Part shown: positions 1 through 53,812 of the stretch, in pieces
Layout: every line of letters starts with the position of its first letter
How positions within the stretch are numbered: position 1 is the first letter of the stretch
Source of the DNA: an archaeon
Lineage (GTDB): Archaea > Thermoproteota > Nitrososphaeria > Nitrososphaerales > Gagatemarchaeaceae
Reading direction: 5' to 3'
Assembly: GCA_021819105.1 (NCBI GenBank)
Contig: JAKASK010000004.1
Location: 1 to 53,812, forward strand
Length of the DNA: 53,812 bases
Position numbers and translations under genes: made by a program
Notes under the pieces: model-generated
Seen by the model: the letters and a program-made list of their open reading frames with translations, nothing else
What the model was told of the DNA's origin: nothing
The model's database searches: none

Positions 1-72
1 AAAGTTTTGGAGATGAAATAACAAAATCGATGCGGGAAGAAACCCCCAGTTTTCAACATGAGAGCGTTCAAA

Positions 73-80
73 CCTTATAT
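73..80 (+). promoter_or_regulatory. TATA box of the rps13-rps4-rps11 operon
   Basis: The sequence CCTTATAT lies about 31 nt upstream of the ATG at 108. This is archaeal TATA-box spacing for a nearly leaderless transcript and supports the ATG at 108 over the open frame that extends upstream to 30. Confidence 0.6.
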
Positions 81-107
81 CCGAAGGGCGAAGGGCAGCC
101 CCAGATT

Positions 108-602
108 ATGTCAGAGGCTCAGGAGTTCAGGCACCTGGTAAGGATCTCGGGCAAGGACCTTGCCGGGGGCAAGAAGCTGATTGTGGCCCTCTCGGACCTG
201 AAGGGGGTCGGTTACAACTTCGCCAACGTAATCACCTCGAATCTGAGCCTTGACCCGCGCGTGAGGCTTGGAACGCTCACGGAGGAGCAGGTGAAGGAGA
301 TCGAGAGCGCCATCCAGAGCACCGCGAAGTCTGCCCTGCCGGAGTGGTACTACAACAGGAGGAAAGACCCGGAGACCGGAGAGGCGAGACAGCTCCTCGG
401 CTCAGACCTTGACTTCGTCCAGAAGAACGACGTAGAAGACGAGAAGAACATCCAGAGCTGGAAGGGGGTCAGGCACGGCCTCGGTCTGAAGGTGCGAGGC
501 CAGAGGACGAGGACGACGGGGAGGAAGGGGAGGACCGTAGGCGTGAGGAAGGCGACCCTCGTGGCCGCTGCCAAGGAAGCGGCGAAGAAGGAGGAGAAGT
601 AG
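108..602 (+). CDS. rps13: 30S ribosomal protein S13 (uS13)
   Basis: Archaeal S13 of 164 aa, a small-subunit head protein contacting tRNA and the intersubunit bridge. The N-terminal HLVRISGKDLAGGKK stretch, the GVGYNFA helix-hairpin-helix region and the basic C-terminal RGQRTRTTGRKGRT segment are diagnostic. The frame is open up to position 30, but the upstream residues do not resemble S13 and a TATA box overlaps them, so the ATG at 108 was chosen. It is the first gene of a three-gene unit with S4 and S11, with only 1 nt before the S4 start. The identification is secure; the start is well supported but not proven. Confidence 0.97.
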   Translation: MSEAQEFRHLVRISGKDLAGGKKLIVALSDLKGVGYNFANVITSNLSLDPRVRLGTLTEEQVKEIESAIQSTAKSALPEWYYNRRKDPETGEARQLLGSDLDFVQKNDVEDEKNIQSWKGVRHGLGLKVRGQRTRTTGRKGRTVGVRKATLVAAAKEAAKKEEK

Positions 603-603
603 A

Positions 604-1158
604 TTGGGAGACCCGAAGAAGTCGAGGAAGCAGTACAGCAGGCCCAGGAGCCCCTGGAGGGCGGACCAGCTGGCACAGGAGCTCTACCTGCTTGGGACGT
701 TCGGGCTCAGGAACAAGAGGGAGCTTTGGAAGGCGCAGACCCAGCTAAGCTCCGTCAGGAAGCAGGCGAGGACCCTGCTCGCCGCCACCGCTGCGGTGAG
801 ACTCCGCGAAGAGAGCAAACTCCTGGACAGCCTGAGGAGGAGGGGCCTGATAGGAGAGACGTCCACCCTGGACGATATCCTCAGCCTCACCGTCGAGGAC
901 ATGCTCGCGAGGAGGCTGCAGACCATGGTCTTCAAGAAGGGGATGTCGCTCTCCCCGCTCCACTCGCGCCAGCTCATAGTGCACGGGCACGTTTCTGTCG
1001 ACGGGAGGATAATCACGATCCCAGGGTACGAGGTTGGGCACAGGGAGGAGGGCGCCATAGGACTGGTGGGAGGGCCCGCCGCGAAGGACCAGCAGCCAGC
1101 CGCCGCGGAGGAGACGCAACAGGAGGAGCCGGCGCCGGGACCGGCCCAGGCACAGTGA
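604..1158 (+). CDS. rps4: 30S ribosomal protein S4 (uS4)
   Basis: Archaeal S4 of 184 aa, an early-assembling 16S rRNA-binding protein. It begins with TTG at 604, one base after the S13 stop. The S4 RNA-binding domain sits around residues 100-160, with the motif SRQLIVHGHVSVDGR followed by IPGYEV. The N-terminal DPKKSRKQYSRP is typical of archaeal S4. The C-terminal tail of about 25 residues is rich in Ala, Gln and Glu and probably disordered. The S13-S4-S11 order is conserved across archaea. Confidence 0.97.
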   Translation: MGDPKKSRKQYSRPRSPWRADQLAQELYLLGTFGLRNKRELWKAQTQLSSVRKQARTLLAATAAVRLREESKLLDSLRRRGLIGETSTLDDILSLTVEDMLARRLQTMVFKKGMSLSPLHSRQLIVHGHVSVDGRIITIPGYEVGHREEGAIGLVGGPAAKDQQPAAAEETQQEEPAPGPAQAQ

Positions 1159-1163
1159 GATAG

Positions 1164-1568
1164 TTGTCAGAGGAAGAAGTTCTTGCCAACCGCTGGGGGG
1201 TCTGCCACATCTACTCTTCCTACAACAACACGATCGTCCACATCACGGACCTGACCGGGGCGGAGACGATAGCCTTCTCGTCGGGAGGGAGGCACGTGAA
1301 GGCAGACAGGTTCGAGTCGTCCCCCTACGCGGCCATGAGGAGCGCCTCTGCGGCCTCCGATGTCGCGAAGGCGAAGGGGATAACAGCCGTTCACATCAAG
1401 GTCAGAGCCGTAGGCGGGACGGGTCCGAGGACCCCCGGGCCGGGGGCCCAGGCAGCCATCCGCGCCATAGCGAGGGCGGGTTTCAAGATAGGCAGGATCG
1501 AAGACGCCACCCCCATCCCCCACGACACCACAAGGAAGAAGGGCGGCCGCAGGGGAAGAAGGGCCTAG
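1164..1568 (+). CDS. rps11: 30S ribosomal protein S11 (uS11)
   Basis: S11 of 134 aa, a platform protein near the mRNA exit. It starts with TTG at 1164, 5 nt after the S4 stop. The motifs [33 protein letters not shown] and the basic tail [11 protein letters not shown] are canonical. In many archaea the next gene is RNA polymerase subunit D. Here the operon ends and the next gene runs convergently, its stop only 2 nt away. Confidence 0.97.
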
Positions 1569-1570
1569 TC

Positions 1571-2521
1571 TCAGGCCTGCTTCAGCACTTCGACAGAGTC
1601 TACTTTCCCGTCTCCGTCCTTGTCCACCCCGCGAAGGAGCGCTGCGAAGCGGCCGGACCTGTACTTTCCGAACAGGACATCCGCGTAGTTGCAGACACCG
1701 ATTATCGCTGCCTTCGTCCCCGCCCCGGTGAGCCCGGCTATGACGACGCATGTCTTCGACGGGTCCCAGGGGTTCGGCAGCTTTTCGACGAGGCAGTCCA
1801 GCTCAGACGCGTGGGTGTTTCCCTCGTCGTCGACTATCGCGCCCCAGAAGCCGCCCTGGCTGAACTTGAATGGAAGGTGCTGGTTGAGCTCCTCTGCGAC
1901 GACGTTGTTCCTCGGGCCGCCGACGACTATGAGGTTGGAGGAGAGCAGCTTCTCTGCCCTCAGGTCCACGTCGAGCTTCACCGGGAACCTGGCGGGGAGA
2001 TTCACGAACTGCCCGAGGGCGAAACCCAGCTGGACCGCGTAGTGCCCGTCCCTCGCCTGGGTCCCCGCCGCGCCGTGCTGCATCGGAGAGCCGACCACGA
2101 CCCAGCCGTCGAACTCTCCTTCGTTGAAGAACTCCCTGAAGAATCTGCCCAGCGCCTTCGAGCGCGCCGAAGACTTCAGGGTCGGAAGGGGCTCGCCCTT
2201 GACCTGGAACTCGACGGCGTACCCGTCTGACGCGAGAGCGAAGAGGTTGGCTTCGCCCCCCCTGACCTTCTCGCTCCTGATGCGCGCGATCAGCCCCGCC
2301 CTCTCCAGACGCCCCACGTGGTAGTACACGGTCTGGTGGTGGGCGCCGAGGGTGCGCGCCATCTCCGCAGGGTACTTCGGCCCGGCCGCGAGCAGGGAGA
2401 GGATCTTCTGCCCAAGCTTCCCCGACGCGGGGCGGAACCCGTCGGGCCTGTCGAAAACGAGGACCCGCTTGGCGAAGGCTGACTCGGACTTCGGGTCGTA
2501 GAGGATCTTCTCCCGTGCCAT
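1571..2521 (-). CDS. Winged-helix protein with S-layer-like domain and terminal EF-hand
   Basis: A 316-aa protein with an unusual domain order. Residues about 33-100 form an ArsR-like winged helix (AEMARTLGAHHQTVYYHVGRL is the helix-turn-helix). Residues about 136-285 resemble the C-terminal region of archaeal S-layer proteins, including SSNLIVVGGPRNNVV. Residues 300-311 (DKDGDGKVDSVE) match a calcium-binding EF-hand loop with acidic residues at positions 1, 3, 5 and 12. No signal peptide or membrane helix is visible, so the protein is probably cytoplasmic despite the S-layer-like domain. A DNA-binding sensor of calcium or of a bound ligand is an inference. A minus-strand TATA box 27 nt upstream supports the ATG at 2521. 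Confidence 0.75.
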   Translation of the reverse strand: MAREKILYDPKSESAFAKRVLVFDRPDGFRPASGKLGQKILSLLAAGPKYPAEMARTLGAHHQTVYYHVGRLERAGLIARIRSEKVRGGEANLFALASDGYAVEFQVKGEPLPTLKSSARSKALGRFFREFFNEGEFDGWVVVGSPMQHGAAGTQARDGHYAVQLGFALGQFVNLPARFPVKLDVDLRAEKLLSSNLIVVGGPRNNVVAEELNQHLPFKFSQGGFWGAIVDDEGNTHASELDCLVEKLPNPWDPSKTCVVIAGLTGAGTKAAIIGVCNYADVLFGKYRSGRFAALLRGVDKDGDGKVDSVEVLKQA

Positions 2522-2542
2522 GGCCTGGTCGCCGGCCCACCC

Positions 2543-2553
2543 TACATAAATGA
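2543..2553 (-). promoter_or_regulatory. TATA box of the winged-helix/S-layer-like gene
   Basis: Minus-strand CATTTATGTA is centred about 27 nt upstream of the ATG at 2521, consistent with a leaderless transcript. The 150-nt divergent spacer also holds the glmS promoter. Confidence 0.55.
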
Positions 2554-2640
2554 TTTTGCATGGTGACCGCGCCCGCCCTCCCTCTCACGGCGCCACCCTG
2601 CACAGCTGCTTTTGCCCGGTTCACCTGGATCTTTTGCGGG

Positions 2641-2648
2641 GTTTAAAG
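2641..2648 (+). promoter_or_regulatory. TATA-like element of glmS
   Basis: GTTTAAAG is centred about 28 nt before the ATG at 2673. It supports the start that places the catalytic Cys at position 2 rather than the longer upstream frame. Confidence 0.55.
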
Positions 2649-2672
2649 GGGCACCCCTCGCCTGCGGGGCTG

Positions 2673-4439
2673 ATGTGTGGGATCATCGGCTGCGTCGCTG
2701 AAGAGCCGGTAGCAGGAATCCTGCTTGAAGGCCTCAAGCGGGTCGAGTACAGGGGCTATGACTCCGCCGGCATGGCCACCATCAGCGATGGGCGGCTCGG
2801 CGTGAGGAAGGGGGTCGGCAGGGTCAGCGAGATCGAAGGGAAACAGAGGCTCTCGACCATGTCAGGCAGCACAGGCATGGCGCACACCAGGTGGGCTACC
2901 CATGGGGGGGTCACCGACGAGAACGCGCACCCCCACACTTCCTGCAGGGAGCTGGTGGCGGTCATCCACAACGGGATCATCGAGAACTATCTCCCGCTGA
3001 AGAGGGCCCTGAAGGCGAGGGGGCACAAGTTCAGAAGCGAGACCGACACGGAGGTGATCTCGCATCTGCTCGAGGCCGAGTACAAGCGGGTGAGGGACCC
3101 GCTGCAGGCGACCCGGGCGGCCGTCAAGAAGCTGAAGGGCCAGTATGCGATCGCGGCGATGTTTCAGGACAGGCCCGACGTGATGACCGGGGCCCGCAAG
3201 GACGCACCCCTGATCGTGGGGGTGGGGAACAATGTCAACTTCCTCGCAAGCGACGTCTTGGCCTTCATCGGACGCACCGACCGCACAATATTCCTCGACA
3301 ACTTGGAGGTAGTGGAGATCACGAAGGACGCGGTGAAGATCGTCGGCCCGGACGGCAGGAGGGTGAGGAGGGAGCCCACCCAGGTCGCCTGGGAGCTCTC
3401 CGACGTCTCGAAGAGCGACTACGCCCACTTCACCCTCAAGGAGATCAACGAGCAGCCAAGGACTGTGGTGTCGGCGTCCGTCCAGGACCCCGAGAGGGTG
3501 GAAAGGTTCGCACGCGCCCTGAAGAGGGCGAAGTCGCTCTACATCACTGCGTCGGGGACGTCGTATCACGCGGGGCTCCTGATGAAGTTCAGGCTGAACA
3601 AAGAAGCGAAGGTCAGGGCGGACGTGGTCGTGGCAGGGGAGCTGAAGGAGCACACCGAGTTCATGGGGAAGGGCTCGGTGGTCGTCGCGCTTTCGCAGAG
3701 CGGCGAAACAGCCGACGTGCTCGAAGCGGTGAAGGAGGCGAAGAGGCACGGTGCCAAGGTATGCTCCATAGTGAACGCCGCAGGCTCGACCCTGGCCAGG
3801 GAGAGCGACGTGGTCCTGCTGCTCAACTGCGGACCTGAGGTTGGGGTTGCGGCGACGAAGAGCTTCACGGCCCAGGTGGTGGTGGCGAACCTGGTCGTGG
3901 ATGCCGTCCTCGGGAAGAAGCGCCCGAACGGCTTCGACGAGCTCTCGGACGCCGTCGCCGAGGCACTGAAGTGCGAAAGGCAGGTCAAAGACCTGGTCAA
4001 CGAGTACAGGGACCGGCCCGACTTCTACTTCGTGGCCCGGGGCTACGAGAGCCCTGTCGCACTCGAGGGGGCCCTCAAGCTCAAGGAGCTCTCCTACATC
4101 CATGCCGAAGGGATGCCGGCGAGCGAGCTCAAGCACGGCACCCTCGCCCTGATCGAGAAGGGGACCCCCGTGGTGGTGATCAACCCCAGCGGCCCCAGCC
4201 ACGCGGAGTCGCTCTCGAACGCCGAGGAGCTGAAGGCGAGGGGAGCCGACCTGATAGGGGTCTCAGACGAGAAGGACGAGGTGTACAGGCACTTCGTCCG
4301 CGTCCCCGCCGTGCAGCCCAAGTTCATGCCCATAGTCGAGGCGATCCCGCTGCAGCTCCTGGCCTACCACTTCGCGGTGGCCCGCAAGAACAACCCGGAC
4401 TACCCCCGGAACCTTGCGAAGTCTGTGACGGTGAAGTGA
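2673..4439 (+). CDS. glmS: Glutamine--fructose-6-phosphate aminotransferase (isomerizing)
   Basis: A 588-aa enzyme making glucosamine-6-phosphate from fructose-6-phosphate and glutamine, the first committed step to UDP-GlcNAc for glycans. The N-terminal class-II glutaminase domain starts MCGIIGCVA, so Cys2 becomes the nucleophile after Met removal; this fixes the start at 2673 although the frame is open from 2550. RGYDSAG, HTRWATHG and HNGIIENY are glutaminase motifs. Two SIS sugar-phosphate isomerase domains follow (residues about 275-420 and 440-570), with SGTSYHAGL, ALSQSGETADV and AEGMPASELKHG. The C-terminus PRNLAKSVTVK is typical. Length is normal for the family. Confidence 0.97.
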   Translation: MCGIIGCVAEEPVAGILLEGLKRVEYRGYDSAGMATISDGRLGVRKGVGRVSEIEGKQRLSTMSGSTGMAHTRWATHGGVTDENAHPHTSCRELVAVIHNGIIENYLPLKRALKARGHKFRSETDTEVISHLLEAEYKRVRDPLQATRAAVKKLKGQYAIAAMFQDRPDVMTGARKDAPLIVGVGNNVNFLASDVLAFIGRTDRTIFLDNLEVVEITKDAVKIVGPDGRRVRREPTQVAWELSDVSKSDYAHFTLKEINEQPRTVVSASVQDPERVERFARALKRAKSLYITASGTSYHAGLLMKFRLNKEAKVRADVVVAGELKEHTEFMGKGSVVVALSQSGETADVLEAVKEAKRHGAKVCSIVNAAGSTLARESDVVLLLNCGPEVGVAATKSFTAQVVVANLVVDAVLGKKRPNGFDELSDAVAEALKCERQVKDLVNEYRDRPDFYFVARGYESPVALEGALKLKELSYIHAEGMPASELKHGTLALIEKGTPVVVINPSGPSHAESLSNAEELKARGADLIGVSDEKDEVYRHFVRVPAVQPKFMPIVEAIPLQLLAYHFAVARKNNPDYPRNLAKSVTVK

Positions 4440-4470
4440 GGCACGGCTGGCGAGAGGCCGGCTCACAAGA

Positions 4471-4478
4471 CAATTAAG
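4471..4478 (+). promoter_or_regulatory. TATA-like element of the deoxyhypusine synthase gene
   Basis: CAATTAAG is centred about 27 nt upstream of the GTG at 4501. The spacing agrees with a leaderless start. Confidence 0.5.
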
Positions 4479-4500
4479 TGAACTCTCCAGACGCTGCGCC

Positions 4501-5520
4501 GTGGTGTCTAAGAAGGACGTACTTTCGAATCCGGTGGCGACCATAGAGGTCGGCAAGAAAAGCATCTCGGGTTTATTGGACGAGATGTCCCAGACGGGGT
4601 TCCAGGGGAAGAAGCTGGGAGAAGTGGCCAAGATCTGGGCAGAGATGGCCAGGCAGAAAGACCTGACGGTGTTCCTGGGGCTCACGGGGTCCCTCAGCAC
4701 CACGGGGCAGTGGAAGATAATCCGTTGGCTGGTGGAAAACAGGTACGTGGACGTAGTCGTGAGCACGGGAGCCAACATCTCAGAGGACATACTCGAGGCG
4801 CTGGGGTACCACTACTATCAGGGGACCTGGCTGGCCGACGACGAAGCGCTCCTGAAGATGAAGGTGGACAGGTTCTACGACGTGTACGCCGACGAGATGC
4901 AGTACAGAAAGCTGGAGAGGACCATCTACAACTTCGCCAACACCCTCGACCCGAAGGGGATATACTCGACGCGCGAGTTCCTCTATCAGTTCGGCGGGTT
5001 CCTGAACAAGAAGGGGATCGACAGCATCGTGGCGGCGGCCCACAGGGCGAAGGTTCCCATCTACTCCCCGGGGCTCATCGACAGCGGCTACGGTGTGGCG
5101 CTCAGCCTCCTCAGGCGGGAGAAGGGGAAGATGATCAGGCTCGACCAGACCAAGGACATGGAGGAGCTGGCCCAGATCGCGGAGAAGACCAAGAGGACCG
5201 GCGTGGTCTACCTCGGAGGCGGGGTCCCGAAGGACACCATCCAGCTCTCTACCATAATAAAATCGCTGTCAAGGGGCGGAGAGGAAGAGACCCCTCACGA
5301 GTACGCCATCCAGGTGACGGCCGACAGCCCCCAGTGGGGGGGCCTTTCCGGGTGCACCCTCGAAGAGGCGATAAGCTGGGGGAAGATAAAGTCCGACGCG
5401 AAGAAAGCCACCCTGTACGCCGACATCACGCTCGCGCTCCCCATAGTGGCCCACGCGCTCAACGAGACGACCAAGGGGAGGAGCTACCCGCCGGACCTGT
5501 CCTGGGTGTTCAAGAACTAG
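4501..5520 (+). CDS. dys: Deoxyhypusine synthase (or close DHS-like paralogue)
   Basis: A 339-aa homologue of deoxyhypusine synthase, which transfers the aminobutyl group of spermidine to a lysine of translation factor aIF5A using NAD. The SWGKI motif places the covalent-intermediate lysine at K295, and YADITLALP follows as in the family. The NAD-binding segment reads VVVSTGANISEDI rather than the classic TTAGGxEED, so it belongs to a divergent archaeal branch; another polyamine-transferase activity cannot be excluded. It starts with GTG at 4501 (a second GTG follows at 4504) and ends in an 11-nt convergent overlap with purB. A deoxyhypusine hydroxylase-like half protein lies at 41292-41801. 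Confidence 0.85.
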   Translation: MVSKKDVLSNPVATIEVGKKSISGLLDEMSQTGFQGKKLGEVAKIWAEMARQKDLTVFLGLTGSLSTTGQWKIIRWLVENRYVDVVVSTGANISEDILEALGYHYYQGTWLADDEALLKMKVDRFYDVYADEMQYRKLERTIYNFANTLDPKGIYSTREFLYQFGGFLNKKGIDSIVAAAHRAKVPIYSPGLIDSGYGVALSLLRREKGKMIRLDQTKDMEELAQIAEKTKRTGVVYLGGGVPKDTIQLSTIIKSLSRGGEEETPHEYAIQVTADSPQWGGLSGCTLEEAISWGKIKSDAKKATLYADITLALPIVAHALNETTKGRSYPPDLSWVFKN

Positions 5521-6820
5521 GGGCCCCTCGGCGGCCGCGAAGACCCGCCGATCGGAGGGTCTCCTCGACCCGGCGCTCGCAGCCCTGGGCGAGGTCCACC
5601 GACCTTCCGAGATATGCGGTCGGGTCGGCCCCTGCGGCGAACTCTCCTCTCGCCAGCGCCGCCCTGACCTTCTCGTAGCCCTCGGCGTCCCCGGCAAGCC
5701 GTTTCATCACCTGCTGGCGCTCCGCCAGCACCTCGGGGTGCCCCTTGAGGTCGTCCTCCATGGCCAGCCGCTCGACCCTCAGGGAGCGGAGCGAACCGCC
5801 GAGCCTGCTGCATGCGACCAGGGAGTGTGCCAGCGCCTGACCGAGCATCCTCCTGACGGCCGAGTCAGAAAGGTCCCTCTGCAGCCTCGTCTGCTGCAGC
5901 CTGTAGGCCATCATCACCAGCAGGGAGTTTGAGACGTCCGCCTGCCCCTCGGCGTTTTCGACGTCCACCGGGTTCTCCTTCTGGGGCATCGTCGAAGAGC
6001 TGACCTTCCCGGGACGGACGAAGTGGACGTAGTCGAGGGTCTGGTAGAGCCAGAGGTCCCTGGAAAGGGAAGAGACGAGCTGGTTGACTGTGATCACCCC
6101 GTGCAGGATGTCGGAGAGCCTTTCGCCTGGGACGACCTGGGTGGAGTAGGCGGCAGGCTCGACACCGAACCCGCTGACGAACTTGGAAAGTACATCCGGC
6201 CAGTCGACGTCGGCAAGGAGACCGAAGGAGGCGTAGGTCCCCACCGCGCCGGAGAATTTCGCCATGGGCGCGAGGCGGCTGATATAGGACACCCTTTCGG
6301 CGAGCCTCACCGCAAAGACGGCCATCTCCTTCCCGAACGTGGTGGGGACCGCGGGCCTCCCGTGGGTCCTCGCCACCATCACGGAAGCGGCCTCCCTGGT
6401 CGCGAGGCGGGCGACGGCCCTGGCGAGAGAAGCGTAGGCCGGGACGAGCACGTCGCCCATGGCGGATTTCAGCAGGATGGCATGGGCAAGGCTGTTCGTG
6501 TCTTCGCTGGTCAGCCCGAGGTGCACGAAGGGTGCAAGCCCCGGGGCGCCCGACTTCTTGAGGGACTCCCGGACGTAGACCTCCACCGCCTTGACGTCGT
6601 GCCCCAGCTTCTTCTCGAGCTGCTCGAGCGCTGCCATGTCCGTCCCGACGGGCGGGACCCTGCGCTTCGGGGCCACCCCGAGCCTGACCAGGAGCCCGAG
6701 GTAGGCCAGCTCCACCTTCACCCTCGCCTCGTTGAGGGCCCGGTCTGAGAAGTACCTCGCCAGGGGTGCTGCCTCCTGACGGTACCTGCCGTCTATGGGT
6801 GAGATGGCGTCATAGCTCAA
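5510..6820 (-). CDS. purB: Adenylosuccinate lyase
   Basis: A 436-aa member of the fumarase/aspartase superfamily. It cleaves adenylosuccinate to AMP and SAICAR to AICAR, releasing fumarate. The signature loop SSTMPQKENPVD carries the catalytic serine region. TSEDTNSLAHA and ARTHGRPAVPTTFGK are the other conserved blocks. The start overlaps the end of purA by 11 nt, so translation is probably coupled. It is the last gene of guaB-purA-purB. Confidence 0.96.
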   Translation of the reverse strand: MSYDAISPIDGRYRQEAAPLARYFSDRALNEARVKVELAYLGLLVRLGVAPKRRVPPVGTDMAALEQLEKKLGHDVKAVEVYVRESLKKSGAPGLAPFVHLGLTSEDTNSLAHAILLKSAMGDVLVPAYASLARAVARLATREAASVMVARTHGRPAVPTTFGKEMAVFAVRLAERVSYISRLAPMAKFSGAVGTYASFGLLADVDWPDVLSKFVSGFGVEPAAYSTQVVPGERLSDILHGVITVNQLVSSLSRDLWLYQTLDYVHFVRPGKVSSSTMPQKENPVDVENAEGQADVSNSLLVMMAYRLQQTRLQRDLSDSAVRRMLGQALAHSLVACSRLGGSLRSLRVERLAMEDDLKGHPEVLAERQQVMKRLAGDAEGYEKVRAALARGEFAAGADPTAYLGRSVDLAQGCERRVEETLRSAGLRGRRGAPSS

Positions 6821-8024
6821 TTGTCTTCGACCTTTCCTCGCCGTGCGACACGATCCTCACCCTGACCCCCAGCCTCTCTTCGACGAACTCCACGAACTTC
6901 TTCGCCCCGGGGGGGAGCCCTCCTTCGAAGCTGGAGCCTTCCAGCGAGAAGGGGGAGTCGAGCACAGGCTCCACCTCGCCCAGGCGCCCCGCTGCGCGCT
7001 GGAAGTCGGTGGTCTCGCTCCCCTGGAGCCTGTAGGCGGTGCAGACTTTGACGTCCTTCACGCCGGCCAGGACGTCGAGCTTGGTGACTGCGACCTCCTT
7101 GACGCCGTTGAGCGCTACCGCGTATCGGAGGGAGACGAGGTCGAGCCACCCGACCCTGCGGGGCCGGCCCGTGGTTGCGCCGTACTCCTTCCCGAGGCTC
7201 CGGAGCCCTTCGGCCCGGGGACCGTCGATTTCTGACGGGAAGGGCCCTGCCCCCACCCTCGTGCTGTAGCACTTCATCACCCCCAGGGGGCTGCCTGCAA
7301 GGTCAGGGGGGATGCCGAGGGCGGCAGGGATGTAGCTCGAGGTCGTGTGCGTCGAAGTGACGAATGGGTAGGAACCATGGAGGAGGTCCAGGAGGGTCCC
7401 CTGGGACGCCTCGAAGAGGACCCGGCCCCCAGACTCGGTGACTTCGGTGACCCTCTGGGCAACGTCCCCGGTGAGCCCCTCGAGAAGCTTCCTGGACTCG
7501 TCGGCCCAGGCTCCCAGGCCCGCAACGTCGAGGGAGAGCTCCCTGTAGAACCGTGCGAGGGGGTCGAAGTCGAAGCCGGCGAGCAGGTCGCTGACCCGTG
7601 GGCTGAGCCTCAGGGCCCTCATGGCGTAAGCCGGCCCTATTCCGCGGCGGGTCGTCCCTATGGCCGATGAGCCCCTGGCCTCTTCCACCCTGACGTCGAA
7701 CTCCCTGTCGACCGGAGTGACCAGGCTGCACCTTCCGTCCACGAGGAGCTTCTTCCTCGCTTCGTCGGGAAGCAGAGAGAGCTCCTCGGCGAGCACCTGG
7801 GGGTCTACCGCGACCCCGGCTCCGATGAGCAGCTCCTTCCCTTTCAGCACGCCCGACGGGACGAGGTGGAAGGTGTGCTTTTCGTTGCCGATGACGACCG
7901 TGTGGCCGGCGTTGCTCCCTCCGTTGAAACGGGCGACGGCGTCGTAGGCGCCGGCGAGGTAGTCGACGATCTTCCCCTTGCCCTCGTCTCCCCACTGGAG
8001 CCCGACGACTGAAAGGTTGGCCAT
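6810..8024 (-). CDS. purA: Adenylosuccinate synthetase
   Basis: A 404-aa enzyme joining IMP and aspartate with GTP to form adenylosuccinate. The P-loop-like QWGDEGKGK has catalytic Asp13, and His41 lies in SNAGHTVV, at the same positions as in the E. coli enzyme. EASQGTLLDL and TTGRPRRVGWLD are IMP-binding blocks. The protein is somewhat shorter than the bacterial form of about 430 residues. It lies directly between guaB and purB, so the operon holds both branches from IMP: to AMP (PurA, PurB) and to XMP (GuaB). Confidence 0.96.
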   Translation of the reverse strand: MANLSVVGLQWGDEGKGKIVDYLAGAYDAVARFNGGSNAGHTVVIGNEKHTFHLVPSGVLKGKELLIGAGVAVDPQVLAEELSLLPDEARKKLLVDGRCSLVTPVDREFDVRVEEARGSSAIGTTRRGIGPAYAMRALRLSPRVSDLLAGFDFDPLARFYRELSLDVAGLGAWADESRKLLEGLTGDVAQRVTEVTESGGRVLFEASQGTLLDLLHGSYPFVTSTHTTSSYIPAALGIPPDLAGSPLGVMKCYSTRVGAGPFPSEIDGPRAEGLRSLGKEYGATTGRPRRVGWLDLVSLRYAVALNGVKEVAVTKLDVLAGVKDVKVCTAYRLQGSETTDFQRAAGRLGEVEPVLDSPFSLEGSSFEGGLPPGAKKFVEFVEERLGVRVRIVSHGEERSKTIEL

Positions 8025-8025
8025 G

Positions 8026-9501
8026 TCAGACGACCTTGCGGATGTCGTGGGGGAGGCTCTCTTTGTACCCCGCAGAGGTGATCCGCATGAACTCGGCGTT
8101 CCTCCTGAGCTCGGCCAGGCTGTGGGCGCCCGAGTAGCTCATCCCTGACCTCAGGCCCCCGACAAGCTGCTTCACGACTTCGTCCACCCTCCCCTTGTAT
8201 GGGATCAGTCCTTCGACCCCCTCGGGAACGCTCTCTTCGATGACCTCTCCGATCACCTCGTCGTCTCTTTGCCCGGCGGTCCCCTTCTCCCTCACCCTCC
8301 TGTCGACCGAGGCCGCAAGGGAGGCCATCCCCCTCGTGAACTTGTACCTGACGCCTTCGCGCAGGATTGTAGGCCCAGGGCTCTCCTCGGTTCCGGCGAA
8401 GAGGCTCCCGATCATGACGGAGGATGCGCCTGCGGCCAGCGCCTTGGTGACGTCGCCTGGGACGCGTATCCCGCCGTCCCCCACTATGGGGACGCCGCTG
8501 TCAGCTGCCCCCCTGACGCTGTCCAGTATGGCGGTCAGCTGTGGGACTCCGGAGCCGGTGACGACCCTGGTGACGCAGATGCTCCCCGAGCCCACCCCAA
8601 CTTTGACGGCGTCGGCGCCTGCCTTGATCAGGTCGAGGGCGCCCCTCGCTGTGGCCACGTTGCCGGCGACCACCTCCACGTCTCCCAGCTCTCTCTTGAT
8701 CTCCTTCAGGGTGTCGATGGCGTAGGCGGAGTGGCCGTGTGCTATGTCCACCACCAGGGCGTCCGCTCCGGCGTCCAGCAGCCTTCGGGAGCGCTCCATG
8801 TGGTCGCCCTTCACCCCTACGGCCGCCGCGACCCTGAGCCGCCCCTTCGAGTCCTTGGTGGCGGAGGGGAACTGCTTGCGCTTCATGATGTCCTTCGAAG
8901 TGATAAGCCCGGCCAGGTTCCCCCTGCCGTCCAGCAGCGGGAGCTTTTCGATCCTGTTGGAGTGGAGGGTCTTCTTCGCATCCTCCATGGAGACCCCCTT
9001 GCGGGCTGTGATGAGCTCGGACCTCGGGGTCATCACCTCGCTGACCTTCCTGCTGAGGTCGTCCTCCAGGGTGATGTCCCGCCTCGTCAGGAGGCCGAGG
9101 ACTTTGCGCGAGCGGTCGACGACGACTATGCCACCGATGTCCCTGTCCCCTATGAGCCCCAGGGCCTCGTGGACCGTCCGGTCGGGCCCGAGCGTAATCG
9201 GGTCCTCGATCACCACCCCCTCGGACCTCTTGACCTTCAGGACCTCCGAGACCTGCTCCTCAACCGAAAGGAACCTGTGGATGACCCCGATCCCGCCCAG
9301 CCGGGCGAGGGCGACGGCCATGGCGGCCTCGGTCACCGTGTCCATGTTGGCGCTGACTATGGGGACGCTCAGCTGTATCCCCCGGGTGAAGCTGGTCCGG
9401 ATGTCGGCGTCCTTCCTCGACTTCACGTCGGAGTACTTTGGGACCAGCAGGACGTCGTCGAAAGTGAGGCCGACGCGCATGTCGGCAGCGGGACCCTTCA
9501 C
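8026..9501 (-). CDS. guaB: Inosine-5'-monophosphate dehydrogenase
   Basis: A 491-aa IMPDH oxidizing IMP to XMP with NAD, the rate-limiting step to GMP. The TIM barrel (TFDDVLLVP at the N-terminus) is interrupted by a CBS pair at about residues 94-207. The catalytic loop reads GSGSICVTR with nucleophile Cys309; the usual sequence is GPGSICTTR, a mild variation. The flap region has RGMASL. GTG at 9501 was chosen because a TATA box sits 28 nt upstream; an internal ATG seven codons later is the alternative. Confidence 0.96.
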
Positions 9502-9523
9502 TTGACCTGCGCTTGATTCTTCT

Positions 9524-9533
9524 GCTTATAGTG
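9524..9533 (-). promoter_or_regulatory. TATA box of the guaB-purA-purB operon
   Basis: Minus-strand CACTATAAGC is centred about 28 nt upstream of the GTG at 9501. It is a clear archaeal TATA box. Confidence 0.6.
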
Positions 9534-9552
9534 TTTTTGGGGGTCGAGGCTC

Positions 9553-9654
9553 TGGCGCCGGGACAGGGATTTGAACCCTGAATTCCTTTTCAGGAAACAG
9601 GCTTTGTGGGATCACATTCCAGGCCTGCGCCCTACCAGATTAGGCGATCCCGGC
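9553..9654 (-). tRNA. tRNA-Ser(GGA) with a short intron and encoded CCA
   Basis: The acceptor stem pairs GCCGGGA with TCCCGGC. The D arm is GCCT/GGGC and the T arm is CAGGG-TTCAAAT-CCCTG. The anticodon stem is CAGGC/GCCTG with anticodon GGA at 9618-9620. A long variable arm (TTCC/GGAA) and discriminator G mark it as tRNA-Ser. CCA appears encoded at 9553-9555. The anticodon loop holds 20 nt instead of 7, which requires removal of about 13 nt. Confidence 0.93.
9604..9616 (-). other. Predicted 13-nt intron in tRNA-Ser(GGA)
   Basis: Removing TGTGATCCCACAA restores a 7-nt anticodon loop, CTGGAAA. It lies at canonical position 37/38. The segment can form a 4-bp TGTG/CACA helix. The boundaries may shift by one or two bases. 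Confidence 0.75.
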
Positions 9655-9675
9655 GTTCGAGGGCCGGCCGACGAT

Positions 9676-9686
9676 TGCTTAAAACC
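9676..9686 (-). promoter_or_regulatory. TATA box of tRNA-Ser(GGA)
   Basis: Minus-strand GGTTTTAAGCA is centred 28 nt upstream of the tRNA 5' end. It directly follows the end of cbf5, so the tRNA has its own promoter. Confidence 0.55.
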
Positions 9687-10691
9687 TCAACCCTGCGGAT
9701 GAGCCGTACCTGGCTTCGCCGACTTCGACTTCCAGAGCCGGGGATAGGTCCCGGCCTTCATCACGACGCGCTCGGTGGACGAGGCGAGCCCTTTCTTAAG
9801 GGACTGCATCTCGTCGGTCGTCATCAGCGCCTTGCCTATGGCCACGAGCTCCTTCTTCGGGCTGAGCAGGGCGACTGTGTCGTCCTTTCTGATCCCCTCG
9901 GACGCCTCGAGCACCCCCGGGAGCCCGAGCCTGGCACCGTGGCAGATGGCGTCCACCGCCGAGTCGCGCATCACCACCTTCGGGATTTCTCCCAGGCACT
10001 CCTCTATCGGGAGGACCACCTTCCTCAGAGGGCCGTCGTCTCCCTCCTTGAGCCTGAAGACGGCGTCGTTGAGCTGGTGGAGGGTCACCAGCCCCTTCTC
10101 CTCGGAGAGGGGTCCGACCTTGGTGCGCCGGAGCTCCACCATGGTTGCGCCGACCCCCAGCACCTCACCAATGTCGTAGACGAGCTTCCTGATGTAGGTC
10201 CCCGACTGGCAGAGCGCCCTGAACAGGTAGAGGTTCCCCGCTGACTCCGTGACCTCGAGCTCGAAGATCGTCCTGCTCCTGGTCTGGCGGCTCACCGAAG
10301 AGCGCTGGGGAGGGCGCTGGAAGATCTCGCCGGTGAACTCTTCGACCACCCTGTCGAGGTCCTTCCTCGGCACTGACGAGTGTATCCGCATGACCCCTCT
10401 GTACTCCTTGGGGAAGATCAGCAGGAGGCTCAGCGCCCTGGTAGACTGGCCTAGGCCGATGGGGAGGAGGCCCGAGACGGGGGGGTCGAGGGTGCCGCTG
10501 TGCCCCGCCTTCTCCATGCCGATGAGCTTCCTGGTCCAGGCGACCACTTCGTGGCTGGTGGGGCCCCGAGGCTTGTCGAGGGGGATGAGCCCGTATTCGA
10601 GGAGGGTCTGGGCGGGCCTCGACCTCGGCTCGAAACCGTGGGCGGGGTCGGCGGGCTCTTCGTCGAGGACCGCCATCTTCCTGCCAGGCAT
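9687..10691 (-). CDS. cbf5: Archaeal Cbf5/TruB-type RNA pseudouridine synthase
   Basis: A 334-aa pseudouridine synthase, the catalytic subunit of H/ACA guide RNPs, which also modifies tRNA position 55. The catalytic Asp is in HSGTLDPPVSGLLP. GLIPLDKPRGPTSHEVV and SGTYIRKLVYDIG are family blocks. The C-terminal region from about residue 240 (VVMRDSAVDAICHGARL) is a PUA domain. It is the last gene of the large ribosomal operon, after cmk, an arrangement common in archaea. Confidence 0.95.
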   Translation of the reverse strand: MPGRKMAVLDEEPADPAHGFEPRSRPAQTLLEYGLIPLDKPRGPTSHEVVAWTRKLIGMEKAGHSGTLDPPVSGLLPIGLGQSTRALSLLLIFPKEYRGVMRIHSSVPRKDLDRVVEEFTGEIFQRPPQRSSVSRQTRSRTIFELEVTESAGNLYLFRALCQSGTYIRKLVYDIGEVLGVGATMVELRRTKVGPLSEEKGLVTLHQLNDAVFRLKEGDDGPLRKVVLPIEECLGEIPKVVMRDSAVDAICHGARLGLPGVLEASEGIRKDDTVALLSPKKELVAIGKALMTTDEMQSLKKGLASSTERVVMKAGTYPRLWKSKSAKPGTAHPQG

Positions 10692-10692
10692 G

Positions 10693-11253
10693 TCAGCCGC
10701 TCCTGTTGGTCACGTAGTGGATGATTATCTCGGCCACCTTCTCTTCGTTGATGTCGTTGGTCTCCACCACGAGGTCGAATGGCCTGGTGTCCTTACCGAA
10801 CTCTATGCCGTAGATCTTCTTGTAGAGGCCGTAGTTCTCCCTGTCCCTTACAGACAGGATCTCCCTGCACTTTGCTACCGGGATCCCGTCCCTCTTCGCC
10901 ATCCTCGCAGCCCTGCTCCTTACGCTCCCAGATAGCCAGACCTTCAGACCGTCGTCGGTGAGCCATGGGACCGGGTAGCTGGTTATCACGACGCCCCCCT
11001 TCTTCGCCTTCTGGATTAGCCTGGCGTCCACTTCCTTGTCGAAGTCGGATGAGCGCTTCCTTTCCTGGAGGAACTTCATCCCCTCTCCCTTGTCCCACCA
11101 GTCGTCACCACCGGGGGTGTACCCCTCCTCCACCGCCATCTCCTTCAGGACGTCCCCTCCTCCGACCATGGGGGTGCCGAGGGCGGCGGCGACCTTCCTT
11201 GACACCGTCGTCTTCCCTACCGCGGGCATCCCGGAGATGATTATCGCCTTCAA
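10693..11253 (-). CDS. cmk: Archaeal cytidylate kinase
   Basis: A 186-aa P-loop kinase (GMPAVGKTT at residues 8-16), probably phosphorylating CMP/dCMP with ATP. It has the compact archaeal form, and its place between the DUF106 membrane protein and cbf5 matches the conserved archaeal secY-adk-DUF106-cmk-truB order. The lid region has RSRAARMAKRDG. The substrate is inferred from family and synteny, because archaeal small kinases of this group are hard to separate by motif. Confidence 0.82.
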   Translation of the reverse strand: MKAIIISGMPAVGKTTVSRKVAAALGTPMVGGGDVLKEMAVEEGYTPGGDDWWDKGEGMKFLQERKRSSDFDKEVDARLIQKAKKGGVVITSYPVPWLTDDGLKVWLSGSVRSRAARMAKRDGIPVAKCREILSVRDRENYGLYKKIYGIEFGKDTRPFDLVVETNDINEEKVAEIIIHYVTNRSG

Positions 11254-11262
11254 TCGTGCCCT

Positions 11263-12177
11263 CTAGGTGGTTGTGTGGAGGAGCCTGCTGAGCATCGTCG
11301 AGAAGGTGAAGGAGCTCAGGAAGTACCACCAGAACAGGCTCACCTGGAAGATGACCGGGTCCTGGGTCAGCCCCGCGAAGTATGGGATCGGGATCGGGGT
11401 GTAGGCCACTATCACGCCGTAGCCGCCCATGAAGGTTGCCATCAGATAATAGACCAGCAGCAGCGGGACGAAGGTTACGGCCGTCACCTTCAGCCTGGCG
11501 CGCTGGACCTTGAACTGCTCCTGCTGGACCTGCAGCTCGCGCTTCTTGAGCTTGTCCAGCTTCGCCTTGTCCTTGGCCAGGGTCGCCTCCCGCTTCTCCT
11601 TGTTGAAGGCGTTCACCTCAGCCCTCATCTTGCGCTCGGCGTCCAGGTTCACCACCCGCCTGGTCACGAGCTGGGTGACGACCCCCAAGGAGATGGAGGT
11701 GAGGGTGACCAGCACGGTCGATACAGGCGGTGCGTACATCGGGATGCTGAAGGTCTTCTGGGCGGTGGTGCTTCCCGCGGTGACCGACACGTTGTGGGGG
11801 CCGGAGGCTGAGTTCGCGGGGACCCAGAACGTGCAGGAGGTCAGCGCTCCGCCCCCGGTTGTCCTGCAGCCTGTCGCCCCGCTGGTGCCGTTGGTCAGAG
11901 GCACCGCGTCTCCGTCGAAGGTGACCGTCACGTTGCTTTTCGCGGGGAAGCCGAGCCCTGTCACCGTCACCGATGCTCCTGAGATGTCCGTCGAGGGGTT
12001 GAGGGTGACAGCGGCCGAGGAAGTGCCGGTGGTACCGGTGGTGGTCGGCTGCCTGGGGGTGAAGGCCGGCAGGACGACGTAGTAGCCCACGAGGACCACG
12101 ATGAGCGCGATCAGGGCGTAGGTGACCATCTTCGTCCCTCCCCCGGCGGAAGAGCCTGACTTGCGCCCCTTGCTCAT
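11263..12177 (-). CDS. DUF106 / EMC3-like membrane protein with an added extracytoplasmic Ig-like domain
   Basis: A 304-aa protein. The C-terminal half (residues about 151-300) has the archaeal DUF106 layout: a membrane helix (151-171), a long charged coiled coil (176-228), then two membrane helices (231-250, 278-298). The family is related to Oxa1/EMC3/GET1 insertases and encoded near secY in archaea. Here it is preceded by an extra N-terminal helix (17-37) and a Thr/Ser-rich beta-sandwich (about 54-148, NPSTDISGASVTVTGLGFPA, resembling IPT/TIG domains). That domain has three N-glycosylation sequons (NVT, NGT, NVS) and two cysteines (104, 115) that could form a disulfide. The extra domain should face outside. 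An insertase role is inference. Confidence 0.82.
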   Translation of the reverse strand: MSKGRKSGSSAGGGTKMVTYALIALIVVLVGYYVVLPAFTPRQPTTTGTTGTSSAAVTLNPSTDISGASVTVTGLGFPAKSNVTVTFDGDAVPLTNGTSGATGCRTTGGGALTSCTFWVPANSASGPHNVSVTAGSTTAQKTFSIPMYAPPVSTVLVTLTSISLGVVTQLVTRRVVNLDAERKMRAEVNAFNKEKREATLAKDKAKLDKLKKRELQVQQEQFKVQRARLKVTAVTFVPLLLVYYLMATFMGGYGVIVAYTPIPIPYFAGLTQDPVIFQVSLFWWYFLSSFTFSTMLSRLLHTTT

Positions 12178-12182
12178 GGCTA

Positions 12183-12755
12183 TCAGCGGCTAGCCCCCTC
12201 CAGCATCTTGACAAGGCCCTCGGCGACTTCGTCCTGCTTCCCTTGGGCGTTGCGCACTATCGCCATGGGGGCCCCGGTCAGGGTCGACGAGGCTGTGAGG
12301 AAGCTCCTGGCTAGGGCCAGCTCCTCGGCCAGGGTCTCCTTGGTCACGGCGTCGCGGTATCTCGTCGTGTCCGACGCCCTCCTTGCGGCGATCTCTTCCG
12401 GGGTGGCTTCGATGAGGATGAGGTGCGTGGGCTTCATGGCCCTCACCACCTCGAATGGGAGTCCGGGCCAGAACCCTTCGGGGGTCCGGATGAACAGGTG
12501 GGTGTCGATCACGACCAGCTTCTCCTTCATCCCGGCGATCCTTGCGGCTGCGGCCCTCTGGAGCCTCCGCTGCTTCTCCACAGGGAGCTTCCGCATCTCG
12601 TCCCTGTGCTTCACCAGCTTCATCGCCACCCCCGTCTCCAGCATCAGGGTGCCGAAGTTGGCCAGCTTCGCCCCCTTGTAGCCTGAAACCATCTTGTCGA
12701 CCACGGTTGTCTTACCGACCCCGGGGATCCCCAGCACCACAGCTCTGAGTCCCAA
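12183..12755 (-). CDS. adkA: Archaeal-type adenylate kinase
   Basis: A 190-aa kinase converting AMP + ATP to 2 ADP, of the archaeal AdkA type rather than the bacterial Adk type. The P-loop is GIPGVGKTT at residues 9-17. IDTHLFIRTPEGFWPGLP and EATPEEIAARRASD are AdkA blocks. It lies 3 nt after secY in the direction of transcription, as in many archaea. Confidence 0.92.
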   Translation of the reverse strand: MGLRAVVLGIPGVGKTTVVDKMVSGYKGAKLANFGTLMLETGVAMKLVKHRDEMRKLPVEKQRRLQRAAAARIAGMKEKLVVIDTHLFIRTPEGFWPGLPFEVVRAMKPTHLILIEATPEEIAARRASDTTRYRDAVTKETLAEELALARSFLTASSTLTGAPMAIVRNAQGKQDEVAEGLVKMLEGASR

Positions 12756-12758
12756 CTG

Positions 12759-14192
12759 TCAGCCAGCTCCGATGAGGCCCGCCAGGGCAGGGGATATCTC
12801 CTCCACCTGCTCCTTCAGCAGCATCTGGTAGTACTGGAGTATGATGTCCACCATCAGGAGTATGCCTATGCCTGTCCCGAAGACTCCGAAGAGGTCGGAC
12901 ACCCCAGCGATCAGCCCGATGAGTATGCCGCCTATGATTGTGAGGGTCGGGATGTAGCGGTTCAGCATCTGCTCGATGGAGAGCCCTGACCGCCTGAAGC
13001 CTGGGACCTGGACGTCGGCGTCCATGAGGTTCTTCGCCACCGCCCGCGGGTTGAGGCCGCCTATCTCGACCCAGAGCCTGGCGAACACCACTGCCATGCC
13101 CACGAGATAGAGCAGGTAGATCACCGAGTGGACCGGGTCGGCCAGAGTCTGCTGGAACGACTGGGGCGGGGTCAGGTAGTAGACCGCGCCACCTATCGGC
13201 TGGGCTCCGTTGGTCGAGTTCAGGGGCGGGAACACCGCAAGGTACCGGAACCACCAGGGCGGGGTGCCCGAGTTGTAGTTGGCCAGCAGCCGGGCGAAGA
13301 AGGTGACGTTGGCCCCCAGCGCGGAGACGAGGATGACCGGGATGTTGGACACGTAGAGCAGCTTGATGGGGTAGACTCCCTGGAACCCTCTGTACTTTAT
13401 CGAAGTGATGGGGAGCTCGACCCTGATCCCTTCGACGTAGATCAAGACGAGGATCATCACCAGCGTGAGGGAGAAGGTGAGGAGGCTTGGGTACTTGAAG
13501 TCGCGGATGAGTACAGACGCCGCGTTGTTGTTGAAGAACTCGCTTATGGTCTCGGGGATGAAGCCGAAGAGCTGGGTGACCCCCTGGGTCGCCTGGAACG
13601 GGATGGGCGAGAAGGTGTACCACATCACGGTCTGGCAGACCCCTGCGAGGATGAACAGGCTGACCCCGCTCCCTATCCCCCACCCCTTCTGGATCATCTC
13701 GTCCAGCAGTAGGACGATGATGCTCGCTATCACGAGCTGTATGAATATGACGATGTCCTGGTTCGCGGTGAGGGTCCCCAGAGCTCCTCCGTAGATGTAG
13801 GCCATCGACTCGCCGACGATCACGATGATGGTGAGGAACTTGGTGGCAGAGCCGAAGATCGCCCTGTCCCCCGAGTCGCTCATATCGAGCTTGATTATGT
13901 CGCTGCCCACGAGGAGCTGAAGGATCAGGCCGGCTGTCACGATGGGGCCTATCCCAAGGGTCATCAGGGTCCCCTGGGCGGAAGCGAACACGACCCTCAG
14001 GAAGGTGGAGGAATTATTTGCCGCAGCGGTCCCAGAGAGGCCGAACAGCGGGGTCGTGGCCATGACCAGGTAGGCGATGAGGGCTATCCCCGTCCAGATG
14101 AAACGCTCGTTGAGAGTGGGCTTCTTCTCGGGCTTCGGGATCTCAGGCAGAACCGTGCCTACGCTCTTGACGAAGTCGCGCATCGAAGCCAA
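12759..14192 (-). CDS. secY: Protein translocase subunit SecY (Sec61 alpha)
   Basis: A 477-aa polytopic protein with about ten membrane helices, the channel for protein export and membrane insertion. The plug/TM2 region includes GTLMTLGIGPIVTAGLILQLL. GFRRSGLSIEQMLNRYIP is the conserved cytosolic loop before TM9, and DLFGVFGTGIGILLMVDI lies in TM10. It follows rpl15 as in the spc operon and is followed by adkA and the DUF106 protein. Confidence 0.96.
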   Translation of the reverse strand: MASMRDFVKSVGTVLPEIPKPEKKPTLNERFIWTGIALIAYLVMATTPLFGLSGTAAANNSSTFLRVVFASAQGTLMTLGIGPIVTAGLILQLLVGSDIIKLDMSDSGDRAIFGSATKFLTIIVIVGESMAYIYGGALGTLTANQDIVIFIQLVIASIIVLLLDEMIQKGWGIGSGVSLFILAGVCQTVMWYTFSPIPFQATQGVTQLFGFIPETISEFFNNNAASVLIRDFKYPSLLTFSLTLVMILVLIYVEGIRVELPITSIKYRGFQGVYPIKLLYVSNIPVILVSALGANVTFFARLLANYNSGTPPWWFRYLAVFPPLNSTNGAQPIGGAVYYLTPPQSFQQTLADPVHSVIYLLYLVGMAVVFARLWVEIGGLNPRAVAKNLMDADVQVPGFRRSGLSIEQMLNRYIPTLTIIGGILIGLIAGVSDLFGVFGTGIGILLMVDIILQYYQMLLKEQVEEISPALAGLIGAG

Positions 14193-14202
14193 TGGGTGCG
14201 GC

Positions 14203-14604
14203 TTACTCCTGGACCAGAATCTTTCCGCCTGCGGCCTCTATTTTAGCCTGAGCTTTCTTTGTGAAGGCTGCCACCTTCACCTCGTAGGATCCGCCCACTT
14301 CACCGGATCCGAGGAGCTTGTCCACGCCGAGCGCCGCGAGGTCCAGGGACTTCGCCCCCATGGCCAGGCCGTCGAGCTGACCCACGTTGACCCACTTCGC
14401 CGGACGCACGTACCCCGGCGGTCTGAACGGGTCTCTCCCGAAGTGGTCTGGGTCATTGATTACCAGCCAGCTCCATTTGTGCTTGTGCAGGCCCGCGTTG
14501 CCGTGGCCCCCCTGCTTGCCGGAGTGCCTGTGTTGGCCTACCTGGCCGTAGCCGTGGGTCCTCATTCCGCGGTAGCGCCTTGCCTTCCGAGCTCTTGTCG
14601 GCAC
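14203..14604 (-). CDS. rpl15: 50S ribosomal protein L15 (uL15)
   Basis: L15 of 133 aa, an assembly protein of the large subunit interior. The basic N-terminus RYRGMRTHGYGQVGQHRHSG and the C-terminal VKVAAFTKKAQAKIEAAGG are canonical for the archaeal/eukaryotic form (L27a-like). It lies between rpl30 and secY. The start follows the rpl30 stop by one base. Confidence 0.96.
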   Translation of the reverse strand: MPTRARKARRYRGMRTHGYGQVGQHRHSGKQGGHGNAGLHKHKWSWLVINDPDHFGRDPFRPPGYVRPAKWVNVGQLDGLAMGAKSLDLAALGVDKLLGSGEVGGSYEVKVAAFTKKAQAKIEAAGGKILVQE

Positions 14605-14605
14605 C

Positions 14606-15079
14606 CTAGAACATCCTCCTGACGATCTCTTCCAGCTTCGGGTTGGCGCCGAGGAGCCCCTTTTCGGTGAACTGCCTCCTCATCGAACGCCTGAACCCTC
14701 CCCTCGGAGGCGCGAGCCTGAAGTATGGGAGGACCCCGGTCACCGCCGAGAGCCTCGACTGGTCCTTGACCAGCTTGGCCGCCATGTCCTGGTGGCTCTT
14801 GAACCCCAGCTCCTTCAGGGCTGCGGGGTCGAGGGGCTTCGCCTTGCTCACCATCCCCTTCTTCGAGAGCAGGTCGGCGAGGAGGCCCACGTCGATGGGC
14901 GCCCAGGTGATGTAGTCTTTGCAGAGCTTCAGCATGCCCACGGTGGGGGCGTCGTCGGTGACGACAGTAGCCGAGAACTTCTTCGCCACCCAGAGCTCGT
15001 TGAGGGCTTTCCTGACGGGGGCGGAGCTGTTGATCGTCCCGTGGAGGTTGACGGCTAGGAGGAGTGTCATCTTCTTCAC
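14606..15079 (-). CDS. rpl30: 50S ribosomal protein L30 (uL30)
   Basis: Archaeal long-form L30 of 157 aa (bacterial L30 is about 60 aa). The core includes LAVNLHGTINSSAPVRKAL and the C-terminal FRLAPPRGGFRRSMRRQFTE resembles the eukaryotic L7 extension. It is directly adjacent to rps5 with no spacer, suggesting coupled translation. Confidence 0.95.
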   Translation of the reverse strand: MKKMTLLLAVNLHGTINSSAPVRKALNELWVAKKFSATVVTDDAPTVGMLKLCKDYITWAPIDVGLLADLLSKKGMVSKAKPLDPAALKELGFKSHQDMAAKLVKDQSRLSAVTGVLPYFRLAPPRGGFRRSMRRQFTEKGLLGANPKLEEIVRRMF

Positions 15080-15706
15080 CTATACGTTGAGCCCGTGCGA
15101 CATCCTGAATGCGTCGTAGACCGCGTTGGCAAGAGATGACATGGTGTTGGTCGAGCCGAAGGTCCTCACCCAAGCGTCCTTGACGCCGGCCAGCTGCAGG
15201 AGGTTCTTGAGCGCAGGGCCGGCTACCAGGCCCAGGGCCCTTGGCGCCGGGATTATCTCTACGGTCACGCTCCCTGCCTTGCCCCTGATCTTGTAGGGGA
15301 CCGAGTGAGGACGCCCGTCCCTGCACTCCCAGGAGCCGCATCCCAGCTTGACCGGTATTATGTTGAGGAGCGCCGCTGTGGTCGCCTTTTCTATGGCCTC
15401 CCTCGTCTGCATCGCCTTACCCTTGCCTACGCCGAACCACCCGGCGCCGTTGCCGACGGCGACCACCGCGAGGAATCGGGTGAGCTCTCCCGCGTCGGTC
15501 TGCTTCTGGACCACGCTGACCCCCACGACCTCGTTCCTGAGGTCAGGGAGCAGCTTCTTCACAATCTCTGCTTCGCGGACCCTCTGGCCGCTCCTGAATA
15601 TCTCGTCCAGAGATGTCACCTTCCCCTCGTTGACCAGCTGGCCGAGCTTCGTCCGCGGGACCCACACCTGCTCCTCCTCCTGGCGGTCGCGTCTCGGGTA
15701 TGACAT
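15080..15706 (-). CDS. rps5: 30S ribosomal protein S5 (uS5)
   Basis: S5 of about 208 aa, a decoding-fidelity protein at the mRNA entry. The double-stranded RNA-binding domain starts near LPDLRNEVVGVSVVQKQTDAG, and GNGAGWFGVGKGKA is the S5 signature. The ATG at 15706 overlaps the rpl18 stop (TGATG). A GTG one codon earlier is an alternative start. The C-terminus AVYDAFRMSHGLNV is archaeal in type. Confidence 0.95.
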   Translation of the reverse strand: MSYPRRDRQEEEQVWVPRTKLGQLVNEGKVTSLDEIFRSGQRVREAEIVKKLLPDLRNEVVGVSVVQKQTDAGELTRFLAVVAVGNGAGWFGVGKGKAMQTREAIEKATTAALLNIIPVKLGCGSWECRDGRPHSVPYKIRGKAGSVTVEIIPAPRALGLVAGPALKNLLQLAGVKDAWVRTFGSTNTMSSLANAVYDAFRMSHGLNV

Positions 15707-16290
15707 CACTTGGCGGCCCCCGCGATCGCTGCCTTCACCTTTTCGAATTCTGCAGGGTAGTCTTCCGGCTTGAAGCCTCCCTTCACCAATCTCCCAAAGC
15801 TCCTCGAGTAGGCGTCCTTGTCTTCGGCGGCGAGTTTAGCCGCGTAGTCCGCTATGTGCTTGCCCGACATCCTCTCCCCGTCAGGGAACGCCTCCTCTCC
15901 CACTGGAATCTCGACCCCCGCGTCGGCGACCCCCTTCAGCAGGGCTGCGACCCTGGACCCGCGGATGAACGGGATGAGCCCGTTGTAGGCTACCGCCTCC
16001 TTGACGCCGGCGGCGAGCGCCTTCTTCCCTGCGAGCAGCCCCAGGAGGTAGCATGCCGGTACCGACTTTGACGAGCCGTGCCAACCAGACTTTGCGAGCT
16101 CCTTCGAGTGCGAAGACGAAAGCACCACGTCCCCCTTCACCGTGGGCCTGACGAACTGGGCCGTCACGTTCTTGTTGGAGACCCTCACAACCAGCAGCGA
16201 CCTCTTAGAAGTGATGGCCTTCCTCCGCGCCCTGTAGTCGGTGACCCCTTCCCTTCTCCGCCTGAGGAGCTGCACATGGACCGGCGTCAC
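15706..16290 (-). CDS. rpl18: 50S ribosomal protein L18 (uL18)
   Basis: L18 of 194 aa, which anchors 5S rRNA. The frame is open well into rpl19e, but the GTG at 16290 overlaps the rpl19e stop as GTGA and gives the correct N-terminus (VTPVHVQLLRRRREGVTDYR). RVSNKNVTAQFV and the GWHGSSKSVPACYLLGLL block identify the archaeal form. The C-terminal extension is typical of archaea and eukaryotes. Confidence 0.95.
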   Translation of the reverse strand: MTPVHVQLLRRRREGVTDYRARRKAITSKRSLLVVRVSNKNVTAQFVRPTVKGDVVLSSSHSKELAKSGWHGSSKSVPACYLLGLLAGKKALAAGVKEAVAYNGLIPFIRGSRVAALLKGVADAGVEIPVGEEAFPDGERMSGKHIADYAAKLAAEDKDAYSRSFGRLVKGGFKPEDYPAEFEKVKAAIAGAAK

Positions 16291-16721
16291 TTCTTCGCCT
16301 CCTTCAACAGGTCGAGGACGTGCTTCACCCCCCTTACCTGCCCGCCCTTCACCTGCTTGTAGAGCCGCTTGTACTGCTCGTTGCTGATCTCCTTTCTCTC
16401 CTTCGCGACCTTCAGCCTCCACCTCAGGGCCCTGACCTTGGATATCCAGGCCCGCTTCCTCGGGTTCCTTGCGGTGGCCTGCCCCTCGGTCGAGCCTGCC
16501 CCGCGGCCGCGCTTGAGCTTCTCGCTCCTGGTCCTGAACCTCCCCCTCGACACGCCCTTCTTGGGGGCGACTGTGATCGCTCCGAACCCCACGAGCCCCC
16601 TGATGGTGCTCCTCGTGATGGCGTCCTGAATGAGGTCGGAGTACTCGTCGTTGAAGATTATCCTGTCGGAGCCGACACCGAGCACCGACGCGGCCAGCCG
16701 CCTCTTACTCTTTAGATTCAA
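16287..16721 (-). CDS. rpl19e: 50S ribosomal protein L19e (eL19)
   Basis: A 144-aa protein found only in archaea and eukaryotes. It opens MNLKSKRRLAASVLGVG from a TTG start. KGVSRGRFRTRSEKLKRGRG and GSTEGQATARNPRKRAW are diagnostic. The start lies 17 nt inside the end of rpl32e and the end overlaps rpl18 as GTGA. Confidence 0.96.
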   Translation of the reverse strand: MNLKSKRRLAASVLGVGSDRIIFNDEYSDLIQDAITRSTIRGLVGFGAITVAPKKGVSRGRFRTRSEKLKRGRGAGSTEGQATARNPRKRAWISKVRALRWRLKVAKERKEISNEQYKRLYKQVKGGQVRGVKHVLDLLKEAKK

Positions 16722-17133
16722 TCACTCTCAGTCCTGTCGGATTCAAGACCCTGATTCCCAGCTCGTTGGCCCGCTCAAGTATGGCCGCCCTCTTCTTCGC
16801 CCCCACCGTCCCCCCGATCCTGGCGACGTCGCGGCCGGGGACGAGCGAAGCGAGGTCTGCCGGCCTGTAGACCACCACTTCGATGTGGCCGCTCGGGTGG
16901 AGGCCCCTCGCGTCCGCCGGACCACGATAGCCGACTCTGACCAGAGGCGGCCACCCCTTGTCCTGGCGCCTCATCTTGCTGTCGATGCCCTTCGGCTTCC
17001 TCCACTCCGGGTGTATCCTGACGTAGCGCCAGCTCTCCTGCCTCACGAAGGCTGGCCTGGACTCGGATGCCTGCTTGCGCTTGGCCACCAGGGCCTTCAT
17101 GCGGTCCTCCTCCGACTGCTTCCCCTTCGCCAT
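16705..17133 (-). CDS. rpl32e: 50S ribosomal protein L32e (eL32)
   Basis: A 142-aa archaeal/eukaryotic ribosomal protein. ESWRYVRIHPEWRKPKGIDSK and the GYRGPADARGLHPSG block are the conserved core. It follows rpl6 in the spc-type order and overlaps the start of rpl19e by 17 nt. Confidence 0.96.
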   Translation of the reverse strand: MAKGKQSEEDRMKALVAKRKQASESRPAFVRQESWRYVRIHPEWRKPKGIDSKMRRQDKGWPPLVRVGYRGPADARGLHPSGHIEVVVYRPADLASLVPGRDVARIGGTVGAKKRAAILERANELGIRVLNPTGLRVIESKE

Positions 17134-17138
17134 GGTTT

Positions 17139-17690
17139 TTACGAACCCTCCTGCTTATGGTATATGTAGAGTCCGTCCAAGAACACCCGCTGGTCCTTGC
17201 GCTTGATCTTGGTTGCCTGCTCGATGTTGGCCGCCGTCTGCCCCACATCTTCCAGGGAGACCCCCTTGACAATCACGTCGTCCCCTTCGACGGAGACCTT
17301 GCAGTCGCCCACGATGTCAGAGACCCGCGGGGAGCGCTCTCCGACGAAGTTCTCGACCAGGACCTGCTTCCCCTTGGTCTTTACTGTGATAGGGAAGTGG
17401 GCATAGACCACCTTGACCTTGTAGGTGTACCCCTTGGTCACTCCAGTGACCATGTTGTTCAGGATGCTGGTCACCGTATTGATTATGACGTTGTCCTTCT
17501 TCTTCGCCGAGAAGGGCGAGAGGACCACCCTGTCTCCCTCTACGGAGAGGTTAACGCTGATCTTGTCGAAGTTCTTCCTGGCCTCGCCGAGCTTCCCCTT
17601 CACCGTCAGGACCCGTCCAGCCAGCGTCACGGTGACGCCCCCCGGCATGGTCACGGAAGCCTGCGCCGCGGGCTCAGTAGACGTAGCCAA
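17139..17690 (-). CDS. rpl6: 50S ribosomal protein L6 (uL6)
   Basis: L6 of 183 aa, located near the sarcin-ricin loop. Two in-frame TTG codons are possible. The one at 17690 is chosen because GGAGG lies at ideal Shine-Dalgarno distance upstream; the TTG at 17705 would place that motif inside the coding region. This start lies inside the end of rps8 (17-nt overlap). GRVLTVKGKLGEARKNF and the C-terminal KIKRKDQRVFLDGLYIY are L6 hallmarks. Confidence 0.93.
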   Translation of the reverse strand: MATSTEPAAQASVTMPGGVTVTLAGRVLTVKGKLGEARKNFDKISVNLSVEGDRVVLSPFSAKKKDNVIINTVTSILNNMVTGVTKGYTYKVKVVYAHFPITVKTKGKQVLVENFVGERSPRVSDIVGDCKVSVEGDDVIVKGVSLEDVGQTAANIEQATKIKRKDQRVFLDGLYIYHKQEGS

Positions 17691-18066
17691 TGAGCCTCCC
17701 TCCAATCTTCTTTTCCTGGGCCTCGACGTGAGACATTACCCCCTGTGGCGTGGAAACGATCAGGGTCCCGACGCCCACGGCGGGGAGGTACCGGTGCTCC
17801 CAGTCCACCAGCTTCAGCGACCTGACAGGGAACCTCGGTGAGATCACCCCGCATTTGTTTATCCTGCCGAGGAGCTGGACCCTGAGCTTGCCCCCGACCC
17901 CGTCGTCGATGTACTCGAACTCGCCTATGTATCTGCGCTTCTGGAGCACCCTGAGGACTTCGCTCGCAAGGCTGGAGGCTGGTATGACCACGCACTCCTT
18001 CTTGTTCCTCAGCTCGGCGTTCTGGAGGCTCGCGAACAGGTTGGCTAGGACGTTGGTGGCTGGCAT
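17674..18066 (-). CDS. rps8: 30S ribosomal protein S8 (uS8)
   Basis: S8 of 130 aa, a primary binder of the central 16S rRNA domain. It begins MPATNVLANLFASLQNAEL, and the C-terminal STPQGVMSHVEAQEKKIGG is canonical for archaeal S8. It lies between rps14 and rpl6 in conserved order. Confidence 0.96.
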   Translation of the reverse strand: MPATNVLANLFASLQNAELRNKKECVVIPASSLASEVLRVLQKRRYIGEFEYIDDGVGGKLRVQLLGRINKCGVISPRFPVRSLKLVDWEHRYLPAVGVGTLIVSTPQGVMSHVEAQEKKIGGRLIGYVY

Positions 18067-18077
18067 CTATGTTCCCC

Positions 18078-18239
18078 CTAATCGTACTTCCTGAAGCCGA
18101 GCTTCGCGGCTACCTCCCTGAAGCACTGCCTGCAGAGGACTAGGTCGTAGGACCTGATGACAGCGCCGTATTGGCCGCACCTCTTGCAGTAGTGGGTGGA
18201 CTTCCCGTACTTGCGCTCCTTTGGATGTCGCTCTTTCAT
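18078..18239 (-). CDS. rps14: 30S ribosomal protein S14, zinc-binding form (uS14)
   Basis: A 53-aa protein, short enough to be missed by length-filtered gene callers. It has the archaeal/eukaryotic S14/S29 layout with two CxxC pairs that bind zinc: Cys18, Cys21, Cys36 and Cys39 (HYCKRCG and LCRQCF). The ATG at 18239 overlaps the rpl5 stop as ATGA. The gene sits between rpl5 and rps8, exactly where archaeal S14 is expected. Confidence 0.95.
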
Positions 18240-18763
18240 TGGACTGTCACCCCGAAGTTGTCCTTGAAGAACTGGATGGCCTCGTCACGGCTGACAAGGT
18301 GGGCCTTCCCCACCCGAGACGTGCGCCTGTTCCTCCTGGCCACCCTGAATCCCGGCCTCTCGAGAAGTATGGACACGTTCATGCCCAGGATGCCGATGGC
18401 GGGGTCGTACCTGATGCCCGGGATCTCAATGTGCTCCTTTATCCCGAAGGAGATCGATCCGCGCGGGTCGAAGAAGGACTCCTGGAGCTTCTTCTCCCTC
18501 GCGGTCAGCAGCTTGGTGATGAGCGGCATTGTGCCGTCTCCGCGTACCGTCACGACCACGCCGATGGGCTCGCCCTTGTGTATCCCAAAGTCCCTCACGG
18601 ACTTCTTCGCCCTCGTCTGGGCCGGTGCCTGACCTGTGACCTGCTCGAGGACCTTCTTGCCCCTTTCAATCGCATCCCCGGACTTCCCCAAGCCTATGTT
18701 CACCACTACCTTGGCCACCCTGATCTTCCTCATGGGGTTCTCCTGGACGGCGCTCTGGCTCAT
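18236..18763 (-). CDS. rpl5: 50S ribosomal protein L5 (uL5)
   Basis: L5 of 175 aa, a central protuberance protein binding 5S rRNA. The motifs [19 protein letters not shown] and [16 protein letters not shown] are archaeal L5 signatures. Its start overlaps the rps4e stop by 4 nt and its stop overlaps the rps14 start by 4 nt. Confidence 0.96.
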
Positions 18764-19488
18764 CTTGCTCCAGCCCCCACAGTGATCATCGGCGAGGACG
18801 TACCAACCGGGAAGACCAGCCGGGACGGCACTTCGGCCTCTCCGCTGGAAAGCGTCAGCCTGACCATCTTCTCGCGCGAGATGGTCCCCTTCTTCACGTC
18901 AGCTATCTTCCCCAGCTGCCCCGCCCTGTCCCCGGTCAGCACAAGGCCCAGCGAGCCCTTCGCGAGCTTAGCCTGGCCGAGGACCTTCTGGGAAGGGACC
19001 TCGAGCAGGACCGCGTCTCCGGGCGAAAGGTCAAGCTTGTCGTCGACGATCGACCTGCCGTCGTGGAACCCGTACTGGATGTGCCCCCCCTTGACCTTGG
19101 TCTTGGTGCGGACGCTGCACAGTTTGGTGCGCGCCTCCTCGGCGTTGACCTTCGCCAGGACCAGCCCCTTGGGGGACGGGACAAGCCTGTAGTCTACTCC
19201 CTCGACCGGGACGCTCACCACGTTGAACAGGCCCACCGGGAAGCGGGGCGTCCGCCTCTCCTTGCCGTCGACGAGTATCTTCCCGTTCTTCATGATGTAC
19301 TTCAGCTCTTTCGAGAGTTCAGCCAACGACAACAGGTCCCTGGCCACCACGCCGAGCGGGTAGGACGAGGAGATCTCGTGAGGACCGGGCGTCGGCTTGA
19401 AGACGAACCGGGCAGACTTCCTCGAGATGTCCCAGCTGCGGGGCGCAGCGAGGCGCTTCATCTTGTTCTTCCCGCCCTTCTTCCCCAT
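18760..19488 (-). CDS. rps4e: 30S ribosomal protein S4e (eS4)
   Basis: A 242-aa archaeal/eukaryotic protein with an S4-like RNA-binding domain followed by a KOW-type domain. HMKR-type N-terminal basic residues precede AAPRSWDISRKS, and NGKILVDGKERRTPRFPVG is the S4 domain. It follows rpl24 with no gap and overlaps rpl5 by 4 nt. Confidence 0.96.
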   Translation of the reverse strand: MGKKGGKNKMKRLAAPRSWDISRKSARFVFKPTPGPHEISSSYPLGVVARDLLSLAELSKELKYIMKNGKILVDGKERRTPRFPVGLFNVVSVPVEGVDYRLVPSPKGLVLAKVNAEEARTKLCSVRTKTKVKGGHIQYGFHDGRSIVDDKLDLSPGDAVLLEVPSQKVLGQAKLAKGSLGLVLTGDRAGQLGKIADVKKGTISREKMVRLTLSSGEAEVPSRLVFPVGTSSPMITVGAGAR

Positions 19489-19779
19489 CTACTCCGCGGC
19501 CTCCAGCTTCTTCTTCCTCACGTTGTCCTCAAGCAGCAGCGAAGTCAAGACCAGGTTGGAGGAGCTGATCGGGACCGGCGCCGTCCCTCCTTTCAGCTTC
19601 TCTCTGGTAACCCCTTCGACGTTCACTACGCCGCTCCTGGGGTCGACCTTTGTAATCTTGCCTTCGATGTCCTTGAACTCCCCCCGGACGATCCTGACGG
19701 AGTCCCCCACGCGCGGGCGGACGCTCCGCCTGTGGTGCTTGCCCCTGAGCTCCTCAGATAGCGCAGATCCGAACTTCAT
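19489..19779 (-). CDS. rpl24: 50S ribosomal protein L24 (uL24)
   Basis: A 96-aa KOW-domain protein that initiates large-subunit assembly. The frame is open upstream into rpl14, but the ATG at 19779 is preceded by GGTGA at Shine-Dalgarno distance and gives the expected N-terminus (MKFGSALSEELRGKHHRRS). The KOW motif is VGDSVRIVRGEFKDIEGKI. Confidence 0.95.
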   Translation of the reverse strand: MKFGSALSEELRGKHHRRSVRPRVGDSVRIVRGEFKDIEGKITKVDPRSGVVNVEGVTREKLKGGTAPVPISSSNLVLTSLLLEDNVRKKKLEAAE

Positions 19780-19787
19780 AGTTTCAC

Positions 19788-20222
19788 CTAGATTATGATG
19801 GAAGCCAGGTTGGCTATCCTCGGCCACTTTTCTGCGGCCTCGCTCGCTACCGGCCCCTTGATGTCCGTCCCCTTCAGGTCCCCTTCAGGGGTGATTATCA
19901 CAGCCGCGTTGTCCTCGAAGGCGACGCGCTGGCCGCTGACCCTCCGCACTGGGTACTTCTGCCTGACTATGACCGCGCCGAACACCGTCTTCTTCAGCTC
20001 CGGCGGGCCCTTCTTGACCACGCATACTATCGAGTCGCCGACGGAGGCCGCGGGTATCCTGCTGTGCCTCCCCTTCGCCTTCGTCACCTGGACCACCCTC
20101 AGGGTCTTCGCCCCCGTGTTGTCGGCGCAGGTGATCACGGCGTAGAGCGGGATCGCCCTCGTGATGTAGTTCTTGAACTCCTCGACCCCCTTCGCCGAGA
20201 CTGCACGAGATTTCGTCGACAT
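19788..20222 (-). CDS. rpl14: 50S ribosomal protein L14 (uL14)
   Basis: L14 of 144 aa, located at the subunit interface near the factor site. CADNTGAKTLRVVQV and VIVRQKYPVRRVSGQRVAFEDN are signatures. The C-terminal GPVASEAAEKWPRIANLAS is archaeal in type. It shares one base with the end of rps17. Confidence 0.97.
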   Translation of the reverse strand: MSTKSRAVSAKGVEEFKNYITRAIPLYAVITCADNTGAKTLRVVQVTKAKGRHSRIPAASVGDSIVCVVKKGPPELKKTVFGAVIVRQKYPVRRVSGQRVAFEDNAAVIITPEGDLKGTDIKGPVASEAAEKWPRIANLASIII

Positions 20223-20548
20223 CAGGCGCTCCTCCTAGACTCCACCACTACGAAGGAGATCGTCTTCGAAAGCGGCCTGCACTCCCCTATGGTCACGGTG
20301 TCTCCGTCGTTCACCGCTATGCAGGGGGGGACGTGGGCGCTGACGCGGCTCCTCCGCCTCTCTCCTCTGTTGAACTTGGGGACCATGTGGAGGTACTCCA
20401 TCTCCACCACCGCGAAGCCCTTCCCCGCAGTGGACACCGCCTTTCCGGAGAGAAGCCGCCCCCTCACTTTGATGCCGCCGTGGAACGGGCAGCGGACATC
20501 CTCGCATTTCTTCTTGGGTGCCGCGACCTCCAGCCCGGCTGCGCTCAA
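20222..20548 (-). CDS. rps17: 30S ribosomal protein S17 (uS17)
   Basis: S17 of 108 aa with the archaeal N-terminal extension CEDVRCPFHGGIKVRGR. The OB-fold core ends in TVTIGECRPLSKTISFVVVES. TTG at 20548 overlaps the rnp1 stop as TTGA, the local stop-start pattern, which supports this start. Confidence 0.95.
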   Translation of the reverse strand: MSAAGLEVAAPKKKCEDVRCPFHGGIKVRGRLLSGKAVSTAGKGFAVVEMEYLHMVPKFNRGERRRSRVSAHVPPCIAVNDGDTVTIGECRPLSKTISFVVVESRRSA

Positions 20549-20781
20549 GTCGGTCTCCTCCCCAGCCTGTCCTGCAGCCTCCCCGCGATGTCGCTCCCGG
20601 CCACTATCCTGCCAGAACCGAGCAGCATGAACGAGATCCCGGACTTCGCGATGCGGACGTTCCTACCCAACCCCTCCAGCGTCAGGGTGTTGGCGGTCTC
20701 GAGGACGACCTTCCCCGTCCTTCCTATCATTGTCGGGTCGGTCGCGCCGAGCACCTTTATCCTCTCCCCGATGACGCTCAT
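20545..20781 (-). CDS. rnp1: RNase P protein component 1 (Rpp29/Pop4 family)
   Basis: A 78-aa homologue of eukaryotic Rpp29/Pop4, a protein subunit of archaeal RNase P that aids 5' maturation of pre-tRNA. The Sm-like barrel includes GRTGKVVLETANTLTLEG. Its place between rpl29 and rps17 is conserved in archaea. It overlaps both neighbours by 4 nt. Confidence 0.92.
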   Translation of the reverse strand: MSVIGERIKVLGATDPTMIGRTGKVVLETANTLTLEGLGRNVRIAKSGISFMLLGSGRIVAGSDIAGRLQDRLGRRPT

Positions 20782-20984
20782 TCTCTGACCCCCTTCTCCT
20801 GTAGCACCGTGATCACCCTGGCGATGTCCTTCCTGAGCCTGCGGATGTTCCCCACGTCCTTCTTGACGATGCCTCTTTGGGCCCCGCCGGCAAGCTTGGA
20901 GAGCTCCGACCTCAGGTCGAAGAGCATCTGCCTGAGCTTGTCAGCGTCCTGATTCCTGAGCTCCCTCGGTCTGAGTTGTGGCAT
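20778..20984 (-). CDS. rpl29: 50S ribosomal protein L29 (uL29)
   Basis: L29 of 68 aa, near the tunnel exit and part of the docking platform for nascent-chain factors. RPRELRNQDADKLRQMLFDL and the helical C-terminus VGNIRRLRKDIARVITVL are typical. Its start lies 44 nt inside the end of rps3. Confidence 0.94.
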   Translation of the reverse strand: MPQLRPRELRNQDADKLRQMLFDLRSELSKLAGGAQRGIVKKDVGNIRRLRKDIARVITVLQEKGVRE

Positions 20985-21627
20985 CTTCTCTCTTCTCCTC
21001 GTTGTTTTCTTCCTTCACGTCCTCCTTCATCTGGAAGTCCGGCGGGAGGGCGTCCTTGAGCGCAATCTTCACCTTGATACCGTAGAGGCCCATCTTTGTG
21101 AGCACGTCGGTCGTGGCCCCGCTGACCGACCTGTCCGCCGTGTCCCCGCTCTTGGGGACTATGCCCGCCCTGTACTTCTCGCCGTGGGACCTGTCGCTCC
21201 TGAGCTTGCCTGCGACTGAGATCTCCACCCCTGCCGCTCCTGCGTTCATTATGTTGTTTACCGACCACTGGGCAGCCCTCCTGAAGGCTGTGCCGCGCGT
21301 CACGATTTGGGCGATCCTGGCGGCCATGATCCTCGCGTTCAGCTCGGGATTCTCCACCTCTGTGACCGCTATCTGAGCGTTGGGCAGGCTGTACTTGGAG
21401 GTCACCTTGTCCGTAAGGTCCTTGATCCCGGTGCCACGGCGGCCGATGGCCAGCCCGGGCCTGGCGACGTAGACTTTCAGGGTCGTGCCGACGGGGGACT
21501 TCTGAACCTCCAACCCACCGTAGCCAGCGTCCCTGAGCTCCTTCTCAAAGAACTCGTCCAGGTCGGCGTACGCCTTGCTCGTGACGAGAATCGATTTGAC
21601 AGTGGTCCGCCGCTGCTGGACTGACAT
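20941..21627 (-). CDS. rps3: 30S ribosomal protein S3 (uS3)
   Basis: S3 of 228 aa at the mRNA entry site. The KH domain is visible (RPGLAIGRRGTGIKDLTDKV). The C-terminal tail is strongly acidic (KEDVKEENNEEKREDA) and is encoded in the region overlapping rpl29. It starts 2 nt after the rpl22 stop. Confidence 0.96.
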   Translation of the reverse strand: MSVQQRRTTVKSILVTSKAYADLDEFFEKELRDAGYGGLEVQKSPVGTTLKVYVARPGLAIGRRGTGIKDLTDKVTSKYSLPNAQIAVTEVENPELNARIMAARIAQIVTRGTAFRRAAQWSVNNIMNAGAAGVEISVAGKLRSDRSHGEKYRAGIVPKSGDTADRSVSGATTDVLTKMGLYGIKVKIALKDALPPDFQMKEDVKEENNEEKREDATTQTEGAQESGR

Positions 21628-21629
21628 GA

Positions 21630-22091
21630 CTATACTTCCTTGCCCACGACTTCGATGTGAACCAACTGATGGAAGTTGGGGGAGCTCCTGCCGAAGGCGC
21701 GAGGGACGAAGTCCTTCAGTGTCCTCCCTGCGTACCCGGCTGCGTGGATGATCTTGACCCTGTCGGGGTCGAGCCCCTTGAATTCTGTGTTGCCCTGCAG
21801 GTTTCTCAGCACGTCGAGGTAAGCCTTCGCCGCCTTCACAGGGTAGGACCCCGTCGGGAACCCCTGAAGCTCGCTCCTGTGGCCGACCTTGAGCTTGTGG
21901 CGCCTGAAGGCAATGGGCATCTTCTTGCTTTCGACGAGCTCAAGCAGGTCGATGGCCTTCTGAAGAGACATCCCCCTGATCTTGACCGCTACTTCGCGGG
22001 CGGCCTTTGGAGAGATGTTGACCTCCCTCCCGCTAGCCCGGACATGTACCGCTGGGTCGAAACCCTCGAAACTGTAACCGTAATGAGGCAC
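21630..22091 (-). CDS. rpl22: 50S ribosomal protein L22 (uL22)
   Basis: L22 of 153 aa, lining the exit tunnel. HVRASGREVNISPKAAREVA and the C-terminal RAFGRSSPNFHQLVHIEVV are conserved. It starts at GTG and is the first gene of the operon; upstream lies a promoter and the divergent sdhA, not rps19 as is usual in archaea. Confidence 0.95.
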   Translation of the reverse strand: MPHYGYSFEGFDPAVHVRASGREVNISPKAAREVAVKIRGMSLQKAIDLLELVESKKMPIAFRRHKLKVGHRSELQGFPTGSYPVKAAKAYLDVLRNLQGNTEFKGLDPDRVKIIHAAGYAGRTLKDFVPRAFGRSSPNFHQLVHIEVVGKEV

Positions 22092-22127
22092 TTTATCCCT
22101 CTCGTAACTCTCCGCGCTTCGGTGATG

Positions 22128-22138
22128 GCGTTAAAAGC
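22128..22138 (-). promoter_or_regulatory. Promoter of the rpl22-cbf5 ribosomal operon
   Basis: Minus-strand AGCTTTTAACG is an AT-rich TATA-like element about 43 nt upstream of the rpl22 GTG, implying a leader of roughly 15-20 nt. It is the only good candidate in the 130-nt divergent spacer on this strand. Confidence 0.5.
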
Positions 22139-22223
22139 TTTGTTGAGGTCTTGCGGAAATCTCCGGAGGTAAGGCAGGCGATTCGGGGTCGAAATAGGGC
22201 GCAGCACCCCGGAGCGACGCGCG

Positions 22224-24038
22224 ATGAGGGAATCAACTTTTAACGGCGCGGAATGCGACCATGACCAGCGGCGCTTCGAGGAGTTGTGGTCTTCCAAATC
22301 TGAACGTGTCGAGGTGAAGGTGGATGAAAAGAGCTTCGAAGAGAAGGTCTGCGATGTCCTCGTCATCGGCGGGGGAGGGGCGGGACTCAGGGCCGCGATA
22401 GAAGCCCACGACAAGAAGGCGAACACCCTGGTGGTCTGCAAATCGCTCCTCGGCAAGGCCCACACAGTCATGGCCGAGGGGGGGATAGCGGCCGCCCTGG
22501 GGAACGTCGACCCCGAGGACGGGTGGCAGGTCCACTTCTCGGACACGATAGTGGAAGGGCAGTACCTCAGCAACTGGAGGATGGCGGAGATTTTCGCGAA
22601 GGAGGCAATAGAGAGGGTATATGAGCTTGAGAGGTACGGAGCGCTCTTCGACCGGACCCCGGAGGGGAAGATAAGTCAGCGTCCCTTCGGCGCACATACC
22701 TACAGGCGCCTCTGCCACATCGGGGACAGGACAGGACTGGAGCTCATCCGGACACTGGAGGACCAGGTGATAGCGAGGGGAATCCCCTTCATGGACGAAG
22801 TCATGGTGACTTCTATCATCAAGGACGGCGGGGGAGGGAGGGCTGCGGCCGCCCTCGGGATTGACATCAGGACCGGGATGCTGATTCTCTTCAGATTCAA
22901 GGCAGTAATCCTTGCGACTGGCGGGTGCGGCAAGGTATACGAGGTCACTTCGAACTCCTACGAAAGCACAGGGGATGGAGTGTCCATGGCATACAGGGCA
23001 GGGGCCGAGCTGATGGACATGGAGATGATCCAGTTCCATCCGACCGGCATGATATATCCTGCCGGGGTGAGGGGGATGCTGGTGACGGAGGCAGTTCGCG
23101 GGGAAGGTGGGATCCTCACCAATGCCAAAGGGGAGAGGTTCATGACGAAGTACGACCCGAAGAGGATGGAACTCTCCGCGAGGGACGTGGTGGCTAGGGC
23201 CATCTACTCGGAAATCGTCGCGGGGAGGGGGACCAAGAACGGCGCGGTGTACCTGGACATCTCGCACAGGGGGGCGGACTACATCAAGAAGAAGCTCCCG
23301 AGCATGTATGACCAGTTCCTGGAGTTCGCCGGGGTGGACATCACAAAGGAGAGGATGGAGGTCGCGCCGACGGTCCACTACCAGATGGGAGGGGTCAGGG
23401 TGGACCCGGAGACCGGGGAGACCAGCGTGAGGGGGATTTATGCTGCCGGGGAGGTGGCGAGCGGCCTGCACGGTGGCAACAGGCTGGGCGGGAACTCTCT
23501 TTCGGACATACTTGTATTCGGGAGGAGGGCGGGCGGCGCTGCGGCGGACGTGGCCGCTGGGATGGACGTCCCTGAGTTCGACAGGAAGGAGCTCGAGTCA
23601 GAAGTCGGCCGGGTCCTGTCGCCTTTCTCCAGCGCTGGAAACGCGAACCCATTCTACCTCAAGGAGGCCATAGCGAAGAACATGTGGAAGCACGTGGGGA
23701 TAATGAGGAACGAGGCTGACCTCACAGCCGGGCTCAAAGAGCTCGAAGCAATCTCGACCGAAGCCAGGAAATCGAAGGCGGTGGGCGCCAGGGCGTACAA
23801 CCAGTCCTGGCTAGACACGCTTCAGGTCTGGGACATGATCCTCGTGAGCGAGGCGATAATCCGGTCAGCGCTTGAGAGGAAGGAGAGCAGGGGAGCGCAC
23901 ACCCGTTCAGACTTCCCGGAAAAGAGCGAAGAGTGGTTGATGAACATTATCACTGTGCAGAAGGGGGAGAAGATGACGCATGAGCTCAGGCCTGTCCCGA
24001 AGCTGCCGCCCGAGTTAGCGGCACTGATCAAGGAGTAA
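22224..24038 (+). CDS. sdhA: Succinate dehydrogenase/fumarate reductase flavoprotein subunit
   Basis: A protein of up to 604 aa that oxidizes succinate to fumarate with covalent FAD. The Rossmann motif is VLVIGGGGAGLRAAIEA. AEGGIAAALGN, QFHPTGMIYPAGVRG, TEAVRGEGG and TVHYQMGGV are family blocks, and HGGNRLGGNSLSDI replaces the usual HGANRLGGNSL. The true start is unsure: the ATG at 22224 gives the longest frame, but a TATA-like element lies inside it (22235-22244). TTG at 22284 or GTG at 22314 may therefore be used, giving 574-584 aa. It is followed by sdhB after 5 nt. Confidence 0.93.
   Translation: MRESTFNGAECDHDQRRFEELWSSKSERVEVKVDEKSFEEKVCDVLVIGGGGAGLRAAIEAHDKKANTLVVCKSLLGKAHTVMAEGGIAAALGNVDPEDGWQVHFSDTIVEGQYLSNWRMAEIFAKEAIERVYELERYGALFDRTPEGKISQRPFGAHTYRRLCHIGDRTGLELIRTLEDQVIARGIPFMDEVMVTSIIKDGGGGRAAAALGIDIRTGMLILFRFKAVILATGGCGKVYEVTSNSYESTGDGVSMAYRAGAELMDMEMIQFHPTGMIYPAGVRGMLVTEAVRGEGGILTNAKGERFMTKYDPKRMELSARDVVARAIYSEIVAGRGTKNGAVYLDISHRGADYIKKKLPSMYDQFLEFAGVDITKERMEVAPTVHYQMGGVRVDPETGETSVRGIYAAGEVASGLHGGNRLGGNSLSDILVFGRRAGGAAADVAAGMDVPEFDRKELESEVGRVLSPFSSAGNANPFYLKEAIAKNMWKHVGIMRNEADLTAGLKELEAISTEARKSKAVGARAYNQSWLDTLQVWDMILVSEAIIRSALERKESRGAHTRSDFPEKSEEWLMNIITVQKGEKMTHELRPVPKLPPELAALIKE
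22235..22244 (+). promoter_or_regulatory. TATA-like element of the sdh operon
   Basis: AACTTTTAAC lies at the 5' end of the longest sdhA frame. If used, transcription would begin near 22265-22270 and translation at TTG 22284 or GTG 22314. Confidence 0.4.
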
Positions 24039-24043
24039 CCAGA

Positions 24044-24853
24044 TTGAGCCAAAAGTTCGAAGAGAAGCCGGGGGAGGGGACCGTCAAGCTGAGAGTGAGG
24101 CGCGGGGTCGGGTCAGACCCGGCGACGGACCGCTTCGACGAGTTCGTAGTCCCCATGGAGAAGGGCATGGTCGTCCTGAACGCCATTCACTACATCCAGG
24201 CGCACCTAGACCCGTCGCTCTCGGCGAGATGGAACTGCAAGGCCGGCAGGTGTGGGTCGTGCTCGGCCGAGATAAACGGCAGACCGAGGCTCATGTGCAA
24301 GACCCCGGTGGAGAGCATCGAGGGCGATGTCGTGGTTGAGCCGATGAAGGCATTCCCCAGGCTCAAGGACATCGTGACCGACGTCGATGCAAACTGGAAG
24401 GTGGCGGCCATGATCCCTCCATTCACGCCCAAGCCCGGGGCGGGGGAGATCTTCAGGTTCTACCAGCAGGACGTCGACAGGTCGAGGGAGTTCAGGCGGT
24501 GCATTGAGTGCTTCCTGTGCCAGGACGTGTGCCATGTCGTCCGCGAGCACGAGGCAGACTACGTCGGGCCGAGGTGGGTGGTGAAGGCGGCGTCGCTCGA
24601 CATGCACCCGATGGACGGCCTGAACAGGTCGAAGTTCATGAAGGACAAGGGTGGCCTGGGATATTGCAACATCACCAAGTGCTGCCAGGAAATCTGCCCG
24701 GAGCACATCGTCATCACGGACGATGCCATCATCCCGGAGAAGGAGAGGGTGGTCGACCGAGAGTATGACCCCCTGGTCTGGGTGTACAGGCACCTGCGGG
24801 GCTCGAAAGAAGCGGAGGCGCAGAGCTTCAGAGCGACGGGGGGTGCGCCCTAG
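24044..24853 (+). CDS. sdhB: Succinate dehydrogenase iron-sulfur subunit
   Basis: A 269-aa protein, TTG start, passing electrons from FAD to quinone through three clusters. The N-terminal 2Fe-2S ferredoxin domain has CKAGRCGSC and a later Cys in LMCKTP. The C-terminal domain has CIECFLCQDVC and CNITKCCQEICPEH for the 4Fe-4S and 3Fe-4S clusters. The second motif differs from the usual CHTIxNC form and resembles the actinobacterial/archaeal type. The length of 269 aa is slightly long. It lies between sdhA and the membrane anchor. Confidence 0.93.
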   Translation: MSQKFEEKPGEGTVKLRVRRGVGSDPATDRFDEFVVPMEKGMVVLNAIHYIQAHLDPSLSARWNCKAGRCGSCSAEINGRPRLMCKTPVESIEGDVVVEPMKAFPRLKDIVTDVDANWKVAAMIPPFTPKPGAGEIFRFYQQDVDRSREFRRCIECFLCQDVCHVVREHEADYVGPRWVVKAASLDMHPMDGLNRSKFMKDKGGLGYCNITKCCQEICPEHIVITDDAIIPEKERVVDREYDPLVWVYRHLRGSKEAEAQSFRATGGAP

Positions 24854-25564
24854 TTGGGACTGAGGTCGGACTGGAAGTACCTGCTCCCCTACGAGCTGCT
24901 GGAGCCGAACTGGAGGCTCTGGTCATTCGTGGCCGTGCTGGCGGTCGGTTTCTGGGCGGTCGTGGCCTTCCCGGTGGCCCAGTTCGCAGGGTACATCGAC
25001 CCGTTCTACAGCCCCACGGTCCTGATCGTCCCCCTCCCCGGTGTGTTCAGGCTGACCTGCTACGCCTACCGCAAGGACTATCACAGACACCTCTTCAAGC
25101 ACCCCCAGGGATGCTCAAACGCCGACAGGGGGGAGGCGGCGGGAAGGAAGTACACTGGGGAGAGGAACGCGGTCTTCCAACTCGAGAACTTCCATAGATA
25201 CTTCCTCTACGCAGGCATCGCGATACTCCCGTTCTTCTACTACGACTTTGGCTACTCCCTCGTCTACTCCGGCCAGTTCGTGTTGAGGCTCGGCAGCCTC
25301 GTCCTGCTCGCGAACGCGCTCATGCTGACCGGGTGGACCCTTTCGTGCCACGCGTTTAGGCACCTCGTCGGGGGGAACATCGACTGCTACAGTTGCGTGG
25401 CCGCAGGCAACGCCAGGAAGGGAATCTACGACAAGCAAAGTTGGCTCAACTCTCACCACGAGGCGCTCGCCTGGATCAGCCTGCTGACCATCGTCTTCGT
25501 TGACCTTTATCTTCGGGGCCTTGCGGCAGGCCTCCCGATAGACGTGACCTTCCTGAGGTTCTGA
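24854..25564 (+). CDS. sdhC: Putative succinate dehydrogenase membrane anchor
   Basis: A 236-aa membrane protein starting at TTG immediately after the sdhB stop. About four to five helices are visible (near residues 23-45, 57-70, 117-135, 140-165 and 207-225). Conserved-looking histidines (KDYHRHLFKHPQGC, LENFHRYFLY, CHAFRHLVGG, NSHHEAL) could ligate heme b, and several Cys residues are present. It is probably the single multi-helix anchor binding heme and quinone, resembling the larger anchors known from some actinobacterial Sdh complexes. The assignment rests on position, topology and the His pattern. Confidence 0.75.
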   Translation: MGLRSDWKYLLPYELLEPNWRLWSFVAVLAVGFWAVVAFPVAQFAGYIDPFYSPTVLIVPLPGVFRLTCYAYRKDYHRHLFKHPQGCSNADRGEAAGRKYTGERNAVFQLENFHRYFLYAGIAILPFFYYDFGYSLVYSGQFVLRLGSLVLLANALMLTGWTLSCHAFRHLVGGNIDCYSCVAAGNARKGIYDKQSWLNSHHEALAWISLLTIVFVDLYLRGLAAGLPIDVTFLRF

Positions 25565-25566
25565 AG

Positions 25567-25746
25567 ATGATTGGCTCGAAGCCAAGGTTCCCCAAGCGCG
25601 CCAGGTATCCTCTTTTCGTTCTCGGGCTCGCCGTAATGATCCTTGGGGACCTCGTTCTGTACTGGCTTAACGCCCCGGAGGGGGCCATCGTCCTCGCAGC
25701 CGCGGTCGGTTTCGTCCTGATGGTGTCTTCAGTTCTATTTAAGTGA
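25567..25746 (+). CDS. Small two-helix membrane protein next to sdhC
   Basis: A 59-aa ORF starting ATG two bases after the sdhC stop. The basic N-terminus (KPRFPKRARYP) is followed by two hydrophobic stretches, residues about 15-33 and 40-57, separated by LNAPEG. The close spacing implies cotranscription with sdhABC, so it may be a minor SDH anchor subunit or assembly factor. No family was recognised; function is unknown. Confidence 0.6.
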   Translation: MIGSKPRFPKRARYPLFVLGLAVMILGDLVLYWLNAPEGAIVLAAAVGFVLMVSSVLFK

Positions 25747-25819
25747 CGGAGCGGGCTCGCCCCTTTCTTCTTCTGACACCGTTAGATCCGAATCCGAGGA
25801 TCGATTGACAGTGGGCAAG

Positions 25820-26015
25820 ATGTCGGACCTGAAGTTTGACCCGATCAAGTGGGCAACCTCACACACCCAAGGATTGGGCGCAGCTTGAGGCGGAAGACCT
25901 GAACCTTCTGAAGCTCGTATTCTGGGCCGCTCTGCTCGCCCCCGTCGTGCTGGTGCCCGCCTACTATCTGCTGGTGGCGTTGAGGGTGGCGCCCCGGATG
26001 ATACTCCCCAGCTAG
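25820..26015 (+). pseudogene. Possible frameshifted small membrane-protein gene
   Basis: Two frames look coding in succession. From ATG 25820 the reading MSDLKFDPIKW begins well but stops after 22 codons. Shifting by one base near the GGG at 25850-25852 continues as QPHTPKDWAQLEAEDLNLLK, then a hydrophobic helix (VFWAALLAPVVLVPAYYLLV) ending at TAG 26015. A single-base change would restore a protein of about 64 aa with one membrane helix. Either it is a broken gene, a sequencing indel, or the downstream part starts alone at TTG 25836 (59 aa). Confidence 0.4.
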
Positions 26016-26020
26016 GGTCC

Positions 26021-26434
26021 CTAGACCGACCCGTCGGGGTCGTCGTAGTGGGCGCCCAGGTAGCCGTAGACGCCGGTCTTCAGGACCTTCATCCCAAGCA
26101 GAGCGCATTTCACGCGGGAAGGCCCGAGATCGGGATTCCCCAGCAACTTGAACACGTCTTCCTTGGCCACCTGCCTCACCCACTCCAGGGGCTTCCCCTT
26201 CGCCAGCTCGGTGAGCATCGACGCCGAGGCTTGGCTGATGGCGCACCCCTTGCCGGTGAACTTGATCTCTTCGATGGTGTTCTCGCCGCCTACCCTGATC
26301 TGCATCTCGATTTCATCGCCGCAGAGGGGATTGGTGTCGTGGGCTTGGATGTCGAACTTCTCCAGCTTGCCGAAGTTCCGGGGGTTCCTGTAGTAGTCCA
26401 GGATGAGCTCTCGGTAGATGTCTGCGCTGCTCAT
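26021..26434 (-). CDS. sufU: SufU/IscU-like iron-sulfur scaffold or sulfur-transfer protein
   Basis: A 137-aa NifU N-terminal-domain protein. The three conserved cysteines are Cys38 (NPLCGD), Cys64 (GKGCAIS) and Cys110 (RVKCALL), with the YRNPRNFG N-terminal motif. It probably accepts persulfide sulfur from SufS, or serves as a scaffold. Its start overlaps the end of sufS as ATGA, giving coupled translation. It is the last gene of the suf operon. Confidence 0.93.
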   Translation of the reverse strand: MSSADIYRELILDYYRNPRNFGKLEKFDIQAHDTNPLCGDEIEMQIRVGGENTIEEIKFTGKGCAISQASASMLTELAKGKPLEWVRQVAKEDVFKLLGNPDLGPSRVKCALLGMKVLKTGVYGYLGAHYDDPDGSV

Positions 26435-27669
26435 ACCTTGAAGATGGCGCCTGCCTTCTCGATCCCATGTCTGAGCGCGTCGACGTCGTCGTAGGAGTTG
26501 TAGACGTAAAAGCTCGCCCTGTTCGTTGCCGAGACGTCGAGGCAGCGCATGAGGAGCTGAGCGCAGTGATGCCCGGAGCGTATGGCGACGCCTTCCTCGT
26601 CGAGTATCGTCGCGAGGTCGTGGGGGTGGACGTCGGCGTAGTTGAACGCGATGAGTCCGCTCCGCTTCTTGGTGTCTTCCGGACCATAAGCGTGGAACCC
26701 CTTCAGGCTGGAAAGCGCGTCGTAGGCGTAGTCCAGGAGGCGGACCTCATGCTCCCTGACCTTGTCCATGCCGAGGCGCGAAAGGTAGTCGACGGCCGCG
26801 CCGAAGCCGATGGCGCCCGCCACGTTGACAGTCCCAGCCTCGAACTTGTGCGGGACGTCGTTCCAGGTGGAGTGGTCTTCGAAAACTTCGCGGATCATCT
26901 CCCCGCCCCCTTCGAACGGGTCCATTTCTTCGAGGAGCCGCTTCTTGCCAATCAGCACCCCGATCCCGGTGGGACCCAGCATCTTGTGGCCGGAGAACGC
27001 GTAGAAGTCGGCCCCCAGGGAAGCCAGGTCCACGGGCAGGTGCGGGACGGACTGGGCGCCGTCGACGATCGTGGTGGCGCCGGCGCTCCGCGCCTTGGTG
27101 CAGATGGTGGCCACGTCGTTGATCGTACCGAGGACGTTGGAGCAGTGGGCGAAAGCGACTAGCCTGGGGGACTCCCTGAGGAGGCCCTCGAGGGAACCCA
27201 TGTCCAGCTCCCCGTCAGGGGTGAGCCCGACGTACTTCAGGACGGCGCCCCTGCTCTTCGCAAGCAGCTGCCACGGGACTATGTTGCTGTGGTGCTCCAT
27301 AAGGGTCGCGACGATCAGATCTCCCTTCTTGACGTACTTCTCCCCCCAGGCGAACCTGACCAGGTTCGTCGCCTCCGTGGTGCCCCTGACGAAAACGGTC
27401 TCTTTCGCCTGGGCCCCCACGAACTTCGCCACCTTCCTCCTCGAATCCTCATAGGCCTCGGTCGCCTCCTCCCCCAGGGTGTGGACCGAGCGGTGTACGT
27501 TCGAGTTGTACCGGGAGTAGTAGTCGACCAGGGCGTCGATCACCGACTGCGGCTTCTGGGTGGTGGCCGCGTTGTCCAGGTAGACGAGCCTCTTGCCGTG
27601 GACCTTGCGTTTCAGGATCGGGAAGTCCCTGCGGACCGCCTCGACGTCGATGGTTTCCGACTTGAGCAA
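26431..27669 (-). CDS. sufS: Cysteine desulfurase SufS
   Basis: A 412-aa PLP enzyme that moves sulfur from cysteine to an active-site Cys. The PLP lysine is in FSGHKMLGPTGIGVL and the catalytic Cys in RSGHHCAQLLM, which marks it as the SufS (group II) type. YLDNAATTQKPQ is the N-terminal signature. It starts at TTG, 15 nt after the Rieske gene, and overlaps sufU by 4 nt. Confidence 0.96.
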   Translation of the reverse strand: MLKSETIDVEAVRRDFPILKRKVHGKRLVYLDNAATTQKPQSVIDALVDYYSRYNSNVHRSVHTLGEEATEAYEDSRRKVAKFVGAQAKETVFVRGTTEATNLVRFAWGEKYVKKGDLIVATLMEHHSNIVPWQLLAKSRGAVLKYVGLTPDGELDMGSLEGLLRESPRLVAFAHCSNVLGTINDVATICTKARSAGATTIVDGAQSVPHLPVDLASLGADFYAFSGHKMLGPTGIGVLIGKKRLLEEMDPFEGGGEMIREVFEDHSTWNDVPHKFEAGTVNVAGAIGFGAAVDYLSRLGMDKVREHEVRLLDYAYDALSSLKGFHAYGPEDTKKRSGLIAFNYADVHPHDLATILDEEGVAIRSGHHCAQLLMRCLDVSATNRASFYVYNSYDDVDALRHGIEKAGAIFKV

Positions 27670-27684
27670 CCCCGCTGTAACCCC

Positions 27685-27996
27685 CTATACCTCGATAAAA
27701 ATCGTCCCATCGGTCACCCTGACTGGGTAGTTCTTCAGGGAGACTGTCGCCGGCGGGTTGACCACGTTTCCGGTCTTCAGCTCGAACTGGGAGAGGTGCA
27801 GGGGGCAGACGATCCTGTCCTCGACGACGAACCCGAGCCCGAGGTCGGCCTCTTCGTGGGTGCAGGTGCCGTCCACGGCGTAGACCTCCCCCCCTATCCT
27901 TGAGAGCAGCAAGTGGGCGCCCTTCAGGTCGACGGTCGAGATAGAGCCCTCCCCCAGGTCAGAGGATTCCATAGCGGGAAGCCACTCTCCCAACAC
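27685..27996 (-). CDS. Rieske-type [2Fe-2S] ferredoxin of the suf operon
   Basis: A 103-aa soluble Rieske protein. The cluster ligands are Cys45/His47 (CTHEEADLG) and Cys64/His67 (CPLHLSQF). The second box ends LSQF rather than the usual HGxxF/S form. No membrane helix is present. It lies 3 nt after sufD and 15 nt before sufS, so it probably supplies electrons to, or receives a cluster from, the SUF machinery. Rieske genes inside suf operons also occur in other archaea and actinobacteria. Confidence 0.9.
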   Translation of the reverse strand: MLGEWLPAMESSDLGEGSISTVDLKGAHLLLSRIGGEVYAVDGTCTHEEADLGLGFVVEDRIVCPLHLSQFELKTGNVVNPPATVSLKNYPVRVTDGTIFIEV

Positions 27997-27999
27997 GGT

Positions 28000-29409
28000 C
28001 TACCTGTACTTGTAGTGGCGCTCGAAGATGTCTTCCGACTCCTTTACCTCGGGGGTGATCTCACCGGTCTCGGCAAGGAGAGTCTCCCTGTCGACGAGGC
28101 GCCTCTTCTCGCCATGCCACTTGCCTTCTATCATGAAGCGCGCCCCCTCCCTGGTCTGCTCTATCGGGACCCGGGAAAGCACAGGTTCGAAGAACCCGAG
28201 CACGACCATCTTCTTCGATTCGTCCAGCGGGAGCCCTCTGGCCATGAGGTAGAACAGCTGTTCATCGTCAATCTGGGCGACAGAGGCCGAATGGGTTGCT
28301 CGGACCTCGTTGGTGTCGATCTCGAGGCTAGGGACCGCGTCAGACTTGGCGGTCCGCTCAAGCAGCATGGCGTGGTGGGCCAGGTACGACCTCGAGTTCT
28401 TGGCCGCCCTGACTATCTTGATCATGCCCTTGAAGATGGACTGGGACTCCCCCTTGAGGACCCCCCTCGCCTGGGTGGACCCCGTGGAGTCCGGGGAGTT
28501 GTGGATGAGATTGGTCTCGAAGTCGTACCTCTGTTTCGCGTCGGTGAAGAAGATCTCGAACCCTTCGGCGAGCGAGCCCCTGCCGTTCAGGAGGAAGTTC
28601 ATCCTCGACCTGGACACCGCCGCGCCAAGCGAAAGGGAGCTTACCGTCGCCCGGGCGTCGCTGTGAATGTCCACTGCCCGGTTGGAGATGTGGGTCGACT
28701 GCCCATCGAGGAGCTGGATCGACGAGAAGTCGACGTGGGAGCCTGGCTTCGCGACGAGCTCGAGGTTCGACGCGACGAGGGACGGGACCGACTCCCCCTT
28801 GGAGTAGAGCTCCTCGAGGAACACGAGCCTGGATTCTTCCTCGGCGATGACGAAGTTCTGTTCTACCACCGGGGTCCTCGGGGAGTCCAGGAGGAGCATC
28901 CTTCTGAGGGGCTTGTCCAGGGCCACGCCCCGGGGGACCCTGACGAATACGCCTCCGTTGAAGAAGGCGTTCACAAAGGCGGCGAACCTGTCGCCGGAGG
29001 ACTTCACGTTCCTCCGCTCGACCAGGTCTCTCACCTTCGCTTCTTCCTTGTCCAGGGCATCGTGGAACGACATCAGTTCGACTCCCTTGGAGGCGAGCTC
29101 TTCGCGAAGCTCGGAATGGACCTGGGTCTCGTTCCCCTGAAGGATGATGTCGCTCTCCTTGCCGGTGAGGAAACCGGAGAAGAAGCTCCGGAAGTCGACC
29201 GCGGACTTCGCTGCGGTCATCCTGAACTGGTCCACTGGGAACCCGAAGGTGCTCGCGTACTTCGTGTAGAGGGGGTTGGTCTCCGGTGGGAGGTCGGTGA
29301 AGTACTTCAGCGCATCGAGCCTCGACGAGGTCAGCCAGCCGGGCTCGCCCAGGGAGCGCGACAGCGCCCTGACGAGGTCCTCTCCGAACGAGATAGCGGC
29401 CTGGGACAT
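28000..29409 (-). CDS. sufD: SufD, SUF scaffold complex subunit
   Basis: A 469-aa beta-helix protein of the SufBC2D complex. ARGVLKGESQSIFKGMIKI and TRATHSASVAQIDDEQLFYLMARGL (split here, residues about 340-375) are hallmark segments. It lacks the paired Cys of SufB, as expected for SufD. The ATG at 29409 was chosen; a GTG four codons upstream (29421) is possible. It follows sufB with a gap of about 25 nt. Confidence 0.93.
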   Translation of the reverse strand: MSQAAISFGEDLVRALSRSLGEPGWLTSSRLDALKYFTDLPPETNPLYTKYASTFGFPVDQFRMTAAKSAVDFRSFFSGFLTGKESDIILQGNETQVHSELREELASKGVELMSFHDALDKEEAKVRDLVERRNVKSSGDRFAAFVNAFFNGGVFVRVPRGVALDKPLRRMLLLDSPRTPVVEQNFVIAEEESRLVFLEELYSKGESVPSLVASNLELVAKPGSHVDFSSIQLLDGQSTHISNRAVDIHSDARATVSSLSLGAAVSRSRMNFLLNGRGSLAEGFEIFFTDAKQRYDFETNLIHNSPDSTGSTQARGVLKGESQSIFKGMIKIVRAAKNSRSYLAHHAMLLERTAKSDAVPSLEIDTNEVRATHSASVAQIDDEQLFYLMARGLPLDESKKMVVLGFFEPVLSRVPIEQTREGARFMIEGKWHGEKRRLVDRETLLAETGEITPEVKESEDIFERHYKYR

Positions 29410-29433
29410 TTCTAGAACCACTCGGCGCCGGAC

Positions 29434-32400
29434 CTAGCCGACGGCGTTCGTCATTTCAAGCGACATGAGGCGGTTGAACTCGACGGCGTATGTCATCGGG
29501 AGCTCTTTGGCGAAAGGCTCCATGAACCCGTTGACCACCATGCTGAGCGCGTCCCCTTCAGAGATTCCTCTGGACATCAGATAGAAAAGCTGCTCCTCCC
29601 CCACCTTCCCCACGCTCGCTTCGTGGGTGACCGTTGCGTCGTCCTCCTGTATCTCCATGTACGGATAGGTGGCCGTCGTACTCTGCTCGTCCACCAGCAG
29701 GGCGTCGCAGTTGTGTGAGATGGCGTTCGAGATTAGATAGGTGTGATCCGTGGTCTCCAGGTTATGTACTGCTCCCGTGTAGTCTATTTTCTCGATGTCC
29801 CTGATCGGCACGTAGAAGAACTGGTCGTCGGCCCTGGCCTGGATTCTTGCGTCGGTGCTGCATCTCACGTCGTATTTGTCATGTGTTTTTACTCTTCGTC
29901 CCTGGATTTCGTCCGCTCTTGAGGCCCTCGTTATCCTGAAGAAGAGACCTTTGCGAGCCCCAATAAGCTGCGTCTGCATCGCCAAGAGCTTGGAAGTGGT
30001 CACGATGTGGATTACGTTTCGTCTGCCCGCGCTGTTCTTCGTCAGTGTTCCATCACCTCGGATATACCCATCCAAGAACGAGTCGACAATTCGAGAATCC
30101 TTGTTCAGCAGTATGAAGTCGGGAATGCGCTTGTTCGGTGCCCCCTCTCCACACCAAGAGGCGAAGGCCCTTCCGAGAACCCTCGCGAAAACAACCAGTT
30201 CGACGCCGTTTTCATTCTTTAGTTTGTACTTCTTTACCTTGTATCCGATGTTCATGAAGAACGAAGAGACTTTGGCGATTAGTTCCGTTTCCTTCGATCC
30301 CAGTGCGAACTTGAGCTTGTCTTGTGAGTAGTACCCTTCGGCGGTATACATTCCGAGTGCCCAGGCTGAATCGGAGTCAAGTACGAAGACTGAAGCGTGG
30401 CCCTTCCTTTGCATGATTCGAAGCCCCTTCTTGTTCTTCGAGAAGGGTGCAATGTCCAAGGACTTGGTTTCGAGACTGCCGGTAAGCCTTGGGACGAGCA
30501 GATAGTCGCCATCCTCTCGGGAATGTTTCGCCAGGAGTTGTGAAGCCGGGCGCCACTGCGGTCTGTCCACCGAGATTTTTTGTGCATGCGCGTGTCTACC
30601 GTTTCTGACTACGCAGGGGTAGGCTGCCCGCGATCGAGACACCAGAAACGGATGTTCGGGTGTGACCTCGATGGGTATCATCCCGAGGGCGCTGATTCTA
30701 ACCATTTCGCCTTCGTACCTGTTAAGATACGTTCGTGTGACAGTATTTTCTCCGTTCATACCGATCGCGTGATTTCCGATGACGTAGTCTGCGATAGGCC
30801 GATTGTCTCCAAGAATAAGGGCATCAGGCTTCACGCAACGGACCGTCGACTTCACGTTCTTCGCGCCCTTCGCAATGTGCAGGAGCCCCCTGTACGCAGT
30901 GTGACCTCCGCCCTTGGAGACGGAACGCGAAATGATCTTCGAAGTAGTGTCTCTCGCGAGGTGGATCGCCTTCCCACCTGTGTCCTGGACCTGCCCCGGG
31001 CCCGCGTAGGCGACCGAGATGATGTCGGCCTTCGCCCTCGGCCCGAGAAGGTACACCGACGGGTACTTCCGCGTCATTCTTGACCCCCCGTTAAAGTCGA
31101 CCCATGACACCGTGGCCTCCTCGTAGGCGTGGGCCCTCTTGGTGACGAGGTTGAGCACGTCCCGCGACCAGTTCTGGAGCGTCGTGTACTTGACCAGGGC
31201 GCCCTTCTTGGCGATTATCTCCACAACCGCGGAGTGGAGTGACTGTGCGGAGTACACGGGTGCACTGCAGTTGTGTACCGCGAACCCTTTGACCAGGTAA
31301 CTTTCGTCTCCGCTGACGCCGAGATTGTAGACCCGGCCGTGGAAGGCTTCCGAAAGTATCTTCTTGATGGGAACAAAGTACCGATTGCCTTTCCTTCTGA
31401 CGGCGCTCCACTTCTTGTTCTCCGTATATTCGACAACGTACTGGTCCTTCCGGACGATCCTCCTTCCCAGAATCTTGTCTTCTGACCCCTTCCGAAGGTT
31501 GATGTTCGAGAACATTCCGGCTCTAGCCAGAATCTCCTGCAATTGAAAGGCCAGAATCTTGCTCGCGGTGGACGCGCGAATCATCAACGAGGTATCCGCC
31601 TTCTTTGCGTACCTGTTGCCGTCCCCTCTGAGGTAGTACCTCAGGAAGAGCATCTGGCGACTTGGTGGTAGCAGCATCATCCTCTCGGAAAGAGTCTTGG
31701 TCGGAGCGCCGATTCCGCAGCTTGACCGGCAGAGCTCAATCAGCATCTTCGAGTAAGACGCGACGACATAGTACCTTCCTCGAGACTTGTAGAGGCTGGC
31801 ATTTTCGCCGACAGAGTGGATCAGATCGAGCAGCTCCTGGGCCAGTTCTCCCTCCGACGGAGAAGCACCAAAGCTGAACTGTAGGTAGTCCCGCTTCAAC
31901 TTCCTGTTGTACGAAACCGTTCCTTCTGCCAAGTAGACGCCTAGAATCTTCAGGAGAGCGTCGGAAAGGAGCGCGTCGTCCTTCTCATCTGTAGGTGCGA
32001 CGTAAAGGATGAAGTCGCCGACCTCCAGCTTCCCTGCCTCTATGAACTGAGGTTCGACAGCCGACAGTTTGGCGGCGGACGCCTCTGGCAGCCATCCGTT
32101 CCTGCCCTTTCTGAAGGACACCGTACTTCTCTTTATCGCCAAGACCGGATGCTCCGGAGTAAGCCTGAAAGCGCTGGCGCTCGATTGTGGAACGATAGTC
32201 AGCATCTGACCGCTGTGCGGGTGGATGTACCTTTCGGTAACAGCCCGCATTCTGCCCTCGTGGGTCACTACCAATTCACGAGTTCCTATGCTCTCAATCG
32301 CATCGAGTGAATGCCCTTTGCTGACAAGCTCGTCTGCCGGGAGGCACCCTTCGTTGTAGGAAACCTCACTGTACGGCTCGGCGACGATGAGAGTCCTCTC

Positions 32401-33048
32401 GAATTGGCCCATGTTTCTTTCGTTGATCCTGAAGTATGCCTGGAGGATCATGGGCACCTTGACCCCTTCGGGGACGTATACGAACGAGCCGGCGCTCCAC
32501 ACGGCCGTCTGGAGGGCTGCGATGTAGTTGTCCTGGTACGGCACCACGGTGCCGAAATACTTCCTCATGATGTCAGGGTACTCCTTGAGGGCTGTCACCG
32601 TGTCCGTGAAGACGACCCCCTGCTTCTCGAGCTCGCCCTTGATGCTGTGATAGACTGCCTCCGACTCATACACCGCCCCCACGCCAGCGAGGAACTTCTT
32701 CTCCGCCTCGGTTATGCCCAGCTTGTCATATGTGCGCTTGATGTACTCCGGGAGCTGCTCCCACGAATCGGCGGCCTTCGCTGTCGGTCTCGCGTAATAG
32801 TAGAAGCTCTGGAAGTCGATGTCGGCCAGGTCAGGGGCCCAGGACGGAGGTTTCCTGTCGAGGAAGTGCTTCAGCGCCTTCATCCGGACCTGCTCCATCC
32901 AGGCAGGCTCGTCGTGCAGCCTCACTATCTCCTGGACGACACGCTCGCTGAGGCCTTTTGCGCCCTGGACGGCGTAGGACTCGATGGGGTCGCTGAATCC
33001 GTACTTCTCCTTGTAGTCGTCGGTTATGATGTCAGTCTTGGAAGCCAA
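29434..33048 (-). CDS. sufB: SufB precursor containing two inteins
   Basis: A 1204-residue precursor. Exteins are residues 1-234, 594-737 and 1114-1204. Joining them gives a 469-aa SufB, a normal length, with NEG-CSAP and TVR-CDALL at the junctions. SufB is the scaffold on which SUF clusters form. The two junction cysteines match by motif the functional cysteines C254 and C405 of E. coli SufB. The start is TTG at 33048. A dyad operator overlaps the promoter 19-32 nt upstream. Without both splicing events the protein could not fold or carry intact active cysteines, so activity depends on splicing. Confidence 0.96.
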   Translation of the reverse strand: MASKTDIITDDYKEKYGFSDPIESYAVQGAKGLSERVVQEIVRLHDEPAWMEQVRMKALKHFLDRKPPSWAPDLADIDFQSFYYYARPTAKAADSWEQLPEYIKRTYDKLGITEAEKKFLAGVGAVYESEAVYHSIKGELEKQGVVFTDTVTALKEYPDIMRKYFGTVVPYQDNYIAALQTAVWSAGSFVYVPEGVKVPMILQAYFRINERNMGQFERTLIVAEPYSEVSYNEGCLPADELVSKGHSLDAIESIGTRELVVTHEGRMRAVTERYIHPHSGQMLTIVPQSSASAFRLTPEHPVLAIKRSTVSFRKGRNGWLPEASAAKLSAVEPQFIEAGKLEVGDFILYVAPTDEKDDALLSDALLKILGVYLAEGTVSYNRKLKRDYLQFSFGASPSEGELAQELLDLIHSVGENASLYKSRGRYYVVASYSKMLIELCRSSCGIGAPTKTLSERMMLLPPSRQMLFLRYYLRGDGNRYAKKADTSLMIRASTASKILAFQLQEILARAGMFSNINLRKGSEDKILGRRIVRKDQYVVEYTENKKWSAVRRKGNRYFVPIKKILSEAFHGRVYNLGVSGDESYLVKGFAVHNCSAPVYSAQSLHSAVVEIIAKKGALVKYTTLQNWSRDVLNLVTKRAHAYEEATVSWVDFNGGSRMTRKYPSVYLLGPRAKADIISVAYAGPGQVQDTGGKAIHLARDTTSKIISRSVSKGGGHTAYRGLLHIAKGAKNVKSTVRCVKPDALILGDNRPIADYVIGNHAIGMNGENTVTRTYLNRYEGEMVRISALGMIPIEVTPEHPFLVSRSRAAYPCVVRNGRHAHAQKISVDRPQWRPASQLLAKHSREDGDYLLVPRLTGSLETKSLDIAPFSKNKKGLRIMQRKGHASVFVLDSDSAWALGMYTAEGYYSQDKLKFALGSKETELIAKVSSFFMNIGYKVKKYKLKNENGVELVVFARVLGRAFASWCGEGAPNKRIPDFILLNKDSRIVDSFLDGYIRGDGTLTKNSAGRRNVIHIVTTSKLLAMQTQLIGARKGLFFRITRASRADEIQGRRVKTHDKYDVRCSTDARIQARADDQFFYVPIRDIEKIDYTGAVHNLETTDHTYLISNAISHNCDALLVDEQSTTATYPYMEIQEDDATVTHEASVGKVGEEQLFYLMSRGISEGDALSMVVNGFMEPFAKELPMTYAVEFNRLMSLEMTNAVG
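29710..30837 (-). mobile_element. Intein 2 of SufB (LAGLIDADG type, 376 aa)
   Basis: Residues 738-1113 of the precursor. It begins at Cys738, has the block B TPEH motif (796-799), and ends ISHN before Cys1114. The central homing endonuclease keeps both dodecapeptide motifs: ALGMYTAEGYY (897-907, acidic Glu) and FLDGYIRGDGT (991-1001, acidic Asp). Block F reads GAVHNLETTDHTYLIS. All splicing residues are present, so it should be active. The DNA is visibly less GC-rich than the exteins, in keeping with horizontal acquisition. Confidence 0.95.
31270..32346 (-). mobile_element. Intein 1 of SufB (LAGLIDADG type, 359 aa)
   Basis: Residues 235-593 of the precursor. It begins at Cys235 (CLPADELVSKG), has TPEH at 297-300 as block B, and ends FAVHN before Cys594. 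Endonuclease motifs are ILGVYLAEGTV (368-378) and FLRYYLRGDGN (468-478), both with acidic residues kept. Block F reads GRVYNLGVSGDESYLVKG. Overall architecture resembles intein 2 but the sequences differ widely, so they are probably independent insertions rather than a recent duplication. Confidence 0.95.
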
Positions 33049-33066
33049 ACTGTCTCACGCTCGAAT

Positions 33067-33080
33067 ATAACATAGGTTAT
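33067..33080. promoter_or_regulatory. Dyad operator ATAAC-N4-GTTAT at the sufB promoter
   Basis: ATAACATAGGTTAT is an inverted repeat with arms ATAAC/GTTAT. It lies 19-32 nt upstream of the sufB TTG and overlaps its TATA region. The same 14-mer, in opposite orientation, occurs at 33917-33930. Repressor binding here would block the basal factors. Confidence 0.75.
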
Positions 33081-33097
33081 GTTCATCGTTAAAAGGG

Positions 33098-33871
33098 TTA
33101 TGGGGCCTGAACGGGCGCCTGTTCTTCCTGGTACCCCTTTATCCAGGTGTATCCCTTCTCTTCTAGCAGCCTGGACAGGTCTTCCCCCCCTGATTCGATT
33201 ATCCGTCCCTGATACATGACGTGGACGAACTGCGGCTTCACGTACTTCAGAATCCTCTGGTAGTGGGTAATCAACAGCGCCCCGGTCTGGGGACCAGACA
33301 CCTTGTTTATCCCCTCGGCGACGATGCGCAGGGCGTCGATGTCGAGCCCCGAGTCGGTCTCGTCGAGGACCGCGAACTTAGGTTCCATGAGCGCCATCTG
33401 CAGTATCTCCGCCCTCTTCTTCTCCCCTCCGGAGAAGCCCTCGTTCAGATAGCGGTTGAGGAATGACTCGTCCATGCTCAGCATCTTCAGCTTGTCTGCC
33501 ACGACTTCCCTGAACTCGAAGATGGTCGGGGGCTCGGAGCCTGCCGGCCTCGAGTTGTTGTAGGCCGCCCTGAGGAACGAGAACATGCTGACCCCCTGGA
33601 CGCTGACGGGATACTGGAACGCCAGGAAGAGCCCTTTCCTGACCCGCTTGTCAGGCGCCAACCCAGTGATGCTTTCTCCGTCGATTAGTACCTTCCCGGA
33701 GGTGACCTGGTACTTCGGATGCCCCATGAGCGTATAGGCCAGGGTGCTTTTCCCCGAGCCGTTGGGGCCCATGAGGGCGTGGGTCTCCCCCTGACCGATG
33801 GTCAGGTTGACCCCTTTCAGAATCTCCTTCCCCTCGACGGAGGCGTGGAGGTCTACGATTTCGAGCTTCAA
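33098..33871 (-). CDS. sufC: SufC, ABC-type ATPase of the SUF system
   Basis: A 257-aa ATPase driving conformational change of the SufBCD scaffold. The Walker A motif is GPNGSGKST, the signature is FSGGEKKRAEI, and Walker B with the D-loop reads FAVLDETDSGLDID. It starts at TTG. It is separated from sufB by about 50 nt holding an operator, so sufB has its own promoter in addition to any read-through from sufC. Confidence 0.97.
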   Translation of the reverse strand: MKLEIVDLHASVEGKEILKGVNLTIGQGETHALMGPNGSGKSTLAYTLMGHPKYQVTSGKVLIDGESITGLAPDKRVRKGLFLAFQYPVSVQGVSMFSFLRAAYNNSRPAGSEPPTIFEFREVVADKLKMLSMDESFLNRYLNEGFSGGEKKRAEILQMALMEPKFAVLDETDSGLDIDALRIVAEGINKVSGPQTGALLITHYQRILKYVKPQFVHVMYQGRIIESGGEDLSRLLEEKGYTWIKGYQEEQAPVQAP

Positions 33872-33916
33872 GGCCGGCTTCTGAGCCCCGCCTGTTACGG
33901 GGGATATTTAATTCTT

Positions 33917-33930
33917 ATAACCTATGTTAT
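33917..33930. promoter_or_regulatory. Dyad operator ATAAC-N4-GTTAT between sufC and the hemerythrin-like gene
   Basis: ATAACCTATGTTAT is the exact reverse complement of the dyad at the sufB promoter. It overlaps the likely TATA box (TTATAACC) of the plus-strand gene starting at 33946. It lies just upstream of the likely sufC TATA box (minus-strand AATTAAATATCC, about 33903-33914). One regulator could therefore control both divergent genes and sufB. Confidence 0.75.
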
Positions 33931-33945
33931 AATCAGGGGGGTGGG

Positions 33946-34386
33946 TTGGGGGAGCGCTACTCGCCAAGGAAGCTCGGCCTGGAGGAGCTGGTGAGGGTCC
34001 TTGTCCAAGAGCACGCTGTGATGAGGGAGGGCCTGGAGCAGGCCAGGGACGCGGCCAGAAGGAAGGACTTCGGGGCTGTGGCCCGGACCCTGAAGGAGAT
34101 CGACCCGGTCTTCCGTCAGCATATAGTGGACGAAGAGTTCGAGATACTCGGACTGCTCATCAGGAGCCTGGGGGTGAAGGGCGCGGAGAAGGAGATACTG
34201 GTCTTCAGGCAGCACAGGCCCATCTACGCCCTTATGACCAAGATCAGGGAGCTGGCAGCGGCGCCCTCCGGGGAGCTGGAAGCAAGGGAAACTGAGCTCG
34301 AGGCTCTGTTCAGCGAGCACGCACGGGTAGAAGAGTCAGAGGTGTTCCCAAAGGCGACGTCGCTGGGTGGCCGCGACTCGAAGTAG
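33946..34386 (+). CDS. Hemerythrin-like HHE-domain protein
   Basis: A 146-aa all-helical protein, TTG start. Candidate iron ligands are spaced as in HHE proteins: His in VQEHAVMREGL, His/Glu in FRQHIVDEEFEIL, His in FRQHRPIY and His/Glu in FSEHARVEESEVFP. Such proteins bind a non-heme di-iron centre and act in oxygen or NO sensing or in repair of iron centres. The divergent position with sufC and the shared operator suggest a role in iron-sulfur homeostasis (inference). Confidence 0.85.
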   Translation: MGERYSPRKLGLEELVRVLVQEHAVMREGLEQARDAARRKDFGAVARTLKEIDPVFRQHIVDEEFEILGLLIRSLGVKGAEKEILVFRQHRPIYALMTKIRELAAAPSGELEARETELEALFSEHARVEESEVFPKATSLGGRDSK

Positions 34387-34392
34387 AGCGCG

Positions 34393-34872
34393 CTAGCCCC
34401 ACGACGCGCTGAGCTTCTTTGCGACCGCCTCCAGGAACTCCCTGTCCAGAGAGGAGAAGGCGTCGAGCTGGTCGCCGTCTACGTCAATCTCGCCTACGAC
34501 CGAGTCCTGGCTCATGATCGGGACCACGATCTCGGACTTCGTGGAAAGAAAGCACTGCAGGTACCTTGGGTCCTTGCTGACGTCGGACACGATCTCTGTT
34601 TTCCCCGCCTTCGCCGCGAACCCGCACACCCCTTTGCCGATTGGGATCCTTGTGTGCTCGGTGGCCGCGGGGCCCGACCAGGCGTCAAGGGCCAGGTCCG
34701 TTCCGTCCACCACGTATACCCCCACCCAGGTGTAGCTCGGGACCGCCGAGTTCAGCAGCTTCACCACAGCTTCTCTCCCCGCCTTCCCTGGAGACGAGCC
34801 CAGGGCAGAGTCCACTCCGACGAGGACCTCCTTCGCCTGCTCCCTGCTGAGCCTCCCGTTAGTCGACTTCAA
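34393..34872 (-). CDS. GAF-domain protein, free methionine-(R)-sulfoxide reductase-like
   Basis: A 159-aa single GAF domain, TTG start. It resembles fRMsr enzymes: IPIGKGVCGFAA and YLQCFLSTKSEIVVP carry two of the three cysteines used by the E. coli enzyme. The first Cys (before the RIP motif) is replaced by Thr-Arg here. It could reduce free methionine sulfoxide with a two-Cys mechanism, or simply be a ligand-binding GAF protein. Convergent with the hemerythrin-like gene. Confidence 0.78.
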   Translation of the reverse strand: MKSTNGRLSREQAKEVLVGVDSALGSSPGKAGREAVVKLLNSAVPSYTWVGVYVVDGTDLALDAWSGPAATEHTRIPIGKGVCGFAAKAGKTEIVSDVSKDPRYLQCFLSTKSEIVVPIMSQDSVVGEIDVDGDQLDAFSSLDREFLEAVAKKLSASWG

Positions 34873-34896
34873 TGACTTTCGCCGCCCTCGAGCCGA

Positions 34897-34906
34897 GTTA
34901 TTTATC
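34897..34906 (-). promoter_or_regulatory. TATA box of the GAF-domain gene
   Basis: Minus-strand GATAAATAAC is centred 29 nt upstream of the TTG at 34872, typical of leaderless archaeal genes. Confidence 0.6.
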
Positions 34907-34915
34907 CGCGCCCCC

Positions 34916-35644
34916 TTAGGCGGACTGCTCTAACAGGTACCTGTAGGCGAGCCCTGCAATCACCGCGCCGATGAGCGGACCCAGGATGTAGACGTACCAG
35001 TACCCAGGGTAGAACCCTGCCGCTATCATGGGGCCGAAGGCGCGGGCGGGGTTCATCGCCGCCCCTGTGAAGTTCCCGCCGACCAGCACGTCGGCGACTA
35101 CTGTCAGTCCGATCCCGATTCCTCCGATCTTCGGCGCCCTCGGGTCCACCGCGGTCCCGTAGATTGCGAACATCAGGAAGAATGTCAAGAGCGCTTCGAT
35201 GGCTATCCCCTGGCCGGAGCTGATGGCGCCGTTCAGTGTGGGCGACCCCCACTCCACCTGGTTGCCCAGCAGCGAGGGGAATGAAGCGACCAGGGCCACC
35301 CCGGCAGCGACGGCTCCCACCATCTCGGCGACGATGTACGGTACGACATCCCTTGCCCCGATCTTCTTTCCAACCAGGAGCCCGATGACGACGGCAGGGT
35401 TCAGGGCGCCCCCCGAGATGCTCATGGTCGCGGAGACCGCGACCGCGAGCCCGACCCCGTTGGCGAGGGCGGCTATGACAAGGGCGGCGCCAGAGTCGGG
35501 GCTCGCCAGGCTGGCTGTGCCGACGGCGGACCCTGCGCCCACGAGGACGAAGACGAACGTGCCGATCGCCTCGGCGGCCAGCTTCTTTGAAAGAGCAGGA
35601 GGGGTAGACAAGAACTTCCAAGAAGGCCTCCGAAAAAAGTCCAC
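34916..35644 (-). CDS. Aquaporin/glycerol-facilitator family channel
   Basis: A 242-aa MIP channel with six membrane helices and two half-helix NPA motifs: GGALNPAVV and GAAMNPARAFGP. The residue before the first NPA is Ala-Leu rather than the usual His-Xaa, so the pore lining differs from classic AqpZ. The Arg after the second NPA, part of the selectivity filter, is present. It may carry water, glycerol or small neutral solutes. The start is unsure: GTG 35644 is taken, TTG 35611 is possible. Confidence 0.9.
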   Translation of the reverse strand: MDFFRRPSWKFLSTPPALSKKLAAEAIGTFVFVLVGAGSAVGTASLASPDSGAALVIAALANGVGLAVAVSATMSISGGALNPAVVIGLLVGKKIGARDVVPYIVAEMVGAVAAGVALVASFPSLLGNQVEWGSPTLNGAISSGQGIAIEALLTFFLMFAIYGTAVDPRAPKIGGIGIGLTVVADVLVGGNFTGAAMNPARAFGPMIAAGFYPGYWYVYILGPLIGAVIAGLAYRYLLEQSA

Positions 35645-35695
35645 TTAAGAATTGCTGGCGCCCATCGGTCCTACTCGTCTCATGCCACGATAAGT

Positions 35696-35704
35696 CTTAT
35701 AAAC
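35696..35704 (+). promoter_or_regulatory. TATA box of the thermosome gene
   Basis: CTTATAAAC is a strong archaeal TATA box centred 30 nt before the ATG at 35730. Confidence 0.7.
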
Positions 35705-35729
35705 CGTCGGTTGTATACCGAATTTCGAC

Positions 35730-37373
35730 ATGTCAGCATCAGGTCAGCCAGTCATCATTCTGAAAGAGGGTTCCGGGGAGTCCAGAGGGAGAGAGGCTCA
35801 GAGGAACAACATCTCCGCCGCGAAGCTCATCGCAGAGGTGGTAAGGACCTCGCTTGGCCCCAGAGGCATGGACAAGATGCTCGTGGACTCGATGGGAGAC
35901 GTGACGATAACCAACGACGGCGCCACCATGCTGAAGGAGCTTGACGTGCAGCACCCCGCAGCTAAGATGATGGTCGAGATAAGCAAGGCGACGGACAACG
36001 AGGTGGGCGACGGGACCACGTCAGCTGTTGTGGTAGCAGGGGCGCTCCTCGAGAAGGCCGAGGACCTGATCAACAAGAACGTCCACCCCGTGGTGGTGGT
36101 CGACGGATATTCGAGGGCCGCAGAGAAAGCGCAGAAGATACTGGAGGAGATAGCGGAAAAAATAGACCCGGAGAGCAGGGCGGACCTGCTGAAGGTGGCT
36201 AACACGAGCATGCTGACGAAGCTCGTAAACGAGGAATCGCCCCACCTCGCGGGAATCGTGGTGGATGCCGTCCTACAGGTCGCTGAGAAGCGGGACGGGG
36301 GCTTCAGGGTGGACATCGACAACGTCAAGGTCGAGAAGAAGCCCGGAGGGGCTCTGACCGACACCGAGATCGTGAGAGGAATCATCCTCGACAAGGAGGT
36401 CGTCCACTCCGGGATGCCGAGGAGGATCGACGAGGCCAAGATCGCGCTGGTCAACTCTGCACTGGAGATTGAGAAGACGGAGTTCTCAGCGGAGATCAGG
36501 ATCAACGACCCTCAGCAGATGCAGCAGTTCATGGACGAAGAGACGAGCATCCTGAAAGGGATGGTCGACAAAGTGCACTCGGCAGGGGCCACCGTGGTGA
36601 TCTGCCAGAAGGGCATCGACGACCTGGCACAGCACTTCCTGGCCAAGGCGGGCATCCTCGCCGTGAGGAGGGTCAAGGAAAGCGACATGACGAAGCTGGC
36701 GAAGGCCACCGGCGCAAGGATCGTCACCAACCTCGACGACCTCGGCACCAAGGACCTCGGCTACGCGAAGCTGGTGGAGGAGAGGAAGCTGGAAGACGAC
36801 AAGTGGGTCTTCGTCGAGGGAGCCAAGAACCCGAAGGCGGTGAGCATCCTCGTCAGAGGCGGGACCCAGCGGGTGGTGGACGAAGCGGAAAGGGCCCTTC
36901 ACGACGCCCTGATGGTCACCAAGGACGTGGTCGAACTCCCAGCGGTGGTCGCAGGGGGCGGTGCTCCCGAGGAGGAGGTCTCGTTCCAGCTCCGTAACTG
37001 GGCGCAGAAGCTCTCCGGTAGAGAGCAGCTGGCAGCGCTGAAGTTCGCCGACGCGATGGAGAGCATCCCGTTGACCTTGGCTGAGAACGCGGGCATGGAC
37101 CCCATCGACACTCAGGTGGACCTGAGGGCGCGGCACGGAAAGGATGGGAAGTGGTTCGGCGTAGACGCGCTGAACGGCAAGGTGGCCGACATGTATGCGA
37201 AGTCGGTCTGGGAGCCTCTCGCCGTGAAGCTCCAGATACTAAGGGCAGCCACAGAGGCAGCGTCGATGATCCTCAGGATCGACGACGTGATCGCCGCCAG
37301 CAAGATGAAGGCGCCGCCTGGACCGCCGGGAGGCGGAGGAATGGGCGGCATGGGCGGAATGCCCCCGATGTAG
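35730..37373 (+). CDS. thsA: Thermosome subunit (group II chaperonin)
   Basis: A 547-aa CCT/thermosome subunit, ATP-driven protein-folding chaperonin. ISAAKLIAEVVRTSLGPRGMDKM, NDGATMLKEL and GDGTTSAVVVAG are ATP-binding blocks (the first about residues 33-55). VVAGGGAPEEE lies in the equatorial domain. The C-terminus is a flexible Gly/Met/Pro tail (GMGGMGGMPPM), normal for archaeal subunits. It has its own strong promoter and is not part of an operon. Confidence 0.97.
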   Translation: MSASGQPVIILKEGSGESRGREAQRNNISAAKLIAEVVRTSLGPRGMDKMLVDSMGDVTITNDGATMLKELDVQHPAAKMMVEISKATDNEVGDGTTSAVVVAGALLEKAEDLINKNVHPVVVVDGYSRAAEKAQKILEEIAEKIDPESRADLLKVANTSMLTKLVNEESPHLAGIVVDAVLQVAEKRDGGFRVDIDNVKVEKKPGGALTDTEIVRGIILDKEVVHSGMPRRIDEAKIALVNSALEIEKTEFSAEIRINDPQQMQQFMDEETSILKGMVDKVHSAGATVVICQKGIDDLAQHFLAKAGILAVRRVKESDMTKLAKATGARIVTNLDDLGTKDLGYAKLVEERKLEDDKWVFVEGAKNPKAVSILVRGGTQRVVDEAERALHDALMVTKDVVELPAVVAGGGAPEEEVSFQLRNWAQKLSGREQLAALKFADAMESIPLTLAENAGMDPIDTQVDLRARHGKDGKWFGVDALNGKVADMYAKSVWEPLAVKLQILRAATEAASMILRIDDVIAASKMKAPPGPPGGGGMGGMGGMPPM

Positions 37374-37375
37374 CT

Positions 37376-38317
37376 TCAGTAGAAACTGAACTCTGTGCAG
37401 CGGCCCAGGGACTTCGCCTTTTTGTAAACCAGGCTGGCGGCTGCGACGTCCTCGAGCGCGGCCCCGCCCGACTTGAAGAGGGTCCGCCCCTTGGGCTTCG
37501 CCCTTCCGGCCACGACGGCCCCGAGTTCGATGGCGGCGTCCCAGCTGAACTTGCCGGCTCCCTCAGCCTGGATAAGCTCGCCGTACTCGAGCTTCGCCTG
37601 GGGGAGGTCGTCGACGACCACGGTATCGAAGGAGCCCACCGCCTCTGGGGTCACCTCTGCATGGTCTGCTACGTTGCTCCCGCAGGCGTTCACATGGGAA
37701 GCGTCTCTCAGCGCGGTCTCGTCGAGAAGCGGGGTCTTGGACGAAGTGATGGTGCTCACGACGTCGGCTCCTTCCGCGGCCGCGGCGGGCGAAGCGAACG
37801 AGTTCGCTTCGAACCCCCTCTCCCTCAGCGCGCTGGCGAACGCCTCCCTGTGGGCCGAGTCGCGGCTCCAGACCCGGAGCTCGTCCACCTTCATTACGCT
37901 CCTGAGGGCAAGCGCCTGTGTCAGCGCCTGCTTCCCTGACCCGAGCAGTGCGACTGTCCCCGAGCGCCTCCCGTAGAGATGCTTCGTCGCGACCCCCGAG
38001 GCCGCACCTGTCCGGAACCTCCCTAGCATATCGGCGGCCATGACCGCGAGCGGGGAAGAGTCGTTGGCGTCGAACAGCAGGACGAGGAACCTCGTCCCTC
38101 CCTTCGATGAAGCGTACGCCTTGAGTCCGGCCCGGCCAAGGTAGGACGAGGTGGCGTGCATGACGCTGAGGACAGAAGCGGGCCCCCTTGTCCTGGTCCT
38201 CATGAAGTTCTGAGCTTCGCCCATCCCCTCCCTTCGGAAGGCCTCCTCGACCGCGGCCACGACCTCGTCCATGTCAAGGAGAGACTCGACTTCGCTCTCA
38301 GACAGTAGGATCGTCAA
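37376..38317 (-). CDS. Ornithine cyclodeaminase/mu-crystallin family dehydrogenase
   Basis: A 313-aa NAD(P)-binding protein. The Rossmann motif is VALLGSGKQALTQALALR, and AADMLGRFRTGAASGVATKHL is the family signature. GADVVSTITSSKTPLL and HVNACGSNVADHAEV follow. In archaea this family includes alanine dehydrogenases as well as ornithine cyclodeaminases, so the substrate is unsettled. It ends 2 nt from the thermosome stop (convergent). Confidence 0.85.
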   Translation of the reverse strand: MTILLSESEVESLLDMDEVVAAVEEAFRREGMGEAQNFMRTRTRGPASVLSVMHATSSYLGRAGLKAYASSKGGTRFLVLLFDANDSSPLAVMAADMLGRFRTGAASGVATKHLYGRRSGTVALLGSGKQALTQALALRSVMKVDELRVWSRDSAHREAFASALRERGFEANSFASPAAAAEGADVVSTITSSKTPLLDETALRDASHVNACGSNVADHAEVTPEAVGSFDTVVVDDLPQAKLEYGELIQAEGAGKFSWDAAIELGAVVAGRAKPKGRTLFKSGGAALEDVAAASLVYKKAKSLGRCTEFSFY

Positions 38318-38324
38318 GCCCGCT

Positions 38325-38570
38325 CTATGCTTCTTCTTCCTTTCTCTCTTCGATCTCGGGCTTGCCCCATCTGCCGACCTTGGGGAGGGCTTTCGTCCTG
38401 AAGAGCGCCATGCCCTGCTGGTAACGCTGAAGCTCGACCTCCAGGAACCTGATGTCTGACATCAGGGCGGCCGTCTCCTTCTGTGTCCCTTTCTTCCCGG
38501 TCAGCTCGGCCAGCTTCGACTTCTTCTCGCCGACCATCTGTGAGAGGAGCTGCTCGTACTCCGTAGTCAT
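38325..38570 (-). CDS. Small charged coiled-coil protein, unknown function
   Basis: An 81-aa protein predicted to be mostly helical, with charged heptad-like repeats (EYEQLLSQMVGEKKSKLAEL, then MSDIRFLEVELQRYQQGMALF) and an acidic tail (EIEERKEEEA). No family was recognised. It is 7 nt from the ornithine cyclodeaminase-like gene in the same direction and probably cotranscribed with it from the promoter near 38600. Confidence 0.65.
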   Translation of the reverse strand: MTTEYEQLLSQMVGEKKSKLAELTGKKGTQKETAALMSDIRFLEVELQRYQQGMALFRTKALPKVGRWGKPEIEERKEEEA

Positions 38571-38596
38571 GAAGTTCGCGGCCGTAGCCGGTTCGA

Positions 38597-38606
38597 AACT
38601 ATAAAG
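38597..38606. promoter_or_regulatory. Shared divergent TATA element
   Basis: AACTATAAAG is centred 27 nt upstream of the ATG at 38629, and its complement CTTTATAGTT is about 31 nt upstream of the minus-strand gene starting at 38570. One AT-rich box could serve both directions. Confidence 0.55.
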
Positions 38607-38628
38607 GCGTTATCGGGGAGCGGGGGCC

Positions 38629-38898
38629 ATGCGTCCCCAGCTGTTTGCGGGCGGGCTCCTCGTCGCGATCATGGGAACGGCGTTCTTCGTCCTGGCGGTG
38701 CCCCTCGCATACTTCTGGAGCCTGCCGTTCGTCGCCGGAGGACTGATCATGATCGCGGCCAGCTTCTTCCTTCCCGAGGGGGCGGCCCCCCTCGCGCCGC
38801 CTGAAGGGTACAGGTTCTGCGTCTTCTGCTCTACGCCGGTCCCGGACGAAGCTGAAAGATGCCCCCACTGCAACGGCTATCAGCCGAAGTTGAAGTAG
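38629..38898 (+). CDS. Small membrane protein with C-terminal zinc ribbon
   Basis: An 89-aa protein with two membrane helices (residues about 5-27 and 31-49) forming a hairpin. A Pro-rich linker is followed by a zinc ribbon: CVFCSTPVPDEAERCPHC has two CxxC pairs. Two-helix plus zinc-ribbon proteins are frequent in archaea, mostly without known function. It is followed at once by the DUF371 gene and probably forms an operon with it. Confidence 0.75.
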   Translation: MRPQLFAGGLLVAIMGTAFFVLAVPLAYFWSLPFVAGGLIMIAASFFLPEGAAPLAPPEGYRFCVFCSTPVPDEAERCPHCNGYQPKLK

Positions 38899-38899
38899 C

Positions 38900-39346
38900 A
38901 TGACGACAACTGTGACAGAAGCCGAAGTCGCCCGGGACGTGGTCACCTTCAAGGGTCACGCCATGGTCAGGTCGATGCACCCCACGACGATGGAGCTGAC
39001 CACCGAAGAGGACCTCACGGAGAACGGGGACTGCATCGTCGGAGTGGGGGCATCCAAGGGCTGTGCGGGCCTTGACGTGAGGGTGAGAGAGAAGCTCAGG
39101 AGGTCAGGGTCGATGGTGACCATCAGGCTGGTCGCAGAGGACGAGTCGTTCGAGCTCAGGGCGCGCGGGGACCCGCGGCTCCTGCTATCCCATCCTCACG
39201 ACATGGTCATCAGGAGGAGCGACTTCGTGAGCGACAGGACGCTCGCACTGGGGGCCGACGCGGCGGCCAGGGACATCCCCAGGAGGCTGGTGGCGCTGCT
39301 CAGGGACCCCAAGACGACGGGCAGGATGGAGATAGAGGTGCGCTAG
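38900..39346 (+). CDS. DUF371 family protein
   Basis: A 148-aa archaeal protein of uncharacterised family DUF371. The conserved block FKGHAMVRSMHPTTMELTTE followed by LTENGDCIVGVGASKGC matches the family, and HPHDMVIRRSDF follows near the C-terminus. No catalytic role is established. It sits one base before the start of the mevalonate-pathway homologue, which hints at cotranscription. Confidence 0.85.
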   Translation: MTTTVTEAEVARDVVTFKGHAMVRSMHPTTMELTTEEDLTENGDCIVGVGASKGCAGLDVRVREKLRRSGSMVTIRLVAEDESFELRARGDPRLLLSHPHDMVIRRSDFVSDRTLALGADAAARDIPRRLVALLRDPKTTGRMEIEVR

Positions 39347-39347
39347 G

Positions 39348-40292
39348 ATGGCGGAGTACAGGGCGGTCGCCTACACCATGCAGGGCCTCGTGAAGTACCA
39401 CGGCCTGAAGGACTGGAAGCTCAGAATCCCCTACCATGACAGCATATCTGTCAACACGACTTCCATGAAGACCGAAGCTAGCATCACCGACAGCAGGCAG
39501 GGAGGCGTGTTCATCGAAGGAAAAGCCAACGACTCGGCCAACTCCAGGCTCCAGGCAATCGTTTCCAGGCTGGACCCGTCCAAGAAGGTCACAGACTTCC
39601 GCATCGACAGCAGGAACCTTCCGTCGGGGAAGGCGAAGGGCATTGGGTACTCCTCCTCCGCAGGCGCAGCCCTGACTCTCCTCGCCCATAGGCTGCTGGC
39701 AGAGCAGAGACCCGAGCTCAGAGAGCTTTCAAAGACCGCCCGCCTGTTCGCCGCGTCTGCGTCCAGGTCCCTCGTGGGAGGTTTCTCCAGGCTGTACGCG
39801 GGGAAGGACGACGAAGGGACCTACGCCGAACGGTTCGCGGACTCCAGGGACCTCGACCTGCGCATGGTCATCGTGCCGCTCCCCTCCCGGGTCAGGACTG
39901 AGGACGCCCATCGGGAGGTCCTCACCTCTCCCTTCTTCGCGGCGAGGGTGGAGTCGGCGCAAAAGAGGTGCGACTCCATGCAGAAGGCGATCTTGGGGAA
40001 CGACCTGGACGAAGTCGGAAGGCTAGCCGAAAGGGACACCCTGGAGCTGCACAGCCTCACGATGACGGGGGACAGCGGGCTGGTCATAATGACAGAGGAC
40101 TCGATCAGGATCATAGGCAGGGTGAGAGAGTTGAGGGAGGAAGGGGTCAAGGCATACTACTCGATGCAGACGGGCCCCTCGGTCTTCGTGAACACGTCCG
40201 ACCGGGACCAGGGGAGGGTCCTCAAGGCGATCGAGAAGCTGGGGTACAGGGCCTACCCCTCCGGCGTGGGAGGGGAGGCGACCCTCCTGTGA
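39348..40292 (+). CDS. Diphosphomevalonate decarboxylase homologue lacking the catalytic Asp
   Basis: A 314-aa GHMP-kinase-fold protein. VKYHGLKDWKLRIPYHDSIS aligns with the MVD motif KYWGKRD...LPxxxSIS, and GIGYSSSAGAALTLLA is the ATP-binding loop. The block ERDTLELHSLTM aligns with the MVD MHAT helix. The segment YYSMQTGPSV aligns with YFTMDAGPNV of bacterial MVD, so the essential catalytic Asp is Gln274. KYWGK reads KYHGL, losing the second Lys. It may be a mevalonate-3-kinase-like or other non-decarboxylating kinase. Archaea vary widely in the late mevalonate pathway, so the true substrate is open. Confidence 0.75.
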   Translation: MAEYRAVAYTMQGLVKYHGLKDWKLRIPYHDSISVNTTSMKTEASITDSRQGGVFIEGKANDSANSRLQAIVSRLDPSKKVTDFRIDSRNLPSGKAKGIGYSSSAGAALTLLAHRLLAEQRPELRELSKTARLFAASASRSLVGGFSRLYAGKDDEGTYAERFADSRDLDLRMVIVPLPSRVRTEDAHREVLTSPFFAARVESAQKRCDSMQKAILGNDLDEVGRLAERDTLELHSLTMTGDSGLVIMTEDSIRIIGRVRELREEGVKAYYSMQTGPSVFVNTSDRDQGRVLKAIEKLGYRAYPSGVGGEATLL

Positions 40293-40504
40293 GCCCTGGC
40301 CTGAGGCGGGTCAGGGACTATCTGGAGGAGCTTGAGAAGTCGAAGGAGGACAGAGAACCCCAGGTCAGGGAAGGGCTGGAGACCTATGTGGACCTGTGGA
40401 GGAAGGCGGTCGCCAGGGGAATGGTGGACCTGGAAGACCCGGTCGACGACGCACTGGGAAAGCTGGAGAGGGCTGGCGGCCTCTACAAGGCGGCCGAGGG
40501 CTAG
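40289..40504 (+). CDS. Small helical protein, 71 aa, unknown function
   Basis: The GTG at 40289 overlaps the stop of the upstream decarboxylase homologue as GTGA, the same coupling seen elsewhere in this genome. The product is rich in charged helix formers (RDYLEELEKSKEDREPQVRE, then YVDLWRKAVARGMVDLEDPV). It ends with a 4-nt convergent overlap with the SDR gene. No family was recognised. It is likely the last gene of a unit beginning at 38629. Confidence 0.65.
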   Translation: MSPGLRRVRDYLEELEKSKEDREPQVREGLETYVDLWRKAVARGMVDLEDPVDDALGKLERAGGLYKAAEG

Positions 40505-41250
40505 CGGATTGCTTCTCCGCCGTCCAGCGCCACGACCTGGCCCGTGATGAAGGAGGATTCCTTCCCGGCTAGGAAGAGCGCCAGGTCCGCAGCCTCGGAA
40601 GGCTTACCGAACCTCCTCAGAGGGATCGCAGCACGGTAGGACTCCGTCTGTTCCTTGCTCAGCCAGTCGACCCAGGTGGTGGCGATCGACCCGAAGGCCA
40701 TGCAGTTTACCCTGACCTTCGGAGCGAGCATCTTTGCCAGCATCCTGGTCATGGATATGACCGCGCCCTTGGCCGACGCGTAGACAAGGCCCTCGGTGTC
40801 GCCGACGAGGGCCGGGATGGAGGCAACGTTGACTATGGAGGACCCGCCCTTCATCAGCGCGGCGGCCCCCTGGCAGCAGAGAAAGGTCCCGAAGGCGTCG
40901 ACGGCGAAGACCCTCTGCCACATCTCGAGCCTGGTCTTCTCCAGACGCAGGTTCCAGAGGCTCCTGTCTGCCAACCCCGCTGCGTTGACGAGGATGTCAA
41001 GCCCCCCGAGCTCCGTCTTGATCTCCTGGAACATCCTCCCCACGCTGGCCGGGTCAGAGACGTCTGCGTGGACCACCAGCACCTTCCCTCCGGCCCGCTC
41101 CACTGACCTGGCGACCGGCTCAGGGTGCGACTTCCCCGACCGGTGGTTCAGCACGACGGTCGCGCCTTCCTTCGAAAACAGTTTGGCTATCTCGGCCCCT
41201 ATGCCCTGAGAGGAGCCTGTCACTAGGGCGCGCCTGCCCTGGAGCCTCAA
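40501..41250 (-). CDS. Short-chain dehydrogenase/reductase (FabG-like)
   Basis: A 249-aa classic SDR. The cofactor motif is TGSSQGIGAEIAKLF (TGxxxGxG), NAAG lies in LDILVNAAGLADRS, and the active-site pair is YASAK with an upstream Ser in NVASIPA. Arg in LNHRSG suggests NADPH preference. The C-terminal SSFITGQVVALDGGEA is typical of 3-oxoacyl-reductase-like SDRs. The substrate is unknown. Confidence 0.88.
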   Translation of the reverse strand: MRLQGRRALVTGSSQGIGAEIAKLFSKEGATVVLNHRSGKSHPEPVARSVERAGGKVLVVHADVSDPASVGRMFQEIKTELGGLDILVNAAGLADRSLWNLRLEKTRLEMWQRVFAVDAFGTFLCCQGAAALMKGGSSIVNVASIPALVGDTEGLVYASAKGAVISMTRMLAKMLAPKVRVNCMAFGSIATTWVDWLSKEQTESYRAAIPLRRFGKPSEAADLALFLAGKESSFITGQVVALDGGEAIR

Positions 41251-41273
41251 ACGGGTCCGAGGGGCTGCTACAG

Positions 41274-41283
41274 CACTTAAGGC
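41274..41283 (-). promoter_or_regulatory. TATA-like element of the SDR gene
   Basis: Minus-strand GCCTTAAGTG is centred 28 nt upstream of the SDR start at 41250. It lies at the 3' end of the next gene's intergenic region. Confidence 0.45.
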
Positions 41284-41291
41284 TTCGGCGG

Positions 41292-41801
41292 CTACGGTCG
41301 GGGAGCCCTGTCTCTGGCGGTCGAGCCCGCAGAATACTGCTTCAGGAACCTGATGTTGAAAAGCGACGCCTTCGCCGAGTTCCTCACCATCTCGTCCGTG
41401 TCATCAAGTGCTTTGGAAAGGACCTCCTCCGAGTCGGCGCTGCCGACGGAGCCAAGGGCGGCGGCTGACTCGTGCCTGACGATGGGGTCCTTGTCGTTGA
41501 TGACCGCCTCGGCAAGCGCCCTGTTCCCTTCGGAGAGTCCGATCTGCCCCAACGAGAACGCAGCTTCGTGCCTGACGAGGGGGTCGGGGTCGTGGAGAAG
41601 GACGTCGGCCAGGGCTGGGACGGACCTCTCTCCTCCCACCTCTGCTAGTATGCAGACTGCGTGCACTCTGAGCACCAGGCTGGGCTCGGTCTTCAGGACT
41701 GTGATGAAGTAGGACTCGTCCTTCTTTTCCCATGCCTCTTCCATCCCTCGCATCACCCGCATCGCCTTCGCCTCGTCATCGACCACGGTGCTGGTGTACA
41801 T
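41292..41801 (-). CDS. Half-size deoxyhypusine hydroxylase-like HEAT-repeat protein
   Basis: A 169-aa HEAT/PBS-lyase-like repeat protein. Two successive repeats carry His-Glu pairs: PLVRHEAAFSLGQIG (H78/E79) and PIVRHESAAALGSVG (H110/E111), 32 residues apart. Eukaryotic deoxyhypusine hydroxylase has the same alternating HE-LGQ / RHE-ALG pattern, about 33 residues apart, but twice, binding a di-iron centre between two halves. This protein equals one half and could rebuild the site as a homodimer. It would hydroxylate the product of the synthase at 4501-5520. Other HEAT-repeat roles remain possible. The start is supported by a TATA box 29 nt upstream. Confidence 0.72.
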   Translation of the reverse strand: MYTSTVVDDEAKAMRVMRGMEEAWEKKDESYFITVLKTEPSLVLRVHAVCILAEVGGERSVPALADVLLHDPDPLVRHEAAFSLGQIGLSEGNRALAEAVINDKDPIVRHESAAALGSVGSADSEEVLSKALDDTDEMVRNSAKASLFNIRFLKQYSAGSTARDRAPRP

Positions 41802-41824
41802 AGGGCCCGCGCCTGGTAGACCGG

Positions 41825-41834
41825 CTATAAACAG
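41825..41834 (-). promoter_or_regulatory. TATA box of the DOHH-like gene
   Basis: Minus-strand GTTTATAGCC is centred about 29 nt upstream of the ATG at 41801. Confidence 0.6.
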
Positions 41835-41856
41835 CGCGGATTGCCGAGGCAGAAAC

Positions 41857-42879
41857 TCAGGGCGGGAGGAGCAGCACCTTGCCCCTGACCTTGCGAGACT
41901 CTACGATCTGGTGCGCCTCACCTGCGGAGGAAAGAGACAGCTCCCTGTGAACGCGCGGAACGAGCTTTCCTTCGGCTGCCAGCTGAAGCACCTTGGCGAC
42001 GTCTGGCTTGGACTGGCCATAGGCGCCCGTGATGACCAGCTCGTCGGAGTATACGCGGCGCACGTCCACCTCGGACTTTGGTCCTGATGTGAGCCCCAGA
42101 GTCACCATCCTTCCCCCTCTTGCAAGGCAGTCGATGCTCTTGCCCCAGGTGTCTCCGCCCACGTGTTCGAACACCACCGTGGCCCCCATGCCCCCGGTCA
42201 GCGATTTCACCGACTGCACGATGTCAGCGGAGCCGTAGTCGACCACGTGGTCGGCGCCCAGGGACCTCACGAACTCCGCCTTGCTCGAGTCCCCCACGGC
42301 CGCTATCACTTCGGCCCCGATGAGCTTCGCAATCTGAACTGCGGCGTGGCCCAATCCACCAGCGGCCCCCCAGACGAGCACGACGTCGTCCGGGCCGACC
42401 TTCGCCCTCGAGACCAGCCCGCCCCAGGCGGTCCCGAAGTCGACGGGCATCGCCGCTGCCAGCTTGAGGTCCAGTGAGCCGGCGGGTACGACGTTCGCCG
42501 CAGGAACCTTCAGGTACTCTGCGTACCCACCCTCGGTCACCACGCCGACGAACCCCCTGCCAAGGCAGAGGTTCGGCCTCCCCTGCAGGCAGTAGACGCA
42601 GGTTCCGTCGGATATCACCGGGTAGGCGACCGAGCGCAGCCCGAGATCGACCCCCTCGACCCCCGGCCCGACTTCAGTCACCACTCCGGCTACGTCGGTC
42701 CCCAGGATGTGCGGAAGCCGGGTCTTGTACCTCCCGCTCCTCCCCCAGATGTCCAGCCTGTTGACGGCGCAGGCTGCGACCTTCAGGACGACCTCTCCGG
42801 GCCCAGGCTTCGGGGCGGAGACCTCCTCATAGGCGAGCACCTCTGGGCCCCCCGGGGTATGATACACAGCCGCCCACAT
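41857..42879 (-). CDS. Zinc-type medium-chain alcohol dehydrogenase/quinone reductase
   Basis: A 340-aa MDR-family NAD(P)-dependent oxidoreductase. The GroES-like N-terminal domain (PGPGEVVLKVAACAVNRLD) is followed by a Rossmann domain (VWGAAGGLGHAAVQIAKLIGA). The structural-zinc lobe is reduced to CVYCLQGRPNLC, with three Cys. The frame opens further upstream, but the ATG at 42879 begins a proper MDR N-terminus (MWAAVYHTPGGPEVL) and a TATA element lies 28 nt before it. The substrate is unknown. Confidence 0.9.
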   Translation of the reverse strand: MWAAVYHTPGGPEVLAYEEVSAPKPGPGEVVLKVAACAVNRLDIWGRSGRYKTRLPHILGTDVAGVVTEVGPGVEGVDLGLRSVAYPVISDGTCVYCLQGRPNLCLGRGFVGVVTEGGYAEYLKVPAANVVPAGSLDLKLAAAMPVDFGTAWGGLVSRAKVGPDDVVLVWGAAGGLGHAAVQIAKLIGAEVIAAVGDSSKAEFVRSLGADHVVDYGSADIVQSVKSLTGGMGATVVFEHVGGDTWGKSIDCLARGGRMVTLGLTSGPKSEVDVRRVYSDELVITGAYGQSKPDVAKVLQLAAEGKLVPRVHRELSLSSAGEAHQIVESRKVRGKVLLLPP

Positions 42880-42901
42880 GATGAATGCACCGGAAGGCGG
42901 G

Positions 42902-42910
42902 ATTACTTTA
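42902..42910 (-). promoter_or_regulatory. TATA-like element of the MDR dehydrogenase gene
   Basis: Minus-strand TAAAGTAAT is centred about 28 nt upstream of the ATG at 42879 and overlaps the 3' end of the permease gene. Confidence 0.5.
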
Positions 42911-44395
42911 GCCCTGCGCCTGGGTCGGACCCTTCGGCCGTGAGACCGCGCTCCACACAAGGACTATGGCGAGGTTGAGCGCAAGGGTCGTGGCCCCGAT
43001 GAAGAAGGCGCCGAACCCATAGGTGCTGTAGAAGGTAGTGGACCAAGTAGTGAAGTTGTTCGCCGCCTCCATCAAGTACACCCCCACGAATTCGCTCACC
43101 ACCAGACCGACGATCAGACCGTTCTTGTTCAGGCGGTGTGTGAGGAGCCCGCCGAACATCGCAGGAAGCGTCTGGACGATAAGGATGCCACCGAAGAGCT
43201 GCAGTTGGACCGCGTAGGTCGAGTTCACAACGAACACGAACGCCAGCGCGAGGAACTTGAATGCGACCGACGCCCACTTCGAGATCTGGGTTTCGGCTGC
43301 CGGGGTCAGGTTCGGCCTGAACTCCTTGATTATGTTCCTGGTGAGAAGATTCGCCTGAGAGATCGCCATGATCGCGGCTGGGACGAGCCCGCCGATGAAG
43401 ATGCCCAGGAAGGCGATCCCTGTCGCCCAGCTCGGCAGCACGCTCTGAATCAGCGACGGCACCACCAGGACGCCGCTACCCCCCAGCGACTTCACCAGCG
43501 AAGATGCCGCGCTGTTCGCATAGACCATCACGCCGAACATCGCCAGGAGCGCGAGCCCGACGCCGTATATCGGCAGCAGCGCGGTGCTCTTCCTCACCTT
43601 CTCCGCGTCCTGACCGCTCAGGACCCCGTTGATTGCGTGCGGATAGAGGTAGAGGGCGAGGGCGCTCACCAAGAAGAGGCTCCAGTAGCCGTTCTGAAGC
43701 GTCGAAGCGAGGGTCGAGTAAGCGGGCTTGGCCGTGAATCCAGCCCCCAGGCCCGTCCCAAAGGCGACAACGATGATGACCGCGATTATGCTCGCGAAGA
43801 TCAGGATGTCCTTGAGCACCGCGGTCAGGGTCGCTCCCCTCAGCCCGCTGGTGTAGGTGAAGGCCGCCAGCACGATGAAGGCTATGACAAGGGACACCTC
43901 TGAGACCGTCGTAACGTCCCCGACTCCCTGCAGCATAACTGTCAGGATCGCTTGCATCCCCACGATTTGGAGGGCGATGTACGGCAGCTCGGCTACGATG
44001 CCCACCACCGCGACCAGCATCGCGAGGGTCCTGCTGTTGAAGGCTCCCTTGACGAAGTCGGCTCCTGTGATGTAGCCCTTCTCGTGGGCCACGCGCCATA
44101 GCTTTGGCATGAAGATTATCGCGAAGCCGAAGGTGAGCGAGACGTAGGGGACTGCGTAGAAGTAGATCGCCCCCTTGGCGAACACCCCTGAAGGGATTGC
44201 CACGAACGTGTAGGCCGTGTACAAGTCGGCGCCCACCAGGAACCAGACAAGCCCGGTCCCGAGTCTCTTGCCTGCGAGTGCCCACTCGTTGAGGGTGTTC
44301 ATGTCCCCTTTGCGCCACCTCCCTCCCAGGAAGCCCAGGGCGACAAAGAGCACGAACAGGGCCAAGAAGGCTACTACGCCATCGGTAGGAAGCAC
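42908..44395 (-). CDS. Sodium/solute symporter (SSS family), monocarboxylate-permease-like
   Basis: A 495-aa transporter with about thirteen membrane helices. The core GADLYTAYTFVAIPSGVFAKG and the TM5-6 region LRGATLTAVLKDILIFASII are SSS family features. It probably imports a carboxylic acid (acetate, pyruvate or lactate) with sodium or protons. The small upstream DUF3311 gene, one base away, is its usual partner. It starts at GTG 44395. Confidence 0.9.
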   Translation of the reverse strand: MLPTDGVVAFLALFVLFVALGFLGGRWRKGDMNTLNEWALAGKRLGTGLVWFLVGADLYTAYTFVAIPSGVFAKGAIYFYAVPYVSLTFGFAIIFMPKLWRVAHEKGYITGADFVKGAFNSRTLAMLVAVVGIVAELPYIALQIVGMQAILTVMLQGVGDVTTVSEVSLVIAFIVLAAFTYTSGLRGATLTAVLKDILIFASIIAVIIVVAFGTGLGAGFTAKPAYSTLASTLQNGYWSLFLVSALALYLYPHAINGVLSGQDAEKVRKSTALLPIYGVGLALLAMFGVMVYANSAASSLVKSLGGSGVLVVPSLIQSVLPSWATGIAFLGIFIGGLVPAAIMAISQANLLTRNIIKEFRPNLTPAAETQISKWASVAFKFLALAFVFVVNSTYAVQLQLFGGILIVQTLPAMFGGLLTHRLNKNGLIVGLVVSEFVGVYLMEAANNFTTWSTTFYSTYGFGAFFIGATTLALNLAIVLVWSAVSRPKGPTQAQG

Positions 44396-44396
44396 T

Positions 44397-44591
44397 CTAG
44401 CTCTTCCTCCCCATCAGGACCGCTGCGCAGAAGAACAGGACCGCGCTTATTCCCAGCCAGACCGTCTGATACCACCAGAAGAAGGGCACTCCCCCCCACT
44501 GCGGATTGACCATGTTGTACGTCGGAATGGCGAAGTAGGCGATGAACGGGATGGCAATCAAAACAGCCGCGACCGCGTCCTTTGACTTCAC
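44397..44591 (-). CDS. DUF3311 small membrane protein, symporter partner
   Basis: A 64-aa protein with two membrane helices (about 7-24 and 40-58). PFFWWYQTVWLGISAVLFF is typical of DUF3311, which pairs with SSS permeases. The frame extends upstream to 44654, but those codons would contain the TATA box. The GTG at 44591 lies about 32 nt from that box and is chosen. Confidence 0.82.
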   Translation of the reverse strand: MKSKDAVAAVLIAIPFIAYFAIPTYNMVNPQWGGVPFFWWYQTVWLGISAVLFFCAAVLMGRKS

Positions 44592-44618
44592 GCGCGTTCC
44601 ATGCTCATTCAGTTTCTG

Positions 44619-44628
44619 AATATAAAAC
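44619..44628 (-). promoter_or_regulatory. TATA box of the DUF3311-permease operon
   Basis: Minus-strand GTTTTATATT is a strong TATA box about 32 nt upstream of the GTG at 44591. It excludes the longer reading of the small gene. Confidence 0.65.
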
Positions 44629-44743
44629 TGAAGAAAAATGGAAGAACTTGGCACAAGTTCTGCATCTGTCGAATTTCAGAGCCGAGAGTATGCTCGGAGG
44701 GCTAGGGGGTTGCGGGGGGAGCTTGCGGAGGGGTCGGGCGGGC

Positions 44744-46234
44744 CTACTCCGGCGGAAGTACTTCTTCCTTGCCGTCCAACATGTCGCGATAGTAGCGGCC
44801 GCTGGTCCTTCTGGTGAAGTAGTAGTCGTAGAGGGACCTGTGTTCCAGCTGCGTACCCAAGAGGTATTCGTGGAGGTGCTGGGCAGCCTCCCTCCCCTTC
44901 GACATGGCCTTGACTACGAGGCTCTCCCCGGTCACGACGTCCCCGGCCGCAAATACGCCGGGCACCGAAGTCATCGAACGGCCGTCTATCGCGATGCTCC
45001 CCTTGGGTCCAGTCGCGATACCCGCGCTCTTCTGAAGGAAGGTGCTGGGGCCCCTCCCTATGGCCACGATCACGGAGTCGCACTCGATGTCGACGGTCTC
45101 ACCCGTGGGAACAGGGGACCTGCGACCGGAAGAGTCGACTTCCCCGAGCTTCATCACAGACATGGTAGCCTTGCGCAGGCGCCCTCCGGCGCCCAGGTAT
45201 GCCTTTGGCGCCATCAGGAACATCAGCTTGAGCCCCTCCTCCTTCCCTTCCCCGACAAGGATCTCGTCAACGGGCATCTCCGCCTCTGTCCGTCGGTAGA
45301 CCATGGTAACGTCCCCCTGCGTCAGACGCAGCGCGGTCCGGGCACAGTCGAGGGCGCTGTCTCCGCCTCCGATGACAAGGACCTTCTTTCCCAGGTTGTA
45401 TTTCGGGTTCCGAAGGTAGCTCTTGACGCCGCCGACGAAGACGTCCTCAAGGAACTGATAGCCGTCGTAGACCCCTGCGAGGTCGGACCCGGGGGTCTCG
45501 GACCTCGTCACGTCCTTGGCCCCGGTGGCCACGAGGACGGCGTCGTAGTCTGAACGAAGCTCGTCGAGGGTGACGTCCCTGCCGACCCTGACCCCGGTCT
45601 TTGCAACAACCCCCATCCCCAGGATCCTCTCGGCTTCGTACTTGAGGACGTCCTTGGGGAGGTGGTAGTCCGGGATTCCATACCAGGCCGTCCCGCCCAG
45701 GAACGGGAGCTCGTCGAGTATTGTTACTTCGTGCCCGTATCTCGTCAGGAGCTCGGCCGCCGCCAGGCCTGCGGGCCCACCCCCCACCACCGCGACCTTC
45801 TTCCCCGTGGCCTCCATCCTGACTGGGTCAGGCTGCTTCGAAGTCGTCCGCTCCCAGTCAGCGACGAAGCGCTGTATCATCCCCGACGCTACGGGCTCTC
45901 CCCTGCTCCCCATCACGCAGGCGGCCTCGCAGAGGCTGTCGAGCTGCGGGCAGCACCGGGCCGTGGTGCCCAGCAGGGGGTTGGTCTCCCTTATCCTGTG
46001 GTATGCAGTCGAGAAGTCACCTCTCGCGACTGCCTCGCACATCCCCCGTATGTCGGTCTGGAGGGGACAGACGTCCATGCAGATGGGGTTGCCGCAGGTG
46101 ACGCACCTGCTCGCCTCCTCCATCGCCTCCTCCAGGGTGTAGGGGAGCTGCACCTCCTCGAAGTTCCCCTGCCGCAGGCCAGCCTCGAGCTTTGGGAACG
46201 GGAACTTCGAGGTCCTCTCGGTCTTCAGGGACAA
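44744..46234 (-). CDS. GltD-like NAD(P)H-dependent flavin oxidoreductase (glutamate synthase beta-subunit family)
   Basis: A 496-aa protein with an N-terminal 4Fe-4S domain (RCVTCGNPICMDVCPLQTD, and CCPQLDSLCEAACVMG) followed by FAD (VAVVGGGPAGLAAAELL) and NAD(P) (VLVIGGGDSALDCARTAL) Rossmann domains. FAAGDVVTGESLVVKAMSKGR is the C-terminal FAD motif. The family feeds electrons from NAD(P)H to glutamate synthase or to other partners such as ferredoxin-linked enzymes. No large GltB subunit is nearby, so the partner is unknown. Confidence 0.88.
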   Translation of the reverse strand: MSLKTERTSKFPFPKLEAGLRQGNFEEVQLPYTLEEAMEEASRCVTCGNPICMDVCPLQTDIRGMCEAVARGDFSTAYHRIRETNPLLGTTARCCPQLDSLCEAACVMGSRGEPVASGMIQRFVADWERTTSKQPDPVRMEATGKKVAVVGGGPAGLAAAELLTRYGHEVTILDELPFLGGTAWYGIPDYHLPKDVLKYEAERILGMGVVAKTGVRVGRDVTLDELRSDYDAVLVATGAKDVTRSETPGSDLAGVYDGYQFLEDVFVGGVKSYLRNPKYNLGKKVLVIGGGDSALDCARTALRLTQGDVTMVYRRTEAEMPVDEILVGEGKEEGLKLMFLMAPKAYLGAGGRLRKATMSVMKLGEVDSSGRRSPVPTGETVDIECDSVIVAIGRGPSTFLQKSAGIATGPKGSIAIDGRSMTSVPGVFAAGDVVTGESLVVKAMSKGREAAQHLHEYLLGTQLEHRSLYDYYFTRRTSGRYYRDMLDGKEEVLPPE

Positions 46235-46260
46235 GCTTCGCTCAGTTCGGGCGCCATTTT

Positions 46261-46272
46261 CTACACTATTTA
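46261..46272 (-). promoter_or_regulatory. TATA-like element of the GltD-like gene
   Basis: Minus-strand AGCTAAATAGTG is centred about 33 nt upstream of the start at 46234. Confidence 0.45.
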
Positions 46273-46305
46273 GCTGGTGAGGTGATTCTCAGATTTGGAA
46301 AGCGT

Positions 46306-46319
46306 CCTAACTCGTTAGG
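46306..46319. promoter_or_regulatory. 14-nt palindrome between the GltD-like gene and a small membrane gene
   Basis: CCTAACTCGTTAGG has perfect 6-nt arms around a 2-nt centre. It lies about 72 nt upstream of the minus-strand gene and 74 nt upstream of the plus-strand gene. It could be an operator; no regulator is known for it. Confidence 0.35.
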
Positions 46320-46392
46320 CAGACGCTCGAGAGTTTTCTGTGATTGATTTAGGGACTACGCTTTTCTCCGTGGAAGCCGTCGTGGAAAGGAC

Positions 46393-46578
46393 ATGGACGC
46401 CAGGAACGTCACCATCGCCGGGATATGGGCATTCGCCATCGTGTGGCTGGTCGGGTCCTTCGCGCTTGAGGCTGACCTGTCGTTCGCTCTCCTCATCTTC
46501 TTCGTCTCCATGGCAGTGAGCGTAGGGTTGGCGATGACGCAAAGGGCCAGCGCTACGGCGCCGAAGCAGACGCCGTGA
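46393..46578 (+). CDS. Small two-helix membrane protein, unknown
   Basis: A 61-aa protein. Two hydrophobic helices (about 5-24 and 29-50) are joined by EADLS, with a polar tail (QRASATAPKQTP). The ATG is preceded by GGAAAGGAC, a plausible ribosome binding site. No family was recognised. It stands alone between the GltD-like gene and the tRNA-Lys gene. Confidence 0.6.
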   Translation: MDARNVTIAGIWAFAIVWLVGSFALEADLSFALLIFFVSMAVSVGLAMTQRASATAPKQTP

Positions 46579-46643
46579 CCTTGGACTGATCGGGGCCTTC
46601 CGGGCCATAGGAAGCGGGCCTGGTGGGATTCGAACCCACGGCA

Positions 46644-46660
46644 TGCTGGTGACTCCCACC
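46644..46660 (-). other. Predicted 17-nt intron in the variable loop of tRNA-Lys
   Basis: Removing about 17 nt leaves a 5-nt variable loop. The insert can form a GGTG/CACC helix of 4 bp. Exact ends could shift by one or two bases, because several cuts give equivalent loops. Confidence 0.65.
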
Positions 46661-46682
46661 CGCTAGCTAAGAGCCAGCCGCT

Positions 46683-46701
46683 GACAGCGAGACGATTCTC
46701 A
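46683..46701 (-). other. Predicted 19-nt intron in the D stem of tRNA-Lys
   Basis: Removing TGAGAATCGTCTCGCTGTC joins G22 to AGC and restores the GCTC/GAGC D stem. The insert forms a GAGA/TCTC helix with a 4-nt loop, as expected of a relaxed bulge-helix-bulge substrate. Confidence 0.7.
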
Positions 46702-46751
46702 CTAACCTGGCTGAGCCACAGGCCCGCGTTTCGTGGCGGTTTTGACCGGCG

Positions 46752-46760
46752 ATTAAAGTA
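46752..46760 (-). promoter_or_regulatory. TATA box of tRNA-Lys
   Basis: Minus-strand TACTTTAAT is centred about 30 nt upstream of the tRNA 5' end. The 299-nt stretch from 46726 to 47024 holds only this element, the dph5 promoter, and no convincing gene. Confidence 0.55.
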
Positions 46761-46992
46761 TTCTTCCCACAAGACATGCCTTCGGCTTGGGCCGGATGAG
46801 TGCGATGACTTCGGCCGTCTCGGGAGAAATCGTTTATGGCGATTTCATCCTTTTGGATGCGGATTCGCAGGTCTGGCATATTACCAGCGCCGACCATTTG
46901 CCATGACTGCAGGGCAGGTCGCTGAAAGTGTTGACACGGTGTGTTCCATATTGTCCCTGCGCGGGACAGACGGTTTGCCCCCGCTTCACTGT

Positions 46993-47000
46993 TGATATAC
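46993..47000 (+). promoter_or_regulatory. TATA box of dph5
   Basis: TGATATAC is centred about 28 nt before the ATG at 47025. It supports this start over the frame open from 46941. Confidence 0.6.
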
Positions 47001-47024
47001 CACGATTTACCTCCTAGAATAGGC

Positions 47025-48065
47025 ATGGGCCGTCTCAGCTTCGTGGGCCTGGGCCTCGGGGCGAAAGGCATCACCCTGGAAGGCATCGAGGAAATCAAGG
47101 ATGCCGACGTCGTTTACTTCGAGTACTACACCACCCCCCACGAGCCTTCCCTGCTCAATGAGCTCGCCAAGGCCGTCGGGAAAGACCCGGTGGTGGTCGA
47201 CAGGGACTTCGTGGAAAGCGGGAGCCGGATCCTGTCCGAAGCCGCCGTCAGGAAGGTCGCCCTGGCGGTACCCGGGGACCCCATGATAGCCACCACCCAC
47301 GGCGAGCTTCGGGCGAGGGCGATCAGGCAGGGGGTAGAGACCAGGGTGGTACACTCCGCGACCATAGCCTCAGCCGCCGCCAGCGCGTCCGGGCTGCACT
47401 CGTACAAGTTCTCAAGGACGGTGACCGTGACTCGGGAGTCGGTTGGAAAGCTTACCCAGGCGTACCACATCTTGCACCAGAACCTGCTGGAGGGGGCGCA
47501 CACCCTGCTTCTCCTGGAGTACGACGTCCAGAGCGGGGAAGGGGTCTCCCCCGCCGACGCCATGGCGGGGCTGCTCCTGGCCGAGGGGAACTTCAAGCGT
47601 GGGGTGGTCGACGAGAAGACCTTCGCCCTTGTCCTCTGCAGGGTGGGGAGGGAGGACTCGAAACTGGAGGCCGGGGGGTTCGACGGGCTGTCCAAGGCAG
47701 ACTATGGGGAGCCGCCCTGCTGCGTGGTGGTGCCGGGCAAACTGCACTTCTCAGAGGTCGAGGCGGTTTCCGCGATCTTCGGGGTCCCCGAATCCTCCGT
47801 TAGGAGCAACTCGGACAAGGTCCTGAGGACCGCCCAGACTCTGGTGCCAAAGTACGTGGCAAAGACACGCCGGGCCCTCGAGTCGGCGAAGTCAAAGGTC
47901 GGACAGCAGTATGAACACGTGCTCGAGAACGCAGAGCTCTATGCGAAGGACGCCGAGAGCTTCCTGGCGAACGGAGAAGACGAGATGGCTATGCTCAGCA
48001 TAGGGTACGCCGAAGGGCTTTTGGACTCGCTGGCTTTCGCAGGGGTCGCCAAGATCGACTGGTAA
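47025..48065 (+). CDS. dph5: Diphthine synthase fused to a DUF357 domain
   Basis: A 346-aa protein. Residues 1 to about 255 are diphthine synthase, which methylates the diphthamide precursor on elongation factor 2: MGRLSFVGLGLGAKGITLEG, VPGDPMIATTHGEL and SGLHSYKFSRTVT are SAM-binding blocks. Residues about 265-346 form a helical DUF357-type domain (ENAELYAKDAESFLANGEDE, then SIGYAEGLLDSLAF), normally a separate archaeal protein. The ATG at 47025 is chosen from the domain start and the TATA box. The next gene follows after 3 nt. Confidence 0.92.
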   Translation: MGRLSFVGLGLGAKGITLEGIEEIKDADVVYFEYYTTPHEPSLLNELAKAVGKDPVVVDRDFVESGSRILSEAAVRKVALAVPGDPMIATTHGELRARAIRQGVETRVVHSATIASAAASASGLHSYKFSRTVTVTRESVGKLTQAYHILHQNLLEGAHTLLLLEYDVQSGEGVSPADAMAGLLLAEGNFKRGVVDEKTFALVLCRVGREDSKLEAGGFDGLSKADYGEPPCCVVVPGKLHFSEVEAVSAIFGVPESSVRSNSDKVLRTAQTLVPKYVAKTRRALESAKSKVGQQYEHVLENAELYAKDAESFLANGEDEMAMLSIGYAEGLLDSLAFAGVAKIDW

Positions 48066-48068
48066 TCC

Positions 48069-48668
48069 ATGGACTCCAAACGAATCCTCGCAGCAGTGTT
48101 CTCTATGGGCCTAGGCGGCACGAAGGCGAACACTGAGGGCATCGCCCAGCGGCTAGGGTTGACGAGAGCCGAGGCTGAAGCGGAGATCGAAAGGCTCTCG
48201 AGGGAGGGGCTGCTGGCTTCGGAACGGGGAAAGGTCTCCATCACCCCGAAGGGGAGGAGGGCGATCAGGGTGGTCTTCATCGGAGGAGGCTTCGAGATCA
48301 TCCACTACGGGCACGTCCACACCATCAGCAAGGCGAAGGAGCTCGGGGACGCGCTGGTGGTCTCGGTGGCGAGGGACAGCACCATCAGGCGCAGGAAGAA
48401 AAGAGAGCCGATAGTCGGGGAGGGGGACAGGGTAAAGCTGCTCTCCTCGCTCAGGCAGGTCGACGCGGCGATACTGGGGGTGAAGGGGGACATCTATGTG
48501 ACCCTCCAGCGGGTCGGCCCCGACGTCGTCGCCCTCGGCTACGACCAGTATCATCTCGAAGACCAGATACGGAGCGAGGCCAAGAAGCGGGGTCTGAGGG
48601 TCAAGGTCGTACGACTGGACTCGCCCTACCCGGGGTTGAAGACGAGCAGGCTGCTGAGCGAGCTCTAG
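48069..48668 (+). CDS. ribL: Winged-helix/FAD synthetase (RibL-like nucleotidyltransferase) fusion
   Basis: A 199-aa protein. Residues 1 to about 65 form a winged helix (GIAQRLGLTRAEAEAEIERL, GLLASERGKVSITPKGRRA). Residues about 67-199 are a cytidylyltransferase-like domain with HYGH at 79-82 (the HxGH motif) in GGGFEIIHYGHVHTISKAKE. LGYDQYHLEDQ follows, and the protein ends KTSRLLSEL. Archaeal RibL makes FAD from FMN and ATP or CTP. The added DNA-binding domain suggests flavin-responsive autoregulation, parallel to the HTH-riboflavin kinase RbkR (inference). It is cotranscribed with dph5. Confidence 0.83.
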   Translation: MDSKRILAAVFSMGLGGTKANTEGIAQRLGLTRAEAEAEIERLSREGLLASERGKVSITPKGRRAIRVVFIGGGFEIIHYGHVHTISKAKELGDALVVSVARDSTIRRRKKREPIVGEGDRVKLLSSLRQVDAAILGVKGDIYVTLQRVGPDVVALGYDQYHLEDQIRSEAKKRGLRVKVVRLDSPYPGLKTSRLLSEL

Positions 48669-49288
48669 GCCCTCTCCAGCCTCTTCTCGAGCCGAGCCAT
48701 GGATGCGCTGACCGAGTCCCTTCCGATCTCCTCGGCAAGGAGCCCCCTGGTGTCCTCGACCAGCATCCTCGCGACGTCGATCTTCCTCCTGGCCCCGCCC
48801 ACGACGTGGTCGTAGACGGCGAGGGGAGAGCACATCGAGTAGAGTTCCTCCATGACCCTGAAGTAATTCTTCGCCTTCGCGAGCTTGCGCTGCAGGATGG
48901 AGTCGAGGACGAGCCGCTTCAGCTCGCCTACGGAGTCGAGGAGCCCGAGGAGGTAGGCCTCGGGGGACGCTGCCAGCTCGTCCATCGATGGGACGGACTT
49001 CCCCTTGGACAGCGCGATGACCGCGCTCGCCTCGACCACCTCGGCCTCTGGTGAGACCAGGTAGCGCGAGACGGAGCCGTCCGAAGTCTTCTTCAGCGAC
49101 TTCAGGAGCTCCTTCGCCTTCGCGAGCTCATTCTCCCCTTCCTTGAGCTTCCCCGTGTGGACGTCGATTATAGCCCTCGAGGACGCAGCGATGACGTCCC
49201 TGCTGTCTTTCAGCACCCGGTCGCGCCGTTCGAGCTGCTCAGAGAAGCGGTGCTCCATCTTCCTTATCGAACTCTTGACTTCTTCCAA
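48665..49288 (-). CDS. Translin family protein
   Basis: A 207-aa all-helical protein. RDRVLKDSRDVIAASSRAI and EAYLLGLLDSVGELKRLVLD match the translin/TRAX core. Eukaryotic translin binds RNA and single-stranded DNA and forms the C3PO ribonuclease with TRAX. Archaeal members form RNA-binding or RNase oligomers. The start is TTG, with a TATA box 31 nt upstream. It ends with a 4-nt convergent overlap with ribL. Confidence 0.85.
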   Translation of the reverse strand: MEEVKSSIRKMEHRFSEQLERRDRVLKDSRDVIAASSRAIIDVHTGKLKEGENELAKAKELLKSLKKTSDGSVSRYLVSPEAEVVEASAVIALSKGKSVPSMDELAASPEAYLLGLLDSVGELKRLVLDSILQRKLAKAKNYFRVMEELYSMCSPLAVYDHVVGGARRKIDVARMLVEDTRGLLAEEIGRDSVSASMARLEKRLERA

Positions 49289-49314
49289 CGCCGATGCCGG
49301 CCGCAGGGCGCAAT

Positions 49315-49323
49315 GTGATAAGG
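49315..49323 (-). promoter_or_regulatory. TATA box of the translin gene
   Basis: Minus-strand CCTTATCAC is centred about 31 nt upstream of the TTG at 49288. Confidence 0.5.
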
Positions 49324-49384
49324 TTACCTTCGGAAGGACGATTTTCGGCGGCGTCCCCGGGCCGCTAACTCGGCGGGTGGAACA

Positions 49385-49393
49385 CGTTTACAT
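49385..49393 (+). promoter_or_regulatory. TATA-like element of the hjc gene
   Basis: CGTTTACAT is centred about 30 nt upstream of the TTG at 49419, which favours that start over the ATG at 49392. Confidence 0.45.
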
Positions 49394-49418
49394 GCTTCCA
49401 AAAAGTGCCGGTTTGCGG

Positions 49419-49727
49419 TTGCCAAACCGCAACTACACGAGGGGGAGGTCAGCCGAATATCGATCGATGCTCACTCTCAGGAAGGACGGTTGGATGGTCT
49501 CAAGGAGCGCCGCCTCACACGGGGCCGTGGACGTCTTCGCGGCGAAGGAGGGAAAGATCCTGCTGGTGCAGGTGAAGAGCGGGAAGGCGAGGGCGACCAA
49601 GGAAGAGCTCGAAGAACTTGTAAGGTGGGGGGAGAGCTCGAACGGCGACGCAGAAGTGTGGTACTACAAGGGGAGGGGGAAGGTCGTCAAGATGAGGGTC
49701 CACGCAGCCAAGAGGGGAGGACACTGA
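49419..49727 (+). CDS. hjc: Holliday junction resolvase Hjc-like nuclease
   Basis: A protein of about 102 aa of the PD-(D/E)xK fold that cuts four-way DNA junctions during recombination. NYTRGRSAEYR holds the first acidic residue (Glu13), SRSAASHGAVDVFA holds Asp38, and LLVQVKSGK carries Lys53. The usual Glu of the ExK motif is Gln51 here. It is short compared with the usual 120-140 residues. The start is unsure (TTG 49419, or ATG 49392 adding nine residues). The next gene overlaps its stop. Confidence 0.85.
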   Translation: MPNRNYTRGRSAEYRSMLTLRKDGWMVSRSAASHGAVDVFAAKEGKILLVQVKSGKARATKEELEELVRWGESSNGDAEVWYYKGRGKVVKMRVHAAKRGGH

Positions 49728-49882
49728 AGGCGAAGTGCTTTTTCTGCGACACCGAGCTGGAAGTCGTGCTCCACACCTTCAAGGTGGGCCCCCGCGAAGA
49801 GCCGGTGTGCGAAGAGTGCCACGTGAAGACGGTCAACAGGGTGAAGGCGAAGGTCGAGGAAGAGAACGACGGCTCAGGCTGA
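49724..49882 (+). CDS. Small zinc-ribbon protein, apparent CTG start
   Basis: A 52-aa protein with two Cys pairs (CFFCD and CEEC) 21 residues apart, a likely zinc-binding site, followed by a Lys/Glu-rich helix. No ATG, GTG or TTG lies in frame before the first Cys pair. A CTG at 49724 overlaps the hjc stop as CTGA, mirroring the ATGA, GTGA and TTGA junctions of this genome. CTG initiation is thus inferred from position. Function unknown. Confidence 0.6.
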   Translation: MKAKCFFCDTELEVVLHTFKVGPREEPVCEECHVKTVNRVKAKVEEENDGSG

Positions 49883-50233
49883 CGCGCAGGCCCGCCTCAG
49901 CCCGCGTATGAGGGTCGAGCACTCGGTGAACCTCTCCTCGTCGTCCCCCTTCCGGTAGCAGTCCAGGGCCCTTTCGTAGTCGCCAAGGGCGTTGAGAGCC
50001 TTGATCGCCGGAGTCAGGCTTGGCTCAGAGAGGATGAGCCTCCCGGCGGTCTCGTACCAGCCTGCGGCGTCTTCGTACTGGTCGAGCTGATAGAAGCAGG
50101 TCGCGATGGACTCGCACGCGTCGACCTTCTGGGGCGAGGACAGGAACTTCTCGAGCTGCTCCTTCAGGATGTACACCGCGGCGTTGCCGCTCCTCATCTT
50201 CTCGACCCTGAACCCTTCGGAGAAGTCGCTCAA
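49874..50233 (-). CDS. TPR-like helical repeat protein
   Basis: A 119-aa protein with two to three tetratricopeptide-like helix pairs: IATCFYQLDQYEDAAGWYET and KALNALGDYERALDCYRKG. A further helix pair lies near the N-terminus. It is presumably a protein-binding scaffold. The stop overlaps the zinc-ribbon gene convergently by 9 nt. Confidence 0.72.
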   Translation of the reverse strand: MSDFSEGFRVEKMRSGNAAVYILKEQLEKFLSSPQKVDACESIATCFYQLDQYEDAAGWYETAGRLILSEPSLTPAIKALNALGDYERALDCYRKGDDEERFTECSTLIRGLRRACASA

Positions 50234-50311
50234 CGGGGTGAGTTCATCCGGAGGGGCTTTCAGCGGGAGGCTCTAGAATTGTTGAGCCGAAAATCAAAAG
50301 TCGAGGATCGG

Positions 50312-50800
50312 TCATCCTGCTTTCAGGACCGCGACCTCGGCGTCCCTGAGCCTGCGCCTCGTCTTGGCCTCTTTGAAGCGCCGCTTCTCGTCCTTGGTGG
50401 TCGCGACGAGGGGAGGTATCGCAGTCGGCTTCCCCTTTTCGTCCAAGGCCACGTAGGTGAGGTAGCAGGACCCCGTGTGGGTCCCCTGGCGGGTGGAAGG
50501 GTCGACCGCTTCGATGCGCACCCCTATCTCCATGGACGTGTGCCCCACGTAGTTGACCGCCGCCTTCAGTATGAGGAGGTTCCCGACGTAGACCGGCGCA
50601 TAGAAGTTCATCCTGTCGATTGACGCAGTGACCACGTTCTTCCCGGCGTGGCGCCAGGCGACTATGGCAGCGACCTCGTCCATGTACTTCATTATCGAAC
50701 CCCCGAAGACGTTTCCGATCACGTTGGCGTCGGTGGGCATCATGAGCCTGGCCGTGGTCATCTCTGACTCGGACACCTTTCTCGCCTGGAGCTTCTTCAA
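50312..50800 (-). CDS. Hotdog-fold acyl-CoA thioesterase
   Basis: A 162-aa thioesterase of the BFIT/YciA type that hydrolyses acyl-CoA. GNVFGGSIMKYMDEVAAIVA contains the catalytic Asp region, and VTASIDRMNFYAPVYVGNLL is the family block. TTG at 50800 is chosen since a TATA element lies about 30 nt upstream; the longer frame to 50848 would cover it. The divergent MBL gene shares that AT-rich promoter. Confidence 0.88.
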   Translation of the reverse strand: MKKLQARKVSESEMTTARLMMPTDANVIGNVFGGSIMKYMDEVAAIVAWRHAGKNVVTASIDRMNFYAPVYVGNLLILKAAVNYVGHTSMEIGVRIEAVDPSTRQGTHTGSCYLTYVALDEKGKPTAIPPLVATTKDEKRRFKEAKTRRRLRDAEVAVLKAG

Positions 50801-50825
50801 CGGCAGGTTCCCGGACTGATGGAAC

Positions 50826-50836
50826 TTGATAAAGGT
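50826..50836. promoter_or_regulatory. Shared divergent TATA element (thioesterase / MBL hydrolase)
   Basis: TTGATAAAGG on the plus strand lies about 33 nt before TTG 50863. Its complement CCTTTATCAA lies about 30 nt before the minus-strand TTG 50800. Confidence 0.5.
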
Positions 50837-50862
50837 GAACCAACCCACGACGAGGGTCGCGC

Positions 50863-51465
50863 TTGATCGTCCGGCAGCTCAGCGTCGGGGCAATGGCCAA
50901 CTTCGTGTATCTTGTAGCAGACGAGGAGAGCAGGGAGGCCCTTGTCGTCGACTCGGGGTGGGAGACGGGCCCCGTAGAAAGGACGGCCGCGGAGCTGGGG
51001 GCGAAGGTGAAGTACGCTGTCGCCACCCATGAGCACTTCGACCACGTCTCGACGCTGGAAGAGCTGGCGAAGGACCTCGGCGCCGAAGTTGTCGCCCACG
51101 AAAAGTCGCCAGTGCGGTGCGACGTCAGGGTGGCCGACGGCACCGAGCTCGCGCTCGGCAGGTCGAAGGTACGGGTCATTCACACCCCCGGGCACACGGA
51201 GGACAGCATCTGCCTCTACGACGGCAGTGAAGTGTTCACAGGAGACACCCTTTTCGTCGGCACCATCGGGCGTTTCGACCTGGCGAAGGCCGGCGAGATG
51301 TACAGGAGCCTCTACGAAGTCATCCTCGGGCTGCCAGCTCCGACAGAGGTCTATCCGGGCCACGACTACGGAGGCGTCCCCCACAGGACGCTGGGAGAGG
51401 AGAAGGGCTCGAACCCCTACCTCGGATGCAAGGACTTCAAGGGCTTCCTTTCTCTTTTCTCATGA
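50863..51465 (+). CDS. Metallo-beta-lactamase-fold hydrolase (glyoxalase II/persulfide dioxygenase-like)
   Basis: A 200-aa MBL-fold enzyme starting at TTG. Metal ligands are THEHFDH (HxHxDH), His in TPGHTEDS, Asp in FTGDTLF and His in YPGHDY. The set fits the glyoxalase II-like group, whose members hydrolyse thioesters or act as persulfide dioxygenases. The substrate is unknown. Its 3' end overlaps the dehydratase-like gene convergently by 29 nt. Confidence 0.88.
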   Translation: MIVRQLSVGAMANFVYLVADEESREALVVDSGWETGPVERTAAELGAKVKYAVATHEHFDHVSTLEELAKDLGAEVVAHEKSPVRCDVRVADGTELALGRSKVRVIHTPGHTEDSICLYDGSEVFTGDTLFVGTIGRFDLAKAGEMYRSLYEVILGLPAPTEVYPGHDYGGVPHRTLGEEKGSNPYLGCKDFKGFLSLFS

Positions 51466-52432
51466 GGATCGAGCGCAGCAGGCCGACAGAGATGTTGCCG
51501 CCGCTTATCACGAGGGCGACCTTCTGCCCCGGCTCCCCCTTCAGCGGCCCCTTCATCGCTGCCAGCGGGGAAGCGCCGGCAGGCTCGGCGAGCACCCTCG
51601 CCAGGGTGAGGAGCTCGTAGATGGCGTCCTCCAGCTGGTCGTCGCTCACCAGCCCGATCTTGGAGACGAACCTCCGCGTGGCTTCGAAGGTCAGCTCTCC
51701 CGGGATCGCCGCCTGCATGCCGTCGGCTATGGTCGGCTTCGGCTCGACCCTCAGCCTCTTGCCCTCCTTGACCGACTCGTACATTGAAGGGATAGACAGC
51801 GTCTCGGCGCCGTAGACGAGGGCCCGGGGGTTCGACCCCTTCAGCGCGATGGCGATGCCTGAGATGAGCCCACCTCCGCCTATGGCCACGGTCACCGCTT
51901 CGAGGCCAGGCAGCTGCCGGCTGATTTCGAGGCCGCAGGTCCCCTGGCCGGCGATGACGTCCCTGTCGTCGAAGGCGTGGACGAAGGTCAGGCGGCGCTT
52001 CCCGGCGGTCGCCAGCGCGTTTTCGTAGGCCTGGTCGTACCCCGCCCCGCCGCGGATGACCTCGGCTCCCTGCTCCTCGATAGCCATTAGCTTCTGGGGA
52101 TTGACCGCCTCCGGGACGCACACGGCCGCCTTCACGCCGAACAGCTTCGCGGCGTAGGCGATCGCGAGCCCGTGGTTCCCTGAGGAAGCGGTGACCACCC
52201 CCTTGGCGAGGTCGGAGTCTGGGAGCGACAGGAGCTTGTTCATGGCGCCCCTCAGCTTGAAGACGTGGATCGGGAGCGACGTCTCGAGCTTCAGGTACAC
52301 CTGCCTGCCCAGGAGCTCGGAGATTCCTTTGGAGTACTCGAGGGGGGTCGGGGCGATGTACCTTCGGATCCTTTCTTCGGCGGCTTCGATGTCGTGATAG
52401 CCAGGTAGCGACCCTCGGCTCAGCCGAACCAC
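51437..52432 (-). CDS. ilvA: Threonine/serine dehydratase-like PLP enzyme
   Basis: A 331-aa fold-type II PLP enzyme. The PLP lysine is in VFKLRGAMNKL, the substrate loop is TASSGNHGLAIAYAA, and the phosphate-binding Gly loop is IGGGGLISGIA. No C-terminal ACT domain is present, so it would be the catabolic or unregulated form. Serine racemase activity is also possible. The GTG at 52432 is taken as the start; the frame opens further upstream inside the FEN-1 gene, which it overlaps by 13 nt. Confidence 0.87.
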   Translation of the reverse strand: MVRLSRGSLPGYHDIEAAEERIRRYIAPTPLEYSKGISELLGRQVYLKLETSLPIHVFKLRGAMNKLLSLPDSDLAKGVVTASSGNHGLAIAYAAKLFGVKAAVCVPEAVNPQKLMAIEEQGAEVIRGGAGYDQAYENALATAGKRRLTFVHAFDDRDVIAGQGTCGLEISRQLPGLEAVTVAIGGGGLISGIAIALKGSNPRALVYGAETLSIPSMYESVKEGKRLRVEPKPTIADGMQAAIPGELTFEATRRFVSKIGLVSDDQLEDAIYELLTLARVLAEPAGASPLAAMKGPLKGEPGQKVALVISGGNISVGLLRSILMRKEKGSP

Positions 52433-53445
52433 TTCTCCAATGTCTCGGACTGCGGCACCTTCGCCGCCTGCACTCTGGCGATCGCGGCCTCCACCCGCTC
52501 CCTTGAGAAAGAGTGCTCCCCGACGAGAAAGGACAGCATCCTCTGCCTGTCCAGAGGCTTCCATTCGGGCCTGACCCCCTTTGTCGAGGGCGCATCGAGG
52601 TAGAGCTTCCTGATCTCTTGGTAGCTCACCCCGGCCAGGGACTCCGACAGCTCCTTGACCTCTTCGAGGCGGCCATACTTCTTCAGATATTTCAGGGCGG
52701 TCGCGGGACCGACCCCTTCGAACCCGTCCGGGTTGAAGTCGGTGCCCAGGAGGATCGCGTAGTCGACCAGCTGCTCCCTGGTCAGCCCGGTTTCCGCCAG
52801 CACCGAAGCCAGGGTGATCCTTTCAGGGACGACGTTCACCACGATCCCCTTGCTGGGGAGCCGACGCTTCCCCGATATGGTCACATTCCTGACTAGCACG
52901 GGCGCGCCGAACACCAGGGAGTCGTGGTCCTGGGAGGCGACGGCGTTCACCGTCCCCTCTATCGCCATCACCGAGGCCTGGGCCTCCCCTTCGGAGGGAG
53001 CGTCGACCCAGGGGATGCCCATGGCGTCGAGGAGCTCCTTGGCGTCGCCCACCATGTCCCGCCTGAGGACGGTCGACGCTTCGGCGAACTTCCTTGCCTG
53101 GGTCATGTCGCCGGTCTGGAGGGCGCGCAGGTACTGGTCCTTCGCTTCTCTCCTCTGCTCTGACCTTCGCCTGATCTCCTCCATCTTCAGCTCCGGGGGC
53201 CTGCCGTCGAAGACGTAGACGAGCTTCATCCCGAGCTCGAGCAGGTTGACGTTCCGGTAGAAGAGCCCGGATATGTGGGAGGTGACCCGGCCCTGCGAGT
53301 CTTTGAGGTGGCCCCCGTCCATCCCCCTGATGATGGCCAGGAACTGGTAGAGGGTGTTGTAGCCGTCGACAGCCAGCTTCCAGCCCGCTATGTCTTCGAG
53401 CTGTATCTTCTCCCTGGGGATCGAGTCGCCGAAGTCTACGCCCAT
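52420..53445 (-). CDS. fen: Flap endonuclease 1
   Basis: A 341-aa structure-specific nuclease that removes RNA primers and flaps at Okazaki junctions. The N domain starts MGVDFGDSIPREKIQ, with metal-binding Asp in AVDGYNTLYQF and VYVFDGRPPELK. The I domain has APSEGEAQA and ASQDHDSLVFG, then LGTDFNPDGFEGVGPATALK. The C-terminus QSETLEKWFG is a PCNA-interacting PIP box (QxxLxxWF). A TATA box lies 30 nt upstream. Confidence 0.97.
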   Translation of the reverse strand: MGVDFGDSIPREKIQLEDIAGWKLAVDGYNTLYQFLAIIRGMDGGHLKDSQGRVTSHISGLFYRNVNLLELGMKLVYVFDGRPPELKMEEIRRRSEQRREAKDQYLRALQTGDMTQARKFAEASTVLRRDMVGDAKELLDAMGIPWVDAPSEGEAQASVMAIEGTVNAVASQDHDSLVFGAPVLVRNVTISGKRRLPSKGIVVNVVPERITLASVLAETGLTREQLVDYAILLGTDFNPDGFEGVGPATALKYLKKYGRLEEVKELSESLAGVSYQEIRKLYLDAPSTKGVRPEWKPLDRQRMLSFLVGEHSFSRERVEAAIARVQAAKVPQSETLEKWFG

Positions 53446-53469
53446 GGCTGGGGACGCCTGCAGCCCGTT

Positions 53470-53480
53470 CGATTTATCGG
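53470..53480 (-). promoter_or_regulatory. TATA box of fen
   Basis: Minus-strand CCGATAAATCG is centred about 30 nt upstream of the start at 53445. Confidence 0.55.
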
Positions 53481-53485
53481 TTCGG

Positions 53486-53743
53486 TCACTCGGAGATGCG
53501 AGGCATGCGCGGCTCCTCCGTCGGCTTCTCCTGGAACTCCACGCGCCGCTTGTCCTTGGACACCCATCTCACGGTGATCAGCCCGAGGATCTCGAGCTGC
53601 ATCAAGATCTTGTCGAGCTCGTCGGGGGAGCACTTGTTGCCGTTCTTGTTGAGGGCCTCCAGAAGGTCGTCGTCGGTGGCACTCTTCTTCTCCTTCATCC
53701 ATTCATAGGCGGAGTATCTTAGGGGATATCTCATTTGGTCCAC
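53486..53743 (-). CDS. Small winged-helix-like protein, unknown function
   Basis: A protein of about 85 aa beginning MDQMRYPLRYSAYEWMKEK from a GTG at 53743 (an ATG three codons later, at 53734, is an alternative). The middle (DDLLEALNKN, SPDELDKILMQLEILGLITV, WVSKDKRRVEF) has the helix-helix-helix-beta-hairpin pattern of a winged helix. No family with known function was recognised. It is upstream of FEN-1 in the same direction, but each gene has its own TATA box. Confidence 0.7.
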   Translation of the reverse strand: MDQMRYPLRYSAYEWMKEKKSATDDDLLEALNKNGNKCSPDELDKILMQLEILGLITVRWVSKDKRRVEFQEKPTEEPRMPRISE

Positions 53744-53780
53744 ATCGGGTGAGAAACGGCAAGAGTCGCCATTGCCCGGA

Positions 53781-53790
53781 GGTATAAAAG
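53781..53790 (-). promoter_or_regulatory. TATA box upstream of the small winged-helix gene
   Basis: Minus-strand CTTTTATACC is a strong TATA box 42-50 nt upstream of the likely start, implying a leader of about 15-25 nt. Confidence 0.6.
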
Positions 53791-53812
53791 GTATGCAGGC
53801 TGGTGATTCTGT

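Follow-up and report, generated by a model that had tools for sequence, protein, structure and literature searches.

The archaeal DNA analyzed here encodes a half-size HEAT-repeat protein, hereafter family A or A, that is almost certainly a homologue of one arm of deoxyhypusine hydroxylase (DOHH) and carries a complete half-site. Our preferred reading, to which we give a probability of roughly 0.57, is that A is a HEAT oxygenase working like DOHH and hydroxylating the deoxyhypusine form of aIF5A. With greater confidence, we consider it likely that A is a dimeric di-iron oxygenase. Archaea have aIF5A and deoxyhypusine synthase (DHS), and some have hypusine, which makes A a specific, testable candidate gene for the missing hydroxylation in a large group that has cultured members and includes ammonia-oxidiser-like relatives. 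A preliminary description of this DNA had stated that archaea are usually credited with DHS and an unclear hydroxylase, and papers from 2012 to 2021 indeed record no archaeal DOHH orthologue (PMC3306375, PMC5178350, PMC6105217, PMC8153317).

The gene lies at positions 41292-41801 on the minus strand of the window, the whole 53.8-kb stretch analyzed, and starts with ATG. Its 169-aa HEAT product contains the two His-Glu motifs noted in the preliminary description, RHEAAFSLGQ and RHESAAALGS, spaced 32 residues apart. The first pair, H78-E79 (codons at 41565-41570, minus strand), is equivalent to H56-E57 and H207-E208 of human DOHH, and the second, H110-E111 (41469-41474, minus strand), to H89-E90 and H240-E241. 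Between them, G85-Q86 of the LGQ motif (41544-41549, minus strand) corresponds to G63-Q64 and G214-Q215. In a six-frame search of the whole window the two-site motif occurs once, and this single occurrence, together with its invariance in 42 of 42 aligned orthologs, places the pairing far from chance.

Domain models see only generic HEAT repeats in this protein (Pfam PF13646, HEAT_2, 9.1e-27; HEAT_PBS, 1.1e-11), and none of the NCBIfam models reaches its cut-off on it: NblB scores 42 bits (cut-off 300), CpcE 20 bits (cut-off 330) and CpcF 17 bits (cut-off 220). The window's genome (G000, 0.91 Mb, 65% complete) encodes two HEAT_2 proteins, A and an aminopeptidase-like protein, of M1 type by inspection, with C-terminal HEAT repeats. 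At the C-terminus of A, F-x-K-x-TGG is conserved in several families, in most sequences outside family f1, whereas proteins of the window's family end in RAPRP; such tails could reach into a partner or carry a modification.

Family A is found in 35 of the 37 genomes of the window's family, at 63-100% identity, and at 20 further loci of our contig collection titled archaeon, Thaumarchaeota, Nitrososphaerales or Nitrososphaerota. Across 397 Thermoproteota genomes at least 85% complete, plus the window's own, we counted 95 carriers; the gene is absent from most Thermoproteota genomes. Carriers lie mostly within the window's order, which they leave for other classes as well (f18, f31, f45 and f70), and families f8 and f10 appear to be ammonia oxidisers. 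The fetched orthologs with intact sequence have their His-Glu pairs 32 residues apart, and R77, H78, E79, G85, Q86, R109, H110 and E111, among others, are invariant in all 42 that were aligned. A nearly complete genome from another family of the same class (G420) carries two differing copies, L031 and L095, which share 63% and 62% identity with the protein of the window and each have the full half-site. Several apparent oddities were set aside: a split intein between the His-Glu motifs in G406 (ORFs of 284 and 277 aa) dissolves into ORFs crossing N stretches at assembly breaks, and the long frames of L027 and L077 (468 and 411 aa) are read as upstream open sequence instead of fusions.

The invariant residues of A are those of the DOHH active site. 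A review assigns the di-iron centre of DOHH to H56, H89, E90, H207, H240 and E241 and deoxyhypusine binding to E57, E90, E208, E241 and a glycine pair (PMC9117371). The substrate glycine is printed there as G65 (PMC9117371), and our alignment places it at G63. The iron-ligand equivalents H78, H110 and E111 align with all DOHH halves and are invariant in 42 of 42 sequences, as are the substrate-residue equivalents E79, E111 and G85, the LGQ glycine. All six residues of a DOHH half are thus matched, and one A chain amounts to one complete half-site. More broadly, 16 of the 23 columns invariant in A hold the identical residue in all four arms of human and yeast DOHH, namely H78, E79, G85, Q86, H110 and E111 along with R45, L52, L96, V108, R109, A115, L116, G117, L128 and V139. 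The human query sequence is identical to 4D4Z over 289 residues. The arm alignment, the four-arm profile and its masking scores, the 33-residue spacing and the tree depend in part on the yeast Lia1 sequence.

Searches of the PDB point the same way. Human DOHH is the best natural match to A both with the single sequence (3.4e-20) and with a profile (1e-40); the next natural profile matches are proteasome Rpn2 (about 1e-10) and YibA (1.7e-9), and the remaining strong ones are design products, namely alphaReps and the homotrimer 6veh. We also compared A with DOHH and with generic PBS-lyase HEAT proteins by profile, as the preliminary description had suggested: a profile built from the four DOHH arms gives A 68-100 bits, versus at most 34 bits per domain for HEAT proteins without His-Glu pairs. 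When HE and Q are masked, A still scores 57-78 bits over the whole sequence, showing that the likeness to DOHH exceeds the motifs. Part of the similarity is nevertheless generic HEAT, since designed alphaReps outscore DOHH through repeated consensus matches; on the DOHH-arm profile a long alphaRep sums to 90 bits over three domains, with a best domain of 34. Among 22 VRxx...AL repeats taken from HEAT proteins without the pairing, HE occurs in none, and neither of two bacterial HEAT matches has HE pairs. Plasmid matches to A and human DOHH, in Scytonema and Bacillus velezensis, proved to be generic HEAT repeats without HE and were discarded.

An AlphaFold2 model of A, built from the 42-sequence alignment, is helical throughout (pLDDT 91.2, pTM 0.87) and has the fold of a DOHH arm. 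The His-Glu pairs sit at equivalent positions of consecutive repeats, close to where helices 74-87 and 106-119 begin. In a Foldseek search of the PDB, the best natural protein is the DOHH half (4D4Z), which superposes on the model at 1.6 A over 127-130 columns with 31% identity and TMq 0.69-0.70; alphaReps lead the list by E-value yet superpose mostly at about 7 A.

We further investigated whether the partners of such an enzyme accompany it. The DHS gene that the preliminary description had placed at 4501-5520 is present there on the plus strand (PF01916, E = 1.9e-94; PRK00805 above cut-off), about 36 kb from A and sharing no operon with it. aIF5A, including its lysine loop, is encoded in every complete A carrier checked. 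The eIF-5A models PF01287 and TIGR00037 find no match in the window's genome, which we attribute to its 65% completeness because TIGR00037 matches its complete relatives.

Around A, the neighborhoods of eleven loci from different families contain no block conserved across families, and never DHS or aIF5A beside the gene. Directly downstream on the same strand lies a short-chain dehydrogenase-like ORF (40501-41250, minus strand); the identical order, with a 7-bp gap, recurs in a relative (G005) and is not conserved in other families, and this neighbor is probably functionally unrelated. DUF371-like, diphthine-synthase-like and FEN1-like ORFs, named by inspection, occur no more than some kilobases from A, in the window (38900-39346, 46941-48065 and 52420-53445) as well as in the distant class f70 (L144: 707-1480, 6650-7069 and 7823-8857), forming a loose conserved neighborhood.

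Two further features caught our attention. In five genomes an intron of 22-35 nt interrupts the aIF5A gene right inside the codon for the hypusine lysine (GGT A^AG CAT): at about 1475-1506 of L169 (G037), in L197, L198 and L199 (family f2) and in L196 (G038, family f3). Each forms a textbook bulge-helix-bulge with a CUGG/CCAG helix and two 3-nt bulges, and once spliced by the usual rule 5 of 5 regain SKPGKHGSAK; in twelve further A carriers aIF5A is uninterrupted, and our literature search for aIF5A paired with an intron found none. Separately, the window encodes a 1204-aa SufB-like protein (29434-33048, minus strand) whose translation apparently holds two inteins, CLPADELV...VHN|C and CVKPDALI...SHN|C.

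Family A goes with aerobes, though it is absent from some of them. The haem-copper oxidase gene COX1 occurs in 94 of 95 A carriers versus 79 of 302 non-carriers, counts that are uncorrected for shared ancestry, as is the Fisher p-value computed from them, which does not amount to a test. Among non-carriers within the window's order, COX1 is absent from seven and present in a similar number, and families f31 and f45 have A only patchily despite COX1. When human DOHH was searched against the 397 Thermoproteota genomes, the matches below 1e-8 were families A and B alone, B being a second half-size family described below, each as a single arm; full-length DOHH was found in none of these genomes, nor in the viral contigs searched for it.

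Hypusine itself extends beyond A. Sulfolobus acidocaldarius contains hypusine (PMC5178350), and a profile search of this species returned no HEAT_2 protein; in S. solfataricus aIF5A is hypusinated and DOHH was not found (PMC6105217). Hypusine in Crenarchaea therefore needs another enzyme, and since these archaea make it by another route, A cannot be taken for the general archaeal DOHH. Hypusine formation without oxygen has also been mentioned for some species (PMC7432094). The half-size DOHH put forward in the preliminary description is partly supported, by its DOHH-arm homology, its complete half-site and its DHS-bearing hosts.

How would half a hydroxylase work? DOHH is a symmetrical dyad whose two four-repeat arms jointly build the binuclear iron site (PMC8153317), and it is from this architecture that the idea of a homodimer derives: A is probably a homodimeric, half-size variant of DOHH. 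Each A chain would contribute one H-E/H-E half-site, and a pair of chains would face each other in the manner of the N- and C-terminal DOHH halves, holding two irons between them. O2 would then be activated at the di-iron centre, as a peroxo-di-iron(III) species, for hydroxylation of the deoxyhypusine side chain placed on aIF5A by DHS. Dimerisation, iron, O2 chemistry and the aIF5A substrate are what we infer for A. If the proposal is true, A is a natural minimal di-iron oxygenase made from two identical HEAT arms.

The chemistry could instead serve a different target. In this possible but rather unlikely reading, A is a homo- or heterodimeric DOHH-type di-iron HEAT oxygenase acting on another protein or a polyamine-like molecule, and DOHH would be one specialised branch of a broader class of His-Glu HEAT oxygenases. 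Such proteins do reach beyond A, to all 26 members of family B and to three IMG/VR contigs, and both the hypusine that S. acidocaldarius has without A and the lack of a genomic link from A to DHS or aIF5A are consistent with another substrate. Against it, A invariably keeps the substrate-side residues of DOHH, both glutamates and the glycine of LGQ, A is nearer to DOHH than B is by profile, and DHS and aIF5A are present in A hosts. The viral contigs (L157, L158 and L159) encode small HEAT proteins whose two VRHE pairs are spaced by 34-38 residues and which constitute a further His-Glu HEAT group.

Family B (loci L103-L108 and L171-L190) also raises the question of assembly. It occurs in many ammonia-oxidiser-like genomes, most of which also carry A, and all 26 of its sequences space their HE pairs 32 residues apart (HE-x30-HE). 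B is a homologue of A (hhalign probability 99.6%), and of all PDB entries human DOHH matches B best, by profile (4e-22) as well as by fold (TMq 0.73, 2.4 A). A and B might accordingly form a heterodimer in ammonia-oxidiser-like archaea, a DOHH split over two genes, with A-only genomes using a homodimer or a different partner; here the chemistry would overlap with that of the homodimer and the assembly would differ. We regard this as unlikely: although such genomes do encode two half-size families and B has DOHH as its top match, at the search sensitivity used B was not seen in the window's genus, which showed A only, nor in many A-carrying genomes, its members nearly always lack the LGQ glycine and glutamine, and the A and B genes lie far apart.

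Still less probable is that A is a non-catalytic PBS-lyase-type HEAT scaffold whose His-Glu pairs are structural or hold a single structural metal, for while Pfam offers just HEAT_2 and HEAT_PBS and designed alphaRep scaffolds top the library matches, generic HEAT repeats of these and further genomes have no HE at that position, the invariant columns of A are those of the DOHH active site, beyond the hydrophobic core, and the DOHH half superposes far more closely than most alphaReps over the aligned length.

We then return to the homodimeric half-size hydroxylase and its possible bearing on the eukaryotic enzyme, since such a half, if true, would show how two-arm DOHH could arise. A maximum-likelihood tree built on 112 columns groups all four DOHH arms together (100/97), near A; in it the N and C arms diverge before the human/yeast split, and a clade of A with DOHH is not rejected (p 0.52). 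The rows of three A sequences (L039, L046 and L090) were shifted in this tree, being cut from a neighboring HE, which leaves the 42/42 residue counts unaffected. The tree fits a DOHH that may be a duplicated relative of A-like half proteins, but it has long branches, few columns, minimal eukaryotic sampling (human and yeast) and a genome set without Asgard archaea. The preliminary description had called A a possible ancestral, non-duplicated DOHH; the tree allows for a homologue from before the duplication and gives no proof of one. That A is a homodimeric archaeal DOHH making hypusine in Thaumarchaeota-type archaea, and also the undivided precursor of the duplicated and fused eukaryotic enzyme, we propose only tentatively.

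Among known systems, the PBS-lyase HEAT proteins CpcE/CpcF and NblB and the E. coli protein YibA share HEAT architecture and weak profile similarity with A and score far below DOHH; YibA reportedly lacks the active-site residues of DOHH (PMC3306375). Designed alphaReps resemble A in their consensus, thermostable HEAT-like repeats, which earn high summed scores over many repeats, but are artificial, have no His-Glu pairs and do not share the close superposition of the DOHH half. Family B is like A in its half size, in the spacing of its HE pairs and in that DOHH heads its PDB matches on profile and fold alike, and unlike it in lacking LGQ, in bearing an N-terminal ESxRWDaVWL block and in its apparent absence from the window's genus. 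Eukaryotic DOHH (yeast Lia1; PDB 4D4Z, EC 1.14.99.29) combines two arms in a single polypeptide of about 300 residues, with eight HEAT repeats and four His-Glu motifs in all; A, as one half of 169 aa, does not have this classical architecture. The His-Glu spacing is 33 in the human and yeast halves and 32 in A. The two nevertheless have in common the HEAT fold and the pattern HE-x4-LGQ ... RHE-x3-ALG, and A retains all the iron and substrate residues of a DOHH half.
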